Shown in pieces: positions 1 through 64,000 of a DNA stretch of 64,000 nt. The translations under genes and the position numbers were made by a program. The notes under the pieces were generated by a model. It made no database searches. It saw only the letters and a program-made list of their open reading frames with translations, and was not told the DNA's origin. How positions within the stretch are numbered: the stretch's first letter is position 1; each line of letters begins with the position of its first letter. Source of the DNA: Alicyclobacillus acidocaldarius subsp. acidocaldarius Tc-4-1 (lineage in GTDB: Bacteria > Bacillota > Bacilli > Alicyclobacillales > Alicyclobacillaceae); NCBI RefSeq assembly GCF_000219875.1, contig NC_017167.1, forward strand, positions 2,009,572-2,073,571, in the 5' to 3' direction.

Positions 1-212
1 GATCTGCGCATCGCGCGGATCGAGCTCCGGGGCGGACGCGCCCTCCTCCTCGGCTGAATCGCCGGCCTCGTACGAGAGATCTTCCTCCGCCATCTCGGCC
101 GGATCGACGCCCTCCGAAGACCGGACGTCCCCTTCGGCATCCGCCTCCGCCGACTTCGGCTCCGCCTCTTCTTCGTTTGCGTTCGGATCCTTTACGACAT
201 CCTCCGCCACGA
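1..212 (-). CDS. grpE: GrpE nucleotide exchange factor, N-terminal fragment
   Basis: The gene runs off the left edge, so only about 70 N-terminal residues are present. They are very acidic (many Glu/Asp and Ala), as is usual for the disordered GrpE N-terminus. GrpE is the ADP-release factor of the DnaK chaperone. Identification rests mainly on position: it lies 45 bp downstream of hrcA on the same strand, in the Bacillus order hrcA-grpE-dnaK-dnaJ. The GTG at 212 is preferred because AAGGA lies 8 nt upstream. An in-frame ATG at 221 abuts that ribosome binding site and is unlikely. The diagnostic dimer and beta domains lie outside the window. Confidence 0.8.
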
Positions 213-257
213 GCAACATCCTTTCTCCACTCCATCACCCGCTCGACGCAAATCGAG

Positions 258-1268
258 TCAAAAATCCGTAAGCGCCTGCGAGGTGAACGAGAGAATTTGC
301 ATGACGCGATTGTAATCCATGCGCGTGGGGCCCAACACTCCAATATGGCCCACCGGCACGCTACCCAAACGGTACGTCGTGGTGATGACCGTGCAGTCCT
401 TGAGCTCCACCACTGCGTTTTCTGCGCCGATGCGCACTTCAATCCCGTCGTCTGCCTTCGGGAACCAGTTGGGGATGGACTCGTTCTGCTCCAGCAGGCT
501 GAGAATGGGCTGCGCCTTGCCGACGTCGTGAAACTCCGGCTGCGCCAGCATGTTCGAGGCGCCGCCGATATAGACGGCCTCTTCACGCTCCGGCACTTGG
601 CACACCTCATTCAGGACGGCGATGGCATCCTCGAACCGCTCGACGGTCCGGCGCAATTCCCCGGCCAACTCCGCGTACAGCGTACGGCGAAGCTCGGAGA
701 TGGGCACACCGACCACCTTGTCGTTGAGCACGCGGACGAGCGTTTCGACGTCGTCCGCCTCCATCTCGGACGAAAACCGCACGTGCACGGTCTCCACATG
801 CCCGGAGTTGGTGACCAGGATGGCGATGGCGCGGCCGCCGCCAAGCGGAATGAGCTCAATCTTGCGCAATTTCTCAGTGTCCGTCTTCGGCCCAAGCACG
901 ATGACCGTCTGCTTGGTCAGCACCGACAGCACGTTCGCCACCTCGCGGGCGACCTGCTCCACCTCATCGATGCGCTTGGTGAAGACGGACTTCAAAAACT
1001 CGCCCGTCTCGCGATCCATCTGTCCCAGGCGCAACAGGTTATCGACATAGAAGCGATAGCCCTTCTGCGATGGAACGCGTCCGGCCGAGGCATGTGGCTG
1101 CGTCAAATAGCCCATTTCCTCCAGATCTGCCATCTCATTTCGGATGGTGGCAGGGCTATATTGAATCTCCTCATGTTTGGCGAGTGCCCGCGAACCGATG
1201 GGTTCCGCCATCCGGACGTAGTCCTCGATGATCGCGGACAATATCAGTTGCTGTCGGGGCGTCAACAT
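258..1268 (-). CDS. hrcA: HrcA heat-inducible transcription repressor
   Basis: HrcA represses class I heat-shock operons by binding CIRCE, with activity tuned by GroEL. The 336-aa product has the family's usual length. It starts with a winged-helix DNA-binding domain (about residues 1-75) ending in the hallmark HASAGRVPSQKGYRFYVD at 58-75, followed by the GAF-like domain. The ATG has AAGGAGG 7 nt upstream. A perfect CIRCE lies between promoter and start, so the gene should be autoregulated. It is the first gene of the hrcA-grpE-(dnaK-dnaJ) operon, which continues out of the window. Confidence 0.97.
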   Translation of the reverse strand: MLTPRQQLILSAIIEDYVRMAEPIGSRALAKHEEIQYSPATIRNEMADLEEMGYLTQPHASAGRVPSQKGYRFYVDNLLRLGQMDRETGEFLKSVFTKRIDEVEQVAREVANVLSVLTKQTVIVLGPKTDTEKLRKIELIPLGGGRAIAILVTNSGHVETVHVRFSSEMEADDVETLVRVLNDKVVGVPISELRRTLYAELAGELRRTVERFEDAIAVLNEVCQVPEREEAVYIGGASNMLAQPEFHDVGKAQPILSLLEQNESIPNWFPKADDGIEVRIGAENAVVELKDCTVITTTYRLGSVPVGHIGVLGPTRMDYNRVMQILSFTSQALTDF

Positions 1269-1283
1269 GGTCTCGCCTCCTTG

Positions 1284-1310
1284 TTAGCACTCCAGGCGCT
1301 CGAGTGCTAA
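1284..1310 (-). promoter_or_regulatory. CIRCE operator of the hrcA operon
   Basis: A perfect inverted repeat TTAGCACTC-N9-GAGTGCTAA lies 15 bp upstream of the hrcA start and just downstream of its -10 box. It matches the CIRCE consensus exactly in both arms and spacer length. It is the expected HrcA binding site. Confidence 0.97.
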
Positions 1311-1323
1311 ACCACTCTCCTTG

Positions 1324-1352
1324 ACAATATCAATCTGGTCGCGCGTTGTCAA
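1324..1352 (-). promoter_or_regulatory. SigA-type promoter of hrcA
   Basis: On the minus strand a perfect TTGACA (1347-1352) is followed by 17 bp and TATTGT (1324-1329). Transcription would begin at or next to CIRCE. The -35 box overlaps the stop codon of hemW, so the heat-shock operon promoter sits in the end of the upstream gene. Confidence 0.85.
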
Positions 1353-2521
1353 TGGATGTCGGCCGCCCCAATCCACTGCTCAAAGATGGCGTTCGCGACG
1401 GGCCAATAAGCGTCTGGGATGCGGTAGGCCGATCCTCGCTGCTCCAGCAATCCGTCGGCCAACAGTCGCTCGACGACGCCCGGAAACACCTGCTCGATGG
1501 TTCGCCCAAATCGCCGCTCAAAGCGCTGCTTGTCCACACCTTCCGCCAGGCGCAGTCCGAGAATTACCTGATCCTCCGCGCGCTCCCGGATGGATACCCA
1601 CTGCCGCTCGGACACGGGCCGTCGCCGCTCCCGCACGGCCGCCAGATAGGCGGAGAAGCGGCGGTCCATCGCGTACCGCTCGCCGCGGACGTATCCATGC
1701 GCCCCAATCCCACTCGCGCTATACGGCTCGTTTCGCCAGTACACCAGGTTGTGCCGGGCCTCTCCGCCGGGCCGAGCGAAGTTCGAAATCTCGTAATGCA
1801 CAAACCCGGCGTCGCGCAGGACGTCGCGCACGAGCCGGTACATCTCCGCCTCTGCGTCTTCCCCGGGCAGATTGAGCAGGCCCATCTCATGCCACTTGGC
1901 AAACGGCGTGCCGGGTTCGATCTTGAGCCAGTAGGCGGAGACGTGATCGACGGGAAGGCGCAGGACCGCTTCGACGCTTTCCGCCACGTCGTGGAGCGTC
2001 TGATCCGGCAGCCCAAACATCAGGTCGACATTCACGTGCGGAAAACCAGCGTCGTGCGCGGCCCAGACGGCTTCTTCAATCGCATCGCGCAGATGGGCGC
2101 GTCCGATGGCCTGCAGCAGATGGTCCTGGAACGCCTGCGCGCCGAACGAGATGCGGTTGACGCCGTGATGGCGCAGCACGCGGAGCTTTTCCCGGGTGAT
2201 GGAGTCTGGATTCGATTCGAACGTGATTTCCGCATCGGCGCGGAACTCGAAGCGCCGATGCAGGGCGGTCAACAAACGATCGAGGAGCGAAGCGGAGAGC
2301 AGTGTCGGCGTCCCGCCGCCAAAGTACGCTGTGGCGAGCGGAGCCTCCATCGGTTCCATCAGGTCCCACTCTGCCACCAGCGCGTCCACGTACGCCTCCA
2401 TTGCGGAGGGCGACTTCACAAAGGTGGTGAAGTCGCAGTAGAAACAGCGGCTCTTACAAAAAGGAATGTGCACATACAAGGATTGAGGCGCGCGGTGCTC
2501 TTCTCGATCTTCCACAGACAT
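1349..2521 (-). CDS. hemW: HemW-like radical SAM protein (heme chaperone)
   Basis: This 390-aa radical SAM protein belongs to the HemN/HemW family. HemW members are heme chaperones rather than coproporphyrinogen dehydrogenases. The cluster motif HIPFCKSRCFYCDF gives Cys22, Cys26 and Cys29, and the HIPFC form is typical of HemW. The ATG at 2521 overlaps the lepA stop (ATGGAGTGATG), indicating translational coupling. A GTG at 2515 has better spacing from GGAG and is an alternative start. The order lepA-hemW-hrcA is conserved in Bacillales. Its 3' end carries the hrcA promoter. Confidence 0.92.
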   Translation of the reverse strand: MSVEDREEHRAPQSLYVHIPFCKSRCFYCDFTTFVKSPSAMEAYVDALVAEWDLMEPMEAPLATAYFGGGTPTLLSASLLDRLLTALHRRFEFRADAEITFESNPDSITREKLRVLRHHGVNRISFGAQAFQDHLLQAIGRAHLRDAIEEAVWAAHDAGFPHVNVDLMFGLPDQTLHDVAESVEAVLRLPVDHVSAYWLKIEPGTPFAKWHEMGLLNLPGEDAEAEMYRLVRDVLRDAGFVHYEISNFARPGGEARHNLVYWRNEPYSASGIGAHGYVRGERYAMDRRFSAYLAAVRERRRPVSERQWVSIRERAEDQVILGLRLAEGVDKQRFERRFGRTIEQVFPGVVERLLADGLLEQRGSAYRIPDAYWPVANAIFEQWIGAADIH

Positions 2522-4329
2522 CACTCCATTTTCAGCACGGCCATGAACGCCTCCTGAGGCACCTCGACGCGCCCGACCTGCTTCATCCGCTTCTTGCCTT
2601 CCTTCTGTTTCTCGAGGAGCTTCCTCTTGCGGGTGATGTCGCCGCCGTAACACTTCGCGAGCACGTTCTTGCGCATGGCGCGAATGGTCTCGCGCGCGAT
2701 GACGCGGCTGCCGATGGCCGCTTGAATCGGCACCTCGAACAGCTGGCGCGGAATGATCTCCTTCAATTTTTCGCAGACGATGCGTCCGCGCTCATAGGCC
2801 TTGTCCTTGTGGACGATGAAGGACAGCGCGTCGACCACCTCGCCGTTCAGAAGGATGTCGAGCTTGACGAGGTTTGACGGTCGATACCCAATGAACTCGT
2901 AGTCGAAGGACGCGTACCCCTTCGTGGACGATTTCAACCGGTCGAAGAAATCGTACACGATCTCGGCCAGCGGCAGATCGTACACGATGGTCGTGCGCGT
3001 GTCGTCGAGATACTGCATGTCCTGGAACTGCCCGCGCTTTTCCTGGCACAGTTCCATGATGTTGCCCACGTACTCCTTCGGCGCGAAGATGGTGGCGCGC
3101 ACGAATGGCTCCTCAATCCGCTCGATTCGATCCGGGCTCGGCATCTTGCTTGGATTGTCGATTTCCTCCATCGTTCCATCCGTCCGATACACGCCATACA
3201 CCACGCTCGGCGCCGTTGTGATGAGCGCCAGTCCGTACTCGCGCTCCAGCCGTTCTTGCACAATCTCCATGTGCAGCATGCCGAGAAATCCGCAGCGAAA
3301 GCCGAATCCGAGTGCACTCGACGTCTCCGGCTCATAGGTCAACGCGGCGTCGTTCAACTCCAGCTTCTCGAGCGCTTCGCGCAGATCCTCATAATCCGCG
3401 GAGTCCACAGGATACAAGCCGCAGAACACCATGGGGTTGATCTTGCGGTAACCGGGCAGTGGCTCGGCCGCCGGGCGCAGGGCATCGGTGACCGTGTCGC
3501 CGACGCGCGTGTCGCGCACGTTCTTGATGCTCGCCGCAAAGTACCCGACTTCGCCGGCCTCCAGCCGGTCGACCGGCGTCATCTTCGGGCGAAACACGCC
3601 CACCTCGTCGACCTCGAACTCCTTGTCCGTCGACATCATCTTGATCCGCATGCCCTTTTGGATGGCGCCATCGAACACGCGGATATACACGATCACGCCG
3701 CGATACGAGTCGTAATGGGAGTCGAAGATGAGCGCCTTCAAGGGCGCGTCGGGATCGCCCGACGGAGCCGGGATCCGGGTGACCACCCGCTCCAGCACTT
3801 CCTCGATGCCGATGCCCGCCTTCGCCGAAGCCAAGACCGCGTCCGACGCGTCGAGGCCAATGACGTCTTCAATCTGTTGCTTCACCCGCTCCGGGTCGGC
3901 GCTCGGCAGATCGATCTTGTTGATGACCGGGATGATTTCCAGGTTGTTGTCGATTGCGAGGTAGACGTTCGCGAGCGTCTGCGCCTCCACACCCTGCGAC
4001 GCATCGACGACAAGCAACGCCCCCTCGCACGCCGCGAGCGAACGAGAGACCTCATAGGTGAAGTCGACGTGGCCCGGCGTGTCGATCAGGTTCAGGACAT
4101 ACTCCTGCCCGTCCTTTGCGCGGTAGTTCAGCCTCACGGCCTGCAGCTTGATGGTGATCCCCCGCTCCCGCTCGAGATCCAACTGGTCAAGCAGCTGATC
4201 CTGCATCTCGCGCGGGCTGACCGCCCCCGTGAACTCCAAAATGCGATCCGCCAGTGTGGACTTGCCGTGATCGATATGCGCGATGATAGAAAAGTTCCGA
4301 ATATGTTCCTGACGTTCGCCCCTTGCCAC
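2521..4329 (-). CDS. lepA: Elongation factor 4 (LepA), ribosome back-translocase
   Basis: LepA is a membrane-associated translational GTPase acting on stalled or mispositioned ribosomes. The 602-aa product has the P-loop AHIDHGKST (about 17-25), DTPGH (G3), NKID (G4), EF-G-like domains and the LepA-specific C-terminus with a [16 protein letters not shown] tail. GTG at 4329 is chosen because AGGAGG lies 6 nt upstream. The in-frame ATG at 4335 directly follows that ribosome binding site and is too close. The gene is translationally coupled to hemW. Confidence 0.96.
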
Positions 4330-4431
4330 GTTCATCCTCCTCGGTGCGCCACGCGCCCGTCCGCACGATGCAGGCCGCCGTGCACAAAAGAAACCGCGCC
4401 CGGTGCGCGGCCTGCCGATATCATATAGACG

Positions 4432-4440
4432 AGTATAGCA
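4432..4440 (-). promoter_or_regulatory. Extended -10 promoter candidate for lepA
   Basis: TGC-TATACT, an extended -10 element, lies about 105 bp upstream of lepA on the minus strand. No good -35 box is present 17 bp upstream, which is tolerable for extended -10 promoters. The leader between it and lepA contains nothing else recognised. Confidence 0.5.
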
Positions 4441-4482
4441 CGGGCCGCGGCGACTCGCCACGCCCACTCCGCTCAGGGAAGT

Positions 4483-5130
4483 TCAATGAGAATGAGAGTG
4501 TGTGTGTCCGTCCCCGGAGACAAAGACACCGATGGACTCAAAGCCTTCCTTCACCACGAAGTAAAGGATGCCGCAAGCAGCGAGGGGATCGACCCACCAC
4601 CAGTGAAACAGGTCGTTCAAGGCCAGTCCTGCGAGCAGGGTCCAGGACATGTAACCGCAGGTGAACGAGCACATGGCGTCTCCGCACAGTGCGGGACTGT
4701 CGAGGAGTTGACCGTAGCGAAGCTTCTCGACCGCGAGCCAAGGGGTGACCAAGCTCGAAGCGAGGGCCACGGCGAGCCCCAGCCAGGTGGCGGAAGGACC
4801 TTGTTGCAGGCGAATGGCCTGGCCGGACTTCACGGCCACATACGCGGCGAGGGCGAATAGACACAGGGCGACAAATCCGCTTGTCCACCGCTCCACAGGG
4901 TGCCGGCGATCCACGCTCGCACCCGTGTGGATCTCCACGTACAATCGAACTACGAGGAGCATCGCGCTTACCAGTTCAATCGCGCTGTCGACGCTGAACG
5001 CGGACAGCGCCAAGCTGCCGGCGCGATAGGCCGCGATGGCGGAAAACACGGCTTCGCAGGTGATCCAGCCCACCGAGAACAATTCCAGTTCCAACGCGCC
5101 GCGCAGGCGCTTTTCGCGCAGAGATTGCAT
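4483..5130 (-). CDS. CDF-superfamily-like membrane protein with His-rich tail
   Basis: This is a 215-aa integral membrane protein with five or six hydrophobic segments and features of cation diffusion facilitators. It has an Asp/Glu pair in SVDSAIE (D48, E52), a second acidic site in CGDAMCSF (D151), and WWVDPLAA (D181) like the last CDF helix. The C-terminus ends HTHSHSH, a possible metal-binding tail, but no CTD of classical CDF efflux pumps follows. Metal transport is therefore an inference. GGAGG lies 5 nt before the ATG. It follows the 5143-5592 gene by 12 bp, so the two form an operon. It sits where Bacillus has spoIIP/yqxA. Confidence 0.7.
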   Translation of the reverse strand: MQSLREKRLRGALELELFSVGWITCEAVFSAIAAYRAGSLALSAFSVDSAIELVSAMLLVVRLYVEIHTGASVDRRHPVERWTSGFVALCLFALAAYVAVKSGQAIRLQQGPSATWLGLAVALASSLVTPWLAVEKLRYGQLLDSPALCGDAMCSFTCGYMSWTLLAGLALNDLFHWWWVDPLAACGILYFVVKEGFESIGVFVSGDGHTHSHSH

Positions 5131-5142
5131 CGCGACCTCCGG

Positions 5143-5592
5143 TCAATTCGTATTGAGAAAGAGCGCGTTGAGCACACTCTTGAGCACGGAGCCAAACACA
5201 TGGCTGACCTTTTCCCCGACGTACACACCCCCGGTGTCCATCGCGGCTGCGAGCGCGCTGTTCGCGGCGTCCTCGGGATCGGGTGACGGCCCATTGCCCG
5301 ACGCCCCCCCGGCAGGCGCGGGATTCGAGTACTCGAGCACGGGCGCCTGGGGCGAATCCACATTGGGCGATGTGAATGCGCCCGAGTCGACCCCAGTGCC
5401 CACCCCGACCGTCGCGGGGGATGTCGAGCCACCCGTCACTTCCACCGAGGGGACCCCTGTGCCGAGATGGCTCATGAACGAAGACACGACGCTGAATACG
5501 GTGCCACTCGCGCCGAGAAGTAGAGTCAGGAAGATGGCGACGGCTAATCCCTGCTTCAGCCGCCGACGCGCGTGCTGCCATGTCGTCTTCAT
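5143..5592 (-). CDS. Unknown exported or membrane-anchored low-complexity protein
   Basis: The 149-aa product has a basic N-terminus and one hydrophobic segment (about 14-38), so it is exported or anchored. A Gly/Ser/Pro/Val-rich low-complexity stretch (about 45-110) follows, then a C-terminal amphipathic helix. I recognise no domain. AAGGAAG lies 5 nt before the ATG. It is the first gene of a two-gene unit with the CDF-like protein. It occupies the spoIIP position between gpr and lepA, and the short N-terminal hydrophobic region is the only thing it shares with SpoIIP. A possible SigE-like box (GTCATA) lies upstream but its -10 partner is poor. Confidence 0.6.
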   Translation of the reverse strand: MKTTWQHARRRLKQGLAVAIFLTLLLGASGTVFSVVSSFMSHLGTGVPSVEVTGGSTSPATVGVGTGVDSGAFTSPNVDSPQAPVLEYSNPAPAGGASGNGPSPDPEDAANSALAAAMDTGGVYVGEKVSHVFGSVLKSVLNALFLNTN

Positions 5593-5795
5593 CTGCGCTT
5601 CCTTCCTTCGAGTAGAGTTTCTTTCCTCTACAGCCTACGCTCATTTGTCCAAACTTATGACTCGGATAGAAACTTGAGAGCGGCAGGAACCGGAGGCCGG
5701 AGTCGCGAATCGTAGGGGTGTGACACGCAACCCGCGCTTGCGCCGAAGCACATCGGCGCCGAAAACAAATTCATGAGGGAAAGGGGGCATCTCTC

Positions 5796-6449
5796 GTGAG
5801 CGGAGACCTGGTCATGTGGCCGATGTCCGCAAGCGGCGTTGCCTATGCGGCCACACCAAACCCAGGATCAGGTGGCCCGCCAGACGCGGAAGAGTCGTTC
5901 GCCAGTGCCCTCGCGCTGTACACCTACGCGCTGAGCGCCGAATGGCCAAATGCGACCACCACCCAGGCACAGCCGCTGGAGGCAGCAACCCCGCCGGCCG
6001 AAGCGCTCGACGGCACATCGTGGCGTAACTGGGTGACGCCGCTTTCTCCCGCGCCCACGGAGACCGAGCAGGACGGCTCGCTCGAGGCGCTCATTCGCCA
6101 GGCAGCAGACAAATACGGCCTGCCGGCGGCGTTGCTCCAAGCCGTGATCGAGCAGGAGTCAGGGGGTAACCCGAACGCCACGTCGGAGGCTGGCGCGATG
6201 GGCCTGATGCAGCTCATGCCCGCTACGGCGGCGGCGTATGGCGCCACGCAGCCCTACAATCCGGCTGAGAACATCGACGCGGGCGCCCACTACCTCGCGG
6301 ACCTTTTGGCGCGGTACCAGGGCAATGTCGAGCTGGCGCTTGCCGCGTACAACGCGGGCCCGGGCGCGGTGGACGCGTATGGCGGCGTGCCTCCGTATCC
6401 CGAGACCCAGGCCTACGTGCGCGACGTCCTCGCGAAGGCCGGCCTGTGA
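5796..6449 (+). CDS. Lytic transglycosylase (SLT domain)
   Basis: The product is 217 aa with a C-terminal SLT/goose-lysozyme-like domain (about 95-217) that would cleave peptidoglycan to 1,6-anhydro products. The catalytic Glu121 lies in [10 protein letters not shown], followed by [10 protein letters not shown] and the AYNAGPGAV motif. The N-terminal 90 residues are Pro/Ala/Thr-rich. No normal signal peptide is visible, so export is unexplained. GTG is used as start with AAAGGGGG 7 nt upstream. A hairpin (5740-5759, 7-bp stem) lies in the leader. It is one of the few plus-strand genes here and ends 2 bp from the convergent gpr. Confidence 0.88.
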
Positions 6450-6451
6450 CG

Positions 6452-7483
6452 TCAGTGCGTCACCAGGTCGGCGTCTTCGAATGTCATCGCCGGATGAAGC
6501 GCCACGTTCATGCTCTTGGCGATGAGGTAGGCGACGTTCTCCATGAACTCGTCGACTTCCTTCGGCGCGACGACGAGGTTTTGCTCGACGGGCTCCAGCA
6601 CTTCTCGCACCAACTGCCACTTCTCCTGGCCTGTCAGCTGATCCAGCAACCGATTGGCGGCGTTGCCCGGTACCTGCCGACCCAGCTCACGAAACACCAG
6701 CTCGATCGCGTCACTCGCGATGGTGGCCGCGTCCACGACGGTCGGAACGCCGATGGCAATCACGGGCACGCCCAGCGTCTCCTTGTCGATGGCTTTCCGG
6801 TGATTGCCCACGCCGGCCCCAGGCTGAATCCCCACGTCGGAAAGCTGGATGGTGCGGTGCAGACGGTCGAGGGATCGCGCGGCGAGGGCGTCCACAGCCA
6901 GCACCACGTCGGGCTTGATGCGTTCCACCACGCCGAGAACGACCTCACTCGTCTCAATGCCCGTCAGCCCAAGCACCCCGGGGGCGAGCGCTGCGATGGA
7001 TCGGTAGCCCTCACCGTCGCCGAGCACCTCAGGCATGTAATGGAACAGGTGACGCGTGACAAACAGCCGGTTCACGACCATCGGCCCCAGTGCGTCGGCC
7101 GTGACATGCTCGTTCCCGAGGCCAATGACGAGCGCCGTCTTCGCCCGCTCGGGCAAAAAGCGCTTCAATTCGTCTGCCAGAATACGGGTGAGCCTGTCCT
7201 CCAGGTCAAAGTCCCGTCGGCGCATGCCGGGCGCCTCGATGGTGACATAAGTGCCCTTCCGCTTCCCGAGGCGCCTCGCGGCGACCTGCGTGGAGACGCG
7301 AACTCGCGTGATGACCACGCCTTCATGCTCTTCCCGCTCCTCTTCCACCCCTCGAATGTGACCTTCCCGAAGCGCCAGTTCTCGCGCCTCTACAGCGAGA
7401 TCCGTGCGAGGAGAGGATCTCGAAATCGGCAAGTGGCACGGCTTCAGGCGCACCTTCCGCGCCGCGTTCCATGAAATGACCAT
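6452..7483 (-). CDS. gpr: Germination protease GPR
   Basis: GPR (peptidase family A25) degrades alpha/beta-type small acid-soluble spore proteins during germination. It is made in the forespore as a zymogen with a short propeptide. The 343-aa product shows RTDLAVEA (26-33), the start of the conserved core, then VIGLGNEHVTADALGP and the PTVVDAATI segment. ATG at 7483 has GGAGG 7 nt upstream. It is divergent from rpsT as in Bacillus and a SigG-like promoter precedes it. The next gene downstream is a convergent lytic transglycosylase rather than spoIIP. Confidence 0.95.
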   Translation of the reverse strand: MVISWNAARKVRLKPCHLPISRSSPRTDLAVEARELALREGHIRGVEEEREEHEGVVITRVRVSTQVAARRLGKRKGTYVTIEAPGMRRRDFDLEDRLTRILADELKRFLPERAKTALVIGLGNEHVTADALGPMVVNRLFVTRHLFHYMPEVLGDGEGYRSIAALAPGVLGLTGIETSEVVLGVVERIKPDVVLAVDALAARSLDRLHRTIQLSDVGIQPGAGVGNHRKAIDKETLGVPVIAIGVPTVVDAATIASDAIELVFRELGRQVPGNAANRLLDQLTGQEKWQLVREVLEPVEQNLVVAPKEVDEFMENVAYLIAKSMNVALHPAMTFEDADLVTH

Positions 7484-7502
7484 TGGTCGCCCTCCCCGTG
7501 TA

Positions 7503-7532
7503 TTGCGGTCGTCCCCCAGGATGTGTTACACT
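7503..7532 (+). promoter_or_regulatory. SigA-type promoter of rpsT
   Basis: TTGCGG (7503-7508), an 18-bp spacer and TACACT (7527-7532) preceded by TGT give a plausible vegetative promoter with an extended -10. It starts about 70 nt upstream of rpsT. It overlaps the transcribed leader of the divergent gpr. Confidence 0.55.
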
Positions 7533-7544
7533 CTCTGTCGTCTG

Positions 7545-7573
7545 TAGATTGCCGCCCGGCCCGGTTCCCATGC
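7545..7573 (-). promoter_or_regulatory. SigG/SigF-type forespore promoter candidate for gpr
   Basis: On the minus strand GCATG (7569-7573) fits the SigG -35 consensus GHATR. It is followed after 17 bp by CAATCTA (7545-7551), one mismatch from CATNHTA. Spacing and gene identity agree with the known forespore control of gpr in Bacillus. The box lies within the rpsT leader, so the two genes have interleaved divergent promoters. Confidence 0.5.
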
Positions 7574-7610
7574 CGACGCGTCGGCGAGTTGTGAGAAGTG
7601 AGGTGACATC

Positions 7611-7898
7611 ATGGCCAATATCAAATCCGCGAAGAAGCGGGTGTTGATCACGAAGCGCAACACGTTGCGCAACCGCTCCATCAAGTCGGCGCTGCGCACG
7701 CATATCCGCAAGTTCGAAGCAGCGTTCGCGGCGCAGGACGTGGAAGAGGCGCAGGCTCGACTCCGCACGGCGCTCCGCGCTTTGGACAAAGCGGTGACCA
7801 AGGGCGTGATCCACCGCAACACCGCCGCGCGCAAGAAGTCACGCCTCGCGAAACGCTTCAACACGTTGCTGAAGGAAAAGCAGGCGCAGCAGGCGTAA
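7611..7898 (+). CDS. rpsT: 30S ribosomal protein S20
   Basis: The 95-aa basic protein starts MANIKSAKKRV, and with RNTLRNRSIKSALRT and AARKKSRLAKRFN it is unmistakable S20. S20 is a primary 16S rRNA binder of the small subunit. GAGGTG lies 5 nt before the ATG. It is a single-gene transcription unit ending in a strong terminator and lies opposite to the flanking holA and gpr, as in Bacillus. Confidence 0.98.
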   Translation: MANIKSAKKRVLITKRNTLRNRSIKSALRTHIRKFEAAFAAQDVEEAQARLRTALRALDKAVTKGVIHRNTAARKKSRLAKRFNTLLKEKQAQQA

Positions 7899-7911
7899 TG
7901 ATGCGCCTACC

Positions 7912-8214
7912 TCAAAGGCGACTCTCGGGAGTCGCTTTTTGTTTTTGCATCAGCCGTTCCACATGGCCGTGGGCGAGATCGCGCTTCGCCAGCGCCACCA
8001 GCTTGGCGACCATGGGACCGCCGAGATGTCCCCCAATCTCCCCGGCCTCCTTGGCCGTGAGGGCGCCATTCTCCCCCTCGTCCGTATAGGACACCCCGAG
8101 CCGATCCGCCACGAGCTTGGCGGCGGATGGCTTTTCGGGCACCGTCCACGGCACCTGACGGAGCTTCCCATCTGGGCCAATCACGTTCACGGTGGGCGCA
8201 TCCCTGTCGTTCAA
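7912..8214 (-). CDS. Alpha/beta-type SASP-like small spore protein
   Basis: With the TTG at 8214 (GGGAGG 8 nt upstream) this encodes 100 aa. Residues about 50-86 resemble the C-terminal half of alpha/beta-type small acid-soluble spore proteins: NGALTAKEAG, then EIGGHLGGPMVAKLVALAKRDL, matching the family's G-x-GG-(Q)MV helix. These proteins coat spore DNA. The segment matching the GPR cleavage site (usually KYEIASEFGV) reads AKLVADRLGV and lacks the usual Glu. The last codons lie inside the rpsT terminator stem. The family call comes from pattern recall and is moderate. Confidence 0.62.
   Translation of the reverse strand: MNDRDAPTVNVIGPDGKLRQVPWTVPEKPSAAKLVADRLGVSYTDEGENGALTAKEAGEIGGHLGGPMVAKLVALAKRDLAHGHVERLMQKQKATPESRL
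7918..7946 (+). terminator. Rho-independent terminator of rpsT
   Basis: A perfect 7-bp stem GCGACTC/GAGTCGC with a TCGG tetraloop is followed by TTTTTGTTTTT. It lies 20 bp after the rpsT stop. The opposite strand of the stem encodes the last residues of the SASP-like gene. Confidence 0.93.
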
Positions 8215-8252
8215 CCGAATCGCCTCCCTGACTTGTATGCAGGTCTTTTCCG

Positions 8253-9263
8253 CTACTGTGCCCGGATTCGCGCTGCCGTACTCGCCGCACGCGCGAGTTC
8301 CATGAGCACCAGATTCAACGCCACCTCGGGCGCCAGACGCCCGCGTTTCACGTCCCACTCCGCATCCGCAAGCACGCGCACAAGTCTCGCAAGCTTCTGC
8401 TCCGGAAACCGCGCGGACTGGCGAGCGGCCATGCGCAGGGCGTACGGATGGACACCAAGCTCCTTCGCTCGCCGTTCCAGGTTGGCAACTCCTTTCGCGA
8501 AGGCCATGAGCCGCACCTGACGGGCCAAGAGGGCGATGAGCGAGAACGCGTCGTATCCTTGGCGCGCAAGCCCATCCAATGCTTCGAAGACGGCGGCGAC
8601 CTGGCCTTGAACCGCCCAATCGCCCCAGGTGAACACGCTGTCTTCGGCTTGCATTGGCACGAGTTCCAAGACGTGATCGCGCGTAATCGCGTCTCCGCCG
8701 GCATATGCCCGGAGTTTGTCGAACTCGTTCATGGCGAGTGTCAGCGACCGCGTGCGGCGCCACAGTTCCGCCAGCGCGTCCTTTTCGATGGCAACCGCCT
8801 TCGATCGCGCCAAGCGCTCGAGCATGACCACCGCATCGCGATCTCGACTCGGCACAGGACACGCGATCACGGCGTGGCGCTTTGCCAGCTTTGTCACACG
8901 GCGCCGCTCGTCCAATTTGTCAGAGGCAACCGAAAGCACAAGCGTCCGACCCGGAACTGGCTGTTCGAGGTAGGTGGCCAACCGATCCGCGTCCGGGCCG
9001 GATCGGCCGTCGGGCGTAAACGCGATCGCGTTGCGAACGTAGACGAGGGGCGTGTCTCCGAGAAGAGAGAAGGAACACAACTCCATTTCGGCCGGCTCAA
9101 AGCCGTCCTCCTGGTAGTCGAACCGGATAATGGATGGGAAATGCTGATTTCGAATCAATTCGTCGCAAAACCAGTCAAATAGCCCAATTTCGCTCCCGTA
9201 CAGGAGGTAGACCGAGGCTGGACCTGCCTGTGTGACGTGATCGATGGCGTCAAAGATCTCCAA
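8253..9263 (-). CDS. holA: DNA polymerase III delta subunit (clamp loader)
   Basis: HolA/YqeN is the clamp-loader subunit that opens the beta sliding clamp. The 336-aa product has family length and pattern: N-terminal SVYLLYGSEIGLFDWF, a central AAA+-like fold without a P-loop, and a C-terminal helical collar with FEALDGLARQGYDAFSLIALLARQVRLM. The start is a TTG at 9263 with GGGAGG 10 nt upstream; the longer open frame upstream has no support. Position between comEC and rpsT agrees with Bacillus, although an NADH dehydrogenase gene is inserted before it here. Confidence 0.92.
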   Translation of the reverse strand: MEIFDAIDHVTQAGPASVYLLYGSEIGLFDWFCDELIRNQHFPSIIRFDYQEDGFEPAEMELCSFSLLGDTPLVYVRNAIAFTPDGRSGPDADRLATYLEQPVPGRTLVLSVASDKLDERRRVTKLAKRHAVIACPVPSRDRDAVVMLERLARSKAVAIEKDALAELWRRTRSLTLAMNEFDKLRAYAGGDAITRDHVLELVPMQAEDSVFTWGDWAVQGQVAAVFEALDGLARQGYDAFSLIALLARQVRLMAFAKGVANLERRAKELGVHPYALRMAARQSARFPEQKLARLVRVLADAEWDVKRGRLAPEVALNLVLMELARAASTAARIRAQ

Positions 9264-9278
9264 ACGACATGCGCCTCC

Positions 9279-9300
9279 CGGATCGAGTATACCCGATCCG
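9279..9300. promoter_or_regulatory. Near-perfect palindrome with TATAC core upstream of holA
   Basis: A 22-bp near-perfect palindrome (arms CGGATCG and CGATCCG around GTATAC, one imperfect pair) lies between ndh and holA, 15 bp upstream of the holA start. On the minus strand its centre reads TATACT, a possible -10, so it could be an operator over the holA promoter or a hairpin. There is no T-run, so it is not a standard terminator. Confidence 0.4.
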
Positions 9301-9325
9301 AGAGGCGCGACAGCGCGCGGTGATT

Positions 9326-10507
9326 TCAGATGCGCACGACTTCCTTCGCGTGATTGCCGGCAAGGCGCAAGCCACCCAGTTCCCAAAGGTACTTGGCCTT
9401 GCTCCCTTCCTTCGCCAACGCGCCCATGACGCCCTTGATGGGCACGCCGAGGAAGCTGCCGACGCCCACCTCCGACCCGAGCGAGCAGAGGGTGCCCCAA
9501 TCCCGTGGCTTGAACGGCTGCATCTCGCGGCGACGCTCCCGCAACAAGATGTTCTTCGCCGCAAGCGGCCCCATCTGCTCCGCGTTTTGCGCGGTCGGCG
9601 CATAGGGTCTGCCGTTTTCGTCCTCCGCCCACGCGCTGTCCCCTGCCACGAAGATCTGTTCGTCGTCGACCGATTGCAGGTACGCGTTCACCTTGGCGCG
9701 GCCGCGGCGATCCACCGTGAACCCGGCCTCGCTCAGGATGGGGTTGGCGCGCACGCCGCCGGTCCACACAATGGTGCCGGCCTCGACCTTTTCCCCTCCG
9801 TCCAAGTGAATGACGCCTTCCGTGACCTCGTTGATCTTGGCATTCGTGCGGAGTTTGCCGCCGCGCTTTGTGATGGTCTCGACGACATACGGCCGCAGGT
9901 GCTCCGCGACCATGGGAAGAATGGTCGGCATCGCCTCAATGCACTGAACGTCGACTTTCTCCCACGGAATGTCCAATTCCCTACATAGTTTAGGAAGATA
10001 TTCCAACAGCTCTCCCATCAGCTCGATGCCCGTAAGCCCCGCGCCGCCGAGCGCAATCCGCAAGTGGCGCTCGTCGCCATCCTGTTTATACAGCCTGAAC
10101 TGCTCATCGATGTGGCGGCGAATCTCCACCGCGGAATCGAGATTCGTGATGCTTAGGCTATACTCTTTCAGCCCCTTGATCCCGAAGTACTCCGACACCC
10201 AACCCAGCGCGTAGATCAGGTAATCGTACCCAATTTCCCCCTCGGTCGTCTTCAGGACGCGCCGCTCCCGATCAATCCCGGTGACGGTCGTCACGACGAG
10301 CTCAGACGAGTCATTCCTCAGGACTTCCTTGATGGGGATCTTGTACTTGTCGCCGACGTCCCGCCCGCCAGCTACCTCGTGCAGCAGAATGGTAAGATAA
10401 TGGTAATCATGGTTGTTCACGAGGGTAAACGGGATCCCCTGCCTGTCCAGATAGGCCGCCGCCATCATGCCTGCGTAACCCGCGCCAGCAATCACAATTT
10501 TGCTCAT
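9326..10507 (-). CDS. ndh: Type II NADH dehydrogenase (NDH-2)
   Basis: This is a single-subunit, non-proton-pumping NADH:quinone oxidoreductase of the membrane periphery. The 393-aa product shows the FAD-binding VIAGAGYAG (Gly8, Gly10, Gly13), the NADH-binding ALGGAGLTGIE (152-162), a VAGDSAW FAD motif near residue 300, and a C-terminal membrane-binding segment. ATG at 10507 has GAGAGG 6 nt upstream. The gene interrupts the usual comEC-holA neighbourhood and has its own promoter, which suggests a lineage-specific insertion. Confidence 0.9.
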   Translation of the reverse strand: MSKIVIAGAGYAGMMAAAYLDRQGIPFTLVNNHDYHYLTILLHEVAGGRDVGDKYKIPIKEVLRNDSSELVVTTVTGIDRERRVLKTTEGEIGYDYLIYALGWVSEYFGIKGLKEYSLSITNLDSAVEIRRHIDEQFRLYKQDGDERHLRIALGGAGLTGIELMGELLEYLPKLCRELDIPWEKVDVQCIEAMPTILPMVAEHLRPYVVETITKRGGKLRTNAKINEVTEGVIHLDGGEKVEAGTIVWTGGVRANPILSEAGFTVDRRGRAKVNAYLQSVDDEQIFVAGDSAWAEDENGRPYAPTAQNAEQMGPLAAKNILLRERRREMQPFKPRDWGTLCSLGSEVGVGSFLGVPIKGVMGALAKEGSKAKYLWELGGLRLAGNHAKEVVRI

Positions 10508-10592
10508 GTGCGTCCTCTCCAGTTCCCAGTTTGCTTCGTCTTTCTTTTCATGTCCGATCGCGCCATGCCGGACCGAACACTTCCATCGCACA

Positions 10593-10601
10593 ATCATAGC
10601 A
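10593..10601 (-). promoter_or_regulatory. Extended -10 promoter of ndh
   Basis: TGC-TATGAT on the minus strand lies about 85 bp upstream of the NDH-2 start. The -35 region (TGGACT at 16 bp) is weak. It sits immediately after the comEC stop, so ndh is likely transcribed separately. Confidence 0.55.
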
Positions 10602-10621
10602 CAATGGTGGTCGAAGTCCAC

Positions 10622-12145
10622 TCATCCGCGCCTCTGCGGCAGCCGGACGTGTGCAACAGCGACCAAAGCCAGCACGAGCGCACACGCACCCGCGAACGAT
10701 ACGGGCTCAAGCGAACGCAGACTTCCGTGCCACGAGGCGACAAAGTGCACAAACCACATGACGGCGGACATCGCGACACAACCCAGGCGGCTCAGCCCTT
10801 CGGCACACCACAGCATGGGGGGCCACGGCCAAGCGTGCGCGACGCCCGCCATGACACCCCATAGGACGATGACGGGCATGAGCACCTCCACGGTCGGCTC
10901 GAGGATGGCGGTGGAAAGCGCCCCGTATGGGGTCCACTGCCGAAACATCCACCACAGGACGGGCACCATGTAGGCGTCGACGACCGCCGTGACGAGGAAC
11001 GCGCGGGCGAGCGAAGCACCTCTTCGCCTCACCCGGTGGGCCAGAGACGCGCGCGCTTCGTCCGCGAATGTCCTCCGCCGCGAGCAGAGTTGATGCCACA
11101 GTGTGCCCGCCTCACAGACCGCGAAGGCGGCGTAGAACGACAGCAACATGCTCGGTGCCAAAAGGTCTCCCGGGTCCAACAGGCCCGCCATCCACGCAGA
11201 AGACCATAACACCGTGTAGCCGTGCACCCGGCGCCCGCACACCCCTGCCGCGATGGAATACGAGGCCCCGCACGCGGCGCGAAGGACCGCCAGTTGGAAG
11301 CCGCAGACGAGCGCGAATCCCCAGACCACCGAAAGGGCATACACACCGTACACGAGGCGCCTTTGACGCGAACAAGCGCGTCCAAACCATCGTTGCCATG
11401 GAATGGCGGCCATGTCGAGCGCGAAACCGACGTTGGATCCGCTGGCAACGAGCAGGTGCGTCACCCCGGCGGCCAGGAAGTCCGAAGAGACGCCCTGCGG
11501 CAGACTGCCCTGCGCGTCTCCAAAGATCATGGACAACGCAACATGGATGGGCCCGCGTTCGTCGCAAGAGGCCACATCTTGCATACCCGTAGCCATCCAG
11601 GAGATTACACGTTCACCGAGGCTTGGCCCGCGATGGAGCACCCGCACTCGCCCGTCGAAGAGCTCCAACGGCGAGAGACAGTCCATCGCTGTTGGCGTCC
11701 GATCCGACGCGATGAACACGCCCTGCGCTTCCACCCATTGCCCCGCGTCGACATGCGGCCCGCGTTCGACGAACACGAGCGCCTGATAGTGACACGGGTG
11801 CGCGCCCACGCCCTCGCGGCGCACTGCCAGCATGATGGCTGTCCGGTGGTGCGTCACCTTGACGCTTTGCACTTCCCCTGCGATCACGTCTCTCGCGCCC
11901 GGCGGCGCGGACGGGTGTGCGGGCCGCCACGCGGCCCAGAGGGAGCCCACGACGAGACCCAACGCGAGACTTGCGGCGGGGACCGCGAGCAGACGCCGAT
12001 CCCGCTGCCAAGCCAAGCAGAATAGCGCCAAGGCCATCGCAACCCCGGCGGCGGTACCCGCGGCGCGCCACCCCCATACGTATCGCGACCACTCGCTGGT
12101 GAGAAACGCGATGATGGCGCACGCGTGGAGGCGAGTGCGGGTCAC
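10622..12145 (-). CDS. comEC: ComEC DNA-uptake channel, short form without C-terminal MBL domain
   Basis: ComEC forms the membrane channel for single-stranded DNA during transformation. This 507-aa protein has the N-terminal OB-like region and the Competence membrane domain, including HLLVASGSNVGF (230-241), which matches the HLLAISGxHVG signature. Bacillus subtilis ComEC is about 776 aa and ends in a metallo-beta-lactamase-like domain. Here the stop comes after the last helices, and no such domain follows in any frame before ndh begins 114 bp later. The GTG start overlaps the comEA stop (GTGA), so the genes are coupled. Confidence 0.88.
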   Translation of the reverse strand: MTRTRLHACAIIAFLTSEWSRYVWGWRAAGTAAGVAMALALFCLAWQRDRRLLAVPAASLALGLVVGSLWAAWRPAHPSAPPGARDVIAGEVQSVKVTHHRTAIMLAVRREGVGAHPCHYQALVFVERGPHVDAGQWVEAQGVFIASDRTPTAMDCLSPLELFDGRVRVLHRGPSLGERVISWMATGMQDVASCDERGPIHVALSMIFGDAQGSLPQGVSSDFLAAGVTHLLVASGSNVGFALDMAAIPWQRWFGRACSRQRRLVYGVYALSVVWGFALVCGFQLAVLRAACGASYSIAAGVCGRRVHGYTVLWSSAWMAGLLDPGDLLAPSMLLSFYAAFAVCEAGTLWHQLCSRRRTFADEARASLAHRVRRRGASLARAFLVTAVVDAYMVPVLWWMFRQWTPYGALSTAILEPTVEVLMPVIVLWGVMAGVAHAWPWPPMLWCAEGLSRLGCVAMSAVMWFVHFVASWHGSLRSLEPVSFAGACALVLALVAVAHVRLPQRRG

Positions 12146-13095
12146 GGCGCCTGGCGGCTGACGCTCGAAGCGCTGTCAGGTGTCCCAAAGGTAATGAGGT
12201 CTTTCCACTTGGCCAACGTTTTTTCGCCGATCCCCCTCACGTGGCGAAGACTCGCGAGATCAGGAAAGGGACCATGCGCCTCGCGATAGGCGAGGATAGC
12301 AGCCGCGCGCTTGGGTCCGACACCGGGCAATGTCTCAAGCGTCTCCAGATCTGCGGTGTTGATATTGATCTTCTGCCCTGCCGTGAGCGCGTGCTTGCGA
12401 GCGCGCTCCCCTGCACCATCTCGGGACACCGGGCTCGCGTCGCGCCCCGAGGAGCTCGCAGCGGCAAGCGCCAGGCCCACGTCCTGCACGCCTGACTGAC
12501 CGGATTGCGGCTGAGAGGCCGCGTCCCCCGCTGTCGCTGCGGGAATGTCGATTTCTTCGCCGTCCCAGACCAGCGCGGCCTGATTCACGTCCTCGGCATC
12601 CACAGCGTGCAGAAATCCACCCGCCGCGCGTATGGCATCGCGGACTCGGGCGCCCTCTTGGAGCGTCACGAGGCCCGGGTGCCGCACGTCCCCATGGACA
12701 TCCACCTGCAACGCCGTCGCGTTTGCGCCGTCGGCGTCCATCGGTTGCACTACCGCGCTCTGCGTTTCACCAGGCGTGGAGACCGAATGCGGCGCGGAGC
12801 TCGCCGCGGTCACATGCCGAGATGCAAACCACGCCGAGCCTGCGGCCAGGCCAACGAGCAGCACGACTCGCAGATACCCCGCCCAAGCACGCAGCCGAAC
12901 GAACCACGACTCGCCCACCTCGTGACGCCCGATAGCCTCCGCGTCCATCCCTTCGTCTGTCCAGACGGGCAGAGCGCCGCCACGTTCCGCCATGTACCAT
13001 CTCGCGCCGTCCTCGAACCCAGGGACTTCCTGAACCGGTCTTGCGCCATCTTGTGCGCGTTCCACGCCTATCCTCTCACCCATGCAACTCGCCAC
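12142..13095 (-). CDS. comEA: ComEA competence DNA receptor
   Basis: ComEA is the membrane-anchored double-stranded DNA receptor of transformation. With GTG at 13095 (GGGAGG 8 nt upstream) it has 317 aa, longer than the roughly 205 aa of B. subtilis. The order is an unusual N-terminal cytoplasmic stretch (1-70), a TM helix (about 74-91), a SLBB domain (about 131-184, VDVHGDVRHPGLV), a linker, and a helix-hairpin-helix pair (243-302: ININTADLETLETLPGVGP and LRHVRGIGEKTL). GTG at 13065 with GAGAGG is a rival start. comEB, normally between comEA and comEC, is absent. Confidence 0.93.
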   Translation of the reverse strand: MASCMGERIGVERAQDGARPVQEVPGFEDGARWYMAERGGALPVWTDEGMDAEAIGRHEVGESWFVRLRAWAGYLRVVLLVGLAAGSAWFASRHVTAASSAPHSVSTPGETQSAVVQPMDADGANATALQVDVHGDVRHPGLVTLQEGARVRDAIRAAGGFLHAVDAEDVNQAALVWDGEEIDIPAATAGDAASQPQSGQSGVQDVGLALAAASSSGRDASPVSRDGAGERARKHALTAGQKININTADLETLETLPGVGPKRAAAILAYREAHGPFPDLASLRHVRGIGEKTLAKWKDLITFGTPDSASSVSRQAP

Positions 13096-13243
13096 AGTGC
13101 ATCCCTCCCACCGGACCTTCATGCCCCAGAGATTCGATGCACGGGCGGCGAACACCTGTTTGCCCAAGGATCAGTTTCTTTCGACTTCGGAGAGCCCGGT
13201 GGAATTTGGGGCGAACGGTGAATATGTTGCCTGAGAAGAGGCG

Positions 13244-13273
13244 TTGCCGAGCCTTTTCGGGGTCGTGTACAAT
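13244..13273 (+). promoter_or_regulatory. SigA-type promoter of mntR
   Basis: TTGCCG (13244-13249), an 18-bp spacer and TACAAT (13268-13273) precede mntR on the plus strand. The start site would fall about 25 nt before the TTG codon. It lies in the divergent comEA-mntR intergenic region. Confidence 0.65.
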
Positions 13274-13303
13274 CGAGGCAACGGTATGGGGAGGTTGAAC
13301 GCG

Positions 13304-13735
13304 TTGCTCACACCCAGCATGGAAGACTACCTGGAGAAGATTTATGAACTGATTCACGAGAAGGGGTATGCGCGCGTTTCGGACATCGCCAACTCCCTGG
13401 CCGTGCAGCCGAGTTCCGTCACAAAGATGCTGCAGAAGCTCGACGAAAACGAGTACGTGAGTTATGAGAAGTACCGGGGCATTGTGCTCACGGCGAGAGG
13501 ACACAAAATGGGGCGGCTGATGAAAGAGCGGCACGCCATGTTGGCAGATTTCCTTCGCATGCTCGGCGTACAGGAGGACACGCTGCAGAAAGACGTCGAA
13601 GGCATCGAACACCACGTGAGCCCCGCAACCCTGGAGGCGCTGCAGTCGCTCGTGTTGTTCCTGCAGTCCCATCCCGACGTTTTGTCCTCGTTCCTCGCGT
13701 TTCGAGAACAGTCGAGCGAGCAATCCTCGCCGTGA
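13304..13735 (+). CDS. mntR: MntR manganese-responsive transcriptional regulator
   Basis: MntR (DtxR family) represses manganese uptake genes when Mn2+ is bound. With the TTG at 13304 (GGGGAGG 9 nt upstream) the protein is 143 aa, against 142 in B. subtilis. All six metal ligands then fall at the same numbers: Asp8, Glu11, His77, Glu99, Glu102 and His103. That agreement supports the TTG over upstream candidates. The winged helix includes YARVSDIANSLAVQPSSVTKM. It is a plus-strand gene between comEA and yqeM. Confidence 0.95.
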   Translation: MLTPSMEDYLEKIYELIHEKGYARVSDIANSLAVQPSSVTKMLQKLDENEYVSYEKYRGIVLTARGHKMGRLMKERHAMLADFLRMLGVQEDTLQKDVEGIEHHVSPATLEALQSLVLFLQSHPDVLSSFLAFREQSSEQSSP

Positions 13736-13755
13736 ATCAACGAGCGGGCGGACCG

Positions 13756-14478
13756 TCACCGCCGTTTGAGCACCCATACGACGCGATCCGCCTGGTCCAC
13801 CGGGGATTCTCCGAAGTCCCCTTGGACCTCTACGACCTCCCATCCCGTCCGGTCCAACAGTTCGGCGAGTGTCGCCGCATCCCAGTACCGCTGCACGTGC
13901 TCCTCGTCAAACCGGCGGTAGAGCGCTCCTTCTTCGTCGATCCCGAAAAAACCGCACACGCGATGGACAATTCGTTCCCCTTCGACTTCCGTCTCGTGCA
14001 CGATGACGAGATGGTCGCGCACGTCGTGCCAAGCGCCGTTGTGAAGCTGTTGTATACGCCGCGGGCCGAGGGTGTCGAGCGCCCACTTGCCTCCCGGGCG
14101 CACGCATGCCCGAACGCGCTGGAGCACCCGCTCCAACTCGTCGCGTGTCAAGATGTAGTTCAACACGTCCGTCGAGGCGAGGGCGAAATCGGCGGCCTCG
14201 GGAAGGGCGAGATCGCCCAGATCCGATTCCAACCAATGTACGTTTGCCAGGTGGCCCCAGGTGTCAAACGCGACGGCCAGCATCTCCGGCGATCGGTCCA
14301 CGGCGTAGACGCGCTCGGCGCGCTCCGCGAGCCATGCGGCCATCCTGCCCGTGCCGCAGCCGAGATCGACCGCCACGCGAACGGAAGAGAGATGGGGGGC
14401 GAGCGCCTTCTGCCACGCGTGGTAGAGCGCATCGCCCATCAACTCGTCGTAAAACGCCGCAAGATCTTCGTAAGCCAT
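13756..14478 (-). CDS. yqeM: YqeM-like SAM-dependent methyltransferase
   Basis: The 240-aa class I methyltransferase has motif I VDLGCGTGR (37-45), an acidic motif II in VYAVDRS, and FALASTDVLNYI. The substrate is unknown. ATG at 14478 lies 3 bp after the rsfS stop, with GAGG 10 nt upstream. The order rsfS-yqeM is as in Bacillus. It is the last gene of the yqeG-to-yqeM operon and converges on mntR. Confidence 0.85.
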   Translation of the reverse strand: MAYEDLAAFYDELMGDALYHAWQKALAPHLSSVRVAVDLGCGTGRMAAWLAERAERVYAVDRSPEMLAVAFDTWGHLANVHWLESDLGDLALPEAADFALASTDVLNYILTRDELERVLQRVRACVRPGGKWALDTLGPRRIQQLHNGAWHDVRDHLVIVHETEVEGERIVHRVCGFFGIDEEGALYRRFDEEHVQRYWDAATLAELLDRTGWEVVEVQGDFGESPVDQADRVVWVLKRR

Positions 14479-14480
14479 CG

Positions 14481-14834
14481 TCAGTTGGCCTCGATAGGTA
14501 TCCACTCGGCGTCGCCCCACAGGCGTTCGAGGTGATAATACTCCCGCTCCTCAGGCCGAAACACGTGCACCACGACGTCGCCAAAGTCGAGCAAGACCCA
14601 GCGCGCCTCGTCCAGCCCTTCGATGCCGCGGCAGGTGACGCCGAGTTCGGCGAGATCGTCCCGCACCGCCCGGGCCACCGCCTCCACCTGCGGGCGCGAG
14701 CTCGCGGAACAAATCACAAAGTAGTCCGCCACGGGCGTGAGTTCCTGGACGTTCATCACTACGACGTCGGTGGCCTTCTTATCCAAACAGGCCGTCGCAG
14801 CTCGGCGAGCGATGTGCTCGACGTTTGGATTCAT
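14481..14834 (-). CDS. rsfS: Ribosomal silencing factor RsfS
   Basis: RsfS binds ribosomal protein L14 and blocks subunit joining in slow growth. The 117-aa product has the family core: DKKATDVVVMNVQELTPVADYFVI, then SSRPQVEAVARAV and a GLDEARWVLLDFGDVVVHVF end. ATG at 14834 has GGGAGG 7 nt upstream. It is preceded by yqeK as in Bacillus. Confidence 0.95.
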   Translation of the reverse strand: MNPNVEHIARRAATACLDKKATDVVVMNVQELTPVADYFVICSASSRPQVEAVARAVRDDLAELGVTCRGIEGLDEARWVLLDFGDVVVHVFRPEEREYYHLERLWGDAEWIPIEAN

Positions 14835-14863
14835 GCACATGCCTCCCTCGGAAAGAGCGAATG

Positions 14864-15451
14864 TCACGCCTTCCGGCGCACTTCGTTCAACAAGTCGTTT
14901 CGCGCGTTCACGGTCGTGAGATCGATGGGGAAGCCGCGATCGAGCGCGTAGCGGACCGTGGATTCGAGGCTCGCCAAGGCAGCGGCCTTGAGATCCCGTT
15001 CGGCGAGCGCGCGAAGGTCATCCACCCCGGAATAGTCGCGCGACGGTTCAATGGCGTCCGCCACAAACAGCACCATTTCAAGTGCCCCCATACCGGGCCT
15101 GCCGGTGGTGTGGTAATACACCGCGTTCAGCACGTCGGCATCCTCCACACCGTATTCTACGCGGGCGACGTCCGCGGCAATCGGACCGTGCAGCAGGATA
15201 GGTGCCTCGAGCCAAGCCGCGGGCACCTCGAGCTTCCGGTCACGTGCGTAGGCAAGGAGTCGGTCCTGAGGCCATTCCCGCGCGAGATCGTGGAGCCAGG
15301 CCGCGAGCTCCGCCCCAAGCACAGGCGCCCCAAACCGCCGGGCCAGCGCCACGGACGTCTCCACGACGCCGAGCACGTGCTTGTAGCGCGCGGGCGTCAG
15401 CGACGCGGCGAGGCGCTGCCGAAGATGATGGATGACGTTCCCCCGCTCCAT
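14864..15451 (-). CDS. yqeK: YqeK-like HD-domain phosphohydrolase
   Basis: This is a 195-aa HD-domain protein. YqeK members are symmetric Ap4A hydrolases (known of the family). Metal-site residues visible are His25 in KHVLGVVE, His54-Asp55 in AWLHDLA, His88 in LLHGP and the YYHTTG segment. ATG at 15451 is the only sensible start; AAGGAGG lies 12 nt upstream, somewhat far. The first 55 bp overlap the 3' end of nadD in another frame, giving tight coupling. Confidence 0.9.
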   Translation of the reverse strand: MERGNVIHHLRQRLAASLTPARYKHVLGVVETSVALARRFGAPVLGAELAAWLHDLAREWPQDRLLAYARDRKLEVPAAWLEAPILLHGPIAADVARVEYGVEDADVLNAVYYHTTGRPGMGALEMVLFVADAIEPSRDYSGVDDLRALAERDLKAAALASLESTVRYALDRGFPIDLTTVNARNDLLNEVRRKA

Positions 15452-16116
15452 CCCGGTCCCATTCCTCCTTCCGGCCCCTGGCGCCAGATCTCGAGCACCG
15501 GATCCGGCACGAGGCCACACACGTCGAGACGCCGATCCAGCCGATCTCGCACCCACGTGGACGACACGTCGAGCATCGGCATGTCGATCACGTCCATCCG
15601 AATGTTCGGAAGGCGCGCGCGGGCGCTGGCCGCGGCCGTGTCGAAGTCGTAACCCGGTCGGCGCGCGACGACAAAGCGCACCATCTCGCAGAGTTCCTCC
15701 GCGCCGTGCCACTCCGGAAGGTGCTGCAGGCTGTCTGCGCCGAGGAGAAACAGAAACTCGACCTCCGGATGCCAACCGGTGAGCGCGCGCAGGGTATCGA
15801 CGGTGTACGACGGCTTCGGCAGGCGATTCTCCACGTCCGTGACGCGCATGTGCCGCCTCGCCCCAATCAGCGCCTCCACCATGCGAAACCGCCACGCGAA
15901 GGTGTCCACGTCGATGCCGGCCTTATGGGGCGGCTTCGCGGCCGGCATCCACCACACCTCGTCGGCGCCAACCTGCTCGTAGGCAATCTGAGCCATCGTC
16001 AGGTGACCGACATGCGGTGGATCGAACGTGCCGCCGAACAGCAGAATGCACCTCTGCGCCCCATCCGATGTCCGTTCGCCGTTTGCCTCAGTATACCACA
16101 CGGTCTCTTCACCCAT
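15397..16116 (-). CDS. nadD: Nicotinate-nucleotide adenylyltransferase
   Basis: NadD makes deamido-NAD from nicotinate mononucleotide and ATP. The 239-aa product has LFGGTFDPPHVGH (26-38), SYTVDTLRAL, and the LDVSSTWVRDRL nucleotidyltransferase signature near the C-terminus. There are about 24 extra N-terminal residues compared with B. subtilis NadD. ATG at 16116 overlaps the end of aroE by 8 bp. An in-frame GTG five codons on is possible. The yhbY/yqeI gene usually between aroE and nadD is absent. Confidence 0.93.
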   Translation of the reverse strand: MGEETVWYTEANGERTSDGAQRCILLFGGTFDPPHVGHLTMAQIAYEQVGADEVWWMPAAKPPHKAGIDVDTFAWRFRMVEALIGARRHMRVTDVENRLPKPSYTVDTLRALTGWHPEVEFLFLLGADSLQHLPEWHGAEELCEMVRFVVARRPGYDFDTAAASARARLPNIRMDVIDMPMLDVSSTWVRDRLDRRLDVCGLVPDPVLEIWRQGPEGGMGPGWSGGTSSIIFGSASPRR

Positions 16117-16960
16117 GGCCGTTCGCCTCTTCCCGCTCGAGAGCCTTGTACACCGCGCGCTGCATGACCTCGACGGGCGCTTCGCGCTCGAGCCACCACT
16201 CGTACGCCTTGACACCCTGCCAGATGAGCATCGAGGCGCCATCCACCGTCTTCGCCCCGCGCGCCTGCGCTTGGCGAAGAAAGAGCGTGTGAAGCGGCCG
16301 ATAGACGATGTCCTGCACCACCTGATGCGGCTGGAAACATTCCGGCGACTCGACCGGCGACTCGTCGCTCCGCGGCCACATGCCAATGGGCGTGCACTGG
16401 ACCACTAAATCCGCCCTCGCGATGGCCTCGTGCCGATCCGACCAGGCCACGTGACGAACGGAAAGCCAGTCGCCGTATCGCGACGCGAGCGCCTCGGCTT
16501 GCTCGGGCCTGCGGCAGCAGACAAGCACCTCGCTCCCCGGGCGCTCCTTGGCGAGCGCCGTGAGGATGGCCTGCACGCTGCCGCCCGCGCCGAGAATGGT
16601 CACCTTGAGCGAGCCCTCGCCCAAAAACGGCGCCACAGACGCCCACCATCCGCTCACATCCGTGTTGTGCCCCACCGCGCCCGTCGGGGTGAAGCGAACG
16701 ACGTTGACCGCCCGGGCCATCTCGGCCTCGGCGGTGCGCGCCTCCACCCAGTCGTATACGCCGAGCTTGTGGGGAATGGTCACGTTAATGCCTACCGCGC
16801 CGATGGCGCGCAGGCCGCGCAGCGCGTCGACGAGATCGCCCGGCTCCACCTGAAACGGCAGGTACACCGCATCCACGCCGTGCGCCTGAAACGCGGCGTT
16901 CATCATGGCAGGCGATAACGAATGCATGACCGGCTTGCCGATCACGCCAAACAGCTTCAC
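16109..16960 (-). CDS. aroE: Shikimate 5-dehydrogenase
   Basis: AroE reduces 3-dehydroshikimate with NADPH. The 283-aa product shows GKPVMHSLSP for shikimate binding (8-17), NVTIPHK with the catalytic Lys65, GHNTDVSGW, the ILGAGGSVQA dinucleotide loop, and a C-terminal VDGASMLIWQG segment. The GTG start overlaps the yqeH stop (GTGA), so translation is coupled. It is in the yqeG-yqeH-aroE-nadD operon. Confidence 0.95.
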   Translation of the reverse strand: MKLFGVIGKPVMHSLSPAMMNAAFQAHGVDAVYLPFQVEPGDLVDALRGLRAIGAVGINVTIPHKLGVYDWVEARTAEAEMARAVNVVRFTPTGAVGHNTDVSGWWASVAPFLGEGSLKVTILGAGGSVQAILTALAKERPGSEVLVCCRRPEQAEALASRYGDWLSVRHVAWSDRHEAIARADLVVQCTPIGMWPRSDESPVESPECFQPHQVVQDIVYRPLHTLFLRQAQARGAKTVDGASMLIWQGVKAYEWWLEREAPVEVMQRAVYKALEREEANGHG

Positions 16961-18147
16961 GGCCCGTCACCCCCGCCCTGCGGGTGTTGCACGCGATGCG
17001 CGAGCACGCCGACGAGCCTCGGCCGTATGGAAAGGGTCAACCACGCAGGCGCCTCAATCCGCGCCAGCGTCCTGCGGCCTGTCCACGCAATCCAGCCGAG
17101 CCCCGGCAGGACGATGTCCCCGCCCCGTTTCCCAAGAGAAAAATCGGCGTCGCGCCTCGGCGGCGCCGCGACGAGCCACGAACGCCGGTCCACAAACGCG
17201 TCCGCGCACGCCTCGCACGGGACCTTCAGGATGTCATAGCGGTGCTCCGCAAAAAACGAATCTGCTCGTTCCCGCTTCGTCCGGTGCACCGGCAGCTCGT
17301 TGGAGACGTAGAGCACAATGCCCTGGCGCTCGCCCTCCAACGTCTCGAGGCGCACCAGTCCGCCGAGAAACAGCGCTTGCCCCGGGTTCAACTGGTACAC
17401 GCGCGGGCGCACGCGCGACCGCGGCACCACCCACTTCAAACAGTCGCCGCACAGCCGCTCGATGACGCGCGACGTGTACATGAGCCCTGGCGTGTCGAAC
17501 AGTTCCACGCGTCCGTAGGGCCCCTCAATCTCGAGCCGAGACATGGCGAGCGTCGTGCCCGGCCTGCGCGACACGGTGAAGGGCTGCTTCCGCTCCGACA
17601 GCCGCTCGACCATCGCGTTGAGAAGCGTCGACTTGCCCACATTGGCCATGCCCATCACGTACACCGGCCGCTTCGTTTCCCTCGCGACGCGATCCACGAG
17701 CCGGTCGACGCCGCGGCGCTTCTCGGCGCTGATGAAGGCCACATCGAGCGGCTCCACGCCCGTCGCGCGCACCTCACCGCGGATCCAGTCCGCAAGCGCC
17801 TCGTAGCCCACATCGGCCGGCAGAAGATCCACCTTGTTCACGACGACGATCACGTCGCTCGACGCGACGAACCGCCGCGCGCTCGGGATGAGGCTGCCGG
17901 CGAGATCGAACACGTCAACCACGTAGAGTACGAGCCCCGGATGATCGAAGATGGCCGCGACCTGTCGCTGATACGTCTCTTCATCCACGGCGACGGGCGT
18001 GAAGTCGCCGTAGTGGCGAATGCGAAAACACCGCCGGCAAAGCACATCCTCCCGCTCCAGGTGGCTCTCCGGCACGTAGCCTGGCATTCGCTCGTCCGTC
18101 GATTGAAGCGGTGCCCCACATCCCACACACACTCGGGTGTCAGTCAT
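16957..18147 (-). CDS. yqeH: YqeH circularly permuted ribosome-biogenesis GTPase
   Basis: YqeH acts in 30S subunit assembly. The 396-aa product has an N-terminal zinc finger (Cys7, Cys10, Cys37, Cys40). Its GTPase motifs are in permuted order: NKVD (G4, 104-107), then GMANVGKS (G1, 166-173), then DTPG (G3, 218-221). The C-terminal domain matches the family. It overlaps yqeG by 8 bp upstream and aroE downstream. Confidence 0.96.
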   Translation of the reverse strand: MTDTRVCVGCGAPLQSTDERMPGYVPESHLEREDVLCRRCFRIRHYGDFTPVAVDEETYQRQVAAIFDHPGLVLYVVDVFDLAGSLIPSARRFVASSDVIVVVNKVDLLPADVGYEALADWIRGEVRATGVEPLDVAFISAEKRRGVDRLVDRVARETKRPVYVMGMANVGKSTLLNAMVERLSERKQPFTVSRRPGTTLAMSRLEIEGPYGRVELFDTPGLMYTSRVIERLCGDCLKWVVPRSRVRPRVYQLNPGQALFLGGLVRLETLEGERQGIVLYVSNELPVHRTKRERADSFFAEHRYDILKVPCEACADAFVDRRSWLVAAPPRRDADFSLGKRGGDIVLPGLGWIAWTGRRTLARIEAPAWLTLSIRPRLVGVLAHRVQHPQGGGDGP

Positions 18148-18697
18148 CCAAACGCCTCCTGTCCGCGGCGGGCTCGGGGCGCCGGAGCCCTCGCCGTTCC
18201 AGCCGCCTCAACACCAGCCGCTCGGCCATACGCGAAATCTTGGTGCCCCACCACTCCACCGGATCCTGTGGAAGCACTAAAATGGCGTACAGTCCAAGCC
18301 GCTTTGCGCCCTGAATGTCGGTGAACAGCTGATCGCCCACCATCGCAGTGGCCTCCGGCGGCATATGGAAGCGGCGGAGCGCCTCCAAAAACCCGCGCGA
18401 CTTGGGCTTGCCAGCCGCCGAGACCGCCGGCACGCCGCACAGTTTGGCAAATGATCCGACGCGATCCTCGCCGTTGTTTGAGATGATGCACACGTGAAAG
18501 CCTCGCGCATGCACGCTGCGCAACCACGCGGTGAGTTCGGACGGCACGTCGGGGTGGTTCCACGGCACCAGCGTGTTGTCGAGATCCGTCAAAATCAGGC
18601 GAATCCCCCGCCGCCACAGGGCGTCGAGATCAATCTCGTAGATGGACGCCACGTACTCGTCCGGCATGAGCCGCGAGAGCCAGGCCAAGCTTCTCAC
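18140..18697 (-). CDS. yqeG: YqeG HAD-family phosphatase
   Basis: This is a HAD-superfamily phosphatase of the YqeG (IIIA) family. With GTG at 18697 it has 185 aa, with catalytic DLDNT (Asp38, Asp40), SNNGE (motif II) and VGDQLFTDIQGAK (motif IV). The start is uncertain: an ATG at 18667 gives MPDEYVASIYEI, like the B. subtilis start, and neither has a strong ribosome binding site. It is the first gene of the yqeG-yqeH-aroE-nadD-yqeK-rsfS-yqeM operon. Confidence 0.9.
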   Translation of the reverse strand: MRSLAWLSRLMPDEYVASIYEIDLDALWRRGIRLILTDLDNTLVPWNHPDVPSELTAWLRSVHARGFHVCIISNNGEDRVGSFAKLCGVPAVSAAGKPKSRGFLEALRRFHMPPEATAMVGDQLFTDIQGAKRLGLYAILVLPQDPVEWWGTKISRMAERLVLRRLERRGLRRPEPAADRRRLDD

Positions 18698-18740
18698 CCA
18701 ATTTCGTCGTTCGTTGTCCGCGCTTCGATAACAGTTGGAT

Positions 18741-18749
18741 ATGATACCA
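18741..18749 (-). promoter_or_regulatory. Extended -10 promoter candidate for the yqeG operon
   Basis: TGG-TATCAT lies about 45 bp upstream of the GTG start of yqeG on the minus strand. No convincing -35 box is seen. It is the best promoter candidate before the seven-gene operon. Confidence 0.4.
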
Positions 18750-18842
18750 TATGCGTAGATACCGACGCCAGGGATGCGCTCCCGCGCGGACCCAACGTTT
18801 TCAGGCGGCGGCTTGTCCGCTTCACTCGCGGAGCTGGAGAAG

Positions 18843-19191
18843 ATGTCCACGTGGACTGTGACCTACGCGTTTCCCGCCAATCTGAATTTCATCCTGTATG
18901 TATGGCGGCTACGCGCACATTCCCAGAGCTCTGAATGGAAAGACGCACGCGATGCCCATTCGGATGCGCAAGGGCGATTTGCGCGCGTTTGGCAACAGGA
19001 ACTCGAGGAGATTCGCCGCCTGGGCGCGGCCGAGGTGGATGGCCGCTGTCTCGCGGGATTGGAAGGTCCGCTGCGCCTTCTGTTCGCCGAGTCGCCGATG
19101 GGGCATGACGCCTTCGAATCCGCGTGGCCCCTGTTCGCGGAGTGGCGGCAACCGGCGCGCGTGAGACCCGCCGAAGCTTGGCGGGCCTCCT
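18843..19191 (+). pseudogene. Unknown gene truncated at its 3' end against sigK
   Basis: A plus-strand reading frame starts MSTWTVTYAFPANLNF with a purine-rich GGAGAAG ahead of the ATG and has normal GC-rich third positions for about 115 codons. It then has no stop before sigK, and the frame continues about 370 bp antisense inside sigK with unnatural composition. I take the first part as the remains of a real gene whose 3' end was lost. The family is not recognised. It might instead be an intact but very long overlapping gene, which I consider unlikely. Confidence 0.4.
19167..19185 (-). terminator. Hairpin after sigK, no T-tract
   Basis: CCCGCC-(7 nt)-GGCGGG forms a 6-bp GC stem 7 bp after the sigK stop. 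No run of T follows on the minus strand, so terminator function is weakly supported. Confidence 0.35.
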
Positions 19192-19911
19192 CTACGCGTC
19201 TGCGCCAGAGCCGGCAGGTTTGCGCTGGCGCATGTTTTCGTACAATTTCACAATGGCCTTTTGCTCAATGCGCGAAACATAGCTGCGCGAAATGCCGAGT
19301 TCCTTCGCGATTTCCCGCTGCGTCCGCTCCTCCCCGTCCGGCAGCCCAAACCGCTTGCACAGCACCTCCCGCTCGCGCGGGGCGAGAAGCGGCAGGCACT
19401 CGAACATCTTCTGCTTCTCCCACGACATATCCACGGCGTCGATCACGTCGTCCGGATCGGAACCCAACAGGTCCGCGAGCGTCATCTCGTTGCCGTCCTT
19501 GTCGGTGCCGACGGGATCGGACAACAAGGCGTCGCGCCGATGCTTCTTGCTGCTGCGCAGGTACATGAGAATTTCGTTTTCGATGCAGCGGGCGGCGTAG
19601 GTCGCGAGCTTCGTGCCCTTGTCGGGCCGATAGCTCTCGACCGCCTTGATGAGCCCGATGGTGCCGATGGAGATGAGATCGTCCATCTCCTCGCCAGAGG
19701 ATTCGTACTTCTTGGCCAGGTGCGCGACGAGGCGTAGGTTATGTTCGATGAGGCGATTACGCGCATCGGCGTCGCCCGCGAGGTAGTCGCGAATCGCGCG
19801 CTCTTCCTCCTCGGGGCTCAGCGGGTGAGGAAAAGCGCCTTGCTTGACATACGAGACAAACAGCGAGACGTCCTTGAACACGAGCGCCAGCAGCGTGAGC
19901 AAGCCGGGCAC
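19192..19911 (-). CDS. sigK: RNA polymerase sigma-K factor (pro-SigK)
   Basis: SigK drives late mother-cell gene expression in sporulation. With the second GTG as start (19911; GGAGGTG 6 nt upstream) it has 239 aa. The hydrophobic pro-sequence of about 20 residues precedes VSYVKQGAFP, the region cleaved by SpoIVFB in Bacillus. RLVAHLAKKYE, DLISIGTIGLIKAVE, and TQREIAKELGISRSYVSRIEQKA (region 4.2, with the HTH) match SigK closely. The gene is continuous, with no skin-type element in its middle. Confidence 0.96.
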   Translation of the reverse strand: MPGLLTLLALVFKDVSLFVSYVKQGAFPHPLSPEEEERAIRDYLAGDADARNRLIEHNLRLVAHLAKKYESSGEEMDDLISIGTIGLIKAVESYRPDKGTKLATYAARCIENEILMYLRSSKKHRRDALLSDPVGTDKDGNEMTLADLLGSDPDDVIDAVDMSWEKQKMFECLPLLAPREREVLCKRFGLPDGEERTQREIAKELGISRSYVSRIEQKAIVKLYENMRQRKPAGSGADA

Positions 19912-20049
19912 TTGGTCCACCTCCAGCCTGGATGCGTTGCATCTAAAGCTTTATGCGGAGGGGACAGGAAAACTGCTACGACAAACCCCATCAGAATCCG
20001 GACCAACTCTTTCAACGGCTCATTGAGGACACGTGAACATCAAAAAGAA

Positions 20050-20427
20050 TCAAAAAGATAGATCCCTTCTCCCAGGCGTTTGGCCGTCCGCCCCCAGCGG
20101 CTTTCGGAAAGTCAAGCCGTACAGGTTTCCCCCATCGAGCTCCTGCACGCGAACATCCTCAGCCATCTTCGGCACCGCGTGGATGGGGATGCCCACGAGC
20201 GCGCCGCGGTCTCGGAACCAACGCCTCACGAATGGAACCCGCTCGTACGTGCTTCTCACCTTCCGCTCCGTTTCGTCCACCACCACAACCTTCGTGCCCG
20301 GCTTGGCAATGCGCATCATCTCCTGCATGGCGCGCGCGGGATCGGTGAAGAAGTTGATTCCCCCCACGAACTCGAGCGGCCCGCCGAGCACGGGATCGCG
20401 CAGGAGCGCGAGAATTTCACGCTTCAT
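20050..20427 (-). pseudogene. Internally deleted SAM-methyltransferase-like gene
   Basis: This 125-aa frame starts with about 20 residues typical of the beginning of small class I methyltransferases (ILALLRDPVLGGPLEF) and jumps directly to VGGINFFTDPARAMQEMMRI, IAKPGTKVVVVDE and a normal methyltransferase C-terminus. The SAM-binding core with motif I (DLGxGTG), normally about 100 residues, is absent. The frame stays open, so the simplest reading is an in-frame internal deletion giving an inactive remnant. AAAGGCGG precedes the ATG. It stands alone between sigK and a membrane protein gene. Confidence 0.6.
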
Positions 20428-20451
20428 GAAGCACCGCCTTTCGCAAGACTC

Positions 20452-21432
20452 TCATGGTCCGCCTTCGACGGGATCACGGCACGGGATGCCCATGACCGCG
20501 CGCATCGCGTCGCCCTCGCTCCCACATCGCAGGCGTTCGCCCCACACGGTCAACCACTCAAACGCCTCGAGCAGCCGTTCGGGATCTGGGCCGCCACGTT
20601 CATAGACGAGGTGGAATTCAAGCTCGCCACCCACACCCCGGATCTCCGTTCGATCCGGCTTTGGCTCCATCGCCAGAGCCGAGCGGCACACGAAGCGCAC
20701 CACGGCGCGCGTCCGGGCCCAGTCCCGTGCAGAAAGCGCGGGAACATCCCGCACGTGACAGGGGACGCCTGGAAGGATGGATTCCGCCTCTCGCCGGAGC
20801 GCATCCGCGAGCGCGTCGCCGGGCCCCGCCTCTCCCGTATGCTCCGTGCTCTGCACGAGCCCCTCGACCGACTGTCGCCAGCTCAGCACCGCGAGCTGTT
20901 TCCACGCCTTTTCACAGCGCCGAGATTCGGCGAGCAGGCGCGCGGCGCGCACGCCGAAATAGAGCATCACGATGGCGAACCCGGCGATGGCGCCCTCCAT
21001 CGGCGTCAGCCGCGTGGTCAACACCAACGACAGCCCGAGGATCACGTATAGAACCGTGTTCGCCACGTCGTGCGGCCGCAGCACGGCGGCCACATAACCC
21101 AGAATGGGCCACAACAGATCCGTCGCGTGGTTCGGCGGCGTGTCGCCGGCAAACAGGAGTCCGAGGCACGCCAGCATGGCGGCGATGCTCACGTACGGCG
21201 CGAGACGATGCCCCGCGCGCCCGCTGAGCACAAGCACTACGGCAGCCTCCGCGAGCACCATGGCCTCGTAGTACAGGCGAATGAAGAAAGGACCGTGCGC
21301 AAGCGGTAGGTAGACCACCAAAATCGCCAGCGCCGCAATGGTTCGCGGCACCCAATGCGTCCAGTCCGCCCACGTCCGGCGGATGTCCGCCCGGACCTGT
21401 CGATACACGCCCAGAAGTTTCTTCCTCTTCAT
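20452..21432 (-). CDS. Unknown multi-pass membrane protein with soluble C-terminal half
   Basis: The 326-aa product starts MKRKKLLGVYRQVRAD at 21432. It has about five or six hydrophobic helices between residues 30 and 170, then a roughly 150-residue soluble region rich in Arg and Glu. The layout is reminiscent of sensor histidine kinases of the 5TM/7TM type, but I find no H, N or G boxes, so I leave it unnamed. An extended -10 (TGC-TATGAT at 21439-21447) lies only 7 bp before the ATG, which would give a nearly leaderless message. No strong ribosome binding site is seen. Confidence 0.65.
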   Translation of the reverse strand: MKRKKLLGVYRQVRADIRRTWADWTHWVPRTIAALAILVVYLPLAHGPFFIRLYYEAMVLAEAAVVLVLSGRAGHRLAPYVSIAAMLACLGLLFAGDTPPNHATDLLWPILGYVAAVLRPHDVANTVLYVILGLSLVLTTRLTPMEGAIAGFAIVMLYFGVRAARLLAESRRCEKAWKQLAVLSWRQSVEGLVQSTEHTGEAGPGDALADALRREAESILPGVPCHVRDVPALSARDWARTRAVVRFVCRSALAMEPKPDRTEIRGVGGELEFHLVYERGGPDPERLLEAFEWLTVWGERLRCGSEGDAMRAVMGIPCRDPVEGGP

Positions 21433-21515
21433 GCGCCTATCATAGCAAACGCGAAAGAGGTCGGCCACTGACATCCCGCGGCTGAGGCGCGAAGCGCCCC
21501 CTCTCGCCCCGCGGC

Positions 21516-22607
21516 TCACTTGCCGCTCGACTGCTCCGACCGCTTCTTCAAATTCTCTTCCCGCAGCATCTCATTGTGCAATTGCTGGCTGTACGTCTCC
21601 GCGAAGTAGTGTTCGCCGGTTCCGTTGCCCTTGGCGACGTAGTACAGATACTTCGTGTGGGCGGGGTGAAGCACCGCCTCAATGCTCGCAAGGCTCGGAC
21701 TGCAAATGGGTCCGGGCGGCAATCCACCGTACAAGTACGTGTTGTAGGGATTTCGCGCGTCCAGGATGTCCGCATCCGTCACGACCGTCAAGTGTCGGCC
21801 GATGGCGTAATCCACCGTGGCGTCGATCTGTAGGCGCATACGGAGCTTCAGCCGGTTGTCGATCACGCTCGCGATGATGGGCCGCTCGGAAGGCACCTGC
21901 GCCTCGTTTTCGATGAGCGACGCCTCCGTGATGGTCTCGTTCAGCGTGAGCTTGTCTGCCCGCATCGCCGCTTCGTTCGCGGACGTGAGCACGCGCGCCG
22001 CAAAGTCGTTCAGCATTTCATTGACGACGTCCACCGGGTTTTCATTCCGATAGAACTGGTACGTGTCTGGAAACAAGTACCCCTCGAGCCGGTAGCGAAC
22101 ATCGCGCCGCCCCGCAAGCTGCTTCAAAAACGCCTGATGGTAGTTGTCGGCTTGCACCGCTTTGAGAAACGCCGCCTCGCTGCAAACTCCATCTTGTGCG
22201 AGCCGCGCCGCGATGTCCACAACGTCATATCCCGGCGGAATGGTCACATTGACCACATCGGGGACGATCTCGCCCGCGGTCATCTGCCGATAGATCTGTG
22301 GCGCCGACTCATCCGCGGACAGCGCGTACGTGCCGGCCAAAATCGGCCTGCCCCCGCTGAGGCGCCCGTACAGCTCAAACGCGGTGGCGCTGCGGATGAG
22401 CCTCATCGCCTTCAATCGCTCGGCGACCGTGGCGACCGTGTCGCCGGCCTTCACCTTGAATCGCTCGAGCGGAGCCTTGGCCGACACGGGCCGCAGCGCC
22501 GCGCGAAACCACGCGCCGAAGACGAGTGCGACCACGACCACAAGCGCCAAGGCGACAAGGATCATCCATCGCGCGCGCCGCCTCGCGCTTGCTGGCTGGT
22601 TCGACAT
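21516..22607 (-). CDS. mltG: Endolytic murein transglycosylase MltG (YceG-like)
   Basis: MltG cleaves nascent peptidoglycan strands at the outer face of the membrane. The 363-aa product has a basic N-terminus, one TM helix (about 15-36), a LysM-like region (about 48-85), and the catalytic domain with YRLEGYLFPDTYQF (172-185) and the active-site Glu233 in ASLIENEA. A NPYNTYLYGGLPPGPI motif follows. ATG at 22607 has GGAAGG 7 nt upstream. The order ireB-ruvX-mltG is that of Bacillus, with yrzB missing. Confidence 0.95.
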   Translation of the reverse strand: MSNQPASARRRARWMILVALALVVVVALVFGAWFRAALRPVSAKAPLERFKVKAGDTVATVAERLKAMRLIRSATAFELYGRLSGGRPILAGTYALSADESAPQIYRQMTAGEIVPDVVNVTIPPGYDVVDIAARLAQDGVCSEAAFLKAVQADNYHQAFLKQLAGRRDVRYRLEGYLFPDTYQFYRNENPVDVVNEMLNDFAARVLTSANEAAMRADKLTLNETITEASLIENEAQVPSERPIIASVIDNRLKLRMRLQIDATVDYAIGRHLTVVTDADILDARNPYNTYLYGGLPPGPICSPSLASIEAVLHPAHTKYLYYVAKGNGTGEHYFAETYSQQLHNEMLREENLKKRSEQSSGK

Positions 22608-22625
22608 ACGTTCACCTTCCAACGT

Positions 22626-23069
22626 TCAACCTTCGAATTCCGCGCCCTCACCGTCCGCCCGCTGACGCGATCGCAGGTAGTCTTCGAGCAGGACCTGCGC
22701 GGCGGCCGCGTCGACCGTCGCGCGGCGCTCTCTGCGCCGCACGTTCTGCTCGATGAGGAAGCGCTCCGCGCTCACGGTGGTCAACCGCTCATCGTACAGA
22801 TGGACCGGCAGGCCCGTGCGCGCCGCGAGCATCCGGGCGAACTTCTCCGCGCGCGACGTCATCTCGGACGGCTGGCCCGACATGTGGAGCGGTCGCCCGA
22901 CGACAATCCGCCCCACCTCTTCTCGCCGCGCCAACTCCGCGACTTCGTCCGCCGCCTGCCGGTCCGATTGGCGCTCGATCACGCCATACGGCTGCGCGAT
23001 GAGCCCCATGGGGTCCGACAAGGCGACACCAATCCGCCGCTCGCCGAAATCAATCGCCATCGTCCGCAT
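22626..23069 (-). CDS. ruvX: RuvX/YqgF RNase H-fold nuclease
   Basis: RuvX (YqgF/YrrK) is a putative Holliday junction resolvase also linked to pre-16S rRNA processing. From ATG 23069 it has 147 aa: MAIDFGERRIGVALSDP (4-20) with catalytic Asp7, IVVGRPLHMSG, and a DERLTTVSAE plus late Asp pattern. Another ATG two codons upstream is possible; no ribosome binding site separates them. The start lies 20 bp inside the end of ireB, so the genes are translationally coupled. Confidence 0.93.
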   Translation of the reverse strand: MRTMAIDFGERRIGVALSDPMGLIAQPYGVIERQSDRQAADEVAELARREEVGRIVVGRPLHMSGQPSEMTSRAEKFARMLAARTGLPVHLYDERLTTVSAERFLIEQNVRRRERRATVDAAAAQVLLEDYLRSRQRADGEGAEFEG

Positions 23070-23325
23070 CGCCATACAGTGCGGCGTAGGCCCGCACGAG
23101 CTCCTCGATGAGATCATCCCGCTCGATGCGCCGGATGGTGTTGCGCGCGTCCATGTGGCTTGTGATGTACGCCGGATCGCCCGAAATCAGGTACCCCGCA
23201 ATCTGGTACACGGGATTGTACCCTTTTTCCTTCAGGGCGCGGTATGCGATTTGAAACGCGCGCCGAACCTCGGGATTGCCTGACTTCGACGCAAATCGCA
23301 TCGTGCTGTCAAACTCTTGTCCCAA
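23050..23325 (-). CDS. ireB: IreB family regulatory phosphoprotein (UPF0297)
   Basis: IreB/YrzL is a small protein that in enterococci is phosphorylated by the Ser/Thr kinase IreK. The 91-aa product has the family core EKGYNPVYQIAGYLISGDPA and ITSHMDARNTIRRIERDDLI. The start is a TTG at 23325 with GAGGTG 6 nt upstream; a GTG at 23334 lacks a ribosome binding site. It lies between alaS and ruvX as in Bacillus. Confidence 0.92.
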   Translation of the reverse strand: MGQEFDSTMRFASKSGNPEVRRAFQIAYRALKEKGYNPVYQIAGYLISGDPAYITSHMDARNTIRRIERDDLIEELVRAYAALYGDADDGD

Positions 23326-23387
23326 TGCCCGCACCTCGCTCGGGCGTCTGCCGACGCCAAAAAGTCGCTCGTCCCCTTACTTTCGAG

Positions 23388-26027
23388 TCAGCGCGCGCGA
23401 TTTCCTGCGATCTCGCCGAGAATTTCTCCGACCTTTTGGATGGCCTCGGAGAGCTTCGCCGCGTCTCGGCCTCCTGCCTGAGCCAGATCCGGCCTGCCGC
23501 CGCCACCACCGCCGGTCACCGCGGCCACCTGTTTGACAATCTCACCCGCATGGAGGCCCCGCGACTGCCAGTCCTTCGACACGTACGCGACAAACTGCAC
23601 CTTGCCGCGGTGAGCGGATCCCAGCACCACCACGACGGAGTCCACCCGGGCCTTGATCTCGTCCACCAGCTGGCGCAGCCCGTCCATGTCGAGATCGGAC
23701 AGCGCAGCGCGAATGACGGGGACACCCGCCAACGTCTCGACGTTTGCGACGAGCTCGTCCACGCGCGCATGCGCCAGACGCGCCTTCGCCGACTCCAGCT
23801 CGCGCTCCAGCTCGCGCATTTCCTGGACCACGCGATGCGCGCGCTCCACCACCGTGCTGACATTCGTCTTCAGCGCGTCCGCCACCTGGCGCAGCCGCTC
23901 TTCGCGCTCCCGGGCGACGCGATACGCGTGCCGACCGGTGACCGCTTCAATGCGGCGCGTGCCGCTCGCGATGCCCGTCTCGGACGTAATGAGAAATTGC
24001 CCAATGACGCCCGTCCGCGGCACGTGACAGCCGCCGCAAAGCTCGATGCTCTCGCCCGCCTGGACGACGCGCACCCGCTGGCCGTACTTCTCGCCGAAGA
24101 GCGCCATGGCGCCCATGGCCTTGGCCTCGTCCAAGTCCATCTCGCGGATGTGAACGGTGTGATCGCGCCAGATCTCGTCGTTCACGCGCCGCTCCACCTC
24201 GGCCAATTCCTCGTCCGTGAGTGGCCCGAAGTGAGAGAAATCAAACCGCAGGCGCTCCGGCTCGACAAGCGATCCCGCCTGCGCCACGTGCGTCCCAAGC
24301 ACGTCCCGCAGCGCCTTGTGCAAGAGGTGCGTCGCCGTGTGGTTTTTCACGATGTCGCGCCGGAAGTCCTCGTCGACGTGCGCGCGCACGCTGTCACCCT
24401 GAAGCAGCGAGCCGTCGACGACGCGCACTCGCATGACGTGCTGCCCGTGTGGCGCCTTCTGGACGTCGAGCACCTCCGCCTTGCCGTTTGTGCCGACGAT
24501 TTCGCCGCGATCGCCCACCTGCCCGCCGCTCTCCGCGTAAAACGGCGTCACGTCGAGGATGACCTGGCCTTCCTCGCCGATGGCGAGCCCGTCGACGCGA
24601 TCGCCATCCTTGAAGATGCCAAGGATGGTCGCGTCCACCGTGAGCTCGTCGTAGCCAACAAACCGCGACGGCTCCGTGAAGGTCTCCAGGGCTCCGCGCT
24701 GGCTCTGCATGCCCTCGGCCACCTGACGGGCCTCGCGCGCCCGCGCGCGCTGTTCCTCGAGCTCTCGCTCAAACCCTTCCCGGTCCACCGCGATCCCTTT
24801 CTCGCGCGCGATCTCGACGGTGAGATCGATGGGGAAGCCGTACGTGTCGTAGAGGCGAAACGCCGCTTCACCGGACAGGACGGTCTCGCCGCGCGCCTTG
24901 ACCTCTTCAATGGTCCGATTCAAGAGCTCCTCGCCGGCGGCTAGCGTCTGCAGGAAGCGCTCCTCCTCCGTGCGAACCACGCGCTCGATGAGCGGTCGCT
25001 TCTCGCGCACCTCGGGATAGTCGTCGCCCATGATTCTATCCACCACGGCCACGAGTTCGTACAAGAACGGCCGCTCGACGCCGAGCTTCCGGCCGCTGCG
25101 CACCGCGCGCCGCAGCAGGCGGCGGATGACGTACCCGCGGCCCTCGTTGGACGGGAGCACGCCGTCGCCAATCGCGAACGTCACCGTGCGGACGTGATCG
25201 GCGATGATCTTGAGATGGACGTCGTCCTCAGCCGATTGACCGTACGGGCGCCCCGAAAGTTCAGCGGCGCGATCGATGATGGGCCGGAACAGGTCCGTCT
25301 CGAAGTTGTTCGGCACGTCCTGCAGGATACTGGCCAGGCGCTCCAGGCCAGACCCCGTGTCGATGTTCTTCTTCGGCAGCGGTGAATACGATCCGTCCGC
25401 GTTCTTATTGAACTGCGTGAACACGAGGTTCCAGATCTCGAGGAACCGATCGCAGTCGCAGCCCGGTTTGCAGTCCGGCGAACCGCAGCCGTAGGCCTCG
25501 CCGCGATCGTAGAAGATCTCCGAACACGGACCACAGGGTCCTTCGCCAATCTCCCAGAAGTTGTCTTCCTTGCCGCGGTAGATGCGCGACGCCGGTAGCC
25601 CGACTCGGTGATGCCACACCTCGAACGCCTCGTCGTCCTCCTCGTGAATGGTGACGGAGATGCGATCCGGGTCCAGTTCGAGGACCTGAGTCAAAAACTC
25701 CCACGCCCAGGTGATGGCCTCGAGCTTGAAGTAGTCGCCGAACGAGAAATTGCCGAGCATTTCAAAGAACGTCTGGTGTCGCGCGGTGTGGCCAACTTCC
25801 TCGATGTCGTTGGTGCGAATGCACTTCTGCGCGTCCACGATGCGCGGCACTTCGGGGATCTCCCGGCCGTCGAAATACGGCTTCAGGGGCGCCATCCCCG
25901 CGTTGATCCAAAGCAGCGTCGGATCGTCCTTCGGCACGAGCGGAAAGCTCGGCAACACCATGTGACCGCGCTCCGCGAAAAATTGCTTGAACGCGCGGCG
26001 AATTTCTTGTCCAGTGAGCGATTTCAT
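23388..26027 (-). CDS. alaS: Alanyl-tRNA synthetase
   Basis: AlaS charges tRNA-Ala. The 879-aa product begins MKSLTGQEIRRAFKQFF and has class II motifs, the ARHQTFFEMLGNFSFGDYFK region, an editing domain with NHTATHLLHKALRDVLG and the zinc site CGGCHVPRTG, and a C-terminal DHH-like domain with a Gly-rich GGGGGGRPDLAQAGG end. GGAGGAGG lies 6-7 nt before the ATG. A long apparent upstream extension is the T-box leader and is not coding. Confidence 0.97.
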   Translation of the reverse strand: MKSLTGQEIRRAFKQFFAERGHMVLPSFPLVPKDDPTLLWINAGMAPLKPYFDGREIPEVPRIVDAQKCIRTNDIEEVGHTARHQTFFEMLGNFSFGDYFKLEAITWAWEFLTQVLELDPDRISVTIHEEDDEAFEVWHHRVGLPASRIYRGKEDNFWEIGEGPCGPCSEIFYDRGEAYGCGSPDCKPGCDCDRFLEIWNLVFTQFNKNADGSYSPLPKKNIDTGSGLERLASILQDVPNNFETDLFRPIIDRAAELSGRPYGQSAEDDVHLKIIADHVRTVTFAIGDGVLPSNEGRGYVIRRLLRRAVRSGRKLGVERPFLYELVAVVDRIMGDDYPEVREKRPLIERVVRTEEERFLQTLAAGEELLNRTIEEVKARGETVLSGEAAFRLYDTYGFPIDLTVEIAREKGIAVDREGFERELEEQRARAREARQVAEGMQSQRGALETFTEPSRFVGYDELTVDATILGIFKDGDRVDGLAIGEEGQVILDVTPFYAESGGQVGDRGEIVGTNGKAEVLDVQKAPHGQHVMRVRVVDGSLLQGDSVRAHVDEDFRRDIVKNHTATHLLHKALRDVLGTHVAQAGSLVEPERLRFDFSHFGPLTDEELAEVERRVNDEIWRDHTVHIREMDLDEAKAMGAMALFGEKYGQRVRVVQAGESIELCGGCHVPRTGVIGQFLITSETGIASGTRRIEAVTGRHAYRVAREREERLRQVADALKTNVSTVVERAHRVVQEMRELERELESAKARLAHARVDELVANVETLAGVPVIRAALSDLDMDGLRQLVDEIKARVDSVVVVLGSAHRGKVQFVAYVSKDWQSRGLHAGEIVKQVAAVTGGGGGGRPDLAQAGGRDAAKLSEAIQKVGEILGEIAGNRAR

Positions 26028-26078
26028 GCGCAACCTCCTCCTCCGACGCATCGCACTTCGGCTGTGTCCTCCTGCACG

Positions 26079-26311
26079 AAAAACCCCCGCCCCACATTCA
26101 GGGACGGGAGTTTCCCGCGGTACCACCCTGCTTACAGGCTCGTCCGAGCCTGTCGCCTCTGGCGCTGTAACGGGCACACCCGGCGTGCTTTGCCACACGC
26201 GCTTGGAAGGGGCTTCGAACCGGTTGCCTTGAGGCAGCTCGCAGCCGAAGGCCGCCCTCTCTGAGCAAGGCGCCCCGATTCTACTTGTCTTCCGCATCGC
26301 TTTGTCGTCGA
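26079..26311 (-). ncRNA. T-box riboswitch leader of alaS
   Basis: The leader carries the conserved AGGGTGGTACCGCG T-box (26116-26129) and ends in a terminator with stem CCCGTCCC/GGGGCGGG (26086-26108) followed by five T (26079-26083). An AGTAGAA box and a CAGAGAGG segment typical of Stem I lie near its 5' end. A GCC at 26211-26213 is a candidate alanine specifier codon, though I have not folded the stem. Uncharged tRNA-Ala would stabilise the antiterminator and allow alaS expression. Confidence 0.95.
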
Positions 26312-26317
26312 TTTTTG

Positions 26318-26346
26318 ATTGTATCGGGCAGGACAGGCCCTGTCAA
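26318..26346 (-). promoter_or_regulatory. SigA promoter of the alaS T-box transcript
   Basis: A perfect TTGACA (26341-26346), 17-bp spacer and TACAAT (26318-26323) precede the T-box. The -35 box overlaps the stop codon of the upstream perM-like gene. Confidence 0.9.
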
Positions 26347-27407
26347 TGCGAGGCATGGGAGCGCGCTTCTCGCCACTGCGTCCACACCACTTTGCACACC
26401 GCGAGCGCCGGGACTGCGAGAATGAGGCCCAGGATGCCAGCCGCCTCACCGCCGACAATCAGGGCCGCTACAATCGCCATCGGGTGCAGATGAAGCGTCC
26501 TCCCCATGATTTGCGGAGACAGGATGTTCCCCTCGATCTGCTGCACCGCAATGTTGACAATCACGACCTTGACGAGCATCGGCCAGCCGGAGGTGGTGAG
26601 CGCGATGATCACCGCCGGCGCGATGCCGATGATGGGCCCCAGATACGGAATGATGTCCGCGAAACCGAGGAAGGCACCCAAGAGGAGCGCATACGGAAGG
26701 CGGATGATGAGATAGCCGATGAACGACAACAGCCCGACCGCCAGCATGATAAGAAACTGACCGCGCACGTAACCGCCGAGCGTGTCATCGATGGCCCGGA
26801 GGACCAGATGCACGCGGTGCTTGATTTTCGCAGGCGCAATGCGCACCACGCCGCGCCCAATGGCCTTCGCATCTTTCAACATATAAAAGACGAGGAACGG
26901 CACGACAAATGCCATGAAGATCGCATTGATGGTGCTCGTCACCACCGAGAACAGCCCCGTCGGTGCCACCTCGACGCGGTGCTCCAGTTGGTTGAGTGCA
27001 TTCTCGATGCCCGTCCGCACCGCGTTCGGCAGGTACGTCTTCCGGCTGTTCACCATGTCGATCCAGCGGCTTAATTCCGCCGTGATGGCCGGCAGGCTGC
27101 TCGACAGCTGCGCGATTTGCCGTGAGATCACCGGGATGAGGTTCAACACCACCACGGCCAGGATGGCTGCGATCACGGCGTACACAATGAGGATGGCCGC
27201 CGAGCGAGGGACGCGCCGCCGATGCAAAACGTCCACCGCCGGCTGTAGGATGTAGGTAATGATGAGCGACGCCAGAAACGTGTAAAAGAGGCTCGACAGC
27301 ACGCCCCAGATGTCCAGAAACAGGCTGCGCAGGAGCCCGACGAGATAGATACACGTCAGCGTCAGGGCGATGGACATCATGGTGCGGGCGTAACGCCCCA
27401 TCGGCAC
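26343..27407 (-). CDS. AI-2E/PerM family membrane transporter (YrrI-like)
   Basis: The 354-aa membrane protein of the AI-2E transporter/PerM family has about seven to eight TM helices. Family features include the long soluble loop after TM3 with a Pro/Ser-rich helix pair, and the C-terminal FLGFADIIPYLGPIIGIAPA and VQQIEGNILSPQIMG motifs. Substrates of the Bacillus members are mostly unknown. GTG at 27407 has GGGAGGAG 6 nt upstream; an ATG two codons later is an alternative. It sits beside alaS as yrrI does in Bacillus. Confidence 0.9.
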   Translation of the reverse strand: MPMGRYARTMMSIALTLTCIYLVGLLRSLFLDIWGVLSSLFYTFLASLIITYILQPAVDVLHRRRVPRSAAILIVYAVIAAILAVVVLNLIPVISRQIAQLSSSLPAITAELSRWIDMVNSRKTYLPNAVRTGIENALNQLEHRVEVAPTGLFSVVTSTINAIFMAFVVPFLVFYMLKDAKAIGRGVVRIAPAKIKHRVHLVLRAIDDTLGGYVRGQFLIMLAVGLLSFIGYLIIRLPYALLLGAFLGFADIIPYLGPIIGIAPAVIIALTTSGWPMLVKVVIVNIAVQQIEGNILSPQIMGRTLHLHPMAIVAALIVGGEAAGILGLILAVPALAVCKVVWTQWREARSHASH

Positions 27408-27524
27408 GGCGATCTCCTCCCTCTGCGGCGGCGCCGGACAAGGGTCTACCACAGAGTATATGCAGAATCGCATGCCATTATTTTCATCACACTGTACCAG
27501 ACACCCGCATCGCGCTGTTTCGAC

Positions 27525-27555
27525 AAAAAAAGAGCGGGCCGAGCCGCTCCCGCTC
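27525..27555 (-). terminator. Rho-independent terminator after the zinc-ribbon gene
   Basis: GAGCGGG-(10 nt)-CCCGCTC followed by seven T on the minus strand (A-run at 27525-27531). It ends the transcript of the 63-aa zinc-ribbon gene 54 bp after its stop. Confidence 0.9.
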
Positions 27556-27608
27556 GACAACCGCCCGTTCTTTTTAGTGGACAACGCGCTATCTTTGAGC
27601 CTCGACCC

Positions 27609-27800
27609 TCAGGCCCCCGTGCCAAACTCGACGTCCGCGTGATTCGTCTGATCCACGACGATGAGCGATCCGTCCTCGGCCACTTCGTAGATCCGCACCT
27701 CGTCGCCGGATACGTTGAACTCGGCGAAGCAGTTCCAACAATAGTATTGGTTGGCACCAATTTTACCGACGTCTCGGCTTGTGCAACTCGGACACCGCAT
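27609..27800 (-). CDS. Small zinc-ribbon protein
   Basis: The 63-aa protein has two CxxC knuckles, MRCPSC (Cys3, Cys6) and YYCWNC (Cys21, Cys24), forming a zinc ribbon, and a short acidic C-terminus. Function is unknown; similar small proteins occur in Bacillales at this locus. GGGAGGACC lies 10 nt before the ATG. It has its own promoter and a strong terminator, so it is a monocistronic unit between iscS and the PerM-like gene. Confidence 0.82.
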   Translation of the reverse strand: MRCPSCTSRDVGKIGANQYYCWNCFAEFNVSGDEVRIYEVAEDGSLIVVDQTNHADVEFGTGA

Positions 27801-27958
27801 GACGTTGGTCCTCCCTTCTCGCCCTTGGAAGGCGCACTGCGGCACGCCCCATCTCTCTGGATGAACTTTCGAAACCTGCCAACAGTCTATCCACGGACAA
27901 TAAAGCCAAAACCAAATTTCAGGTTCCGAAATATCCATCCACCGAGATTCCGTGACCC

Positions 27959-27987
27959 ATGCTACGCCTATCCAACGCGCATTGCAA
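27959..27987 (-). promoter_or_regulatory. SigA-type promoter candidate for the zinc-ribbon gene
   Basis: TTGCAA (27982-27987), 17-bp spacer and TAGCAT (27959-27964) on the minus strand give a plausible promoter. It would leave a 5' leader of about 150 nt, in which I recognise nothing. Confidence 0.5.
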
Positions 27988-28028
27988 TGCAGAAAAAGGA
28001 AAAGAAGCCTTGGCTGACGCGGCAAATG

Positions 28029-29174
28029 TCACGAATTTGTGAAACGTGATCGCAGGGACCCGACGACTTTCGACAGCACGGCAGCCGATTCACCAATCTC
28101 TTCCATGGTGTTTTGCCAGGCGAAACTGAGACGAATCGACTCCCGCGCTTCTCTCGCTCTCCCCATGGCCCTAAGCACGTGGCTTGGCTCCAGGCTTCCC
28201 GCGCTGCACGCCGCGCCGGCACTCGCCGCCACCCCCTCGAGGTCCAGCCGCATGAGGAGGATGTCGTTGCGAATCCCCCGAAAACCGACGTTGAGAATCG
28301 AAGGCACCGCGTCGGCCGGGCTGTTGCGATACGCGCCGTCGAGCGATTCGATGGCGCGCCACATCGCGTCCCGGAGCGCGGCCAAATGGGCCGCATGCGC
28401 GTCGAAGTGCTCCGCAATCTCGGCCATGGCGGCGTGAAAGCCCGCGATGCCGGCGACCGGTTCAGTTCCCGCGCGAAGCCTGTGTTGCTGCTCACCCCCG
28501 GCGGCAAGCGCCACAAAGGGCGTGCCGGATCGGACGTACAGGAGGCCCACGCCCTTCGGCCCGTGCACCTTGTGCGCGGAGAACGAGGCGAGATCGACGC
28601 CCAAGTCCTTGAGGGACAGGCGCATCACGGGCAGCGCCTGCACCATGTCGCTGTGTACCAGAATCCCAGGGTCCACGTCTTTGATGCGGCGCACAATCTC
28701 GGCGACCGGCTCGACGGTCCCGACCTCGTTGTTGACGAGCATGACGCTCACGAGCGCCGTATCCGGGCGTAGGGCGCGCACTACATCGTCCGGATCGACG
28801 CGCCCTTCCGAATCCACCGGGACGACCGTCACGTCCGCGCCGAGAAGGCGCAGCCTGTCCACGGCCTCGAGCACCGCGTGATGTTCCACCGCTGTCGTCA
28901 CGACGTGCGTCCGGTTGGGGCGCTGCGCGAGATACGCGCCGTAGAGGGCGAGATTGTTCGACTCGGTGCCGCCGCTTGTGAAGGCGAGATCGCGGGGAGA
29001 GACGCCCAGCCAGTCGGCGAAGAAGCGGCGCGCTTCTTCGACGGCTTGCCGGGCCTCCCGCCCCGGCCGGTGCAGACTCGACGGGTTGCCGTACGCGTCA
29101 CCGAGATAACGGTCCATGGCCGCGCGGGCCGCAGGCAGCAGAGGGGTCGTCGCGGCGTTGTCTAGGTAGATCAT
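28029..29174 (-). CDS. iscS: Cysteine desulfurase (IscS/NifS family)
   Basis: A PLP enzyme of class V that removes sulfur from cysteine for tRNA thiolation or Fe-S clusters. The 381-aa product has MIYLDNAATT, PLP-binding VEHHA, the Schiff-base Lys202 in SAHKVHGPKG, and the catalytic Cys323 in SAGAACSAGS. ATG at 29174 follows GGGGGG 6 nt upstream. It is 17 bp downstream of cymR as in the Bacillus cymR-iscS pair. The usual trmU partner is not present downstream. Confidence 0.95.
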   Translation of the reverse strand: MIYLDNAATTPLLPAARAAMDRYLGDAYGNPSSLHRPGREARQAVEEARRFFADWLGVSPRDLAFTSGGTESNNLALYGAYLAQRPNRTHVVTTAVEHHAVLEAVDRLRLLGADVTVVPVDSEGRVDPDDVVRALRPDTALVSVMLVNNEVGTVEPVAEIVRRIKDVDPGILVHSDMVQALPVMRLSLKDLGVDLASFSAHKVHGPKGVGLLYVRSGTPFVALAAGGEQQHRLRAGTEPVAGIAGFHAAMAEIAEHFDAHAAHLAALRDAMWRAIESLDGAYRNSPADAVPSILNVGFRGIRNDILLMRLDLEGVAASAGAACSAGSLEPSHVLRAMGRAREARESIRLSFAWQNTMEEIGESAAVLSKVVGSLRSRFTNS

Positions 29175-29191
29175 CGCTGACCCCCCACGGT

Positions 29192-29608
29192 TCAGATGTA
29201 GTACATGTAGCCCTGCGACGACCCCTGGCGCAGCTCGACGAGATCCTGCAGCGTCATGGACGACAACACGTCGTGGATGGCCTCCCTCAGCCTGTCCCAC
29301 AGCACCTGCAGGCCGTCATCCATCTCCTCGTCCACAATGGTGATGGGCCCCTCGAGCGCGAGAAGCACGTCCTCAATGACAATCTCGCGCGGATGCCTCG
29401 CCAGCACGTACCCACCGTAGGCGCCCCGGATGCTCCGCACGAAGCCGCCGTTGCGAAGCGGCGCAATGAGCTGTTCGAGGTAGTGCTCCGATAGGTTGTT
29501 TCGCTCCGCAATGGACTTCAGAGAAATGGGCTGGTCACTCTGCTGTTCGGCGAGATCGACCAGAAGCATCAGGCCGTAGCGGCCCTTTGTCGAGATCTTC
29601 ACGGTCAT
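29192..29608 (-). CDS. cymR: CymR-like Rrf2 family regulator
   Basis: CymR is the master repressor of cysteine metabolism in Bacillus. The 138-aa product has the same length and aligns along its whole length: KISTKGRYGLMLLVDLAE, SLKSIAERNNLSEHYLEQL, LRNGGFVRSIRGAYGGYVLA and a QGYMYYI end. It lacks the three Cys of Fe-S-binding IscR, as CymR does. ATG at 29608 has GGAGACG directly upstream. Its first 74 bp overlap rarA. Confidence 0.93.
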   Translation of the reverse strand: MTVKISTKGRYGLMLLVDLAEQQSDQPISLKSIAERNNLSEHYLEQLIAPLRNGGFVRSIRGAYGGYVLARHPREIVIEDVLLALEGPITIVDEEMDDGLQVLWDRLREAIHDVLSSMTLQDLVELRQGSSQGYMYYI

Positions 29609-30878
29609 CGTCTCCTTCCCGGTAGTACACGCGCGGCTCGACGCCGATGGGCCAGTAGTTCTGCTCGACGTAATGGCCCGGGTAATCGTGTGGATACAGG
29701 TAGCCTTCCCCATGCCCGAGGGCCTTGGCCCCTTTGTACGCCGTGCTCCGGAGATGCAGCGGCACCTCGAGCGGCAAACCAGACCTGACGTCCTCCATCG
29801 CGAGGTTGATAGCCCTGTACGCGCTGTTCGACTTCGGCGCCTTTGCGAGGTACGCGGTCACCTCCGCCAGCACAATCCGCGCCTCCGGCATACCGATGGC
29901 CATGGCCGCCTGCCAGCCGCTCACGGCGATAGGCAGCGCGTTCGGATCCGCCATACCCACGTCTTCGGCCGCCAGAATCATCAGCCGGCGCGCGATGAAC
30001 GCGGGATCTTCGCCGCCCTCGAGCATCTTCGCGAGCCACAGCATCGCTGCATTCACGTCCGATCCGCGCACCGATTTGATGAACGCAGAGATGGTGTCGT
30101 AGTGATCGTCGCCTGCGCGATCGTAGCGAGGCCCACCGCTCGCCTCGAGCGCCACCTCAACCTCGCGCATGCCAATCTCGGTGGCACCGTCGGGCCCAAC
30201 TCTCGCCGCGAAGGCAGCGAGCTCGAGCAAATTGAGCGCCCGCCGGGCGTCGCCCCGCGCCTGCAGGGTGAGCACACGTCTCGCATCCGGGTGAAGCCGC
30301 ACCCGCATGCGGCCAAGTCCGCGCTCCTCGTCCGCAATGGCCATGTCCACCAGGCGCCCGATGTCATCCGGGGAAAGCGGCTCGAGGCGAAACACGTGCG
30401 ATCGCGACAACAGCGCCGCGTTCACGTCGAAGTAGGGATTCTCCGTCGTCGCGCCCACGAGCGAGAGGAGCCCCGCCTCCACGTGCGGCAGCAGCGCGTC
30501 CTGCTGACTTTTGTTGAAGCGGTGAATTTCGTCGAGAAACACTACGGTGCGCCGCCCGTACAGATCCCGCTCCTCTCGCGCGATCTCGACGGCCTTCCGC
30601 ACATCGGCGATGCCCGACGTCACGGCGTTCAGCGGGATGAAGCGCGCCTTGGTGTGGCGCGCAACGACTTCGGCAATGGCGGTTTTCCCAGTGCCGGGCG
30701 GCCCATACAAAATGATGGACATCAGGCGATCCCGCTCGATCATCCTCCGCAGGATTCCATCTCGGCCCACGAGATTCTGGTGTCCCACCATCTCGTCGAG
30801 CGATCTCGGCCGCATCCGGTAGGCGAGCGGAGCCTCGCGCTCCGCTTCGTGTTCCGAAGCAAGTGAAAAGAGATCCAT
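29535..30878 (-). CDS. rarA: RarA/MgsA AAA+ recombination factor
   Basis: RarA is a replication-associated ATPase acting at stalled forks. The 447-aa product has Walker A GPPGTGKTA (59-67), Walker B VVFLDEIHRFN (about 110), GATTENPYFDVNAALLSRS, and the C-terminal tetramerisation region with HDYPGHYVEQNYWP. ATG at 30878 has GAGG 9 nt upstream; another ATG two codons before is too close. The C-terminus overlaps cymR by 74 bp. Confidence 0.95.
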   Translation of the reverse strand: MDLFSLASEHEAEREAPLAYRMRPRSLDEMVGHQNLVGRDGILRRMIERDRLMSIILYGPPGTGKTAIAEVVARHTKARFIPLNAVTSGIADVRKAVEIAREERDLYGRRTVVFLDEIHRFNKSQQDALLPHVEAGLLSLVGATTENPYFDVNAALLSRSHVFRLEPLSPDDIGRLVDMAIADEERGLGRMRVRLHPDARRVLTLQARGDARRALNLLELAAFAARVGPDGATEIGMREVEVALEASGGPRYDRAGDDHYDTISAFIKSVRGSDVNAAMLWLAKMLEGGEDPAFIARRLMILAAEDVGMADPNALPIAVSGWQAAMAIGMPEARIVLAEVTAYLAKAPKSNSAYRAINLAMEDVRSGLPLEVPLHLRSTAYKGAKALGHGEGYLYPHDYPGHYVEQNYWPIGVEPRVYYREGDDDREDLDKGPLRPDASGRSRRTAE

Positions 30879-30933
30879 TCGCATTCGCCTCACACGGCTG
30901 CGCAATTCCTAGTCGTCCACTCAACTTTTAACG

Positions 30934-30939
30934 ATTATA
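30934..30939 (-). promoter_or_regulatory. -10 box candidate for rarA-cymR-iscS
   Basis: A perfect TATAAT preceded by GTG lies 55 bp upstream of rarA on the minus strand. The -35 region (TTTTCC) is weak. Confidence 0.5.
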
Positions 30940-31301
30940 CACGCTTTGCGGACGGAGGAAAAGGAGGGGCAGTGTCGCGTTCCCGAAGGGGGATGTCACC
31001 GCGCCGACATGTCACAGAGCGCTGTCATCGAAGTCCTTCTCGGCTTATGCGCCGCATCGCGGAAACCATGAGGATTGTTTGCGGCCAATTCGGTATGTTT
31101 CCCTTTGTACCTTGAATTTTTCTATGAAAGCAAACCCTGGCCAACCCCTGTACGCATGGAGTTCCGTAAGGAACCTTGGCGAACACAATTTGGGCAGAGC
31201 ACTAAACCGCTGCATAGAAAGCGACCTCAGGAAGCTCGCTCGGGGAAACATGGGTCTCGGCATGTCGACGCGAAGCTCTCACGCGCTACACGAACCCATG
31301 G
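30940..31301. other. Intergenic stretch, possible tnpB right-end/guide RNA region
   Basis: About 360 bp without a supportable gene. It lies directly downstream of the tnpB remnant, where IS200/IS605 elements carry the right-end hairpin and the omega (guide) RNA. A hairpin GTTCC-TTAC-GGAAC is visible near 31155 on the minus strand. No flanking target or left end could be defined, so this is positional inference. Confidence 0.3.
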
Positions 31302-31870
31302 CTAGCAACCCAAGGCCGCCCCGCCAGAGGGATCTCCACAGGCGTCACTTCCCGCGGAACTCGCGGTACTGATTCTCAAAAGATTTTTCGCTGCGTTGAT
31401 GTCGCGGTCATGCCGCGTGCTGCACGCCGGGCACGTCCACTCCCGCGCCGACAATGGTAGCTCGCTTATCACGTACCCGCACGCCGAGCACGTCTTGCTG
31501 CTCGCGTAAAAACCGTGGTGCCACGATGAGTTCCGAGCCATACCACGCACACTTGTACGTCAACATTCGCCGAAAACTCGCCAAAAACCCACGTCCGAAA
31601 ATGGCTCGCGCCAACGCTCGATTCTGCACCATGCCTCGCACATGCAGGTCTTCGATGACGATCACTCGCTTGGTTTTCGCGAGCTCCGTCGTCACTTTGT
31701 GCAAAAAGTCCTGCCGTATGTTGCGGATCTTCCGGTGCAGCCGGGCAAGCGCCAGCGCCGACTTCCGCCGATTTCGCGAGCCTGGTCTCTTTCGGCTATG
31801 CCGCTTCGACAACCGCCTTAAGCGGCGAAGGTGTCGGACGAGCGGCTTTGCGAGTACGGATGCAGATCCG
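31302..31870 (-). pseudogene. tnpB: Frameshifted and N-terminally truncated tnpB (IS200/IS605 type)
   Basis: The minus strand encodes the C-terminal two thirds of a TnpB/OrfB protein: KRHSRKRPGSRNRRKSALAL, LHRKIRNIRQDFLHKVTTEL, VIVIEDLHVRGM, then the zinc ribbon CSACGY...CPACSTRHDRDINAAKNLL with the catalytic RDINAAKNLL Asp. The frame is broken at a run of five T (A5 at 31508-31512) just before YASSKTCSACG; one T too many separates the two halves. The N-terminal region is absent. No TnpA is nearby. The element is dead but marks an island edge beside the ars operon. Confidence 0.85.
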
Positions 31871-32063
31871 CACAACCGACGATGTTCGAACCTACGGTCG
31901 CCACAAAGACCGGATATCGGCTGTTGTGTTGAGAAACCACGATTCCAAGTAGGACATATCCTTGAAATCCGGCTCCAACGTCGCAATTCGATCTTCAATG
32001 CCTTGGTTGTAAATCGACAAATCGCCGTTATGTCTTATCGTGTCGCGATTCGCACATCGACAT

Positions 32064-32486
32064 TCATAGCAGTTCCTTCTCAAGAAACGCCCGGATCTGC
32101 GCGCCGATGGCATCGCGAACCTGGCGAAATTGGTTCAGAATCTCTTCCTCCGATCCCGTCGCCTTAGCTGGATCGGGAAATCCCCAGTGGAGGCGTTTCA
32201 CGTGCGGCGGTGTCACGGGACAGCGATCGTTCGCGTCACCGCACAAGGTGATGACATAATCCGCCTGTTCGAGAAAGTCCGGATCGATGAGCTTCGACCG
32301 ATGATGCGAAATGTCAATCCCCACCTCCTGCATCACCTGCACGGCGCGGGGATTCAATCCGTGCGCCTCGATGCCCGCACTCTGAACTTCGATCCGCTCT
32401 CCTCCCAAATGGCGAGCCCATCCTTCAGCCATTTGACTTCTGCATGAGTTCCCAGTGCAAAGAAAATAAATTCGCTTGCGTGACAT
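32064..32486 (-). CDS. arsC: Arsenate reductase, thioredoxin-coupled type
   Basis: ArsC reduces arsenate to arsenite. The 140-aa product belongs to the low-molecular-weight phosphatase-like family, with the P-loop CTGNSCRS starting at Cys10 and the relay Cys82 and Cys89 in [10 protein letters not shown]. These are the same three positions as the plasmid pI258 enzyme. GGAG lies 13 nt before the ATG. It is the last gene of arsR-arsI-arsB-arsC, 38 bp after arsB. Confidence 0.96.
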
Positions 32487-32524
32487 ACAGCTACACTCCT
32501 CTCCCATATTTGCGACAGCGAACA

Positions 32525-33817
32525 CTAGTTCACAATCGCCAACCACCCATATAACCCCATCAGGGTGAGTAACAGCGTCGGCATCGTCAGGATGACACCC
32601 GTGCGAATGTAGGTGCCCCAGGTGACGTTGACACCCTTTTGACGAAGGACGTGCAACCAAAGAAGTGTCGCCAACGATCCGATGGGCGTCAGTTTCGGAC
32701 CCAAGTCACAGCCTATGACATTGGCATACACGAGCGACGTCTTGACCAGATGTGAAACATGCACGCCGTGAATGGCGAGCGCGTCGATCATCACGGTCGG
32801 CATATTGTTCATCACGCTCGACAGCACGGCCGCGAGAAAGCCCATCCCAAGCGTGCCTGCCAGCAGACCGTGATCGGCGAGGACTTGAATGAGCCCCCCA
32901 AGGAGGCTCGTCAGACCCACGTTTCGCAGTCCATACACCACGACGTACATGCCGACGGAAAAAAACACAATCGCCCACGGCGCGCCCCGAATGACGGACC
33001 AGGGCTGAATCACCCGGACTCGGCCACCATACACCAGTAAGGCGATGGCGATGGTCCCAGCCACGAGCGACACAGGCACATGCGCGATCTCCGTCACCAT
33101 GTAGCCTGCCATGAGCGCAACGAGGAGAATCCAGGACGCGCGAAATAGTCCTCGGTGTACAACAGCTTGGGATGGACGAGGAAGGAAATTTGGTTCGTAA
33201 CGCTCAGGGATATCCCTTCGGAAATAGAAGTACAGGACCCCGGTGCTCGCCAGAAGGGAGACGAGATCGGGCACAACCATCTTCGCAAAATAGGTCAGAA
33301 AACCAATGTGAAAATAATCCGCCGACACGATATTCACAAGATTGCTCACCACAAGCGGAAGCGACGTGGTGTCCGCGATGAAGCCGCTCGCGATGACGAA
33401 CGGAAACATGCGACGGGCATCGAGTTGGAGGAGCTTCATCTTCTCCAGAACGATGGGCGTGAGGATCAAGGCTGCGCCATCGTTGGCGAACACGGCAGCC
33501 ACAAGGGCCCCGAGAAGGATCACATACACGAAGACCTTCTTCCCATCTCCGCGCGCGGCTTTCGCCATCTTCAAGGCTGCCCACTCGAAAAATCCGACTT
33601 GGTCAAGCACCGTGGAAATCACAATGATGGCCACGAAAGCAAGGGTCGCGTCCCACACGATTTGCGTTACAGACCACACATCGCGCCAGGTAACCACGTG
33701 CAACAGAAGCGCGAGCGCCGCCCCTCCCATCGCGCTCCAGCCAATCGACAAGCCTCTTGGTTGCCAGATGACGAAGGTGAGCGTGACCAAAAACAACGAA
33801 ACTGCGACGTACGTCAT
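32525..33817 (-). CDS. arsB: ArsB arsenite/antimonite efflux permease
   Basis: ArsB exports arsenite across the membrane. The 430-aa product has about 11-12 TM helices, and the ArsB motifs [38 protein letters not shown] and [19 protein letters not shown] lies 5-7 nt before the ATG. It is an ion-transporter superfamily ArsB and not the Acr3 type often found in Bacillus. No arsA ATPase gene is present. Confidence 0.95.
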
Positions 33818-33878
33818 GAGTTCTCTCCTTGTTGTGAACGTGCCCAAACCAACATGACCGTGGATTTGGATGCTTCTT

Positions 33879-34193
33879 TCATTCCGACGACGAGGAACCT
33901 GTCGGACAGGTCGTACAACATGTCTCTGTGGACTTTTCGACCAAAATCCTTGACCCAGGTACACGGTCGTCTTCTTGGTCAAGGACCGCGAAAACTTCCC
34001 AACGAACCCCATTTGGATCTGTTGCCCAAATCTTGTCCTGCAGCGCGTAACAACACGTAGTATTCATCTCGTCAAAGGTCGCGAGCCACGCTTCTTCCAA
34101 TCGTGTCTTAGCAGCTAGGACTTCTTCCGTAGACGACACTTGCAATCCAAGGTTTCGCACGTTGATGGCGACGTGGGGCTTCCAGGCGAACAT
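33879..34193 (-). pseudogene. arsI: ArsI/CadI-like dioxygenase with internal deletion
   Basis: ArsI is a VOC-fold Fe(II) C-As lyase that demethylates trivalent organoarsenicals. This frame has the ArsI start (KPHVAINV) joined directly at residues 13-14 to NLGLQVSSTEEVLAAK, NTTCCYALQDKIW and WEVFAV. About 45-50 residues that normally lie between, including the first beta-alpha units and the second Fe ligand (His in NHLGIQV), are missing. The Cys47-Cys48 arsenical site and Glu67 remain. The frame stays open with 104 aa, but the product should not bind iron normally. ATG at 34193 has GGAG 10 nt upstream. Confidence 0.72.
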
Positions 34194-34546
34194 GGACAAC
34201 ACGCTCCTTTCTCATTTTGGTGAGAATCAACTGGCGTGATGAGTTCAGTCGTCAGCGCGTGAACCACCTCCTGTAGCGCTTCAGGATTTGGAAAGTAACA
34301 AGTCCAAGGACCGCGGGATTCTCTGCGAACCAATCCCACCCTCTCGAGAACTTTGAGATGGTGAGACACAGTTGGTTGTGATAGTCCAGTGACAGCCACC
34401 ACATCTGCGACGCAGCACCCATTTTCATACGCCTCAATACGATCGCAGCACGTTGCGATTGTGCCTTTGGCCATCAGTTGAAGAATATGAAATCGGCTCT
34501 TGTCCGCCAAGGCGTGAAGACGGTCGAGGAGGATATCATTTTTCAT
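34115..34546 (-). CDS. arsR: ArsR family metalloregulator
   Basis: This ArsR/SmtB winged-helix repressor of the ars operon has 143 aa. DNA binding is through GLSQPTVSHHLKVLERVGLV (54-73). Cys pairs at 33-34 (ATCC) and 44-45 (NGCC) are likely arsenite ligands near the helix. The C-terminal tail is Cys-rich (116, 117, 119, 130, 135, 137). Its last 79 bp overlap arsI, and residues after about 131 are read from sequence beyond the arsI deletion, so the present tail is probably not ancestral. A palindrome and a good promoter precede it. Confidence 0.9.
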   Translation of the reverse strand: MKNDILLDRLHALADKSRFHILQLMAKGTIATCCDRIEAYENGCCVADVVAVTGLSQPTVSHHLKVLERVGLVRRESRGPWTCYFPNPEALQEVVHALTTELITPVDSHQNEKGACCPCSPGSPTSPSTCETLDCKCRLRKKS

Positions 34547-34556
34547 ATCGATCACC

Positions 34557-34574
34557 ATCAATATCGATATTGAT
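34557..34574. promoter_or_regulatory. Perfect 18-bp palindrome, ArsR operator candidate
   Basis: ATCAATATCGATATTGAT is perfectly self-complementary. It lies 10 bp upstream of the arsR start and just downstream of the -10 box, a normal place for an ArsR operator. Confidence 0.75.
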
Positions 34575-34580
34575 AAATGT

Positions 34581-34609
34581 ACTATACAACAGACACCGGG
34601 CCCGATCAA
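34581..34609 (-). promoter_or_regulatory. SigA-type promoter of the ars operon
   Basis: TTGATC (34604-34609), a 17-bp spacer and TATAGT (34581-34586) on the minus strand. The transcript would start within the palindrome, so ArsR binding would block it. Confidence 0.75.
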
Positions 34610-34935
34610 GTGTGCCATTTCACATCCCCATCGACCGATGCACGCGTGCTCCCATCGACGAATTCATGGCGAACTCCGCATTGATTGTATGGTCGGCAGG
34701 AGGATGCGAAACATCATGGTCGCCGCGCTCATGCCCCATCTGGACAGCGTGCGCGGCGACTCGCTTCACAGCCGGCCTTTCATTTCCTCAGGATGGTCCG
34801 TTCCAGAGCCTAAGACCCGCCCTAACGTTGGCCATTGCGTTCGTTCCACACCGTCGCACAAGAACTTTGTTTCATCAGCGACCACGTGGTATCTGGTGCG
34901 CGACGGTCACTTCACCGCGCGCCAACCATCCCCCG
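34610..34935. other. Intergenic stretch without a recognised feature
   Basis: About 325 bp between the ars promoter and the 3' end of the acyl-CoA ligase gene. Open frames run through it on the plus strand, but their composition is poor and they extend antisense into the ligase gene. I see no supported gene or RNA. Confidence 0.5.
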
Positions 34936-36531
34936 TCAGGTCGCTTGTCTCCGCTTCACAGCTTCCTCTTCCGCAAGGACGCGCCGCAGAATTTTCCCGG
35001 TGCCTGTGGCAGGCAGCGCGTCGCGAAACTCGACGTGACGTGGACACTTGTAGTGCGCAATCTTCTCGCGGCTCCACGCGATGATATCCGTCTCCGTCAC
35101 TTTGCCGACGTATGACGGGTTGAGCACCACAAACGCCTTGACCACTTCGCCCTTTTGCGCGTCCAGGACACCAATGACGGCCACCTGACGAATCGCCTCG
35201 TGCCGCGACAGCCAATGCTCGACCTCTTCGGGAAACACGCTGTACCCCGAGCACTTGATCATCTCCTTCTTGCGGCCGCGGAAGACGAGATATCCGTCCT
35301 GATCTAGGAAGCCGATGTCGCCGGTTCTCAGCCATCCGTCCTGAATCGCCTCCCGCGTCGCGTCGTCCCGGCGGAGATAACCCTTCATCACGCCCGGGCT
35401 GCGAATCCAAATCTCGCCTGCTTCCCCAGGAGAGAGAGCTCCCGTGGGATCGTCCAACGGCGCGATGCGAATCCGCGTGCCTGGAATCGGCTTGCCGTGG
35501 GTACCGTAGCGAATCGCGTCGAGCGGCATCTGCGTATCCGCCGTGTGGGTCTCGGTCAGGCCATACGCGGCCTCGTAGAGCGGCGCGCCCGTAAGCGCTT
35601 TCCACTCGGCCGCCACGCGGTCCGTCACGAGAACGCCGAAGCTCGTGCACGGATTCAAACGGAGGCTCGAAAAATCCACGTCGCCCGATCGCGGGTGTTC
35701 CATGATGGCCAGATTCATCGGCGTGACCGTGTACATCACCGTCACGCGATGGCGTTGAATGGCGTCCATGGCCAGTTCCGGATCGAACTTGGGAAGCAGG
35801 GCGAGCGTGGCTCCGGCGCGCACGGTTGCACAAGCACCCATGAGGAGCCCTGCGATATGACACAGCGGCATCACGCCGAGCACGACGTCGGCCTCCGTCA
35901 ACTTCGACGCCGCCACCACCGCCTCGGCTTTGTACGCCGCGTTTGCGCACGTCAGCATCGCGCCCTTCGGCATCCCGGTGGATCCCGACGTGTACATGAT
36001 GAGGCACGTGTCGTTTCCGTCTACGGGCGCCTGCGCGGACCTGCCGAGCCTATCGCGCAGCGCACACACAAGCGCGTTGCGGTCGTCTTTCGACTTCCCT
36101 GTGGCTTCGCCCAAGTCGCAGGATTCGCGCGAGAAATCCGACATGGACGCAGAGAATAGATGCCGGATGCCGAGCCGCTCGCAGACCGCGCTCGCCACCG
36201 CCATCCGTTCGTCGTCACAGATGACAAGCTTCGCACCCAGGTCCTGCAATTGATATTCGAGTTCCCACTCCTTGGCGAGAGGACTCACGGGGGAAACGGG
36301 GACGCCGACCCGCTCGGCACCAAGCTTCGCAATGAGGAAATGCGGCATGTTCGGCAAAAAGAGCGCGATGGGATCGCCTCGCCGCAGTCCTAAATCCGCG
36401 AGCAGCGCCGCCATGGCCGAGGCGTAGGCGTCAAGCTCTGCATAGGAAAGGTGGGTTCCCAAAAAATGCACCGCGGGATGCGACGGGCGCTCAAGCGCGT
36501 GAAGGCGGAGCCACTCGTGCAGAAACGGCAT
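34936..36531 (-). CDS. AMP-dependent acyl-CoA synthetase/ligase
   Basis: This ANL-superfamily enzyme activates a carboxylic acid to acyl-CoA. The 531-aa product has the P-loop MYTSGSTGMPKGAM (about 180-193), YGLTET (A5), WLRTGDIGFLDQDGYLVF (A7-A8), and TGKILRR with the catalytic Lys near the C-terminus. The acid substrate cannot be read from the sequence; long-chain fatty or aromatic acid is possible. GAGGGTG lies about 8 nt before the ATG. It stands alone between the ars island and aspS. Confidence 0.9.
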   Translation of the reverse strand: MPFLHEWLRLHALERPSHPAVHFLGTHLSYAELDAYASAMAALLADLGLRRGDPIALFLPNMPHFLIAKLGAERVGVPVSPVSPLAKEWELEYQLQDLGAKLVICDDERMAVASAVCERLGIRHLFSASMSDFSRESCDLGEATGKSKDDRNALVCALRDRLGRSAQAPVDGNDTCLIMYTSGSTGMPKGAMLTCANAAYKAEAVVAASKLTEADVVLGVMPLCHIAGLLMGACATVRAGATLALLPKFDPELAMDAIQRHRVTVMYTVTPMNLAIMEHPRSGDVDFSSLRLNPCTSFGVLVTDRVAAEWKALTGAPLYEAAYGLTETHTADTQMPLDAIRYGTHGKPIPGTRIRIAPLDDPTGALSPGEAGEIWIRSPGVMKGYLRRDDATREAIQDGWLRTGDIGFLDQDGYLVFRGRKKEMIKCSGYSVFPEEVEHWLSRHEAIRQVAVIGVLDAQKGEVVKAFVVLNPSYVGKVTETDIIAWSREKIAHYKCPRHVEFRDALPATGTGKILRRVLAEEEAVKRRQAT

Positions 36532-36652
36532 GGATATACACCCTCATTCCGTGATGTGGAAGGCTCGTGTCTGTGTCATGTGAGCCTCCTCTATCCACGG
36601 ATGTATTCCATCCGTTCTCGCGCCATCCCTGCTTCCCGCCAAGAAACGAGCC

Positions 36653-36673
36653 GCGCGGCCCACTGAGCCGCGC
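36653..36673 (-). terminator. Hairpin after aspS
   Basis: GCGCGGC-(7 nt)-GCCGCGC forms a perfect 7-bp GC stem just downstream of the aspS stop. The following tract (GGCTCGTTTCTT) is only weakly T-rich, so termination is likely but not certain. Confidence 0.5.
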
Positions 36674-36680
36674 CCATCCT

Positions 36681-38483
36681 TCAATCCTTCGTCTTTCGAA
36701 TGCGCAGATGAAGCACTTCGAGCTGCGCCTCCGACACCTCGCTCGGCGCGCCAACCATGAGGTCCGTGCCGCTCGCCGTCTTTGGGAACGCGATGACGTC
36801 GCGCAGCGACTTGGCCCCGGTGAGCAGCATCACAATGCGGTCCAGCCCAAACGCGATGCCCCCGTGCGGCGGCGTGCCGTACTCGAACGCATTTAAGAGA
36901 AAGCCGAACTTCTCCTGCGCCTCTTCCCGCGAAAAGCCAAGCGCCGCAAACATCTTCTCCTGCACGTCGCGCCGATAGATGCGCATGGACCCGCCGCCGA
37001 TTTCATATCCGTTCAGCACCATGTCGTACGCCTGCGCACGCACCCGGCCGGGATCGGTGTCGAGCAGCGGAATATCTTCCTCCTGCGGCATGGTGAACGG
37101 ATGGTGTTCCGCCACCCAGCGCTTTTCCTCCTCGTCCCACGAGAGGAGCGGGAAATCCGTCACCCACAGGAACCGGTACTGCGACTCGTCGACGAGGCCC
37201 AGCTCCTGTCCGAGGTGCAGCCGGAGCGCGCCCATGGCCGGCAGCACCGTATCTCGCGGCCCGGCGCCGATGAGCACCAGATCGCCCACTTTGGCGCCGG
37301 CGCGCTCGGCGATTCGGCGAAAGTCGTCGTCCGTGAAGAACTTCGCGATGGACGACTTGAACCCGTCCTCTTGCACCGCGACGTACGCGAGCCCGCCAAG
37401 GCCGTACGGCTTGACGAACGCGACGAGATCGTCCGTCTGCTTGCGGCTGTAGGAGGCGCAGCCGGGCGCCACGAGCGCCTTAATGACCCCGCCTTTCTCC
37501 AGGACGTCTGCGAAGACGCGGAAGCTCGTGCCCGCGAAGAGATCGGCGAGATCCGCCATCTCCATGCCGAAGCGGAGATCCGGCTTGTCCGACCCGTACT
37601 TGTCCATGGCCTCCTGGTATGGCAGGCGCAGAAACGGCCGCGGCACCTCGATGCCCGCCACTTCCTTGAAGACGGAGGCCATCATGTCCTCCATCATCGA
37701 CATGAGTTCGTCCTTCGGGAGAAACGACGTCTCGATGTCGAGCTGGGTGAACTCGGGTTGCCGATCCGCCCGCAGGTCCTCGTCGCGGAAGCAGCGCGCC
37801 ACCTGATAGTACCGCTCAAAGCCCGCGACCATGAGCAGCTGCTTGAAGATCTGCGGCGACTGCGGCAGGGCGTAGAACTCCCCGGGCTGCAGGCGGCTCG
37901 GAACCAGGTAATCGCGCGCGCCCTCCGGCGTGGACTTGGTCAACATGGGCGTCTCAATCTCGAGAAAGCCGTGATCGTCGAGATACCGGCGAAACGCCCG
38001 GACGGCCTGGTGGCGAAGCGCGAAGATGCGCTGCATCTCCGGGCGGCGGAGATCGAGGTATCGATAGCGGAGCTTCACGGGTTCCTCGACCTGGATGCCG
38101 TCCTCGATGTAAAACGGCGGCGTCTTGGCCGCGCTCTCGATGCGCGCGCCTTTCACCACGACCTCAATCTCGCCCGTCTCGATCTTCGGATTGACAGTAT
38201 CGGGATCGCGCCTCTCCACGGTGCCATCCACGACGATCACGTACTCGCTTCGCAGCCGGTCCGCGATCTCCATCGCCTCATCGGACGTGCCGCGGCCGCG
38301 ATCGAACACGAGCTGCACGATCCCGGTGCGATCGCGCAGATCGACAAACACGACGCTGCCGAGATCGCGCCGGCGCTGCACCCAGCCGGCGAGGCGCACC
38401 TCGGACTTGGGTTCTACGCGCACTGTGTCGGCCACCCAGTGGGTGCGCCAGCGCGATGCCACGACTTGCTTCTCCTCCACCAC
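36681..38483 (-). CDS. aspS: Aspartyl-tRNA synthetase
   Basis: This class IIb synthetase has 600 aa: an N-terminal OB fold ([20 protein letters not shown]), motif 2 [18 protein letters not shown], the bacterial GAD insertion, and motif 3 [13 protein letters not shown]. The residues of the second domain suggest a bacterial-type enzyme. Whether it also charges tRNA-Asn is not decidable here. The start is a GTG directly after the hisS stop, with GGAGG 10 nt upstream inside hisS. It is co-transcribed with hisS under one T-box. Confidence 0.97.
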
Positions 38484-39746
38484 TTATGCCCATCCTCCTT
38501 CGCGAATCCGATCCGCCAACTGCCCAAACGGCACGTCGCGCTGCTCACCGGTCGCCAGGTGCTTGACGGTGGCAGCTCCCTTGGCGAGCTCGCTCTCGCC
38601 GATCACGACGGCGAAGTTCGCCCCAAGGCGGTCCGCCTGTTTAAACTGCGACTTGAGGCTGCGACCCTGGTAGTCGCGATCGCATCGAATGCCGAGCCGC
38701 CTGAGCGACGTGAGGACCGCCATGGCGGTGTGCTCGGCGGTTTCGTCCGCGACGCAGATGAACGCGTCGAGCGGCGGTCTCTCGCCCAGTGACACGCCCT
38801 GCGCCTCGAGCACGGCAAGGACGCGGTCCATCCCCGCGGCGAAGCCAATCCCTGGCACGTCGGGTCCGCCGAGTTCCGCGACCAGCCGGTTATAGCGCCC
38901 GCCACCGAGCACGGTCGAGAAGTTCGGAACGGTGATCTCCCACGCCGTCCGCGTGTAGTAATCCAGGCCGCGGACGAGCGACTTCTCGAGGCGGTAGGGC
39001 ACGTCCATGGCCCGGAGGTACCCTTCCACCGCGTCGAGGTGCTTGCGGCAATCGTCACACAGCTCGTCGACGATGTACGGCACGTTCGCTTCGCGCAAAA
39101 CCTGTTGGCACGACTCGTTCTTGCAGTCGAACAAGCGAAGCGGGTTCTTCTCGAGGCGCACCTGGCAGTCCGCGCACAGTTCCTCCTTGTGCGGCAACAG
39201 GCGCTCGATCATCTTCTCGCGGTGACGAGGCCGGCAGACGCTGCAGCCCACGGAATTCAGTTCCACGGTCATGTCGCGCATGCCGACCTTTTTCAGAAGC
39301 GAATAGCCGAGCTCGATCACCTCGGCGTCGATGGCCGGCAACTCGGACCCGAGCACCTCCACACCCACCTGATGGAGTTGGCGCAGCCGGCCTCGCTGCG
39401 GCTTCTCATAGCGGAACATCGGCCCTAGGTAATACACCTTGGTCAATCCGCCTTGGCCGTACAGCTTGTTTTCCACGTAAGCTCGCACGACGCCGGCCGT
39501 TCCTTCCGGGCGCAGGGTCACGCTCCGCCCGCCGCGGTCCAGAAAGGTGTACATCTCCTTGGACACGATGTCCGTGGTCTCGCCCACGCCACGCTCGAAC
39601 AGCTCCGTGTGTTCGAAGATGGGTGTGCGGATCTCCTCGTAGTTCGCTCGTTCGAATACGTCCCGCACGACTGCCTCAAGCGCCTGCCACGCCTCCACGG
39701 CGCCCGGCAAAATGTCCTGCGTGCCTCTCGGCCGCCGAATCTCCAC
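38484..39746 (-). CDS. hisS: Histidyl-tRNA synthetase
   Basis: HisS charges tRNA-His. The 420-aa product begins with GTG at 39746 (GGAGG 6 nt upstream) and RRPRGTQDILPG. It shows class II motif 2 (GPMFRYEKPQRGRLRQLHQVGVE), the HisA motifs LVRGLDYYTRTAWE and GGGRYN, motif 3 GFAAGMDRVL, and an anticodon-binding domain. A longer apparent N-terminal extension is T-box leader. Order hisS-aspS matches Bacillus. Confidence 0.97.
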   Translation of the reverse strand: MEIRRPRGTQDILPGAVEAWQALEAVVRDVFERANYEEIRTPIFEHTELFERGVGETTDIVSKEMYTFLDRGGRSVTLRPEGTAGVVRAYVENKLYGQGGLTKVYYLGPMFRYEKPQRGRLRQLHQVGVEVLGSELPAIDAEVIELGYSLLKKVGMRDMTVELNSVGCSVCRPRHREKMIERLLPHKEELCADCQVRLEKNPLRLFDCKNESCQQVLREANVPYIVDELCDDCRKHLDAVEGYLRAMDVPYRLEKSLVRGLDYYTRTAWEITVPNFSTVLGGGRYNRLVAELGGPDVPGIGFAAGMDRVLAVLEAQGVSLGERPPLDAFICVADETAEHTAMAVLTSLRRLGIRCDRDYQGRSLKSQFKQADRLGANFAVVIGESELAKGAATVKHLATGEQRDVPFGQLADRIREGGWA

Positions 39747-39810
39747 GCGCGCTCCCTCCTTTTTCTGTCCGCCGAAGGGGATCCCATGCGCGGTTCCGTC
39801 TGTCTGCGCG

Positions 39811-40092
39811 AAAAAGCGCCCTTTCGTCGATGCCGATCCACATCGGCAGGGACGAAAGAGCGCTTCCGCGGTGCCACCCTGCTTGAACCTTGTTGGGTTC
39901 CCCTCTTCGGCGTAACGCGCCGTCCACGCGCGCCCACCGTGTGACACGGCAAGCGCGATATCCGAAGCCGTCTTTCCAAACGCAGGCTGGAGTCGCTTGC
40001 AGCCACGGCGCACTCTCTCTGGAACAGCCCAAACCGCTTGTACTCTGCTTCTTCATCTACGATGGCGATATCCAACATGTCGCATGGTGCTA
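39811..40092 (-). ncRNA. T-box riboswitch leader of hisS-aspS
   Basis: The leader contains the T-box AGGGTGGCACCGCG (39867-39880) and a strong terminator with a 13-bp stem (39816-39828 with 39851-39863) followed by five T (39811-39815). An AGAGAG segment of Stem I is visible. A CAC at 39941-39943 is a candidate histidine specifier, not verified by folding. It would control hisS and the downstream aspS together. Confidence 0.93.
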
Positions 40093-40098
40093 TCGCGA

Positions 40099-40128
40099 AT
40101 TATAAGGAAGGCGCAAACGGTGTGTCAA
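40099..40128 (-). promoter_or_regulatory. Strong SigA promoter of hisS-aspS
   Basis: Perfect TTGACA (40123-40128) and perfect TATAAT (40099-40104) separated by 18 bp on the minus strand. It drives the T-box transcript. Confidence 0.93.
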
Positions 40129-40159
40129 ATCGCTCAAGGCGACCCAACCCCAACATTCA

Positions 40160-40306
40160 TCACCGATGGTACGGCTTATCTGGCGAGGATTTCTCCGTCG
40201 GGATCCCGCGTTCCAGGCCGAGCGCCCGCACCTCCTGCGCATTGCCAACCGCCATGTGCATCTGTTGCATCGATCTTCGCGCCACGTCAAGGGGCGACAG
40301 CCGCAT
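40160..40306 (-). CDS. Hypothetical 48-aa small protein
   Basis: A 48-codon frame starts with ATG at 40306, 7 nt after a strong GGAGGAG, and has GC-rich third positions. The peptide is MRLSPLDVARRSMQQM, followed by a Met/Glu/Arg-rich middle and a polar end. I recognise no family. It ends 30 bp before the hisS promoter and is divergent from gsaB. The strong ribosome binding site is the main support; a chance frame remains possible. Confidence 0.4.
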   Translation of the reverse strand: MRLSPLDVARRSMQQMHMAVGNAQEVRALGLERGIPTEKSSPDKPYHR

Positions 40307-40378
40307 GATCCATCTCCTCCGCAGGCCTTTTCCCTACGATGCCCCGTGAGCGCACCGACGATGCCATCGCCGCTTCCC

Positions 40379-40407
40379 TTGACGGCGCCTCGCGCAGTTG
40401 AAACAAT
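40379..40407 (+). promoter_or_regulatory. SigA-type promoter of gsaB
   Basis: TTGACG (40379-40384), 17-bp spacer and AACAAT (40402-40407) precede the aminomutase gene on the plus strand, with a leader of about 17-20 nt that carries GGAGG. Confidence 0.65.
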
Positions 40408-40430
40408 GGTGCGCGAAGGAGGAACGTGGC

Positions 40431-41732
40431 ATGGAACGACCGCAATCCGAAGTTTGGTTCAAACGAGCTGAACAGGTCATCTTGGGTGGCGTAAACAGTC
40501 CGTCGCGATCGTACAAATCCGTGGGCGGAGGCACGCCCGTGGTCATGGTCCGCGGCGAAGGGCCTTACCTGTACGACGTGGACGGCAACCGCTACATCGA
40601 CTACCTCGCCGGCTACGGCCCGTCCATCCTCGGCCACGCGCATCCAGCCATCACGCGCGCAATTCAGGAAGCGGCGGAGGACGGTGTGCTCTACGGCACC
40701 CCCACCCCATACGAGGTAGAGTTTGCGGAGATGCTGCGCGCCGCCATCCCGGACCTTGAGCGCATTCGATTTGTCAACTCCGGGACGGAGGCCGTGATGA
40801 CCACGGTCCGCGTCGCGCGCGCTTACACGGGGCGTACGAAGGTGCTGAAGTTCGCCGGATGTTACCATGGCCATTCCGACGCGATGCTCGTGGCGGCTGG
40901 GAGCGGCCCCTCGTCCATCGGCGTGCCGGACAGCGCGGGCGTCACGCGCAACGTCGCAAGTGAGATGGTCACCGTCCCCTTCAACCATCGCGACGCATTG
41001 AAGGAAGCGCTCGCCGCGCACGGCCCGGAACTCGCAGCCGTGCTCGTCGAGCCCATTGTGGGCAATTTCGGCATTGTGCCGCCCGTGGACGACCGGTACT
41101 TGGCCGACGTGATTGATCTCGCCCATGAAGTCGGGGCGCTCGTCATCTTCGACGAGGTGATCACGGCATTTCGCTTTCACTACGGAAGCGCGGCGCAGCT
41201 GTACGGCGTGCATCCAGACCTGTACGTGCTCGGCAAGATCATCGGCGGAGGATTGCCCATCGGCGCCTACGGCGGACGGCGGGACATCATGGAACAGGTG
41301 GCGCCGCTCGGGCCAGCGTACCAGGCCGGCACAATGGCCGGCAACCCGCTCTCGATGCGCACCGGCATGGCGTGCCTGCGCGTGCTGTCCGATCCTCGGC
41401 TGTACGACGAAATGGCGCGCCGCGCGGCGTTTCTCGTGGACGTGGCCGAGTCGGCGGCCCGCGCAAACGGGGTGGACATCGTCGTCAACCGCGTCGGTGG
41501 CGCGTTCACCATCTATTTTGGCCGCGAACCGGTGCGCGATTACGACGCGGCCACGAGAACAGACAGCCGACGATTCGCGCGCTTCTTCCACCTGCTGTCC
41601 GATCGCGGCATCCTCATCGCGCCGTCCAAATATGAGGCCTGGTTTGTCTCGGCGGTGCACAGCGACGCCGACATCGAGGAGACAGCGGAGGCTCTCGAGG
41701 CGGTATTTCGCGATCTCGCGCGGGAAGTGTAA
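40431..41732 (+). CDS. gsaB: Glutamate-1-semialdehyde 2,1-aminomutase, GsaB (HemL2) type
   Basis: This PLP enzyme converts glutamate-1-semialdehyde to 5-aminolevulinate. The 433-aa product has the PLP Lys269 in [28 protein letters not shown] and [17 protein letters not shown] match the GsaB/HemL2 branch of Bacillales, whereas HemL proper has DEVMTGFRV and GPIYQAGTLSGNP. GGAGG lies 8 nt before the ATG. No other heme genes are adjacent. It may be a second copy, so its role in vivo is uncertain. Confidence 0.92.
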
Positions 41733-41735
41733 AGC

Positions 41736-42854
41736 TTAGCGGCGAGAGGGCAGGCTGCGTCTACGCACGAGCAGGAAGGCGCCGAGCGCTGACGCGGCCG
41801 ACATGGCCGCCCAAAGCGCGAAGCGCACAGACGGCGGGAGCGCGTTCGGATGGAGCGCGGCGAGAGGAAACGCAAAGTACGCGATGGAGACAAAGGCGAG
41901 CGCCCACGGTTCGACGCGCGACGTCAGGCGCACCGCGACCAGCAGAAACAGGGCGGCGGCGATCGTGAGGCAAGCGGTCCACCACGCGGCGCGCGTGAAC
42001 GCCCAGTCCGTGAGCAGCATGCCGATGGCGGGCACGAGCGTCCCCTGAAACACCATGGCGCCTGTGATGTTGCCGACCGCGAGGCCGTCCTTTCCATCTC
42101 GCATCCAGACGACGCTGTTCAGCGTCTCGGGCAATTCTGTCGCAAGGGGAATGATGAGGGCGGAAAGGAGAAACGTGGGCATTTGCATCTGCGCCGCGAG
42201 GGTTTCGACGCCCTTCGTGAGCAGATGTGCGCCGCCCACCACGAGGACAAGCGCGACAGCGAGCTGGAGAAGAACCGCGACCGAGGCCGGCTGGCCGCCG
42301 CGAAGGTTCAGGTACAGAGGTCTCAGGTCGGACGCGGACCCTGTCGTTGTGCCATCTCGCAAGTGCGCGCCAACGAACACGGCGTACCACGTGACAAGCA
42401 GACACACGACCGACACCTTGACCGCCGGCACTGGCCACGCCGCGGGCGCGAGAGAAAGCGAAAAACCGACGAGGAAAAAGGCGAGATCGCGCAGAAAGGC
42501 CCGACTGCTGACCCCCATTCCATGCGGATGCCGGCCTGCGCGAAACAGCGCAGCAGCGAGCGCGAGGACCAGGCCGCCCAGAGTCACCAAGAGAAAAGGC
42601 GCTCCCAGAATCCCTCCCATGCCAACCTGCTGCGCATCGTGCCCGCCGCCGAGCACCATCGCCGTCATGGGGACCGCTGTCTCGGGCAAGGCGGTTCCAA
42701 GGGCCGCGAGCACGCTCCCTACTGCCCCCTCGCCCAGGCCGAGCTTGACGCCGAGCCACTCCACGGCGTTGGTGAAGAGCTCCGCGCCGAACAACACCAT
42801 GCAGAGCCCGAAGGCCATCCCGACGGCCGTCACCTCGTCCACCCCCACGCGCAC
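41736..42854 (-). CDS. CaCA-superfamily cation exchanger
   Basis: This sodium/calcium exchanger-type membrane protein of 372 aa has about 10-11 TM helices in two inverted halves. The two alpha repeats are LAALGTALPETAVPMTAM and LIIPLATELPETLNSVVW, both with the ion-binding Glu in a T-x-L-P-E core. The ion exchanged is unknown. Several in-frame GTG codons cluster near the start and the true one is unclear; GTG at 42854 gives the longest. It converges on gsaB with 3 bp between stops. Confidence 0.87.
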   Translation of the reverse strand: MRVGVDEVTAVGMAFGLCMVLFGAELFTNAVEWLGVKLGLGEGAVGSVLAALGTALPETAVPMTAMVLGGGHDAQQVGMGGILGAPFLLVTLGGLVLALAAALFRAGRHPHGMGVSSRAFLRDLAFFLVGFSLSLAPAAWPVPAVKVSVVCLLVTWYAVFVGAHLRDGTTTGSASDLRPLYLNLRGGQPASVAVLLQLAVALVLVVGGAHLLTKGVETLAAQMQMPTFLLSALIIPLATELPETLNSVVWMRDGKDGLAVGNITGAMVFQGTLVPAIGMLLTDWAFTRAAWWTACLTIAAALFLLVAVRLTSRVEPWALAFVSIAYFAFPLAALHPNALPPSVRFALWAAMSAASALGAFLLVRRRSLPSRR

Positions 42855-42920
42855 AGGTCCTTACACCTGTACGCGCATCCCGCCCTCGCTATGACAAGCA
42901 CCCACCGACGAGTCCCGCTC

Positions 42921-43763
42921 TCACTGGTATTGCTTCTCGGTGCCACTCACGAAGGGCAACCACGAGAACCACTGCGGCCTGAGCCGCCAGAGGCTCGGGA
43001 TCAACAGGATGGCGATCACGGCCGCGTAAAACTCCACAAATGGCACCCACGCATGAGGTCTCGCGGACACCACACCCAGGAACGCAGCTTCGACGTAGAG
43101 GGGATCCAGCGCGTAGAAAAAGTGGGACCACACGAGCGCCGAGTAGTCGATGGGATTCTGTTCGTACAGCGATTTCAGCCCGTAGCCGAGCGCCCCGAAG
43201 ATCACCGTCATGAGGCCCACGCTGCCGTACGCAAACACCGTGCTCCACGTGGACCGGAGCGCGATGGTCGAAAACAGCACACAGACCGCTGAGATGACCA
43301 CAATGGTCACCAGTTGAAACCCGAGCACGGACGCGACCTGGGCCGGGACAGCACCGCCATACAGGAACACAAGGCTGTACACGGGCAAGGTCAGCACCAC
43401 GAGCAGCACCAACAGCGCGCTCGAAGACACGACCTTCCCAAACAGGATGCCAAAAGGGCCGACCGGCGTGGTCAGAAGGACCGCCAGCGTCTTTCGTTCG
43501 CGTTCGCCGCTCACCGAGCCGGACGCAAAAGCCGGCGCCAAAAACACCACCACCACCATCTGCAAGAGGCTGACCAGGGCAAAGACCTGCTGACTCTTCG
43601 TGGGCTGGACCAAATACAGTTGCCCCTGCACGTTTTCATACAGAAGAAACACGGTAAGCGCACTCATCGCAAACAGATACGCCGTGATGACGAGCGGCGC
43701 CCGAATGGTGCGCATGCGCTGGCGGAACTCCTTGAGGAGCAAGGGGTTCAAGTGCACCCTCAC
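42921..43763 (-). CDS. ABC transporter permease (ABC-2 type)
   Basis: The 280-aa permease has six TM helices, with the conserved GSVSGERERKTLAVLLTTP segment after TM2, typical of ABC-2 exporter permeases. The GTG start at 43763 overlaps the ATPase stop (GTGA), and GAGGGGG lies 5-8 nt upstream. It is the third gene of a coupled unit with the ATPase and the 656-aa exported protein. Confidence 0.87.
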   Translation of the reverse strand: MRVHLNPLLLKEFRQRMRTIRAPLVITAYLFAMSALTVFLLYENVQGQLYLVQPTKSQQVFALVSLLQMVVVVFLAPAFASGSVSGERERKTLAVLLTTPVGPFGILFGKVVSSSALLVLLVVLTLPVYSLVFLYGGAVPAQVASVLGFQLVTIVVISAVCVLFSTIALRSTWSTVFAYGSVGLMTVIFGALGYGLKSLYEQNPIDYSALVWSHFFYALDPLYVEAAFLGVVSARPHAWVPFVEFYAAVIAILLIPSLWRLRPQWFSWLPFVSGTEKQYQ

Positions 43764-44695
43764 GACATCACCCCCTCCTGGATGGCGGCGAGGCGCAAAA
43801 ACAGCTGCTCGATGTCCGTCGGTTGCTCGCGGAACTGCGTGATGAGAAACCCTTCTGCGACGAGACGGCTCAAAAGCTCCGCCTGTTGCGCCAACGTGCC
43901 CGCGTAGAGCACCTCCCACCCGGGCGAAACCGGGCGAACCTCGGCGACGTGCGGATCAGCAAAGAGCGCCTTGACGAAGCGATCGCCGAGATCGCGGCCG
44001 TCGATCACAATGGTGCGGTAGGCGCTCGAATGCTGGACCATGACCTGAACCGCGGCCACGGCCACGAGCTCGCCCCGCAGCAGAATGCCCACCTCGTCGG
44101 CCACCTCGGCCAGCTCGTTAAGAATGTGCGTGCTGATGATCACGGTCTTGCCCAACTCGCGAAGCCCTGCGAGCACCGCCCGCATCTCGAGCCGCGACTT
44201 CGGATCGAGGCCGCTCGACGGCTCGTCCAAAATGAGCACGTCCGGATCGTGCATCAGGCAACGGGCGACCTCGAGGCGCTGCTGCATCCCGCGCGACAGG
44301 TGATTGACGTAGACGTCCCGCTTGTCCGCGAGGCGAACCCGTTCCAAGAGTTCGTCCGCTCGACGCGAGATGGTCCGCCGGTCTACGCCGTAGCACTGGG
44401 CGAAGAAACGCAGGTATTCCATCACGGTCAGGTCGTCGTACACGCCGAACGCGTCCGGCATGTAGCCGATGGCTCGGCGGACCGCCTGCGGTTCCCTCGT
44501 CACCTCGTGGCCGCAGACATAAGCCCGCCCAGACGATGGCAACGTCAGCGTCGCGAGCATCGACAACGCCGTCGTTTTCCCAGCCCCATTTTCGCCCACG
44601 AGCCCGAAGATGACTCCACGCTCGATGTTGAGATTGAGGTTATTCACCGCGAGCGTCTTGCCATACCGCTTGGTGAGATTTTGCGTGAGAATCAC
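43760..44695 (-). CDS. ABC transporter ATP-binding protein
   Basis: The 311-aa ATPase has Walker A GENGAGKTT (34-42), Q-loop region YMPDAFGVYDDLTVMEYL, signature LSRGMQQR (133-140), Walker B VLILDEPSSGLDP (154-166), and switch His190 in ISTHILNE. A C-terminal accessory region follows, as in drug or gliding-type exporters. GTG at 44695 has GGAGG 8 nt upstream and overlaps the stop of the preceding gene (GTGA). It pairs with the permease at 42921. Confidence 0.92.
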   Translation of the reverse strand: MILTQNLTKRYGKTLAVNNLNLNIERGVIFGLVGENGAGKTTALSMLATLTLPSSGRAYVCGHEVTREPQAVRRAIGYMPDAFGVYDDLTVMEYLRFFAQCYGVDRRTISRRADELLERVRLADKRDVYVNHLSRGMQQRLEVARCLMHDPDVLILDEPSSGLDPKSRLEMRAVLAGLRELGKTVIISTHILNELAEVADEVGILLRGELVAVAAVQVMVQHSSAYRTIVIDGRDLGDRFVKALFADPHVAEVRPVSPGWEVLYAGTLAQQAELLSRLVAEGFLITQFREQPTDIEQLFLRLAAIQEGVMS

Positions 44696-46662
44696 GATCC
44701 CGCCTCCACCACCGGCATCACCGGTGCGTACTCGCGCACGAGCACCAGCGTCTTCTCGCTCGCCAGCGCGCGCGGATTGGATGGCGCCGACAACTCGGGA
44801 AGGCCGCGATTGGCCGTGGCGAGCACAAGCGCTGTCGCAGAGCTCGGACGCCATCCAGCAGCCAAACCGGACAAATAGGCCCCGAGCGTCCGACCCAATC
44901 CGTGCGTGAGTTGGCGATTGTACACTCCATAGTCGGAGATCCAGGACGAGGTCGCCACCTCCTGGCTCGCGTTGAGCGATCTCATCTGGCCCGGCGCGAG
45001 CGTACCCACCTTGACCAGCATCCCGTTGTATACCACGGCCACATCGGTCAGCGTCATCTGCGTCTCATTCGTCACCGTGCCGAACAGAAGCCCATAGGCT
45101 TCCTTCAAATTGCATTGGATCCGACCGGCGCCTGCGGCGAACCCGGACGCGAACACATAGCGCACGTGCCAGCGCGGCACATCGGTCAGCGAAACCGAGG
45201 TAGCATCGCCGCCGTGCTCCACCAGGGCGTTGGCGACAGGTTGATTATCGCTCTGCAGCGTCAAGACGTCGTCCGAAGGCGGCAGCCGAAGCACGTCATT
45301 CCCGCTGTCCGGCGACATGATGGCGAGCGCTCCGTACTCGAATGCGCGCCCGTCCCCGAAGAGCTCCATCACGCCGACGCCGTTCATCAGGAGTCCCGCA
45401 GGCCGCGACGAACCGCCGAGTGCGAAAATGCCCACCGTAGTGAGGCCGCTCAAAGCAGGCAGAATGACCCACGCGAGCGTCGCCCGGCGAACGCGCCGCA
45501 GCACGTAAAACGTGACCGGCCCCGCCGCCAGCAAATAGCCCAGCAGAACCAGCGCAAACGTGGACAGCCCCGGCATGCGCAGCGGCTCGAGCGCGTCACC
45601 CACGCTCGTCAAGTTGAGGCCACCCGTTGGGCGAAGCAGGCCCGAGACAGCCGCATCCGCGGCCTGCGCCAGACCGGCGTCGTGAAACAGGGCCGTCCAC
45701 ATCTGCGCGTTCCCCGGCCAAGCCAACAGATCAGGGTCCAGCGGGGAAAAGGACGTCTGCCAGATCTGCCCCCGGCCGAACGATTCGCTAGCAACGAGCG
45801 GTTCCGCATTCGATCCAGCCCAGAGCCGGGCCTCGGCCGCGACCTGCCCAGCGGTGGACTCGATTTGCCCAGGTCCGCCGGTCGTGCCCGCGAAACGCGC
45901 GAGCGGATCCCCATCCACCACCTGGAACGCGCCAGGAGCAATCGGAAGCGTGCCGAGCGCTGAAGGTAAGGTGCCCGTGCCCGTCACGACGAGCAGCCCG
46001 CCTTCATCCACCCATGTGGCGAGCGATTCCGCCTGCGCCTTGGACAGCGCCTCCAGCTCGTCCACGTTGGCTACAAGCGCGCTCAGATCGCAGAGCGCCT
46101 GCGCGGACGTCGGCAGGTCCTGCGGTCTGAGCGCAACCGGCAACACGGGAGTGCCGTCTGCACTCGTGCCCGCGAGGAACTGCGTGGCCTGCGAACTGTC
46201 GCTCACGACGCCGACGAGATCGACATGAGAAACGCTGTTGCCTCCGAGCCACGAAGTGGAGACAACCCGTCCATCCAGGACAAGATTCAACTCGGCGCCC
46301 TGCGACAGCGCAAATCCCGGCACGTCGATAAAGGTGGACGTCGTCCCTCCCTTCGTGAGCCAAAGCGGCCACGTCAACGCGCCCGCAACGTGACGATCCC
46401 CGATGGATGGCCCGCTCACGCGAAGCACCAGCTTCCCCATGACGGCAGAGCCGTCGTTACGCACCCACACGTGCACGGGCACCCACTCGTCCGCCACGTA
46501 GTATCCGCCGTAGCCCACAGCCGTCGCCATGGACACAGACGCGCTCGCGAAGGTTTTGGGCGCCGGAACGGTCCAAAATCCGAGACACGCCGCGGCGATG
46601 GCGGCGAACGCCACCATCGGCTTGCAATCGAGTTCCCGAAGGCAGCGCGAGACGAACCTCAT
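44692..46662 (-). CDS. Large exported membrane protein linked to the ABC exporter
   Basis: The 656-aa product has an N-terminal signal/TM segment (about 15-40), an extracellular beta-rich region, a Rossmann-like middle section with VDEGGLLVVTGTG (about residue 215) resembling GATase1/ThuA-like folds seen next to ABC-2 systems, two TM helices (about 370-425), and another extracellular domain. I cannot name a family. AAAGGGA lies before the ATG at 46662. It is the first gene of the three-gene unit and overlaps the ATPase start by 4 bp. Confidence 0.75.
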   Translation of the reverse strand: MRFVSRCLRELDCKPMVAFAAIAAACLGFWTVPAPKTFASASVSMATAVGYGGYYVADEWVPVHVWVRNDGSAVMGKLVLRVSGPSIGDRHVAGALTWPLWLTKGGTTSTFIDVPGFALSQGAELNLVLDGRVVSTSWLGGNSVSHVDLVGVVSDSSQATQFLAGTSADGTPVLPVALRPQDLPTSAQALCDLSALVANVDELEALSKAQAESLATWVDEGGLLVVTGTGTLPSALGTLPIAPGAFQVVDGDPLARFAGTTGGPGQIESTAGQVAAEARLWAGSNAEPLVASESFGRGQIWQTSFSPLDPDLLAWPGNAQMWTALFHDAGLAQAADAAVSGLLRPTGGLNLTSVGDALEPLRMPGLSTFALVLLGYLLAAGPVTFYVLRRVRRATLAWVILPALSGLTTVGIFALGGSSRPAGLLMNGVGVMELFGDGRAFEYGALAIMSPDSGNDVLRLPPSDDVLTLQSDNQPVANALVEHGGDATSVSLTDVPRWHVRYVFASGFAAGAGRIQCNLKEAYGLLFGTVTNETQMTLTDVAVVYNGMLVKVGTLAPGQMRSLNASQEVATSSWISDYGVYNRQLTHGLGRTLGAYLSGLAAGWRPSSATALVLATANRGLPELSAPSNPRALASEKTLVLVREYAPVMPVVEAGS

Positions 46663-46829
46663 GCCACCGTCCCTTTCGAAAGGCATCCATATCACGCCTC
46701 GTGAGATGGCCATGCGGTTCCATTGTACCGCCATCCGAATCTCGCTGCGAATGTCACGCGCTGGCCTTGCGGGCGAGATCGTCGTATCCTCAAATGGTGA
46801 ACTTGGCTTCGAGGAAGAGGGTTTGTCTC

Positions 46830-48044
46830 GTGCTCCCATCGCGTCCACCTGGAGATCATGGCTATATCGCGCGAGGCACGTCGGTCTATCGGCGCGTAAG
46901 CATCGCCTTTTTGGCTGCAGGACTTGTGATCTTCGCCAATCTGTACGCCGTGCAGCCGCTTATCCCTGCGTTCAGTTTGGCGTTCGGGCGCTCGCCGGCG
47001 GCCGCGAGTCTCGCGCTCTCCGCGTCGACCTTCACGCTCGCCCTTTCCCTGCCCATCTTTGCATCGTTGTCCGACCGATTCGGCCGCAAGCCCATCATGC
47101 TGTTCTCCCTGTTCTCGTCGTGCGTCCTTCAATTCGCGGTGGGTATGGCGCCAACGTTCTGGGAGATCGTTGCCGCGCGGGCCTTGGAGGGATTGACGCT
47201 GGCGGGACTGCCCGCCGTGGCCATGACGTACTTGAGCGAGGAAGTGGAGGCATCTAGCCTCGGCTTGGCCATGGGCCTCTACATCAGCGGGAACACGCTC
47301 GGAGGCCTACTGGGGCGCGTGCTCATGAGCGTCGCAGCCGATCACGCCTCGTGGCGGATGGGCATGCTCATCTTCGGGGGCGTCAGCTTGGCACTCAGCG
47401 CCTACGTGGCGTGGTCGTTGCCCGCCTCGCGTCACTTTGTCCCAAGAAGGGACGGCGTCTCGGACATCGTGTCCCGCTTCGCGCACGCGGTGAAGCGTCC
47501 GGAACTGGACGCCTTGTATCTCCTAGGCGGGCTGCTCATGGGCGGATTCGTGTCCCTCTACACCTACATGGGTTTTCGCCTCGCTCGCGCGCCTTATCAC
47601 CTCTCGACTTCCGTCATCGGCCTTCTCTTCTTTGCCTATCTAGCAGGCACGTTCAGCTCATCGTTCATGGGGAGCCTGGCGGATCGAATCGGACGTCATC
47701 GCGTGCTGCCGCTGAACATCGCGATCATGGCGGCAGGCGCGATCATCACGTGCGCGCGGGGTCTCGCCGAGGTGATCATCGGTATGGTGATTTTTACCTT
47801 CGGATTCTTTGGGGCGCACTCCATCGCCTCGTCGAGCGTCGGGAGGCTCGGCGGCGCGCAGCGAGCGCAGGCATCGGCTTTGTACCTCTTTTGCTATTAC
47901 ACCGGATCCAGCGTCATCGGTTCCTTGGGCGGCTTGTTCTGGACGGACATGGGCTGGCGCGGCGTGATTGGCATGATCCTGAGCGCCCAAGGATTCGCAA
48001 GCGCTGCTTTCCTTTTCGCAAGACGAAAATTGCGCGCGGCGTGA
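46830..48044 (+). CDS. MFS transporter (YnfM-like)
   Basis: The 404-aa major facilitator has 12 predicted helices. Motif A is FASLSDRFGRKPIMLFS after TM2 and its echo is MGSLADRIGRHRVLPL in the second half. It resembles YnfM/arabinose-efflux-like exporters; the substrate is unknown. GTG at 46830 follows GAAGAGGG about 10 nt upstream. An ATG at 46794 has no ribosome binding site. It is divergent from the ABC unit and convergent with the RNase J-like gene. Confidence 0.88.
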   Translation: MLPSRPPGDHGYIARGTSVYRRVSIAFLAAGLVIFANLYAVQPLIPAFSLAFGRSPAAASLALSASTFTLALSLPIFASLSDRFGRKPIMLFSLFSSCVLQFAVGMAPTFWEIVAARALEGLTLAGLPAVAMTYLSEEVEASSLGLAMGLYISGNTLGGLLGRVLMSVAADHASWRMGMLIFGGVSLALSAYVAWSLPASRHFVPRRDGVSDIVSRFAHAVKRPELDALYLLGGLLMGGFVSLYTYMGFRLARAPYHLSTSVIGLLFFAYLAGTFSSSFMGSLADRIGRHRVLPLNIAIMAAGAIITCARGLAEVIIGMVIFTFGFFGAHSIASSSVGRLGGAQRAQASALYLFCYYTGSSVIGSLGGLFWTDMGWRGVIGMILSAQGFASAAFLFARRKLRAA

Positions 48045-48045
48045 T

Positions 48046-48072
48046 GGGCCAGGTGAGTGAATCACCTGGCCC
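48046..48072. terminator. Shared hairpin between convergent genes
   Basis: A perfect 11-bp stem GGGCCAGGTGA/TCACCTGGCCC with a 5-nt loop lies between the stops of the MFS gene and the RNase J-like gene. There is no T-tract on either side, but position and symmetry suggest a bidirectional terminator. Confidence 0.65.
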
Positions 48073-48077
48073 GCCCT

Positions 48078-49391
48078 CTACGCGCGGGTTGCCACGGACG
48101 CAGCGGCGAGAAGATCCGACAGCGTGTATTCCACGCGCTCCTCGGGCAGAACGCGCGGGATGCCCTCCGCCACCACGCACTCCGGATGAAACGAGTGAAT
48201 CGGCAGGTAGACGCGTGGTCGGATTTCCTCGACAGCCTGTTCGATCTCGGAGAGCGAAGCGTGGCCGCTCGTGCCCAGCGCACGGAAGGTCACGCCGAAG
48301 TGAGCCAACCACCGTTGGAGATTGTCCCAGGCCGGATCGAACGGGCCAAGGGGAGCGCCGTTGGAGTGGATGTACAGGCCGTTGGCGGCGGAGCCGAGAT
48401 CGATCAGGCGCCACAGTTTGTCGTACGCGAGTTCCGCCGCGAACCCGCTCGGCGCGTCTCGGAGGTCCTCCGGGCGAACGAGCGGAAGTTTCAAAGAGGC
48501 AAGCCATTCCCTTACAGGGTCTGTGAGTGAATCGTCCGCCCAGACATGCACGCTCTCTGGCACTCCGCCCGCGAAATGGGAGGCCACGTAGAGCGTTCTC
48601 GCCTCGAACACGGGCGTGCGTCCCGCCTCCTGGGCACAACGAGCAAACGCGAGAACGCGCTCGGGGTGGCGCGGGTACGCGTTGAAGTACACCATTCGCT
48701 CCTCGCCCGCCATGGCTTCCACCATGTGACGGACGAGCTCCTGCTCCGTCACTTGCGGGCGCGCCTCGTCCCCGGCTCGCGTTCCCTCCACCAGCAGCAC
48801 GTCTGGCTCGAACGTGCGCGCCTTTTCGACAAACGCGCGCGATAGCTCGGGCCGCCATCCGTGAAACCTGAGATCCCCGCTGTATACGAGCCGCAGATCG
48901 GGCGCAGCGATGAAGATGGCAGCCGCGCCAGGCGTGTCGTGATCGACGGGAACGAACTGAAATCGCAGGTCGCCGACGCTGTGCCACGTCTCGGCGTCGA
49001 CGCCGGTCAACTGGAGTGGAGGTTGATCTTCGATTCCGGCTTCCGAGATAAGCTTCAAGATCTTACAGGTCTCTTTCGTCGAAAAAACCGAGATTTCGTT
49101 TGCCATATACGGCAAAAGCGCGGTATGATCCAAGTGGTTATGACTTATGCAGATCGCCATAGACTCCGGCTTCTCGATTTGATAAAGCTCAGGAATATCC
49201 GGAAGAATGCCGACGGCTCGCAGGTCAGCCGTCGAGCGCGGGCGCAACGAGCCGGAAAACATCGGCGATTCTGGGCGAACCACGTGCCCCATGTCGAACA
49301 CGATTTGGCTGGAGGACGTCTTCACGCGACAGATGGTTCCACCGATAGTGCGCGTCCCCCCGAAGAATGTGATGCGCGTCGACTTGTCCAC
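48078..49391 (-). CDS. RNase J-like metallo-beta-lactamase/beta-CASP hydrolase
   Basis: The 437-aa product has the metal site SHNHLDH (83-89), a later His in VPVDHDTPG, Asp in YSGDLRFHG, a beta-CASP-like insert (VYFNAYPRHPERVLAFARCA), and an RNase J-type end, GTSGHASLSEIEQAV then YLPIHSF. The arrangement is that of RNase J/CPSF-like nucleases, but it is shorter than RNase J1 (about 555 aa) and lacks the C-terminal domain, so nuclease activity is inferred. GTG at 49391 has AAGGGAG 8 nt upstream. A palindrome (49413-49430) lies in its leader. Confidence 0.82.
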   Translation of the reverse strand: MDKSTRITFFGGTRTIGGTICRVKTSSSQIVFDMGHVVRPESPMFSGSLRPRSTADLRAVGILPDIPELYQIEKPESMAICISHNHLDHTALLPYMANEISVFSTKETCKILKLISEAGIEDQPPLQLTGVDAETWHSVGDLRFQFVPVDHDTPGAAAIFIAAPDLRLVYSGDLRFHGWRPELSRAFVEKARTFEPDVLLVEGTRAGDEARPQVTEQELVRHMVEAMAGEERMVYFNAYPRHPERVLAFARCAQEAGRTPVFEARTLYVASHFAGGVPESVHVWADDSLTDPVREWLASLKLPLVRPEDLRDAPSGFAAELAYDKLWRLIDLGSAANGLYIHSNGAPLGPFDPAWDNLQRWLAHFGVTFRALGTSGHASLSEIEQAVEEIRPRVYLPIHSFHPECVVAEGIPRVLPEERVEYTLSDLLAAASVATRA

Positions 49392-49412
49392 ACTCATCAC
49401 TCCCTTATGTAA

Positions 49413-49430
49413 GCTCGGTCGCGGCCGAGC
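49413..49430. promoter_or_regulatory. Palindrome in the leader of the RNase J-like gene
   Basis: GCTCGG-(6 nt)-CCGAGC lies 22 bp upstream of the GTG start. It has no T-run and is in a divergent promoter region, so it may be an operator or a 5' leader hairpin. Confidence 0.35.
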
Positions 49431-49484
49431 ATTTCAGAATATCACACGAGAGGAGCTGAGAACATACTTCGATTTTGAATTTAT

Positions 49485-49540
49485 GTGAAGTTCCCTTTAC
49501 TCAATCTTCACTTGATCTGTCTGACCGATGCTGTGACAAT
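49485..49540 (+). promoter_or_regulatory. Promoter with flanking inverted repeat for the sugar-type ABC operon
   Basis: TTGATC (49512-49517), 17-bp spacer and GACAAT (49535-49540) form a promoter 55 bp before the first permease gene. GTGAAG (49485-49490) and CTTCAC (49506-49511) form an inverted repeat ending exactly at the -35 box, a possible regulator site. No regulator gene is adjacent. Confidence 0.5.
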
Positions 49541-49594
49541 GTCGGTGGAGTGGAAGCCAAGGCACGACATGCTTCTTTTGAGAGGGATTCCGCA

Positions 49595-50479
49595 ATGACG
49601 TTGAAGGCCCGAAGAACCATCACGGCCTATATGATGCTGCTGCCAACACTCATCCTCTTGGCCGTGTTCACCCTGTATCCCATCTTTGAGTCCTTCGTGA
49701 TCAGCTTTTTTCATTGGGACATGATTAGCCCCCACAAGCAATTCGTAGGCTTGCAAAACTACGTCCAAATTTTTGAGGATCCCCTGTTTCACCGAGCAGT
49801 CGTCAACACGCTCCTCTTCGTCGTCTTGTATGTGCCCATCGTGATGGCCTTGGGGCTGGCCGTGGCGCTTCTGCTGAACGCGAGGATTCGCTTCAGGGCG
49901 TTTTTCAGAACCGCCATCTTCCTTCCCTACGTGACGTCCATCGCAGCGACCGGGATTGTATGGCAGTGGATCTTTAACGGCCAATACGGCCTGTTGAACG
50001 ATCTCCTGCGCCAAATCGGGATTCAAGGTCCGGACTGGCTCAACACGCCCCAGGACACCATGATCTGCCTGGTGACGCTCAGCGTGTGGCAAAGCTTGGG
50101 CTATGTATCGGTCCTCTTTCTGGCAGGCTTGCAGAACATCAGCCGCGAATACTACGAAGCCGCACGCGTCGACGGCGCGCACGGCTGGCACCTCTTTCGT
50201 CACGTCACATGGCCACTTCTTTCCCCGACGACGTTCTTCGTCCTTCTGATGAGCACCATCGAGGCCTTCAAGGTGTTTCTACCCGTCTACGTCCTGTACG
50301 GCGCGACCGACGGGCCGAACGACAGCGGTCTAACCATGCTGTACTACATGTTTACCGAAGGCTTTAGTGACTATCGGATGGGCTACGCAAGCGCATCCGC
50401 CTACATTCTGTTTGTCATCATTCTCGCGTGCACGCTTCTGCAGATGACGCTGCAGCGACGCGTCCATTACGAGTCCTGA
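49595..50479 (+). CDS. ABC sugar-type permease, MalF/UgpA family
   Basis: This 294-aa inner-membrane permease of a carbohydrate-uptake (CUT1) ABC importer has six TM helices. The EAA loop is EYYEAARVDGAHGWHLFRHV, and the family N-terminus TLYPIFESFVISFF is clear. ATG at 49595 has GAGAGGG 8 nt upstream. It is the first gene of a permease-permease-binding protein operon without an ATPase, so a shared MsmX-type ATPase elsewhere is presumed. Confidence 0.92.
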   Translation: MTLKARRTITAYMMLLPTLILLAVFTLYPIFESFVISFFHWDMISPHKQFVGLQNYVQIFEDPLFHRAVVNTLLFVVLYVPIVMALGLAVALLLNARIRFRAFFRTAIFLPYVTSIAATGIVWQWIFNGQYGLLNDLLRQIGIQGPDWLNTPQDTMICLVTLSVWQSLGYVSVLFLAGLQNISREYYEAARVDGAHGWHLFRHVTWPLLSPTTFFVLLMSTIEAFKVFLPVYVLYGATDGPNDSGLTMLYYMFTEGFSDYRMGYASASAYILFVIILACTLLQMTLQRRVHYES

Positions 50480-50492
50480 TGGAGGAGCAAGC

Positions 50493-51299
50493 ATGCGAAA
50501 GCTATTCATTTATGCGGCGCTGATTGTGGTCACGCTGTTCGTCCTTGGGCCGTTCACCTGGATGATATCGACGTCGCTCAAACCGGCCGGCGAAGTGCTC
50601 ACGGCGACGCCTTCCCTGTGGCCACACCCGTTTGAGTGGAACAATTACTCGACCGCGTGGAAATCCGCGCCCTTCGGTCGCTATTTTTTGAACAGCCTCT
50701 TCATTTCTGGCGTGGAAACTGCGTTTGACCTGACGCTTGGGGCGATGGCTGCGTACGCATTTGCGCGGCTTGATTTTGCTGGTAAGCGAACGCTCTTCCT
50801 CGCGCTCCTGGCGACGTTGATGGTGCCTGGCGAGCTGCTGCTCATACCGAATTACATCACGGTCGCCAAGCTCCATTGGATGAGCACCTACCAGGGCATC
50901 ATCGTCCCGTGGCTCGTGAGCGTGTTCACCATCTTTCTCATGCGCCAATTCTTTTTGTCCATGCCAAGCGAGATTTTCGAGGCAGCTGAGTTGGACGGAC
51001 TGCATCCCGTACGCACACTTTTTCAAATCGTCATGCCACTCACGAAGCCTGTCTGGATCACGGCAGGGCTGATTAAGTTCATTGGCAGTTGGAACTCGTT
51101 CCTCTGGGTGGTCGTCGTATCGAACTCCCAGTCCTTGGACACGGTACCCGTCGGTCTGATGAACTTCACGTCGGACGTCGGGACCGAGTACAACCAGCTA
51201 ATGGCCGCTGCGACTTTCTGCATGGTTCCACTGGCCATTGTGTTCCTCCTAGGACAGCGGTACTTTGTGGAGGGCATTGCGCGCAGCGGCATTAGATAA
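50493..51299 (+). CDS. ABC sugar-type permease, MalG/UgpE family
   Basis: The second permease of the CUT1 importer has 268 aa and six TM helices. The EAA loop is EIFEAAELDGLHPVRTLFQI followed by PLTKP. GGAGGAG lies 5-7 nt before the ATG. It starts 13 bp after the first permease and is followed 29 bp later by the binding protein gene. Confidence 0.93.
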   Translation: MRKLFIYAALIVVTLFVLGPFTWMISTSLKPAGEVLTATPSLWPHPFEWNNYSTAWKSAPFGRYFLNSLFISGVETAFDLTLGAMAAYAFARLDFAGKRTLFLALLATLMVPGELLLIPNYITVAKLHWMSTYQGIIVPWLVSVFTIFLMRQFFLSMPSEIFEAAELDGLHPVRTLFQIVMPLTKPVWITAGLIKFIGSWNSFLWVVVVSNSQSLDTVPVGLMNFTSDVGTEYNQLMAAATFCMVPLAIVFLLGQRYFVEGIARSGIR

Positions 51300-51328
51300 A
51301 ATTTTGTTCATCGAAAGGAGAGGTCAGT

Positions 51329-52744
51329 GTGAATTCCAAAAAGAGGATTATCACGGCGACGGCGACTGCGGTGGTGATGTGCACCTTCATGGCCACCGGC
51401 TGTGGCGATGAGGAGACAGGAGGCGGAGGAGGCATCCCCATGACGAAGTCTGCCAATTCCGCTGGACAAGCCGCAAGTACCGCGCAACCCGTGACCATCA
51501 CCTTTGAGGAATCCATGCCGGGAAAGCTCGGTGTAGAGCTTCAGAAGCTGACGAATGAGTTTGAGAAGCAAAATCCGAACATCCATGTCCAGCTCATCTT
51601 CAATGGCTCGTATAGCACATTGGAGCAGAAGTTGACGGCCGCCATCGCCTCCAACACTGAGCCGACCGTGGCCCAGGTTGAAGAGACGTGGGAGACGAAT
51701 TACGTTCAGAACGGGCTGATTCAGCCCTTGGACTCCGTCATTCCGAAGTCCACGCAGAATGACCTGATTCCGATTTGGCGACAGGACTCGTCGTACAACG
51801 GCAAGTTGATGTCCGTACCCTTCAACAAATCTGCCTACGTCTTGTACTACAATGTGGACGACTTGAAGAAAGCCGGGATCTCTTCGCCTCCAAAAACGTG
51901 GAGTGAACTCGAACAGGATGCCATCAAAATTCAAAAGGAAGGTATCCCTGGCCTCGGCCTGCAGGGCAACTATTACACCTTTGAGATGCTTTTAAAACAG
52001 GCAGGAGGCCAGATCCTCAATGCTTCGAACACCAAGGCGGCCTTCAACAGCTCAGCGGGTCTCACAGCACTCAATTTCATGAAACGCCTGGTGGATGAAC
52101 ATGCGGCGAAGGTCATCGGCGCGAACGAATACCTCTCCGACGGCTTCAACACGAACGCGTACGCGATGGATCTCGATACCGTGGCCGCGATGTCGTTCAT
52201 CAATAACCCGAACATCCATTGGAAGGTTGCGCCGCTTCCGAAGGGCGTGACCTACGCCGTCCCCACGGCTGGTTTGAATCTGGTGATCTTTAACGCAGCG
52301 ACACCCGCTCAGAAAGCCGCGGCGGCGAAGTATTTGAACTTCCTCATTTCTGTGCCATCCACCATCGAGTGGGCAGAACAGACGGGCTATCTCCCGGTCC
52401 GGCAGAGCGCGCTCACCAACCCGGAATGGACGAGCTACATCAAGACACACCCGAATCAGGGAGTTGCCCCGAACGAGCTGAAGTACGCCTACTTCTCTCC
52501 TCGACTCGCTTCGCTCTACTCCGCGGAGCAAGAGATGACCACGCAGATTGGCAACATGCTTGCGGGTCGTCAGACGCCACAAGTCACCCTGCAGAATATG
52601 GCGAACATCACGAACAACGCTCTCGCGCAGGGGAAACTCGGGCCAGTGACCCGACTTTCGAGAAGCAGGCGGCCGATTGTGGGCCGCCTGCTGTCATATT
52701 GGGCGCCTTGCGCCATGGAGGATGCGACCGGTGCTCCTCCGTGA
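51329..52744 (+). CDS. ABC sugar-type solute-binding lipoprotein
   Basis: This extracellular binding protein (family 1) has 471 aa. It has a lipoprotein signal with Cys25 in MATGC, a Gly-rich linker, and an SBP core with VTITFEESMPGKLG, EETWETNYVQNGLIQPLD and PFNKSAYVLYYNVDDLKKAG. The ligand is unknown, probably an oligosaccharide or sugar alcohol. GTG at 51329 follows AGGAGAGG. The normal C-terminus should lie near residue 438 (NNALAQGK). The last 33 residues run through a terminator-like hairpin and look like read-through after a small indel. Confidence 0.9.
   Translation: MNSKKRIITATATAVVMCTFMATGCGDEETGGGGGIPMTKSANSAGQAASTAQPVTITFEESMPGKLGVELQKLTNEFEKQNPNIHVQLIFNGSYSTLEQKLTAAIASNTEPTVAQVEETWETNYVQNGLIQPLDSVIPKSTQNDLIPIWRQDSSYNGKLMSVPFNKSAYVLYYNVDDLKKAGISSPPKTWSELEQDAIKIQKEGIPGLGLQGNYYTFEMLLKQAGGQILNASNTKAAFNSSAGLTALNFMKRLVDEHAAKVIGANEYLSDGFNTNAYAMDLDTVAAMSFINNPNIHWKVAPLPKGVTYAVPTAGLNLVIFNAATPAQKAAAAKYLNFLISVPSTIEWAEQTGYLPVRQSALTNPEWTSYIKTHPNQGVAPNELKYAYFSPRLASLYSAEQEMTTQIGNMLAGRQTPQVTLQNMANITNNALAQGKLGPVTRLSRSRRPIVGRLLSYWAPCAMEDATGAPP
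52664..52692 (+). terminator. Terminator-like hairpin inside the 3' end of the binding-protein frame
   Basis: A perfect 11-bp stem AGCAGGCGGCC/GGCCGCCTGCT with a 7-nt loop. No clear T-tract follows. It lies before the annotated stop of the binding protein, which suggests the real or ancestral stop (TGA at 52647 in the +1 frame) came first. Confidence 0.6.
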
Positions 52745-52756
52745 TTTGAATGGGGC

Positions 52757-52786
52757 TTGCATAATAAATTAACAGGTATATATAAT
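52757..52786 (+). promoter_or_regulatory. SigA-type promoter of the Rieske oxygenase gene
   Basis: TTGCAT (52757-52762), 18-bp spacer and a perfect TATAAT (52781-52786) in an unusually AT-rich stretch. Transcription would begin near 52793, which makes the upstream ATG at 52794 leaderless and favours the GTG at 52827. Confidence 0.75.
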
Positions 52787-52826
52787 TTGTATCATGCTCT
52801 TTACGGAGAAGTGGAGGTGCTGTCCA

Positions 52827-53810
52827 GTGGCAGACCGCAAAAGTCCGGCTCCGAGCGAAGATGGCGTATTCCCTGCGACGTGGTACGCGGTCTGTTTCTC
52901 CGCCCAGATTACGCGTCGCAGACCGCTTGCCGCGCGCGTCGCCGGGCGCGATCTCGTCCTGTTTCGCAATGCATCCGGGCGTGTTCACGCGCTCAGCCGC
53001 TACTGCACGCACCGGGGCGCGGATCTCGCGCTCGGCCGCGTGGAAGGCGCGCACCTCGCGTGTGCCTACCACGGATGGCAGTTCTGCGGCGACGGCCGCT
53101 GCACCCGAATTCCCGCCCATCCGGATCGACCCATTCCAGACTTCGCCCACACGCGCGCCTATGCCACGTGCGAGTTAGCCGGCATAACTTGGGTCTACCT
53201 CGGCGGCGAAGCGCGTCCGCCGGAGTTGCGCGTGTTCTCGGAACTCACGGACGGGTCCTATCGGCTGGTGCCGTATGAAGATGTGTGGCAGGCACACCTC
53301 ACCCGCGTCGTGGAGAGCGTGCTCGACGTCGCCCACCTGGCGTTCGTTCACCGCAAAACCATCGGGCGCCGCACGCCGGCCGCCATCCCACGCCTGTCGT
53401 TTGAAACGGACGGAGGAAATCGCATCCTCATCCGCAACGGCGGCGGCTTGCTCGAGTACTGGTTTCCGCAGATGTGGATTCTGCGGCCAACCGAAGGAAG
53501 GGGTGGTTTCCTCAACTTCGTCACCTTCACGCCCGTCGACGAGGAGACCACGCGCATCCTCGGTTACGCCGGCCGCACCTTCGCGCGATCCGTCCCTGGC
53601 ATGGACGCCCTATTTCGGCGCTACAGCCTGCGCGTGCTCCGCGAGGATCAGCGCGTGGTCGAGAGCCAACACCCGAGACCCATCCCGGAAGCGCTTCGGA
53701 TGGAGGCGCACGTCCCGGCAGATGCGCCGCAGGTCCGCTTCCGCCATCGCTGGTATCGGTTTCTGACGGGTGATGAGCCTCGCGTGACGGTCGAGCATTC
53801 CGATTCCTAA
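52827..53810 (+). CDS. Rieske non-heme iron oxygenase, alpha-subunit type
   Basis: The 327-aa product has a Rieske [2Fe-2S] domain with CTHRG (Cys60, His62) and CAYHGW (Cys79, His82), then a catalytic domain whose mononuclear iron site is DVAHLAFVH (Asp167, His170, His175). It resembles PaO/VanA-like single-component oxygenases. The substrate is unknown and no reductase gene is adjacent. GTG at 52827 has GGAGG 9 nt upstream. It forms its own unit and converges on the leucine block. Confidence 0.9.
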   Translation: MADRKSPAPSEDGVFPATWYAVCFSAQITRRRPLAARVAGRDLVLFRNASGRVHALSRYCTHRGADLALGRVEGAHLACAYHGWQFCGDGRCTRIPAHPDRPIPDFAHTRAYATCELAGITWVYLGGEARPPELRVFSELTDGSYRLVPYEDVWQAHLTRVVESVLDVAHLAFVHRKTIGRRTPAAIPRLSFETDGGNRILIRNGGGLLEYWFPQMWILRPTEGRGGFLNFVTFTPVDEETTRILGYAGRTFARSVPGMDALFRRYSLRVLREDQRVVESQHPRPIPEALRMEAHVPADAPQVRFRHRWYRFLTGDEPRVTVEHSDS

Positions 53811-53851
53811 GGCCGTCGTGTTCTGGACGGTGAGTCGGGTTCCACCTCAGA

Positions 53852-53900
53852 GCGCCGGGCAGCCCCTCCCGCGCGCGTGCGCAATGCGATGGCCCGGCGC
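53852..53900. terminator. Long-loop inverted repeat between convergent genes
   Basis: GCGCCGGGC (53852-53860) and GCCCGGCGC (53892-53900) are perfect 9-bp arms with a 31-nt loop. They lie between the Rieske gene and the hydratase gene. There is no T-tract, so terminator function is only possible. Confidence 0.3.
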
Positions 53901-53909
53901 CCACACCGC

Positions 53910-54692
53910 CTATTCTCCGCGGAAATGTGGCTTGCGCTTTTCCGCGAACGCGGCAAGCGCCTCCAGCCGATCCGCCGTCGGCAGAACGCCCTCATACGCC
54001 GCATCCTCCATGGCAAGCCCCGTCGCCAAATCGACGTCCAGGCCGCGATCGATGGCCCACTTCGCCTGGCGCACCGCGACCGGCCCGTTTTGGGCGATGG
54101 AACGGGCCAGCGCTCGCGCGGCGTCCATCGCGGCCTCGCGCGTATCCGCCACCTCGAGCAGGAGGCCGAGCTCTCTCGCGCGCTCCGCGTCGATGCGCGC
54201 GGCCGTGAAGATCATCCACTTGGCCCACGTCGGCCCGATGAGGCGAGCCAGCCGCTGCGTCCCGCCCGCCCCGGGCACGATGGCGAGCGACGTCTCCGTC
54301 AGCCCAAGCCGAAGATCGCGGGTGCCGATGCGGAAGTCGCACGCCAGCGCCAGCTCCAGCCCGCCACCAAACGCGAATCCGTGCAGGACCGCGATGGTCG
54401 GCTGCGGCAGGCGCGCGACGCGATCAAACGCCTCGCGCGTCAGGCGCACGTTGCGCCGCACCTCGTCGGGCCCCAAGCCGCGCCGCTCCTTCAGGTCCGC
54501 GCCCGCGCAGAACCCCTTGCCTTCCCCGCGCACCAAGACGGCAAGCACGCCGCGGTCGTCCGCGATTTCGCGCACGGCATCTTCCAGCGCGCGGAGCAGC
54601 GCGTAATTGAGCGCGTTCATCGCATCCGGCCGGTTCAGGACGAGCTCCGCGATCCCGTCGTCTCCCCTGTGCCACACAATCGGCTGTTCCAC
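53910..54692 (-). CDS. Enoyl-CoA hydratase family, likely 3-methylglutaconyl-CoA hydratase
   Basis: The 260-aa crotonase-fold enzyme has GKGFCAGADLKE (58-69) for the oxyanion hole and GFAFGGGLELALACD with LGLTETSLAIVPGAGGTQRL carrying the catalytic Glu. Placed last in a cluster with methylcrotonyl-CoA carboxylase and HMG-CoA lyase, it should hydrate 3-methylglutaconyl-CoA to HMG-CoA (YngF/LiuC role). That assignment is from context; the fold alone is not specific. GTG at 54692 has GGGGGGAG 6 nt upstream. Confidence 0.9.
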   Translation of the reverse strand: MEQPIVWHRGDDGIAELVLNRPDAMNALNYALLRALEDAVREIADDRGVLAVLVRGEGKGFCAGADLKERRGLGPDEVRRNVRLTREAFDRVARLPQPTIAVLHGFAFGGGLELALACDFRIGTRDLRLGLTETSLAIVPGAGGTQRLARLIGPTWAKWMIFTAARIDAERARELGLLLEVADTREAAMDAARALARSIAQNGPVAVRQAKWAIDRGLDVDLATGLAMEDAAYEGVLPTADRLEALAAFAEKRKPHFRGE

Positions 54693-54707
54693 CGCCGTCT
54701 CCCCCCC

Positions 54708-56234
54708 TCAGACCGGGTACACCGGATGCTTCCGGTGACCGAACGCGACCGATTTCCCTTCGTACATCGCAAATCGGCGGATGAGTTCGTCCCGGAGTTC
54801 ATCCGCGTCCACGATGTGGTCCACCACGAGCTCGGAGGCCAAGCGGTAAATGTCGATGTCGCGCCGGTACTCCTCCCGCTTCTCCTTCACGAACGCCGAC
54901 CGCTCGGGCTCCTCCAGTTCCGCAATCTTGTTGGCATAGACCGCGTTCACGGCCGCCTCCGGTCCCATGACGGCGATCTCTGCGGTGGGCAGCGCGATGC
55001 AGGCGTCCGGCTCAAACGCAGGCCCCGCCATCGCGTACAGCCCCGCGCCGTACGCCTTGCGCACGATCACGGAGATCTTCGGCACGGTGGCCTCCGACAT
55101 CGCGGCGATGAGCTTGGCCCCGTGGCGAATGATGCCCTGGCGCTCCACCTTCGTTCCAATCATGAACCCGGGCACGTCCGCCAGGAAGAGGAGGGGGATG
55201 TGAAAGGCGTCGCACAGCGCAATGAAACGCGCCGCTTTGTCCGCGGAGTCGACGAACAGCACGCCACCCTTGACGCGCGGCTGGTTCGCGATGATGCCGA
55301 CCGGCCGACCGGCGATGCGCGCGAGCCCCGTGATGATCTCCTGCGCGAAAAGCGCCTTGACTTCAAACCACGAGCCCTCGTCGATCAGCCGATCAATGAG
55401 GTCGTACATGTTGAACGGCACGTTCGGGTTCTTCGGGACAATCTCCGAGGCCCTGCGCGGTGACGGCGCCGGATCGCGCGGATCTTCCATGGGTGGACGC
55501 CCGAGGTACGAATCCGGCATGTAGCGCAGGTACCGCCTGCAGGCCTCGATGGCGCTCGGCTCGTCAGGCACGAGCACGTCCCCGCACCCGCTCACGGTGC
55601 AGTGCATGCGCGCGCCGCCCATCTCTTCGAGCGTCACCTTTTCCCCGATGACCATCTCCGCCATGCGCGGCGAGCCCAGGTACATGCTCGCGTTGCCTTC
55701 GACCATGATGACGAGATCGCAGAAGGCGGGAATGTACGCGCCGCCAGCCGCAGACGGGCCGAAGAGCAAGCAGATCTGCGGGATGTGACCGCTCAGGCGA
55801 ACTTCGTTGTAGAAGATTCGCCCTGCGCCTCGCCTGCCGGGAAACATCTCGACCTGGTCCGTGATGCGCGCGCCGGCCGAATCCACGAGATAGATTAAGG
55901 GGATGTGCAGCTTCTCCGCAGTCTCCTGGATGCGGAGGATCTTCTCGACCGTCCGCGCGCCCCAGCTCCCCGCCTTGACCGTGCTGTCGTTGGCCATGAT
56001 GGCGACCTTCCGCCCGTGGATGCGCCCGATGCCGGTCACCACGCCGTCGGCCGGCAGATCGTCCGCCGCGCAGTTCGCATACAGGCCGTCCTCCACCTCC
56101 AGGCCGTCATCCAAGAGCAGCCTGAGTCGATCGCGGACAAACAGCTTGCCCTGCTCTCGGTTTTTCTCGTGATACTTCGCCGCGCCGCCAGCCATTGCGC
56201 GCGCTCGCATCTGTTCCAAACGCTCGTCCGCCAC
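54708..56234 (-). CDS. Acyl-CoA carboxylase carboxyltransferase, likely methylcrotonyl-CoA carboxylase beta
   Basis: The 508-aa carboxyltransferase has the two crotonase-like halves of biotin-dependent acyl-CoA carboxylases: YLVDSAGARITDQVEMFPGRRGAGRIFYN and LADVPGFMIGTKVERQGIIRHGAKL with AYGAGLYAMAGPAFEPD. The GRRGAGRIFYNEVRLSG segment and the company of HMG-CoA lyase support methylcrotonyl-CoA over propionyl-CoA. GTG start with GGGAGGG 7-10 nt upstream. It works with the biotin carboxylase and the 71-aa carrier encoded upstream. Confidence 0.9.
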   Translation of the reverse strand: MADERLEQMRARAMAGGAAKYHEKNREQGKLFVRDRLRLLLDDGLEVEDGLYANCAADDLPADGVVTGIGRIHGRKVAIMANDSTVKAGSWGARTVEKILRIQETAEKLHIPLIYLVDSAGARITDQVEMFPGRRGAGRIFYNEVRLSGHIPQICLLFGPSAAGGAYIPAFCDLVIMVEGNASMYLGSPRMAEMVIGEKVTLEEMGGARMHCTVSGCGDVLVPDEPSAIEACRRYLRYMPDSYLGRPPMEDPRDPAPSPRRASEIVPKNPNVPFNMYDLIDRLIDEGSWFEVKALFAQEIITGLARIAGRPVGIIANQPRVKGGVLFVDSADKAARFIALCDAFHIPLLFLADVPGFMIGTKVERQGIIRHGAKLIAAMSEATVPKISVIVRKAYGAGLYAMAGPAFEPDACIALPTAEIAVMGPEAAVNAVYANKIAELEEPERSAFVKEKREEYRRDIDIYRLASELVVDHIVDADELRDELIRRFAMYEGKSVAFGHRKHPVYPV

Positions 56235-56249
56235 GGCGTCAACCCTCCC

Positions 56250-57155
56250 TCACGTTGCCTGACACGCGCTTCTCGCCACTTGGCGCGCGTGGCTCGACAG
56301 GGGCTTCTTAAGCTTCCCCTCCAACCAGGCGACGACGTCCAGATACCGCTCGGCGTCGACGCCCGTCTCCGCGCCTATGCCATGCAAGAGGTACAGCACG
56401 TCCTCCATGGCCACGTTTCCAGACGCGCCTGGCGCGTAGGGACAACCGCCGAGCCCCCCGATGGATCCATCAAACTGCCGCACCCCCGCGACAAAGCCCG
56501 CGTAGAGGTTGGCGATGGCCATCCCGCGCGTGTCGTGGAAGTGGAGCGAAACGCGATCCAGAGGCACGATGCGCTCCACCTCGCGCACGACCTCCGCCAC
56601 CTGCGTGGGTACCGCCACGCCGATGGTGTCGCCGAGCGCCACCTCGTCGACGCCCAGCTCCAGCAGGCGCTCGACCACGGAGAGGACCTGCGACACCGGC
56701 ACTTTACCTTCGTACGGGCAGCCGAAGACGGTAGACACGTACCCACGCACCACGAGCCCCTCCGCCTTGGCTCCCTCGATCACGGGGCGCAACACGGGAT
56801 ACGTCTCCGCGATGGTCTTGTTGATGTTCTTCAGATTGTGCGACTCGCTCGCCGACATGAACACGTGCACGGCGTCCACCTTCGCCGCCAAGGCTCGTGC
56901 GAGCCCGCGCTCGTTGGGCACAAGCGCGGACAGCTCCACGCCGGGCCTGCGCCGAATCCGCGCGAACACCTCGTCGGCGTCCGCCAACTGCGGGATCCAC
57001 TTCGGATGCACGAAGGAAGAGACTTCGATGAATCTGACGCCCGCATCCATCAGTCGCTCGACGAGCTCCACCTTGATCTCCGTGGCGATCACGCCCGGTT
57101 CATTCTGCAACCCGTCCCGCGGCCCGACCTCGCGCAGCCACACGCGTTCTCCCAT
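56250..57155 (-). CDS. Hydroxymethylglutaryl-CoA lyase
   Basis: The enzyme splits HMG-CoA to acetyl-CoA and acetoacetate. The 301-aa TIM-barrel has REVGPRDGLQNE (8-19), the metal ligands HFHDT (His205, His207), and the HMG-CoA lyase signature GGLGGCPYAPGASGN with catalytic Cys238. GAGGGCG lies before the ATG at 57155. It is the YngG equivalent of the leucine cluster. Confidence 0.95.
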   Translation of the reverse strand: MGERVWLREVGPRDGLQNEPGVIATEIKVELVERLMDAGVRFIEVSSFVHPKWIPQLADADEVFARIRRRPGVELSALVPNERGLARALAAKVDAVHVFMSASESHNLKNINKTIAETYPVLRPVIEGAKAEGLVVRGYVSTVFGCPYEGKVPVSQVLSVVERLLELGVDEVALGDTIGVAVPTQVAEVVREVERIVPLDRVSLHFHDTRGMAIANLYAGFVAGVRQFDGSIGGLGGCPYAPGASGNVAMEDVLYLLHGIGAETGVDAERYLDVVAWLEGKLKKPLSSHARQVARSACQAT

Positions 57156-57174
57156 GCCATCGCCCTCTTCCGCA

Positions 57175-57390
57175 TCAGTCTTCCAGTCGGACAAGATCGT
57201 CTCCCTCGTTAACAAAATCGCCCTCGTTCACGAGCACTTCAACCACCACGCCGGCCTGTTCGGCCGGAATGGGGATCTCCATCTTCATCGACTCCAGCAC
57301 GACGACGTCCTGCCCCGCCTCGACGCGTTGGCCCGGCTGAGCCAGCACGCGGAGCACGATGCCCGCCATCGTTGCCTGCACAGTTGTCAT
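57175..57390 (-). CDS. Free-standing biotin carrier protein (BCCP-like, 71 aa)
   Basis: A minimal biotinyl domain with the biotinylated Lys36 in ESMKMEIP. It has the usual two hammerhead halves and almost nothing else. It should carry carboxybiotin between the biotin carboxylase and carboxyltransferase of the acyl-CoA carboxylase, as YngHB does in Bacillus. GAGGAGG lies 6-8 nt before the ATG, and it is 12 bp after the biotin carboxylase gene. Confidence 0.95.
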   Translation of the reverse strand: MTTVQATMAGIVLRVLAQPGQRVEAGQDVVVLESMKMEIPIPAEQAGVVVEVLVNEGDFVNEGDDLVRLED

Positions 57391-57402
57391 GACGCACCCT
57401 CC

Positions 57403-58743
57403 TCAGCGCTTCCCCCAGGATTCCAGAAAGTCGGTCGTCGTGTCGCCGGCGGCGAACCGATCCGAGGCGATGATGGCCCGAAGCAGCGGCAGGTTCGAGC
57501 GGATGCCTTCGATGACATACGCGTCAAGCGCCTGCTTCATGCGATCGATGGCCTCAGCCCGGTCCCGGCCGTGGGCGATGAGCTTGCCGATCATCGGATC
57601 GTAAAACGGCGTGATCTCCGAGCCCGATTCCACGCCCACATCGTTGCGAATGCCCTCGCCTTCAGGCAACACCATGCGCGCAATGGTGCCTGGGGACGGC
57701 AGCATCTTCTCGGGATCTTCTGCGTACACCCGGCACTCAATCGCGTGGCCGTCGCGCCGGATGTCGTCCTGCCCAAACCCGAGCGGCTCGCCGGCGGCGA
57801 TGCGAAGTTGCCATTCGACGAGATCGAGCCCGGTGATCATCTCGGTGACAGGGTGTTCGACCTGCAGGCGCGTGTTCATCTCGAGGAAATAAAAATGCTT
57901 CTCCTCATCGACGAGAAATTCGAGCGTGCCCGCATTCTCATAGCCGATGGCCCGGCAGATAGCGAGCGCCGCCTCTCCCATCCTCCGCCTAAGCGCCTCG
58001 TCGACAAACGGGGACGGCGCTTCCTCGACGACCTTCTGATGACGCCGCTGGATGGAGCACTCGCGCTCCCAAAGATAGACGCCATGTCCATGCCCGTCGC
58101 ACAAGACCTGGATCTCCACGTGTCGCGGCCTTTGCACGCGCTTCTCGAGGAACATCTCCCCGTTGCCGAAGTACGCCTTGGCTCGCGCGGAGTTTGACGC
58201 GAACGCCTTGCGCAGCTCTTCCTCTGAGTTCACCACCTGCATGCCGATCCCGCCGCCGCCGTACGACGCCTTGAGCATGACCGGATAGCCGATCTCGGCC
58301 GCGATGCGAACCGCCTCCTCCACGCTCGCCACCGCGCCCTCGCTCCCCGGCACGACGGGAGCTCCCGCGCGTTTCACCGTCTCCCGCGCCGCCACCTTGC
58401 TGCCCATGGCCGCAATGGCTTCGGGCGAAGGCCCGATGAAGCGGATGCCCCGTTCCATCGCGGCTCGCGCAAAATCGGCGTTTTCGCTGAGCAGTCCGTA
58501 GCCCGGGTGAATGGCCTCGGCGCCAGTCTGCTCGGCCGCATGCAGGATGGCCTCGATGTTCAGGTAGCTCTTCGCGACCGGGGCCTCGCCGATGCGCACG
58601 GCCTCGTCTGCCTCGCGGACGTGAAGCGCTTTCTCGTCCGCGTCGGAATAGACGGCGACGGTCGCGATGCCGAGGCGCCTGCAGGTGCGAATGATGCGCC
58701 TTGCGATCTCGCCTCGATTCGCGATCAACACCTTGGCAAACAT
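57403..58743 (-). CDS. Biotin carboxylase subunit of acyl-CoA carboxylase
   Basis: The 446-aa ATP-grasp enzyme carboxylates the biotin carrier. It starts MFAKVLIANRGEIARRIIRT and has HPGYGLLSENA, the ATP loop KASYGGGGIGM, ERECSIQRRHQKVVEEAPSP and FLEMNTRLQVEHPVTE. It ends after the carboxylase domain, so unlike MccA it carries no fused biotinyl domain. GGAGGGG lies 5-7 nt before the ATG. It is 11 bp downstream of the dehydrogenase gene. Confidence 0.95.
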   Translation of the reverse strand: MFAKVLIANRGEIARRIIRTCRRLGIATVAVYSDADEKALHVREADEAVRIGEAPVAKSYLNIEAILHAAEQTGAEAIHPGYGLLSENADFARAAMERGIRFIGPSPEAIAAMGSKVAARETVKRAGAPVVPGSEGAVASVEEAVRIAAEIGYPVMLKASYGGGGIGMQVVNSEEELRKAFASNSARAKAYFGNGEMFLEKRVQRPRHVEIQVLCDGHGHGVYLWERECSIQRRHQKVVEEAPSPFVDEALRRRMGEAALAICRAIGYENAGTLEFLVDEEKHFYFLEMNTRLQVEHPVTEMITGLDLVEWQLRIAAGEPLGFGQDDIRRDGHAIECRVYAEDPEKMLPSPGTIARMVLPEGEGIRNDVGVESGSEITPFYDPMIGKLIAHGRDRAEAIDRMKQALDAYVIEGIRSNLPLLRAIIASDRFAAGDTTTDFLESWGKR

Positions 58744-58754
58744 GCCGTCCCCTC

Positions 58755-59888
58755 CTAACAGCCCAGCTGGCGCGCGATCACCAGGCGCTGAATCTCCGAC
58801 GTGCCCTCGCCGATCTCGATCAACTTCGCGTCGCGATAGTGCCGCTCCACCGGGTATTCGCGCATGTAGCCATACCCGCCCAAGATCTGAATCGCCTGCT
58901 CGCACGTCCGCGTGCACATCTCGGACGCAAACAGCTTGGCGTACGACGCCTCGAGCGTGTACGGCCGGCCCTGATCCTTCAGCCACGCGGCCTTCATCAC
59001 CGCATTACGCGCGAGATCGATGTGCATGGCCATGTCGGCGAGCTTGTGCTGAATCGCCTGGAACTTGCTGATGGCCTGCCCGAACTGGACGCGCGTCTTG
59101 GCGTACGCGAGAGCCGTCTCAAACGCCGCCCGCGCGATCCCGACCGCCAGAGCCGCGATGGCGACGCGCCCGCCGTCCAGCGTCGAGAGAAACTGCTTGA
59201 ACCCGGCATTCAGCGGCCCGAGTAGGTTCTCCTTCGGGACGCGGACGTGATCGAGAATCAGTTCCACCGTGTTGGACGCCCGCATGCCCAGTTTCTCATA
59301 CGGCTTGCTCACGGAGAAGCCCTCGACATCCGTCGGCACGATGAACGCGCTGATCCCGCGCGACGCCGGATCCGTCACCGCGGTGAGCACAACGTACTTC
59401 GCATAGCCGCCGTTCGTGTTGAAGATCTTGTTGCCCGTGATGACCCATTCGTCGCCCTCCAGGACAGCCGTCGTCCGCGTCCCTCCGGCGTCCGATCCGG
59501 CGGCAGGCTCCGTCAGGCCAAACGCGCCGAGCGCCTCGCCGCGCGCCATGGGGACGAGGTACTTCTGCTTCTGCTCCTCCGTCCCGTAGAGCAGAATCGG
59601 CGTGCACGCCAGCGACACGTGCGCCTCGTAGCTGAGCCCCGTTCCGCCACAGGCGCGCCCGATCTCCTCCACCGCCAGGCAATACGAGATCATGTCGGCG
59701 CCCGCGCCGCCGTATTGCTCCGGGATGGGCAGCCCGAGAAAGCCGAGCTCGCCCATCTTGCGAAACACCTCGATGGGAAAGTGCTCGGTCCTATCCCACT
59801 CCGCGGCGTGCGGCGCGATCTCGGCCTCCGCAAACTCGCGAACCGTATCTCGAATCATCTTTTGTTCCGGGGTGAGATCAAAGTCCAC
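58755..59888 (-). CDS. Acyl-CoA dehydrogenase, probable isovaleryl-CoA/short-chain type
   Basis: The 377-aa FAD enzyme opens the leucine pathway (YngJ position) by oxidising isovaleryl-CoA to 3-methylcrotonyl-CoA; electrons go to ETF, not encoded here. [14 protein letters not shown] and the FAD site [22 protein letters not shown] are present. The catalytic base Glu361 is in the usual EGTSEIQRL position. Eukaryotic isovaleryl-CoA dehydrogenases lack Glu there, so butyryl-type specificity cannot be excluded. GTG start, GGGAG 9 nt upstream. First gene of the dehydrogenase-to-hydratase unit. Confidence 0.9.
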
Positions 59889-59918
59889 GCGGTCTCTCTC
59901 CCTTCGCTCTCACCTTTC

Positions 59919-59947
59919 ACTGTAGCCGAATAAGCAAGCGCTTGCAA
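59919..59947 (-). promoter_or_regulatory. SigA-type promoter of the leucine-degradation unit
   Basis: TTGCAA (59942-59947), 17-bp spacer and TACAGT (59919-59924) on the minus strand, about 30 bp before the dehydrogenase start. The -35 box is part of a cre-like palindrome. Confidence 0.7.
59933..59947 (-). promoter_or_regulatory. cre-like CcpA operator over the -35 box
   Basis: TTGCAAGCGCTTGCT matches the Bacillus cre consensus WTGNAANCGNWNNCW at every fixed position. The core GCAAGCGCTTGC is a perfect palindrome. Overlap with the -35 box predicts repression when glucose is available. A LacI- or TetR-type regulator other than CcpA could also use such a palindrome. Confidence 0.72.
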
Positions 59948-60014
59948 TCAATTTTGAAACGCACAGTTTGCCACAATCGCTAGGGATGCCGCCATTCCTT
60001 TCCGATCGATTCGA

Positions 60015-61988
60015 TCATTCACCGCCCGGCGCCCGCTCGCGCAGATCGTGCAAAAGCCGTTCCACGACCTCCCAGTCCTCCAGGCCGGTGACGTCTCCCT
60101 TCACTTCGCCGGTCTGCAAAATCTCGCGCAGCATCCGCCGCAGGATCTTGCCCGATCGCGTCTTCGGCATCGCTTCCACGAAATACACGCGCGCCGGCCG
60201 CGCAAACGAACCGATGTCCGCCACGACGCGCGCCTTCAGTTCCGCCTCCAGGTCGCTCTTTGGTTCCCACCCGCGCTCGAGGGTCACGAACGCCACCGGG
60301 ACCTGTCCCTTCACGTCATCAGGCTCGCCCACGACCGCCGCCTCCACCACGGCCGGATGCTGGATGAGCGAACTCTCCATTTCCATGGTGCTGATGCGGT
60401 GGCCCGACACGTTGATCACGTCGTCGACCCGGCCGAGCACCCAGAAGTGGCCGTCTGCATCCCGCACCGCGCTGTCGCCGGTGAAGTAAAGGCCTGGCAT
60501 GCGCGAGAAGTACGCGTTCAGATAGAGGCTTCGATCGCCGTACACGTCGCGTGCAAGAGACGGGAACGGACAGCGGATGACAAGGTATCCAGGCACACCG
60601 TCCGGCACCTCTCGGCCCTCTTCATCCACCACGGCGAGATCGTGCCCAAAGAACGGCACGCCGCACGAGCCGGGCTTCATCGGCACCGCGCCGGGCAACA
60701 GCGCGAGCGGCGTTCCACCGGTCTCGGTCTGGCCCCAGGTGTTGTTGATTACAGCGACGTCACCGCCCACAACGCGGCGGACCCAGTGCCACGCCTCGGG
60801 ATTGAATGGCTCTCCGACCGACACCAAGAGCTGAAGCGACGACAGGTCGTATTGCCGCGCGATGTCCTCGCCGTGTTTCATCATCATCCGATAGGCGGTG
60901 GGTGCCGAGAACAGTTTGTTGACGCGGTATCGCTCGATCATCTCGTATAGCCTGCCCGGTTTCGGCCAATCGAGCGCGCCCTCGTACAGGAGGGTCGTGG
61001 TGCCTAAGGCGAGGCCGCCGACCAGGACGAAGATGTGGGATGTCAGCCAGCCGATGTCCGCTGTGTTCCAGTACACGTCCTCGGGTCGGAGGTCGAGCTG
61101 GTACTTCGTGTACGCGTAGGTTCCGAGCAGAAATCCTCCGCCGGCGTGGACGATGCCTTTGGGGCGACCGGTGGTCCCGCTCGTGAAGATGAGAAACGCA
61201 GGCTCGTTCGCCTCCAGCAGGGCCGGCGGGCAGTCCCGGGATGCGCCCTCGACGAGCGACTCAAAGTCGAGATCGCGCCCCGGCGTCATCGGCGTGTCGA
61301 GATCCGGCAGGCGTCGGTAGACGATCACGTGCTCCACCGTCTCCACGCCTTCAAACGCCCGATCGACGGTTTCCTTCAACCGCAGCACCTTGCCGCGCCT
61401 GAGGCTGCCGTTGGCACAGATGACGGCCTTCGCGCCGCACCGCACAATCCGCTCGCGCAGCGCCTCGGCGGAGAACCCCGCAAACACCGTGTTGTAGAGC
61501 ACGCCGATGCGCAGACACGCCAAGAGCGCGACGTAGGTCTCGATGAGATTCTGCATGTACACGCAGACCACGTCGCCCTGGCGCAGCCCGAGATCTTGGA
61601 GCGCGTTCGCAAACCGGGACACGGCATCCTGGAGCTGGAGGTACGTGACGCTGCGGCGCTCGCCGTCCTCCCCCTCGAAGAAGAGCGCCACCTTGTTTCG
61701 GTACATCGGATGCTTCGCGTGCCGATCCACGCAGTTCTCGCAGACGTTGATGTAGCTGCCGGGAAAAAACTGAAAGTCGGGAAGCTCGCCCGCGATGACC
61801 GTCTTCCCGCGCTGCTGCCAGACCAACTCGTCGGCGATCTCGTCCCAGAATGCCGCCGGATCGTCGATGGACGCCTGATATCTCGCCCGGTACTCTTCGT
61901 AGCTCGAGAGATACGACCGAGCCGCGTAGGCCTCCGGTGGCGGGATCAGCCTTGCGTTCGCAATCATGCTCAACACTTCGTCTGCCAC
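60015..61988 (-). CDS. Acetyl-CoA synthetase-like AMP-forming ligase
   Basis: The 657-aa enzyme matches full-length acetyl-CoA synthetase. It has an N-terminal ACS domain, IFTSGTTGRPKGIVHA, WNTADIGWLTSHIF, VINNTWGQTETGG, and SGKILRR with the acetylatable Lys614. Acetoacetyl-CoA synthetase is a less likely alternative given the Acs-type WGQTETGG. GTG start with GGAGGG 5-7 nt upstream. It lies between the thiolase and the leucine genes, in a separate transcript from the latter. Confidence 0.9.
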   Translation of the reverse strand: MADEVLSMIANARLIPPPEAYAARSYLSSYEEYRARYQASIDDPAAFWDEIADELVWQQRGKTVIAGELPDFQFFPGSYINVCENCVDRHAKHPMYRNKVALFFEGEDGERRSVTYLQLQDAVSRFANALQDLGLRQGDVVCVYMQNLIETYVALLACLRIGVLYNTVFAGFSAEALRERIVRCGAKAVICANGSLRRGKVLRLKETVDRAFEGVETVEHVIVYRRLPDLDTPMTPGRDLDFESLVEGASRDCPPALLEANEPAFLIFTSGTTGRPKGIVHAGGGFLLGTYAYTKYQLDLRPEDVYWNTADIGWLTSHIFVLVGGLALGTTTLLYEGALDWPKPGRLYEMIERYRVNKLFSAPTAYRMMMKHGEDIARQYDLSSLQLLVSVGEPFNPEAWHWVRRVVGGDVAVINNTWGQTETGGTPLALLPGAVPMKPGSCGVPFFGHDLAVVDEEGREVPDGVPGYLVIRCPFPSLARDVYGDRSLYLNAYFSRMPGLYFTGDSAVRDADGHFWVLGRVDDVINVSGHRISTMEMESSLIQHPAVVEAAVVGEPDDVKGQVPVAFVTLERGWEPKSDLEAELKARVVADIGSFARPARVYFVEAMPKTRSGKILRRMLREILQTGEVKGDVTGLEDWEVVERLLHDLRERAPGGE

Positions 61989-62025
61989 GAGGATCCCTCC
62001 TCAGGGTGATGGCCGCGCCCGTTTG

Positions 62026-63213
62026 TCAACGCGAAAGGCGTTCCACGACCATGGCGACGCCCTGTCCTCCGCCGATGCACAGCGTAGCGAGGCCGAAACG
62101 GCCGCCTCGGCGCTCGAGCTCGTACAGGAGCGTGACCAAGATGCGCGCTCCGCTCGCGCCGATGGGGTGACCGAGCGCGATGGCGCCGCCGTTCACGTTC
62201 AACTTGTCATCCGGGAACGACAGCTCGCGAGCCACCGCGAGCGCCTGGGCCGCAAACGCCTCGTTCGCCTCGATGAGGTCGAGGTCGTCCACGGAAAGCC
62301 CGGCCCGGTTGAGCGCCCGGCGCGTCGCCTCGATGGGACCGAGGCCCATTACGCTTGGGTCAAGACCGACGCTCGCGTAGCTGACAATGCGCGCCATCGG
62401 CTTCACGCCAAGCTCCTCGGCGCGATCCCGGCCAAGCACCAGCATGGCGGCCGCGCCGTCGTTGATGCCCGAGCTGTTGCCGGCGGTCACGGTGCCGTCT
62501 GCCTGAAACGCGGGCCGCAGTTTCGCCAACGCCTCATACGTCGTGTCGGGGCGCGGATGTTCGTCGCGGTCGACCAAGGCCGGATCGCCCTTCCGCCGCG
62601 GCACGGAGACGGGCACTATTTCTTCTTTGAAGCGGCCTTCCTCCATCGCTTCCTTGGCGCGCATCTGGCTCCTGAGGGCGAAACGGTCCTGATCCTCCCG
62701 GCTGATGCCGTGGCGGTTCGCCACGTTTTCGGCGGTGACGCCCATGTGGATGTCGCAAAACGCGCACCAGAGGCCGTCCCTGATCATGCTGTCGACGACT
62801 TCGCGATGGCCCATGCGGTAGCCGTCGCGCGCCCCTGGAAGCAGGTACGGCGCGTTCGACATCGACTCCATGCCGCCCGCCACCAGGACGCCCGCGTCCC
62901 CAGCGCGGATGGCTTGCGCCGCGAGCATGACCGACTTCAGGCCGGATCCGCACACCATATTCACCGTCGTCGCCGGGATGTCTTCGGGGATCCCCGCCCG
63001 CATCGCGGCTTGCCGCGCGGGATTCTGGCCGACGCCCGCCTGGAGCACGTTGCCCATCACGACTTCGTCCACCGCTTTCGACTCAACCCCTGCGCGCCGC
63101 AGCGATTCCCGGATCACGGCCGCGCCGAGATCCGGCGCCGAAAGCAGCGAGAGACTGCCCTGGAACGTTCCGATGGGCGTCCGCACGGCCCCTGCAATCA
63201 CTACGTCTTGCAC
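62026..63213 (-). CDS. Acetyl-CoA acetyltransferase (thiolase)
   Basis: The 395-aa thiolase has the catalytic Cys88 in [10 protein letters not shown], His349 in GHPIGASG and Cys379 in CIGGGQG. With the CoA-transferase next to it, it should cleave acetoacetyl-CoA into two acetyl-CoA. GTG start with GGAGGG 7 nt upstream. It is 28 bp after scoB. Confidence 0.94.
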
Positions 63214-63241
63214 ATGCCATCCCTCCTGATGTAGCCCGTGA

Positions 63242-63904
63242 TCACTCGACGTCCATCACTCGAACACCCTCGGACGGGATGTGGAGTTCGGGTTCGGTGA
63301 TGCGCTGCACCTCTTCCACGGTGTGGCCGGGCGCCACCTCACGCAAGAGAAGCCCTTGCTCTGTCACGTCCATCACGGCGTAGTCCGTGATGATTCGGTG
63401 CACCACCCTCCGGCCCGTGAGTGGCAGGCGACAGGTCTTCAGGATCTTCGGCTCGCCATTCTTGTTCACGTGCTCCATCGTGACCACGACGCGCTTCGCG
63501 CCGTGGACGAGATCCATCGCGCCGCCCATCCCCTTGACCATCTTGCCGGGGATCATCCAGTTGGCGAGATCGCCAAATTCCGAGACCTCCATGGCGCCGA
63601 GGATGGCGATGTCGATGTGGCCGCCGCGCACCATGGCGAACGACTCCGCGCTGTCGAAGAACGCGGCGCCTGGCACCGCCGTGACCGTCTCCTTGCCCGC
63701 GTTGATGAGATCCGGATCCTCCTCGCCCTCGTAGGGATAGGGGCCGATGCCAAGCAGACCGTTTTCGGAATGAAGCATCACCCCGCGGCTGGGATCGAGG
63801 TAGTTCGCCGCGAGGGTCGGCATGCCAATGCCGAGGTTCACGTAGTCGCCGTCGCGAATTTCTTGAACGGCCCGCCGGACGATTTGATCGCGCGTGAGCG
63901 GCAT
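63242..63904 (-). CDS. scoB: 3-oxoacid CoA-transferase subunit B
   Basis: The 220-aa subunit carries the catalytic Glu47 in HSENGLLG and the [14 protein letters not shown] entry of family I CoA-transferases. It moves CoA from succinyl-CoA (or acetyl-CoA) to acetoacetate. AAAGGTG lies about 7 nt before the ATG. It follows scoA, which enters from the right edge, by 26 bp. Confidence 0.93.
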
Positions 63905-63930
63905 CCACCATCACCTTTCCTTTCACAGCG

Positions 63931-64000
63931 TCATGCCTGAGGACGCGGCCGGACAGTCCGCCGCTCGATCCGCTTGATGGGGTTCGGATTCACGACAATC
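63931..64000 (-). CDS. scoA: 3-oxoacid CoA-transferase subunit A, C-terminal fragment
   Basis: Only the last 22 codons are in the window. They end KRIERRTVRPRPQA, like the KRIExRTVR end of CoA-transferase A subunits, and lie directly upstream of scoB as expected. Confidence 0.82.
   Translation of the reverse strand, partial: IVVNPNPIKRIERRTVRPRPQA

Follow-up and report, generated by a model that had tools for sequence, protein, structure and literature searches.

The operon closest in layout to the one considered here is that of the skin element of Bacillus subtilis, which reads arsR-arsI(yqcK)-arsB-arsC and which, according to the available sections of the paper describing it, combines a 146-residue ArsI, whose lyase activity has been described, with a pump of the Acr3 type (PMC12607644). 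The same sections report that the Fe(II) ligands of ArsI are Gln8, His65 and Glu117 in Thermomonospora curvata and His5, His62 and Glu115 in Bacillus, and that the substrate is bound by a vicinal cysteine pair, Cys98/Cys99 in T. curvata. Several types of As(III)-responsive ArsR are described in the available part of PMC11868830, namely R773 (Cys32/34/37), AfArsR (Cys95/96/102) and CgArsR (Cys15/16/55). No paper was retrieved by a literature search on Alicyclobacillus together with the terms ArsI and C-As lyase, and in the part available of the Alicyclobacillus mali FL18 genome paper the main text lists ArsM and ArsP and does not contain the term “arsI” (PMC8060452).

The window, that is, the whole stretch of 64,000 nucleotides analysed in this work, comes from the thermoacidophile Alicyclobacillus acidocaldarius subsp. 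acidocaldarius Tc-4-1, whose genome (G000 in our set) is a single contig of 3,124,048 bp rated 99.99% complete. On the minus strand the genes arsR, arsI, arsB and arsC follow one another (Table 1) in the same order as in the skin operon, with an ArsI of the same lyase family; the two operons differ, however, in that the pump of the window is a true ArsB, as revealed by a profile search, in that arsR overlaps arsI by 79 bp, and in that arsI is collapsed. We consider it very probable (about 0.85) that a dispensable C-As lyase gene decayed here through one deletion of 150 bp, which accidentally altered the repressor as well. The latter scores over the cut-off with both winged-helix models (NF033788, 67 bits against 55; PF01022, 44.6 bits against 22), and its structural model matches the fold of ArsR 6j05; a sequence search of the PDB with the ArsR profile gave no match at 1e-6. 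The palindrome preceding the operon is probably the ArsR operator; at 13 other ArsR loci the best upstream palindrome was perfect (12-18 bp) in four cases and imperfect in nine.

Table 1. Features of the ars operon and of its arsR/arsI overlap (positions in the window)
Feature	Coordinates	Strand	Remarks
Candidate ArsR operator, perfect 18-bp palindrome ATCAATATCGATATTGAT	34557..34574	.	Just 5' of arsR; putative role
arsR, winged-helix ArsR/SmtB repressor, 143 aa	34115..34546	-	HTH_5 and NF033788 over cut-off
ArsR residues 116-130, codons (CCPC...C), older Cys tail	34157..34201	-	Common to A. mali, G002 and the first G012 locus
ArsR residues 133-143, codons (LDCKCRLRKKS), new tail	34118..34150	-	Read from beyond the deletion
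Overlap of arsR with short arsI, 79 bp	34115..34193	-	Counted from the arsI ATG
Junction of the 150-bp deletion, 2 bp microhomology (AC)	34152..34153	-	From DNA alignment with A. mali
Short arsI remnant, 104 aa from ATG 34193 (107 from GTG 34202)	33879..34193	-	A. mali F15-H64 missing
arsB, arsenite efflux pump, 430 aa, intact	32525..33817	-	
arsC, thioredoxin-type arsenate reductase, 139 aa	32064..32483	-	TIGR02691 over cut-off

The reference for the deletion was locus L029 of A. mali, the nearest relative found with an intact arsI, which has the gene order of the window and an ArsI of 154 residues (genome G010 encodes the same proteins). From arsR through arsI into arsB the two sequences are collinear but for two gaps, one of 4 bp lying just 3' of the arsI stop and one corresponding to exactly 150 bp of arsI that are absent from the window; the alignment with G002 has a gap at the same place as the latter. 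The frame of arsI is kept, the protein being reduced from 154 to 104 residues by the removal of those corresponding to A. mali F15-H64, and the stop codon of arsR falls within the deleted segment. Since 50 ArsI codons were removed in frame together with the arsR stop, a single deletion accounts for both changes. The original prediction, that the start of ArsI is joined straight to a later part of the protein in a frame that stays open, was thus borne out by the DNA alignment; its estimates of about 45-50 skipped residues, including the second Fe(II) ligand, and of a junction near 34154 were right as to the missing histidine and the place, and can be refined to 50 residues and to the junction given in Table 1.

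That the gap reflects an assembly or sequencing error, the strain itself having an intact arsI, appears most improbable. Indeed, the ends of the deletion share just 2 bp, so that no repeat invites an assembly collapse, and the contiguity and completeness of the genome also speak against an error. The deleted arsI segment had no match elsewhere in G000, whereas the same query matched all three control genomes used as positive controls, and no second, intact arsI was detected in G000, where only one ArsI match reached E<=0.001.

The short ArsI lacks part of its catalytic apparatus. In the alignment, the column of the T. curvata ligand His65 is occupied by Asn, the glutamate ligand is kept as E66, and a histidine is present in the N-terminal region as H7; compared with the T. 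curvata enzyme, 50 residues of the N-terminal half are missing, among them, judging from its position, the equivalent of Tyr38. The loss of the metal-binding His and of these 50 residues should abolish C-As lyase activity. The NCBIfam ArsI model NF041414 gave 85.6 bits, below its cut-off of 116, over model positions 50-137 of 147. The equivalents of T. curvata Cys98, Cys99, Gln103, Lys105 and Glu117 are retained, so that the substrate-binding vicinal pair is present as C47-C48, and the Cys-rich C-terminal tail of ArsI is also preserved in the remnant.

This pattern raises the idea that the remnant might buffer or carry trivalent arsenicals without cleaving them, which we regard as very unlikely. 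In its favor, the remnant retains C47, C48, Q52, K54, E66, C92 and C93, none of which varies in a ten-sequence alignment (A1); moreover, genome G036 harbors another in-frame collapse of arsI that likewise keeps the C-terminal Cys pair, and Foldseek matches the model of this half to C-As lyase structures, with ArsI of T. curvata (PDB 5c4p and others) at ranks 1-2 (47% and 50% identity over 56-57 columns, from a low-confidence model). However, the AlphaFold2 model of the remnant, the short form being the only ArsI folded, reached a pLDDT of 49.6 and a pTM of 0.34, and because this confidence is very low the Foldseek match says little. The G036 remnant, in turn, is without the vicinal CC of the active site, the lesions at the first G012 locus, in G020 and in G015 are out of frame or interrupt the gene, and a Gly common to A. 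mali and G002 has become Trp in the window ArsI.

As to the decay of arsI, some features count against it: the remnant has stayed an open frame and retains both its start region and its stop, the deletion is in frame (a 1/3 chance), and the Cys-rich tail of the protein survives along with the As-binding Cys pair and the Gln, Lys and Glu residues of the ArsI site. The substitution patterns were inspected by assigning changes to branches by parsimony, with G002 as the outgroup. On the branch leading to the window, the arsI remainder accumulated two synonymous and five nonsynonymous changes, compared with 12 and 5 for arsR, 37 and 18 for arsB, and 49 and 23 for the two together (Fisher p = 0.09 for the latter comparison); on the A. 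mali branch the corresponding counts were 5 and 4 for arsI and 43 and 18 for arsR plus arsB (p = 0.45). The branch counts lean towards a relaxed constraint on arsI and are not significant. Also on the side against decay, the dN/dS ratio relative to A. mali was 0.35 for the arsI remainder, with 0.19 for arsR and 0.11 for arsB, and dS, calculated on small numbers, was 0.15 for the arsI remainder (33879-34152), 0.34 for arsR and 0.33 for arsB. So low a dS in the remainder is not accounted for by relaxed selection on its own, and may be due either to chance on small numbers or to local exchange.

An indication of the dispensability of arsI comes from the family. We searched 41 Alicyclobacillaceae genomes (including that of the window and several drafts in many contigs) with the window ArsR at E<=1e-25, retrieving 15 loci in 14 genomes, and we considered arsI intact when one unbroken tblastn match spanned at least residues 3-145. 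According to this definition, arsI is intact at eight loci (G002, G006, G010, the second locus of G012, G022, G023, G029 and G025) and broken at five, each with a different lesion. Besides the 150-bp in-frame deletion of G000, these comprise a nonsense codon, frameshifts and the loss of the C-terminus at the first locus of G012, where arsB comes next; about 251 bp missing out of frame in G020 relative to G022; a net loss of about 285 bp in frame in G036 relative to L030; and, in G015, an arsI ending after 43 residues and continuing into a sequence with the end of an IS66 transposase (PF13817), a break lying near a contig end, where an assembly join is possible. At the two remaining loci, in G028 and G017, arsI was not seen, and G017 has an arsI elsewhere (L008). 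The repressor gene, on the other hand, is open at all 15 loci.

Since no two of the five lesions are alike, they probably represent independent events, and because unrelated arsI lesions are so common in its relatives, the loss observed in the window looks ordinary. A spread of the same short ArsI over many lineages, which would be at odds with the original prediction, was absent: an end-to-end, one-piece match to it was found, among the 41 family genomes, only in G000, and the junction was absent from 29 other ArsI loci inspected. The cause of the decay is probably relaxed selection on arsI, because this gene has been lost repeatedly in the family, with arsR staying open. Such a pattern, five lesions in 15 loci with an open arsR, suggests that the exposure of these bacteria to organoarsenicals may be patchy, and it also suggests that an annotated “arsI” in Alicyclobacillaceae is no warrant for C-As lyase activity.

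Some minor observations concern other loci. In G020, the ATG of arsB at L080 is apparently lost through a 2-bp gap relative to L082, which might mean either that the locus decayed further or that the sequence contains an error. Within a different ArsI lineage (MTIKRMHVAVNC type), L011 and L015 exhibit frame breaks in the N-terminal half, where the draft state of the genomes may mislead; L056 and L057, from Paenibacillus, contain short ArsI pieces around the Cys pair, the rest of the gene being absent. The arsR ends of L030, L031 and L032 are the same as those of L004, L006 and L009.

The same deletion had a consequence for the upstream gene, since arsR, whose own stop lay inside the deleted segment, reads through to the stop at 34115. 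The predicted 79-bp overlap with arsI was confirmed, counting from ATG 34193. Counting in all cases from the ATG nearest to the conserved PHVAINV, the overlap is of 4 bp (ATGA) in G006, the second G012 locus, G022, G036, G020 and G015, of 1 bp in G029, of 13 bp in G023, of 46 bp in G002, and of 58 bp in A. mali (whose ArsR ends CETSMNR) and at the first G012 locus; in several of them an alternative ATG nine bases upstream is possible, giving 13 bp instead of 4, and 55 in G002. On the basis of these states, growth of the overlap appears to have proceeded in steps, with 1-4 bp followed by 13, then by 46-58 and finally by 79 bp. This apparent series represents a short set of repressor tails open to testing. 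In the 3' elongation model of overlap formation, as set out in the available part of PMC3887535, the upstream stop is lost and the next stop falls within the downstream gene, as it does here; nevertheless, that work simulates point mutations, whereas in the window a deletion took away the stop and would at the same time have disabled the downstream gene. The locus offers a small, clear case of two genes whose fates are tied by their overlap, a loss-of-function deletion in the downstream one having also rewritten the end of the upstream repressor. As a pseudogene-forming event the deletion is probably ordinary; its side effect on the overlapping repressor gene is unusual.

How deep this rewriting goes can be judged from the A. 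mali ArsR, which is 90% identical to that of the window. Eleven residues (133-143) stand in for the SMNR of A. mali, so that the end of the protein was indeed rewritten as anticipated, with the unbroken difference starting at 133 rather than after about 131. The further claim that the deletion created a new Cys-rich tail does not hold: out of the six cysteines in the tail, C116, C117, C119 and C130 are already present in A. mali, and only C135 and C137 are new. The idea of one event hitting both lyase and repressor therefore stands as far as the single deletion is concerned, the gain of a Cys-rich tail by the repressor being overstated.

It might still be asked whether the eleven residues, with their two cysteines, provide ArsR with an arsenic site or make an existing one better, the loss of the lyase being tolerated or co-selected. 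In favor of this idea, which we judge to be quite unlikely, one can mention the total of six tail cysteines, the conservation of C116 and C117 without exception across an alignment of five ArsR proteins, and the occurrence of a CC pair in the ArsR tail at 14 of the 15 loci, the exception being G017 with a single Cys. The pair occurs in G025 too, a genome with arsI on the upstream side of arsR, and is therefore more than a side product of the way arsI begins. Furthermore, according to the sections available of PMC11868830, AfArsR senses As(III) through C-terminal cysteines; in ArArsR, which is of a different type, the C-terminal Cys pair is dispensable. Also against an adaptive tail, the new end occurs in one genome only, residues 107-143 are predicted to be disordered (from an alignment of five sequences), and the core cysteines C33, C34, C44, C45 and C83 remain, all of them invariant in the five sequences. 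Simulated deletions of 3-399 bp removing the arsR stop of the A. mali locus (n = 20560, 6873 of them in frame) give, when in frame, an ArsR with a mean length of 143 aa and a median of 141, the observed one being 143, and add at least two Cys in 4.4% of the 6873 cases; among 792 tails of 5-20 aa read at any offset from five intact arsI stretches, at least two Cys occur in 20%. Hence, the length of the tail is typical and its two cysteines, which were picked post hoc, are at most mildly unusual. Nothing was found in favor of a benefit from the altered tail.

The combination of two working products, that is, an ArsI half that binds trivalent arsenicals without cleaving them and a six-Cys ArsR acting as a second-site sensor or holder, is extremely doubtful; if it were true, the operon would, in a single step, have exchanged the demethylation of organoarsenicals for the control of inorganic arsenic. 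If, as we prefer, arsI simply decayed, the remnant would be without lyase activity, the core domain of ArsR would still repress and sense, arsB and arsC would still confer resistance to arsenite and arsenate, and the new ArsR tail might have arisen from the gene overlap as a by-product that is neutral or close to it.

A plasmid source for the operon was also considered and rejected: among the 727 plasmid records that match it, no single place covers 80% or more of the query. Identity is 63.7-67.9% in the 20 matches listed, all of which begin at query position 896 or beyond, on the arsB/arsC side, and none of these 20 reaches arsR or arsI; four of the 727 records, outside the 20 listed, have their best place at 80-90% identity. 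In the first plasmid listed, from Alicyclobacillus sp. SO9, the pump comes directly after arsR. With regard to other arsenic genes, no arsM match over the cut-off of the PRK11873 model was obtained in G000 (best 68.5 against 263 bits); in the control genomes this model gave matches below the cut-off in 14 out of 14 and over it in one. An ArsP_1 match over the cut-off was found at G000:C1:1617940-1618329 (L074), within an open frame of 172 aa, covering model positions 10-139 of 294. Lastly, near arsC, at 31302-31998 on the minus strand, two ORFs in separate overlapping frames correspond to IS605-type transposase/TnpB pieces (PF01385, PF07282), probably a broken mobile element beside the ars operon.
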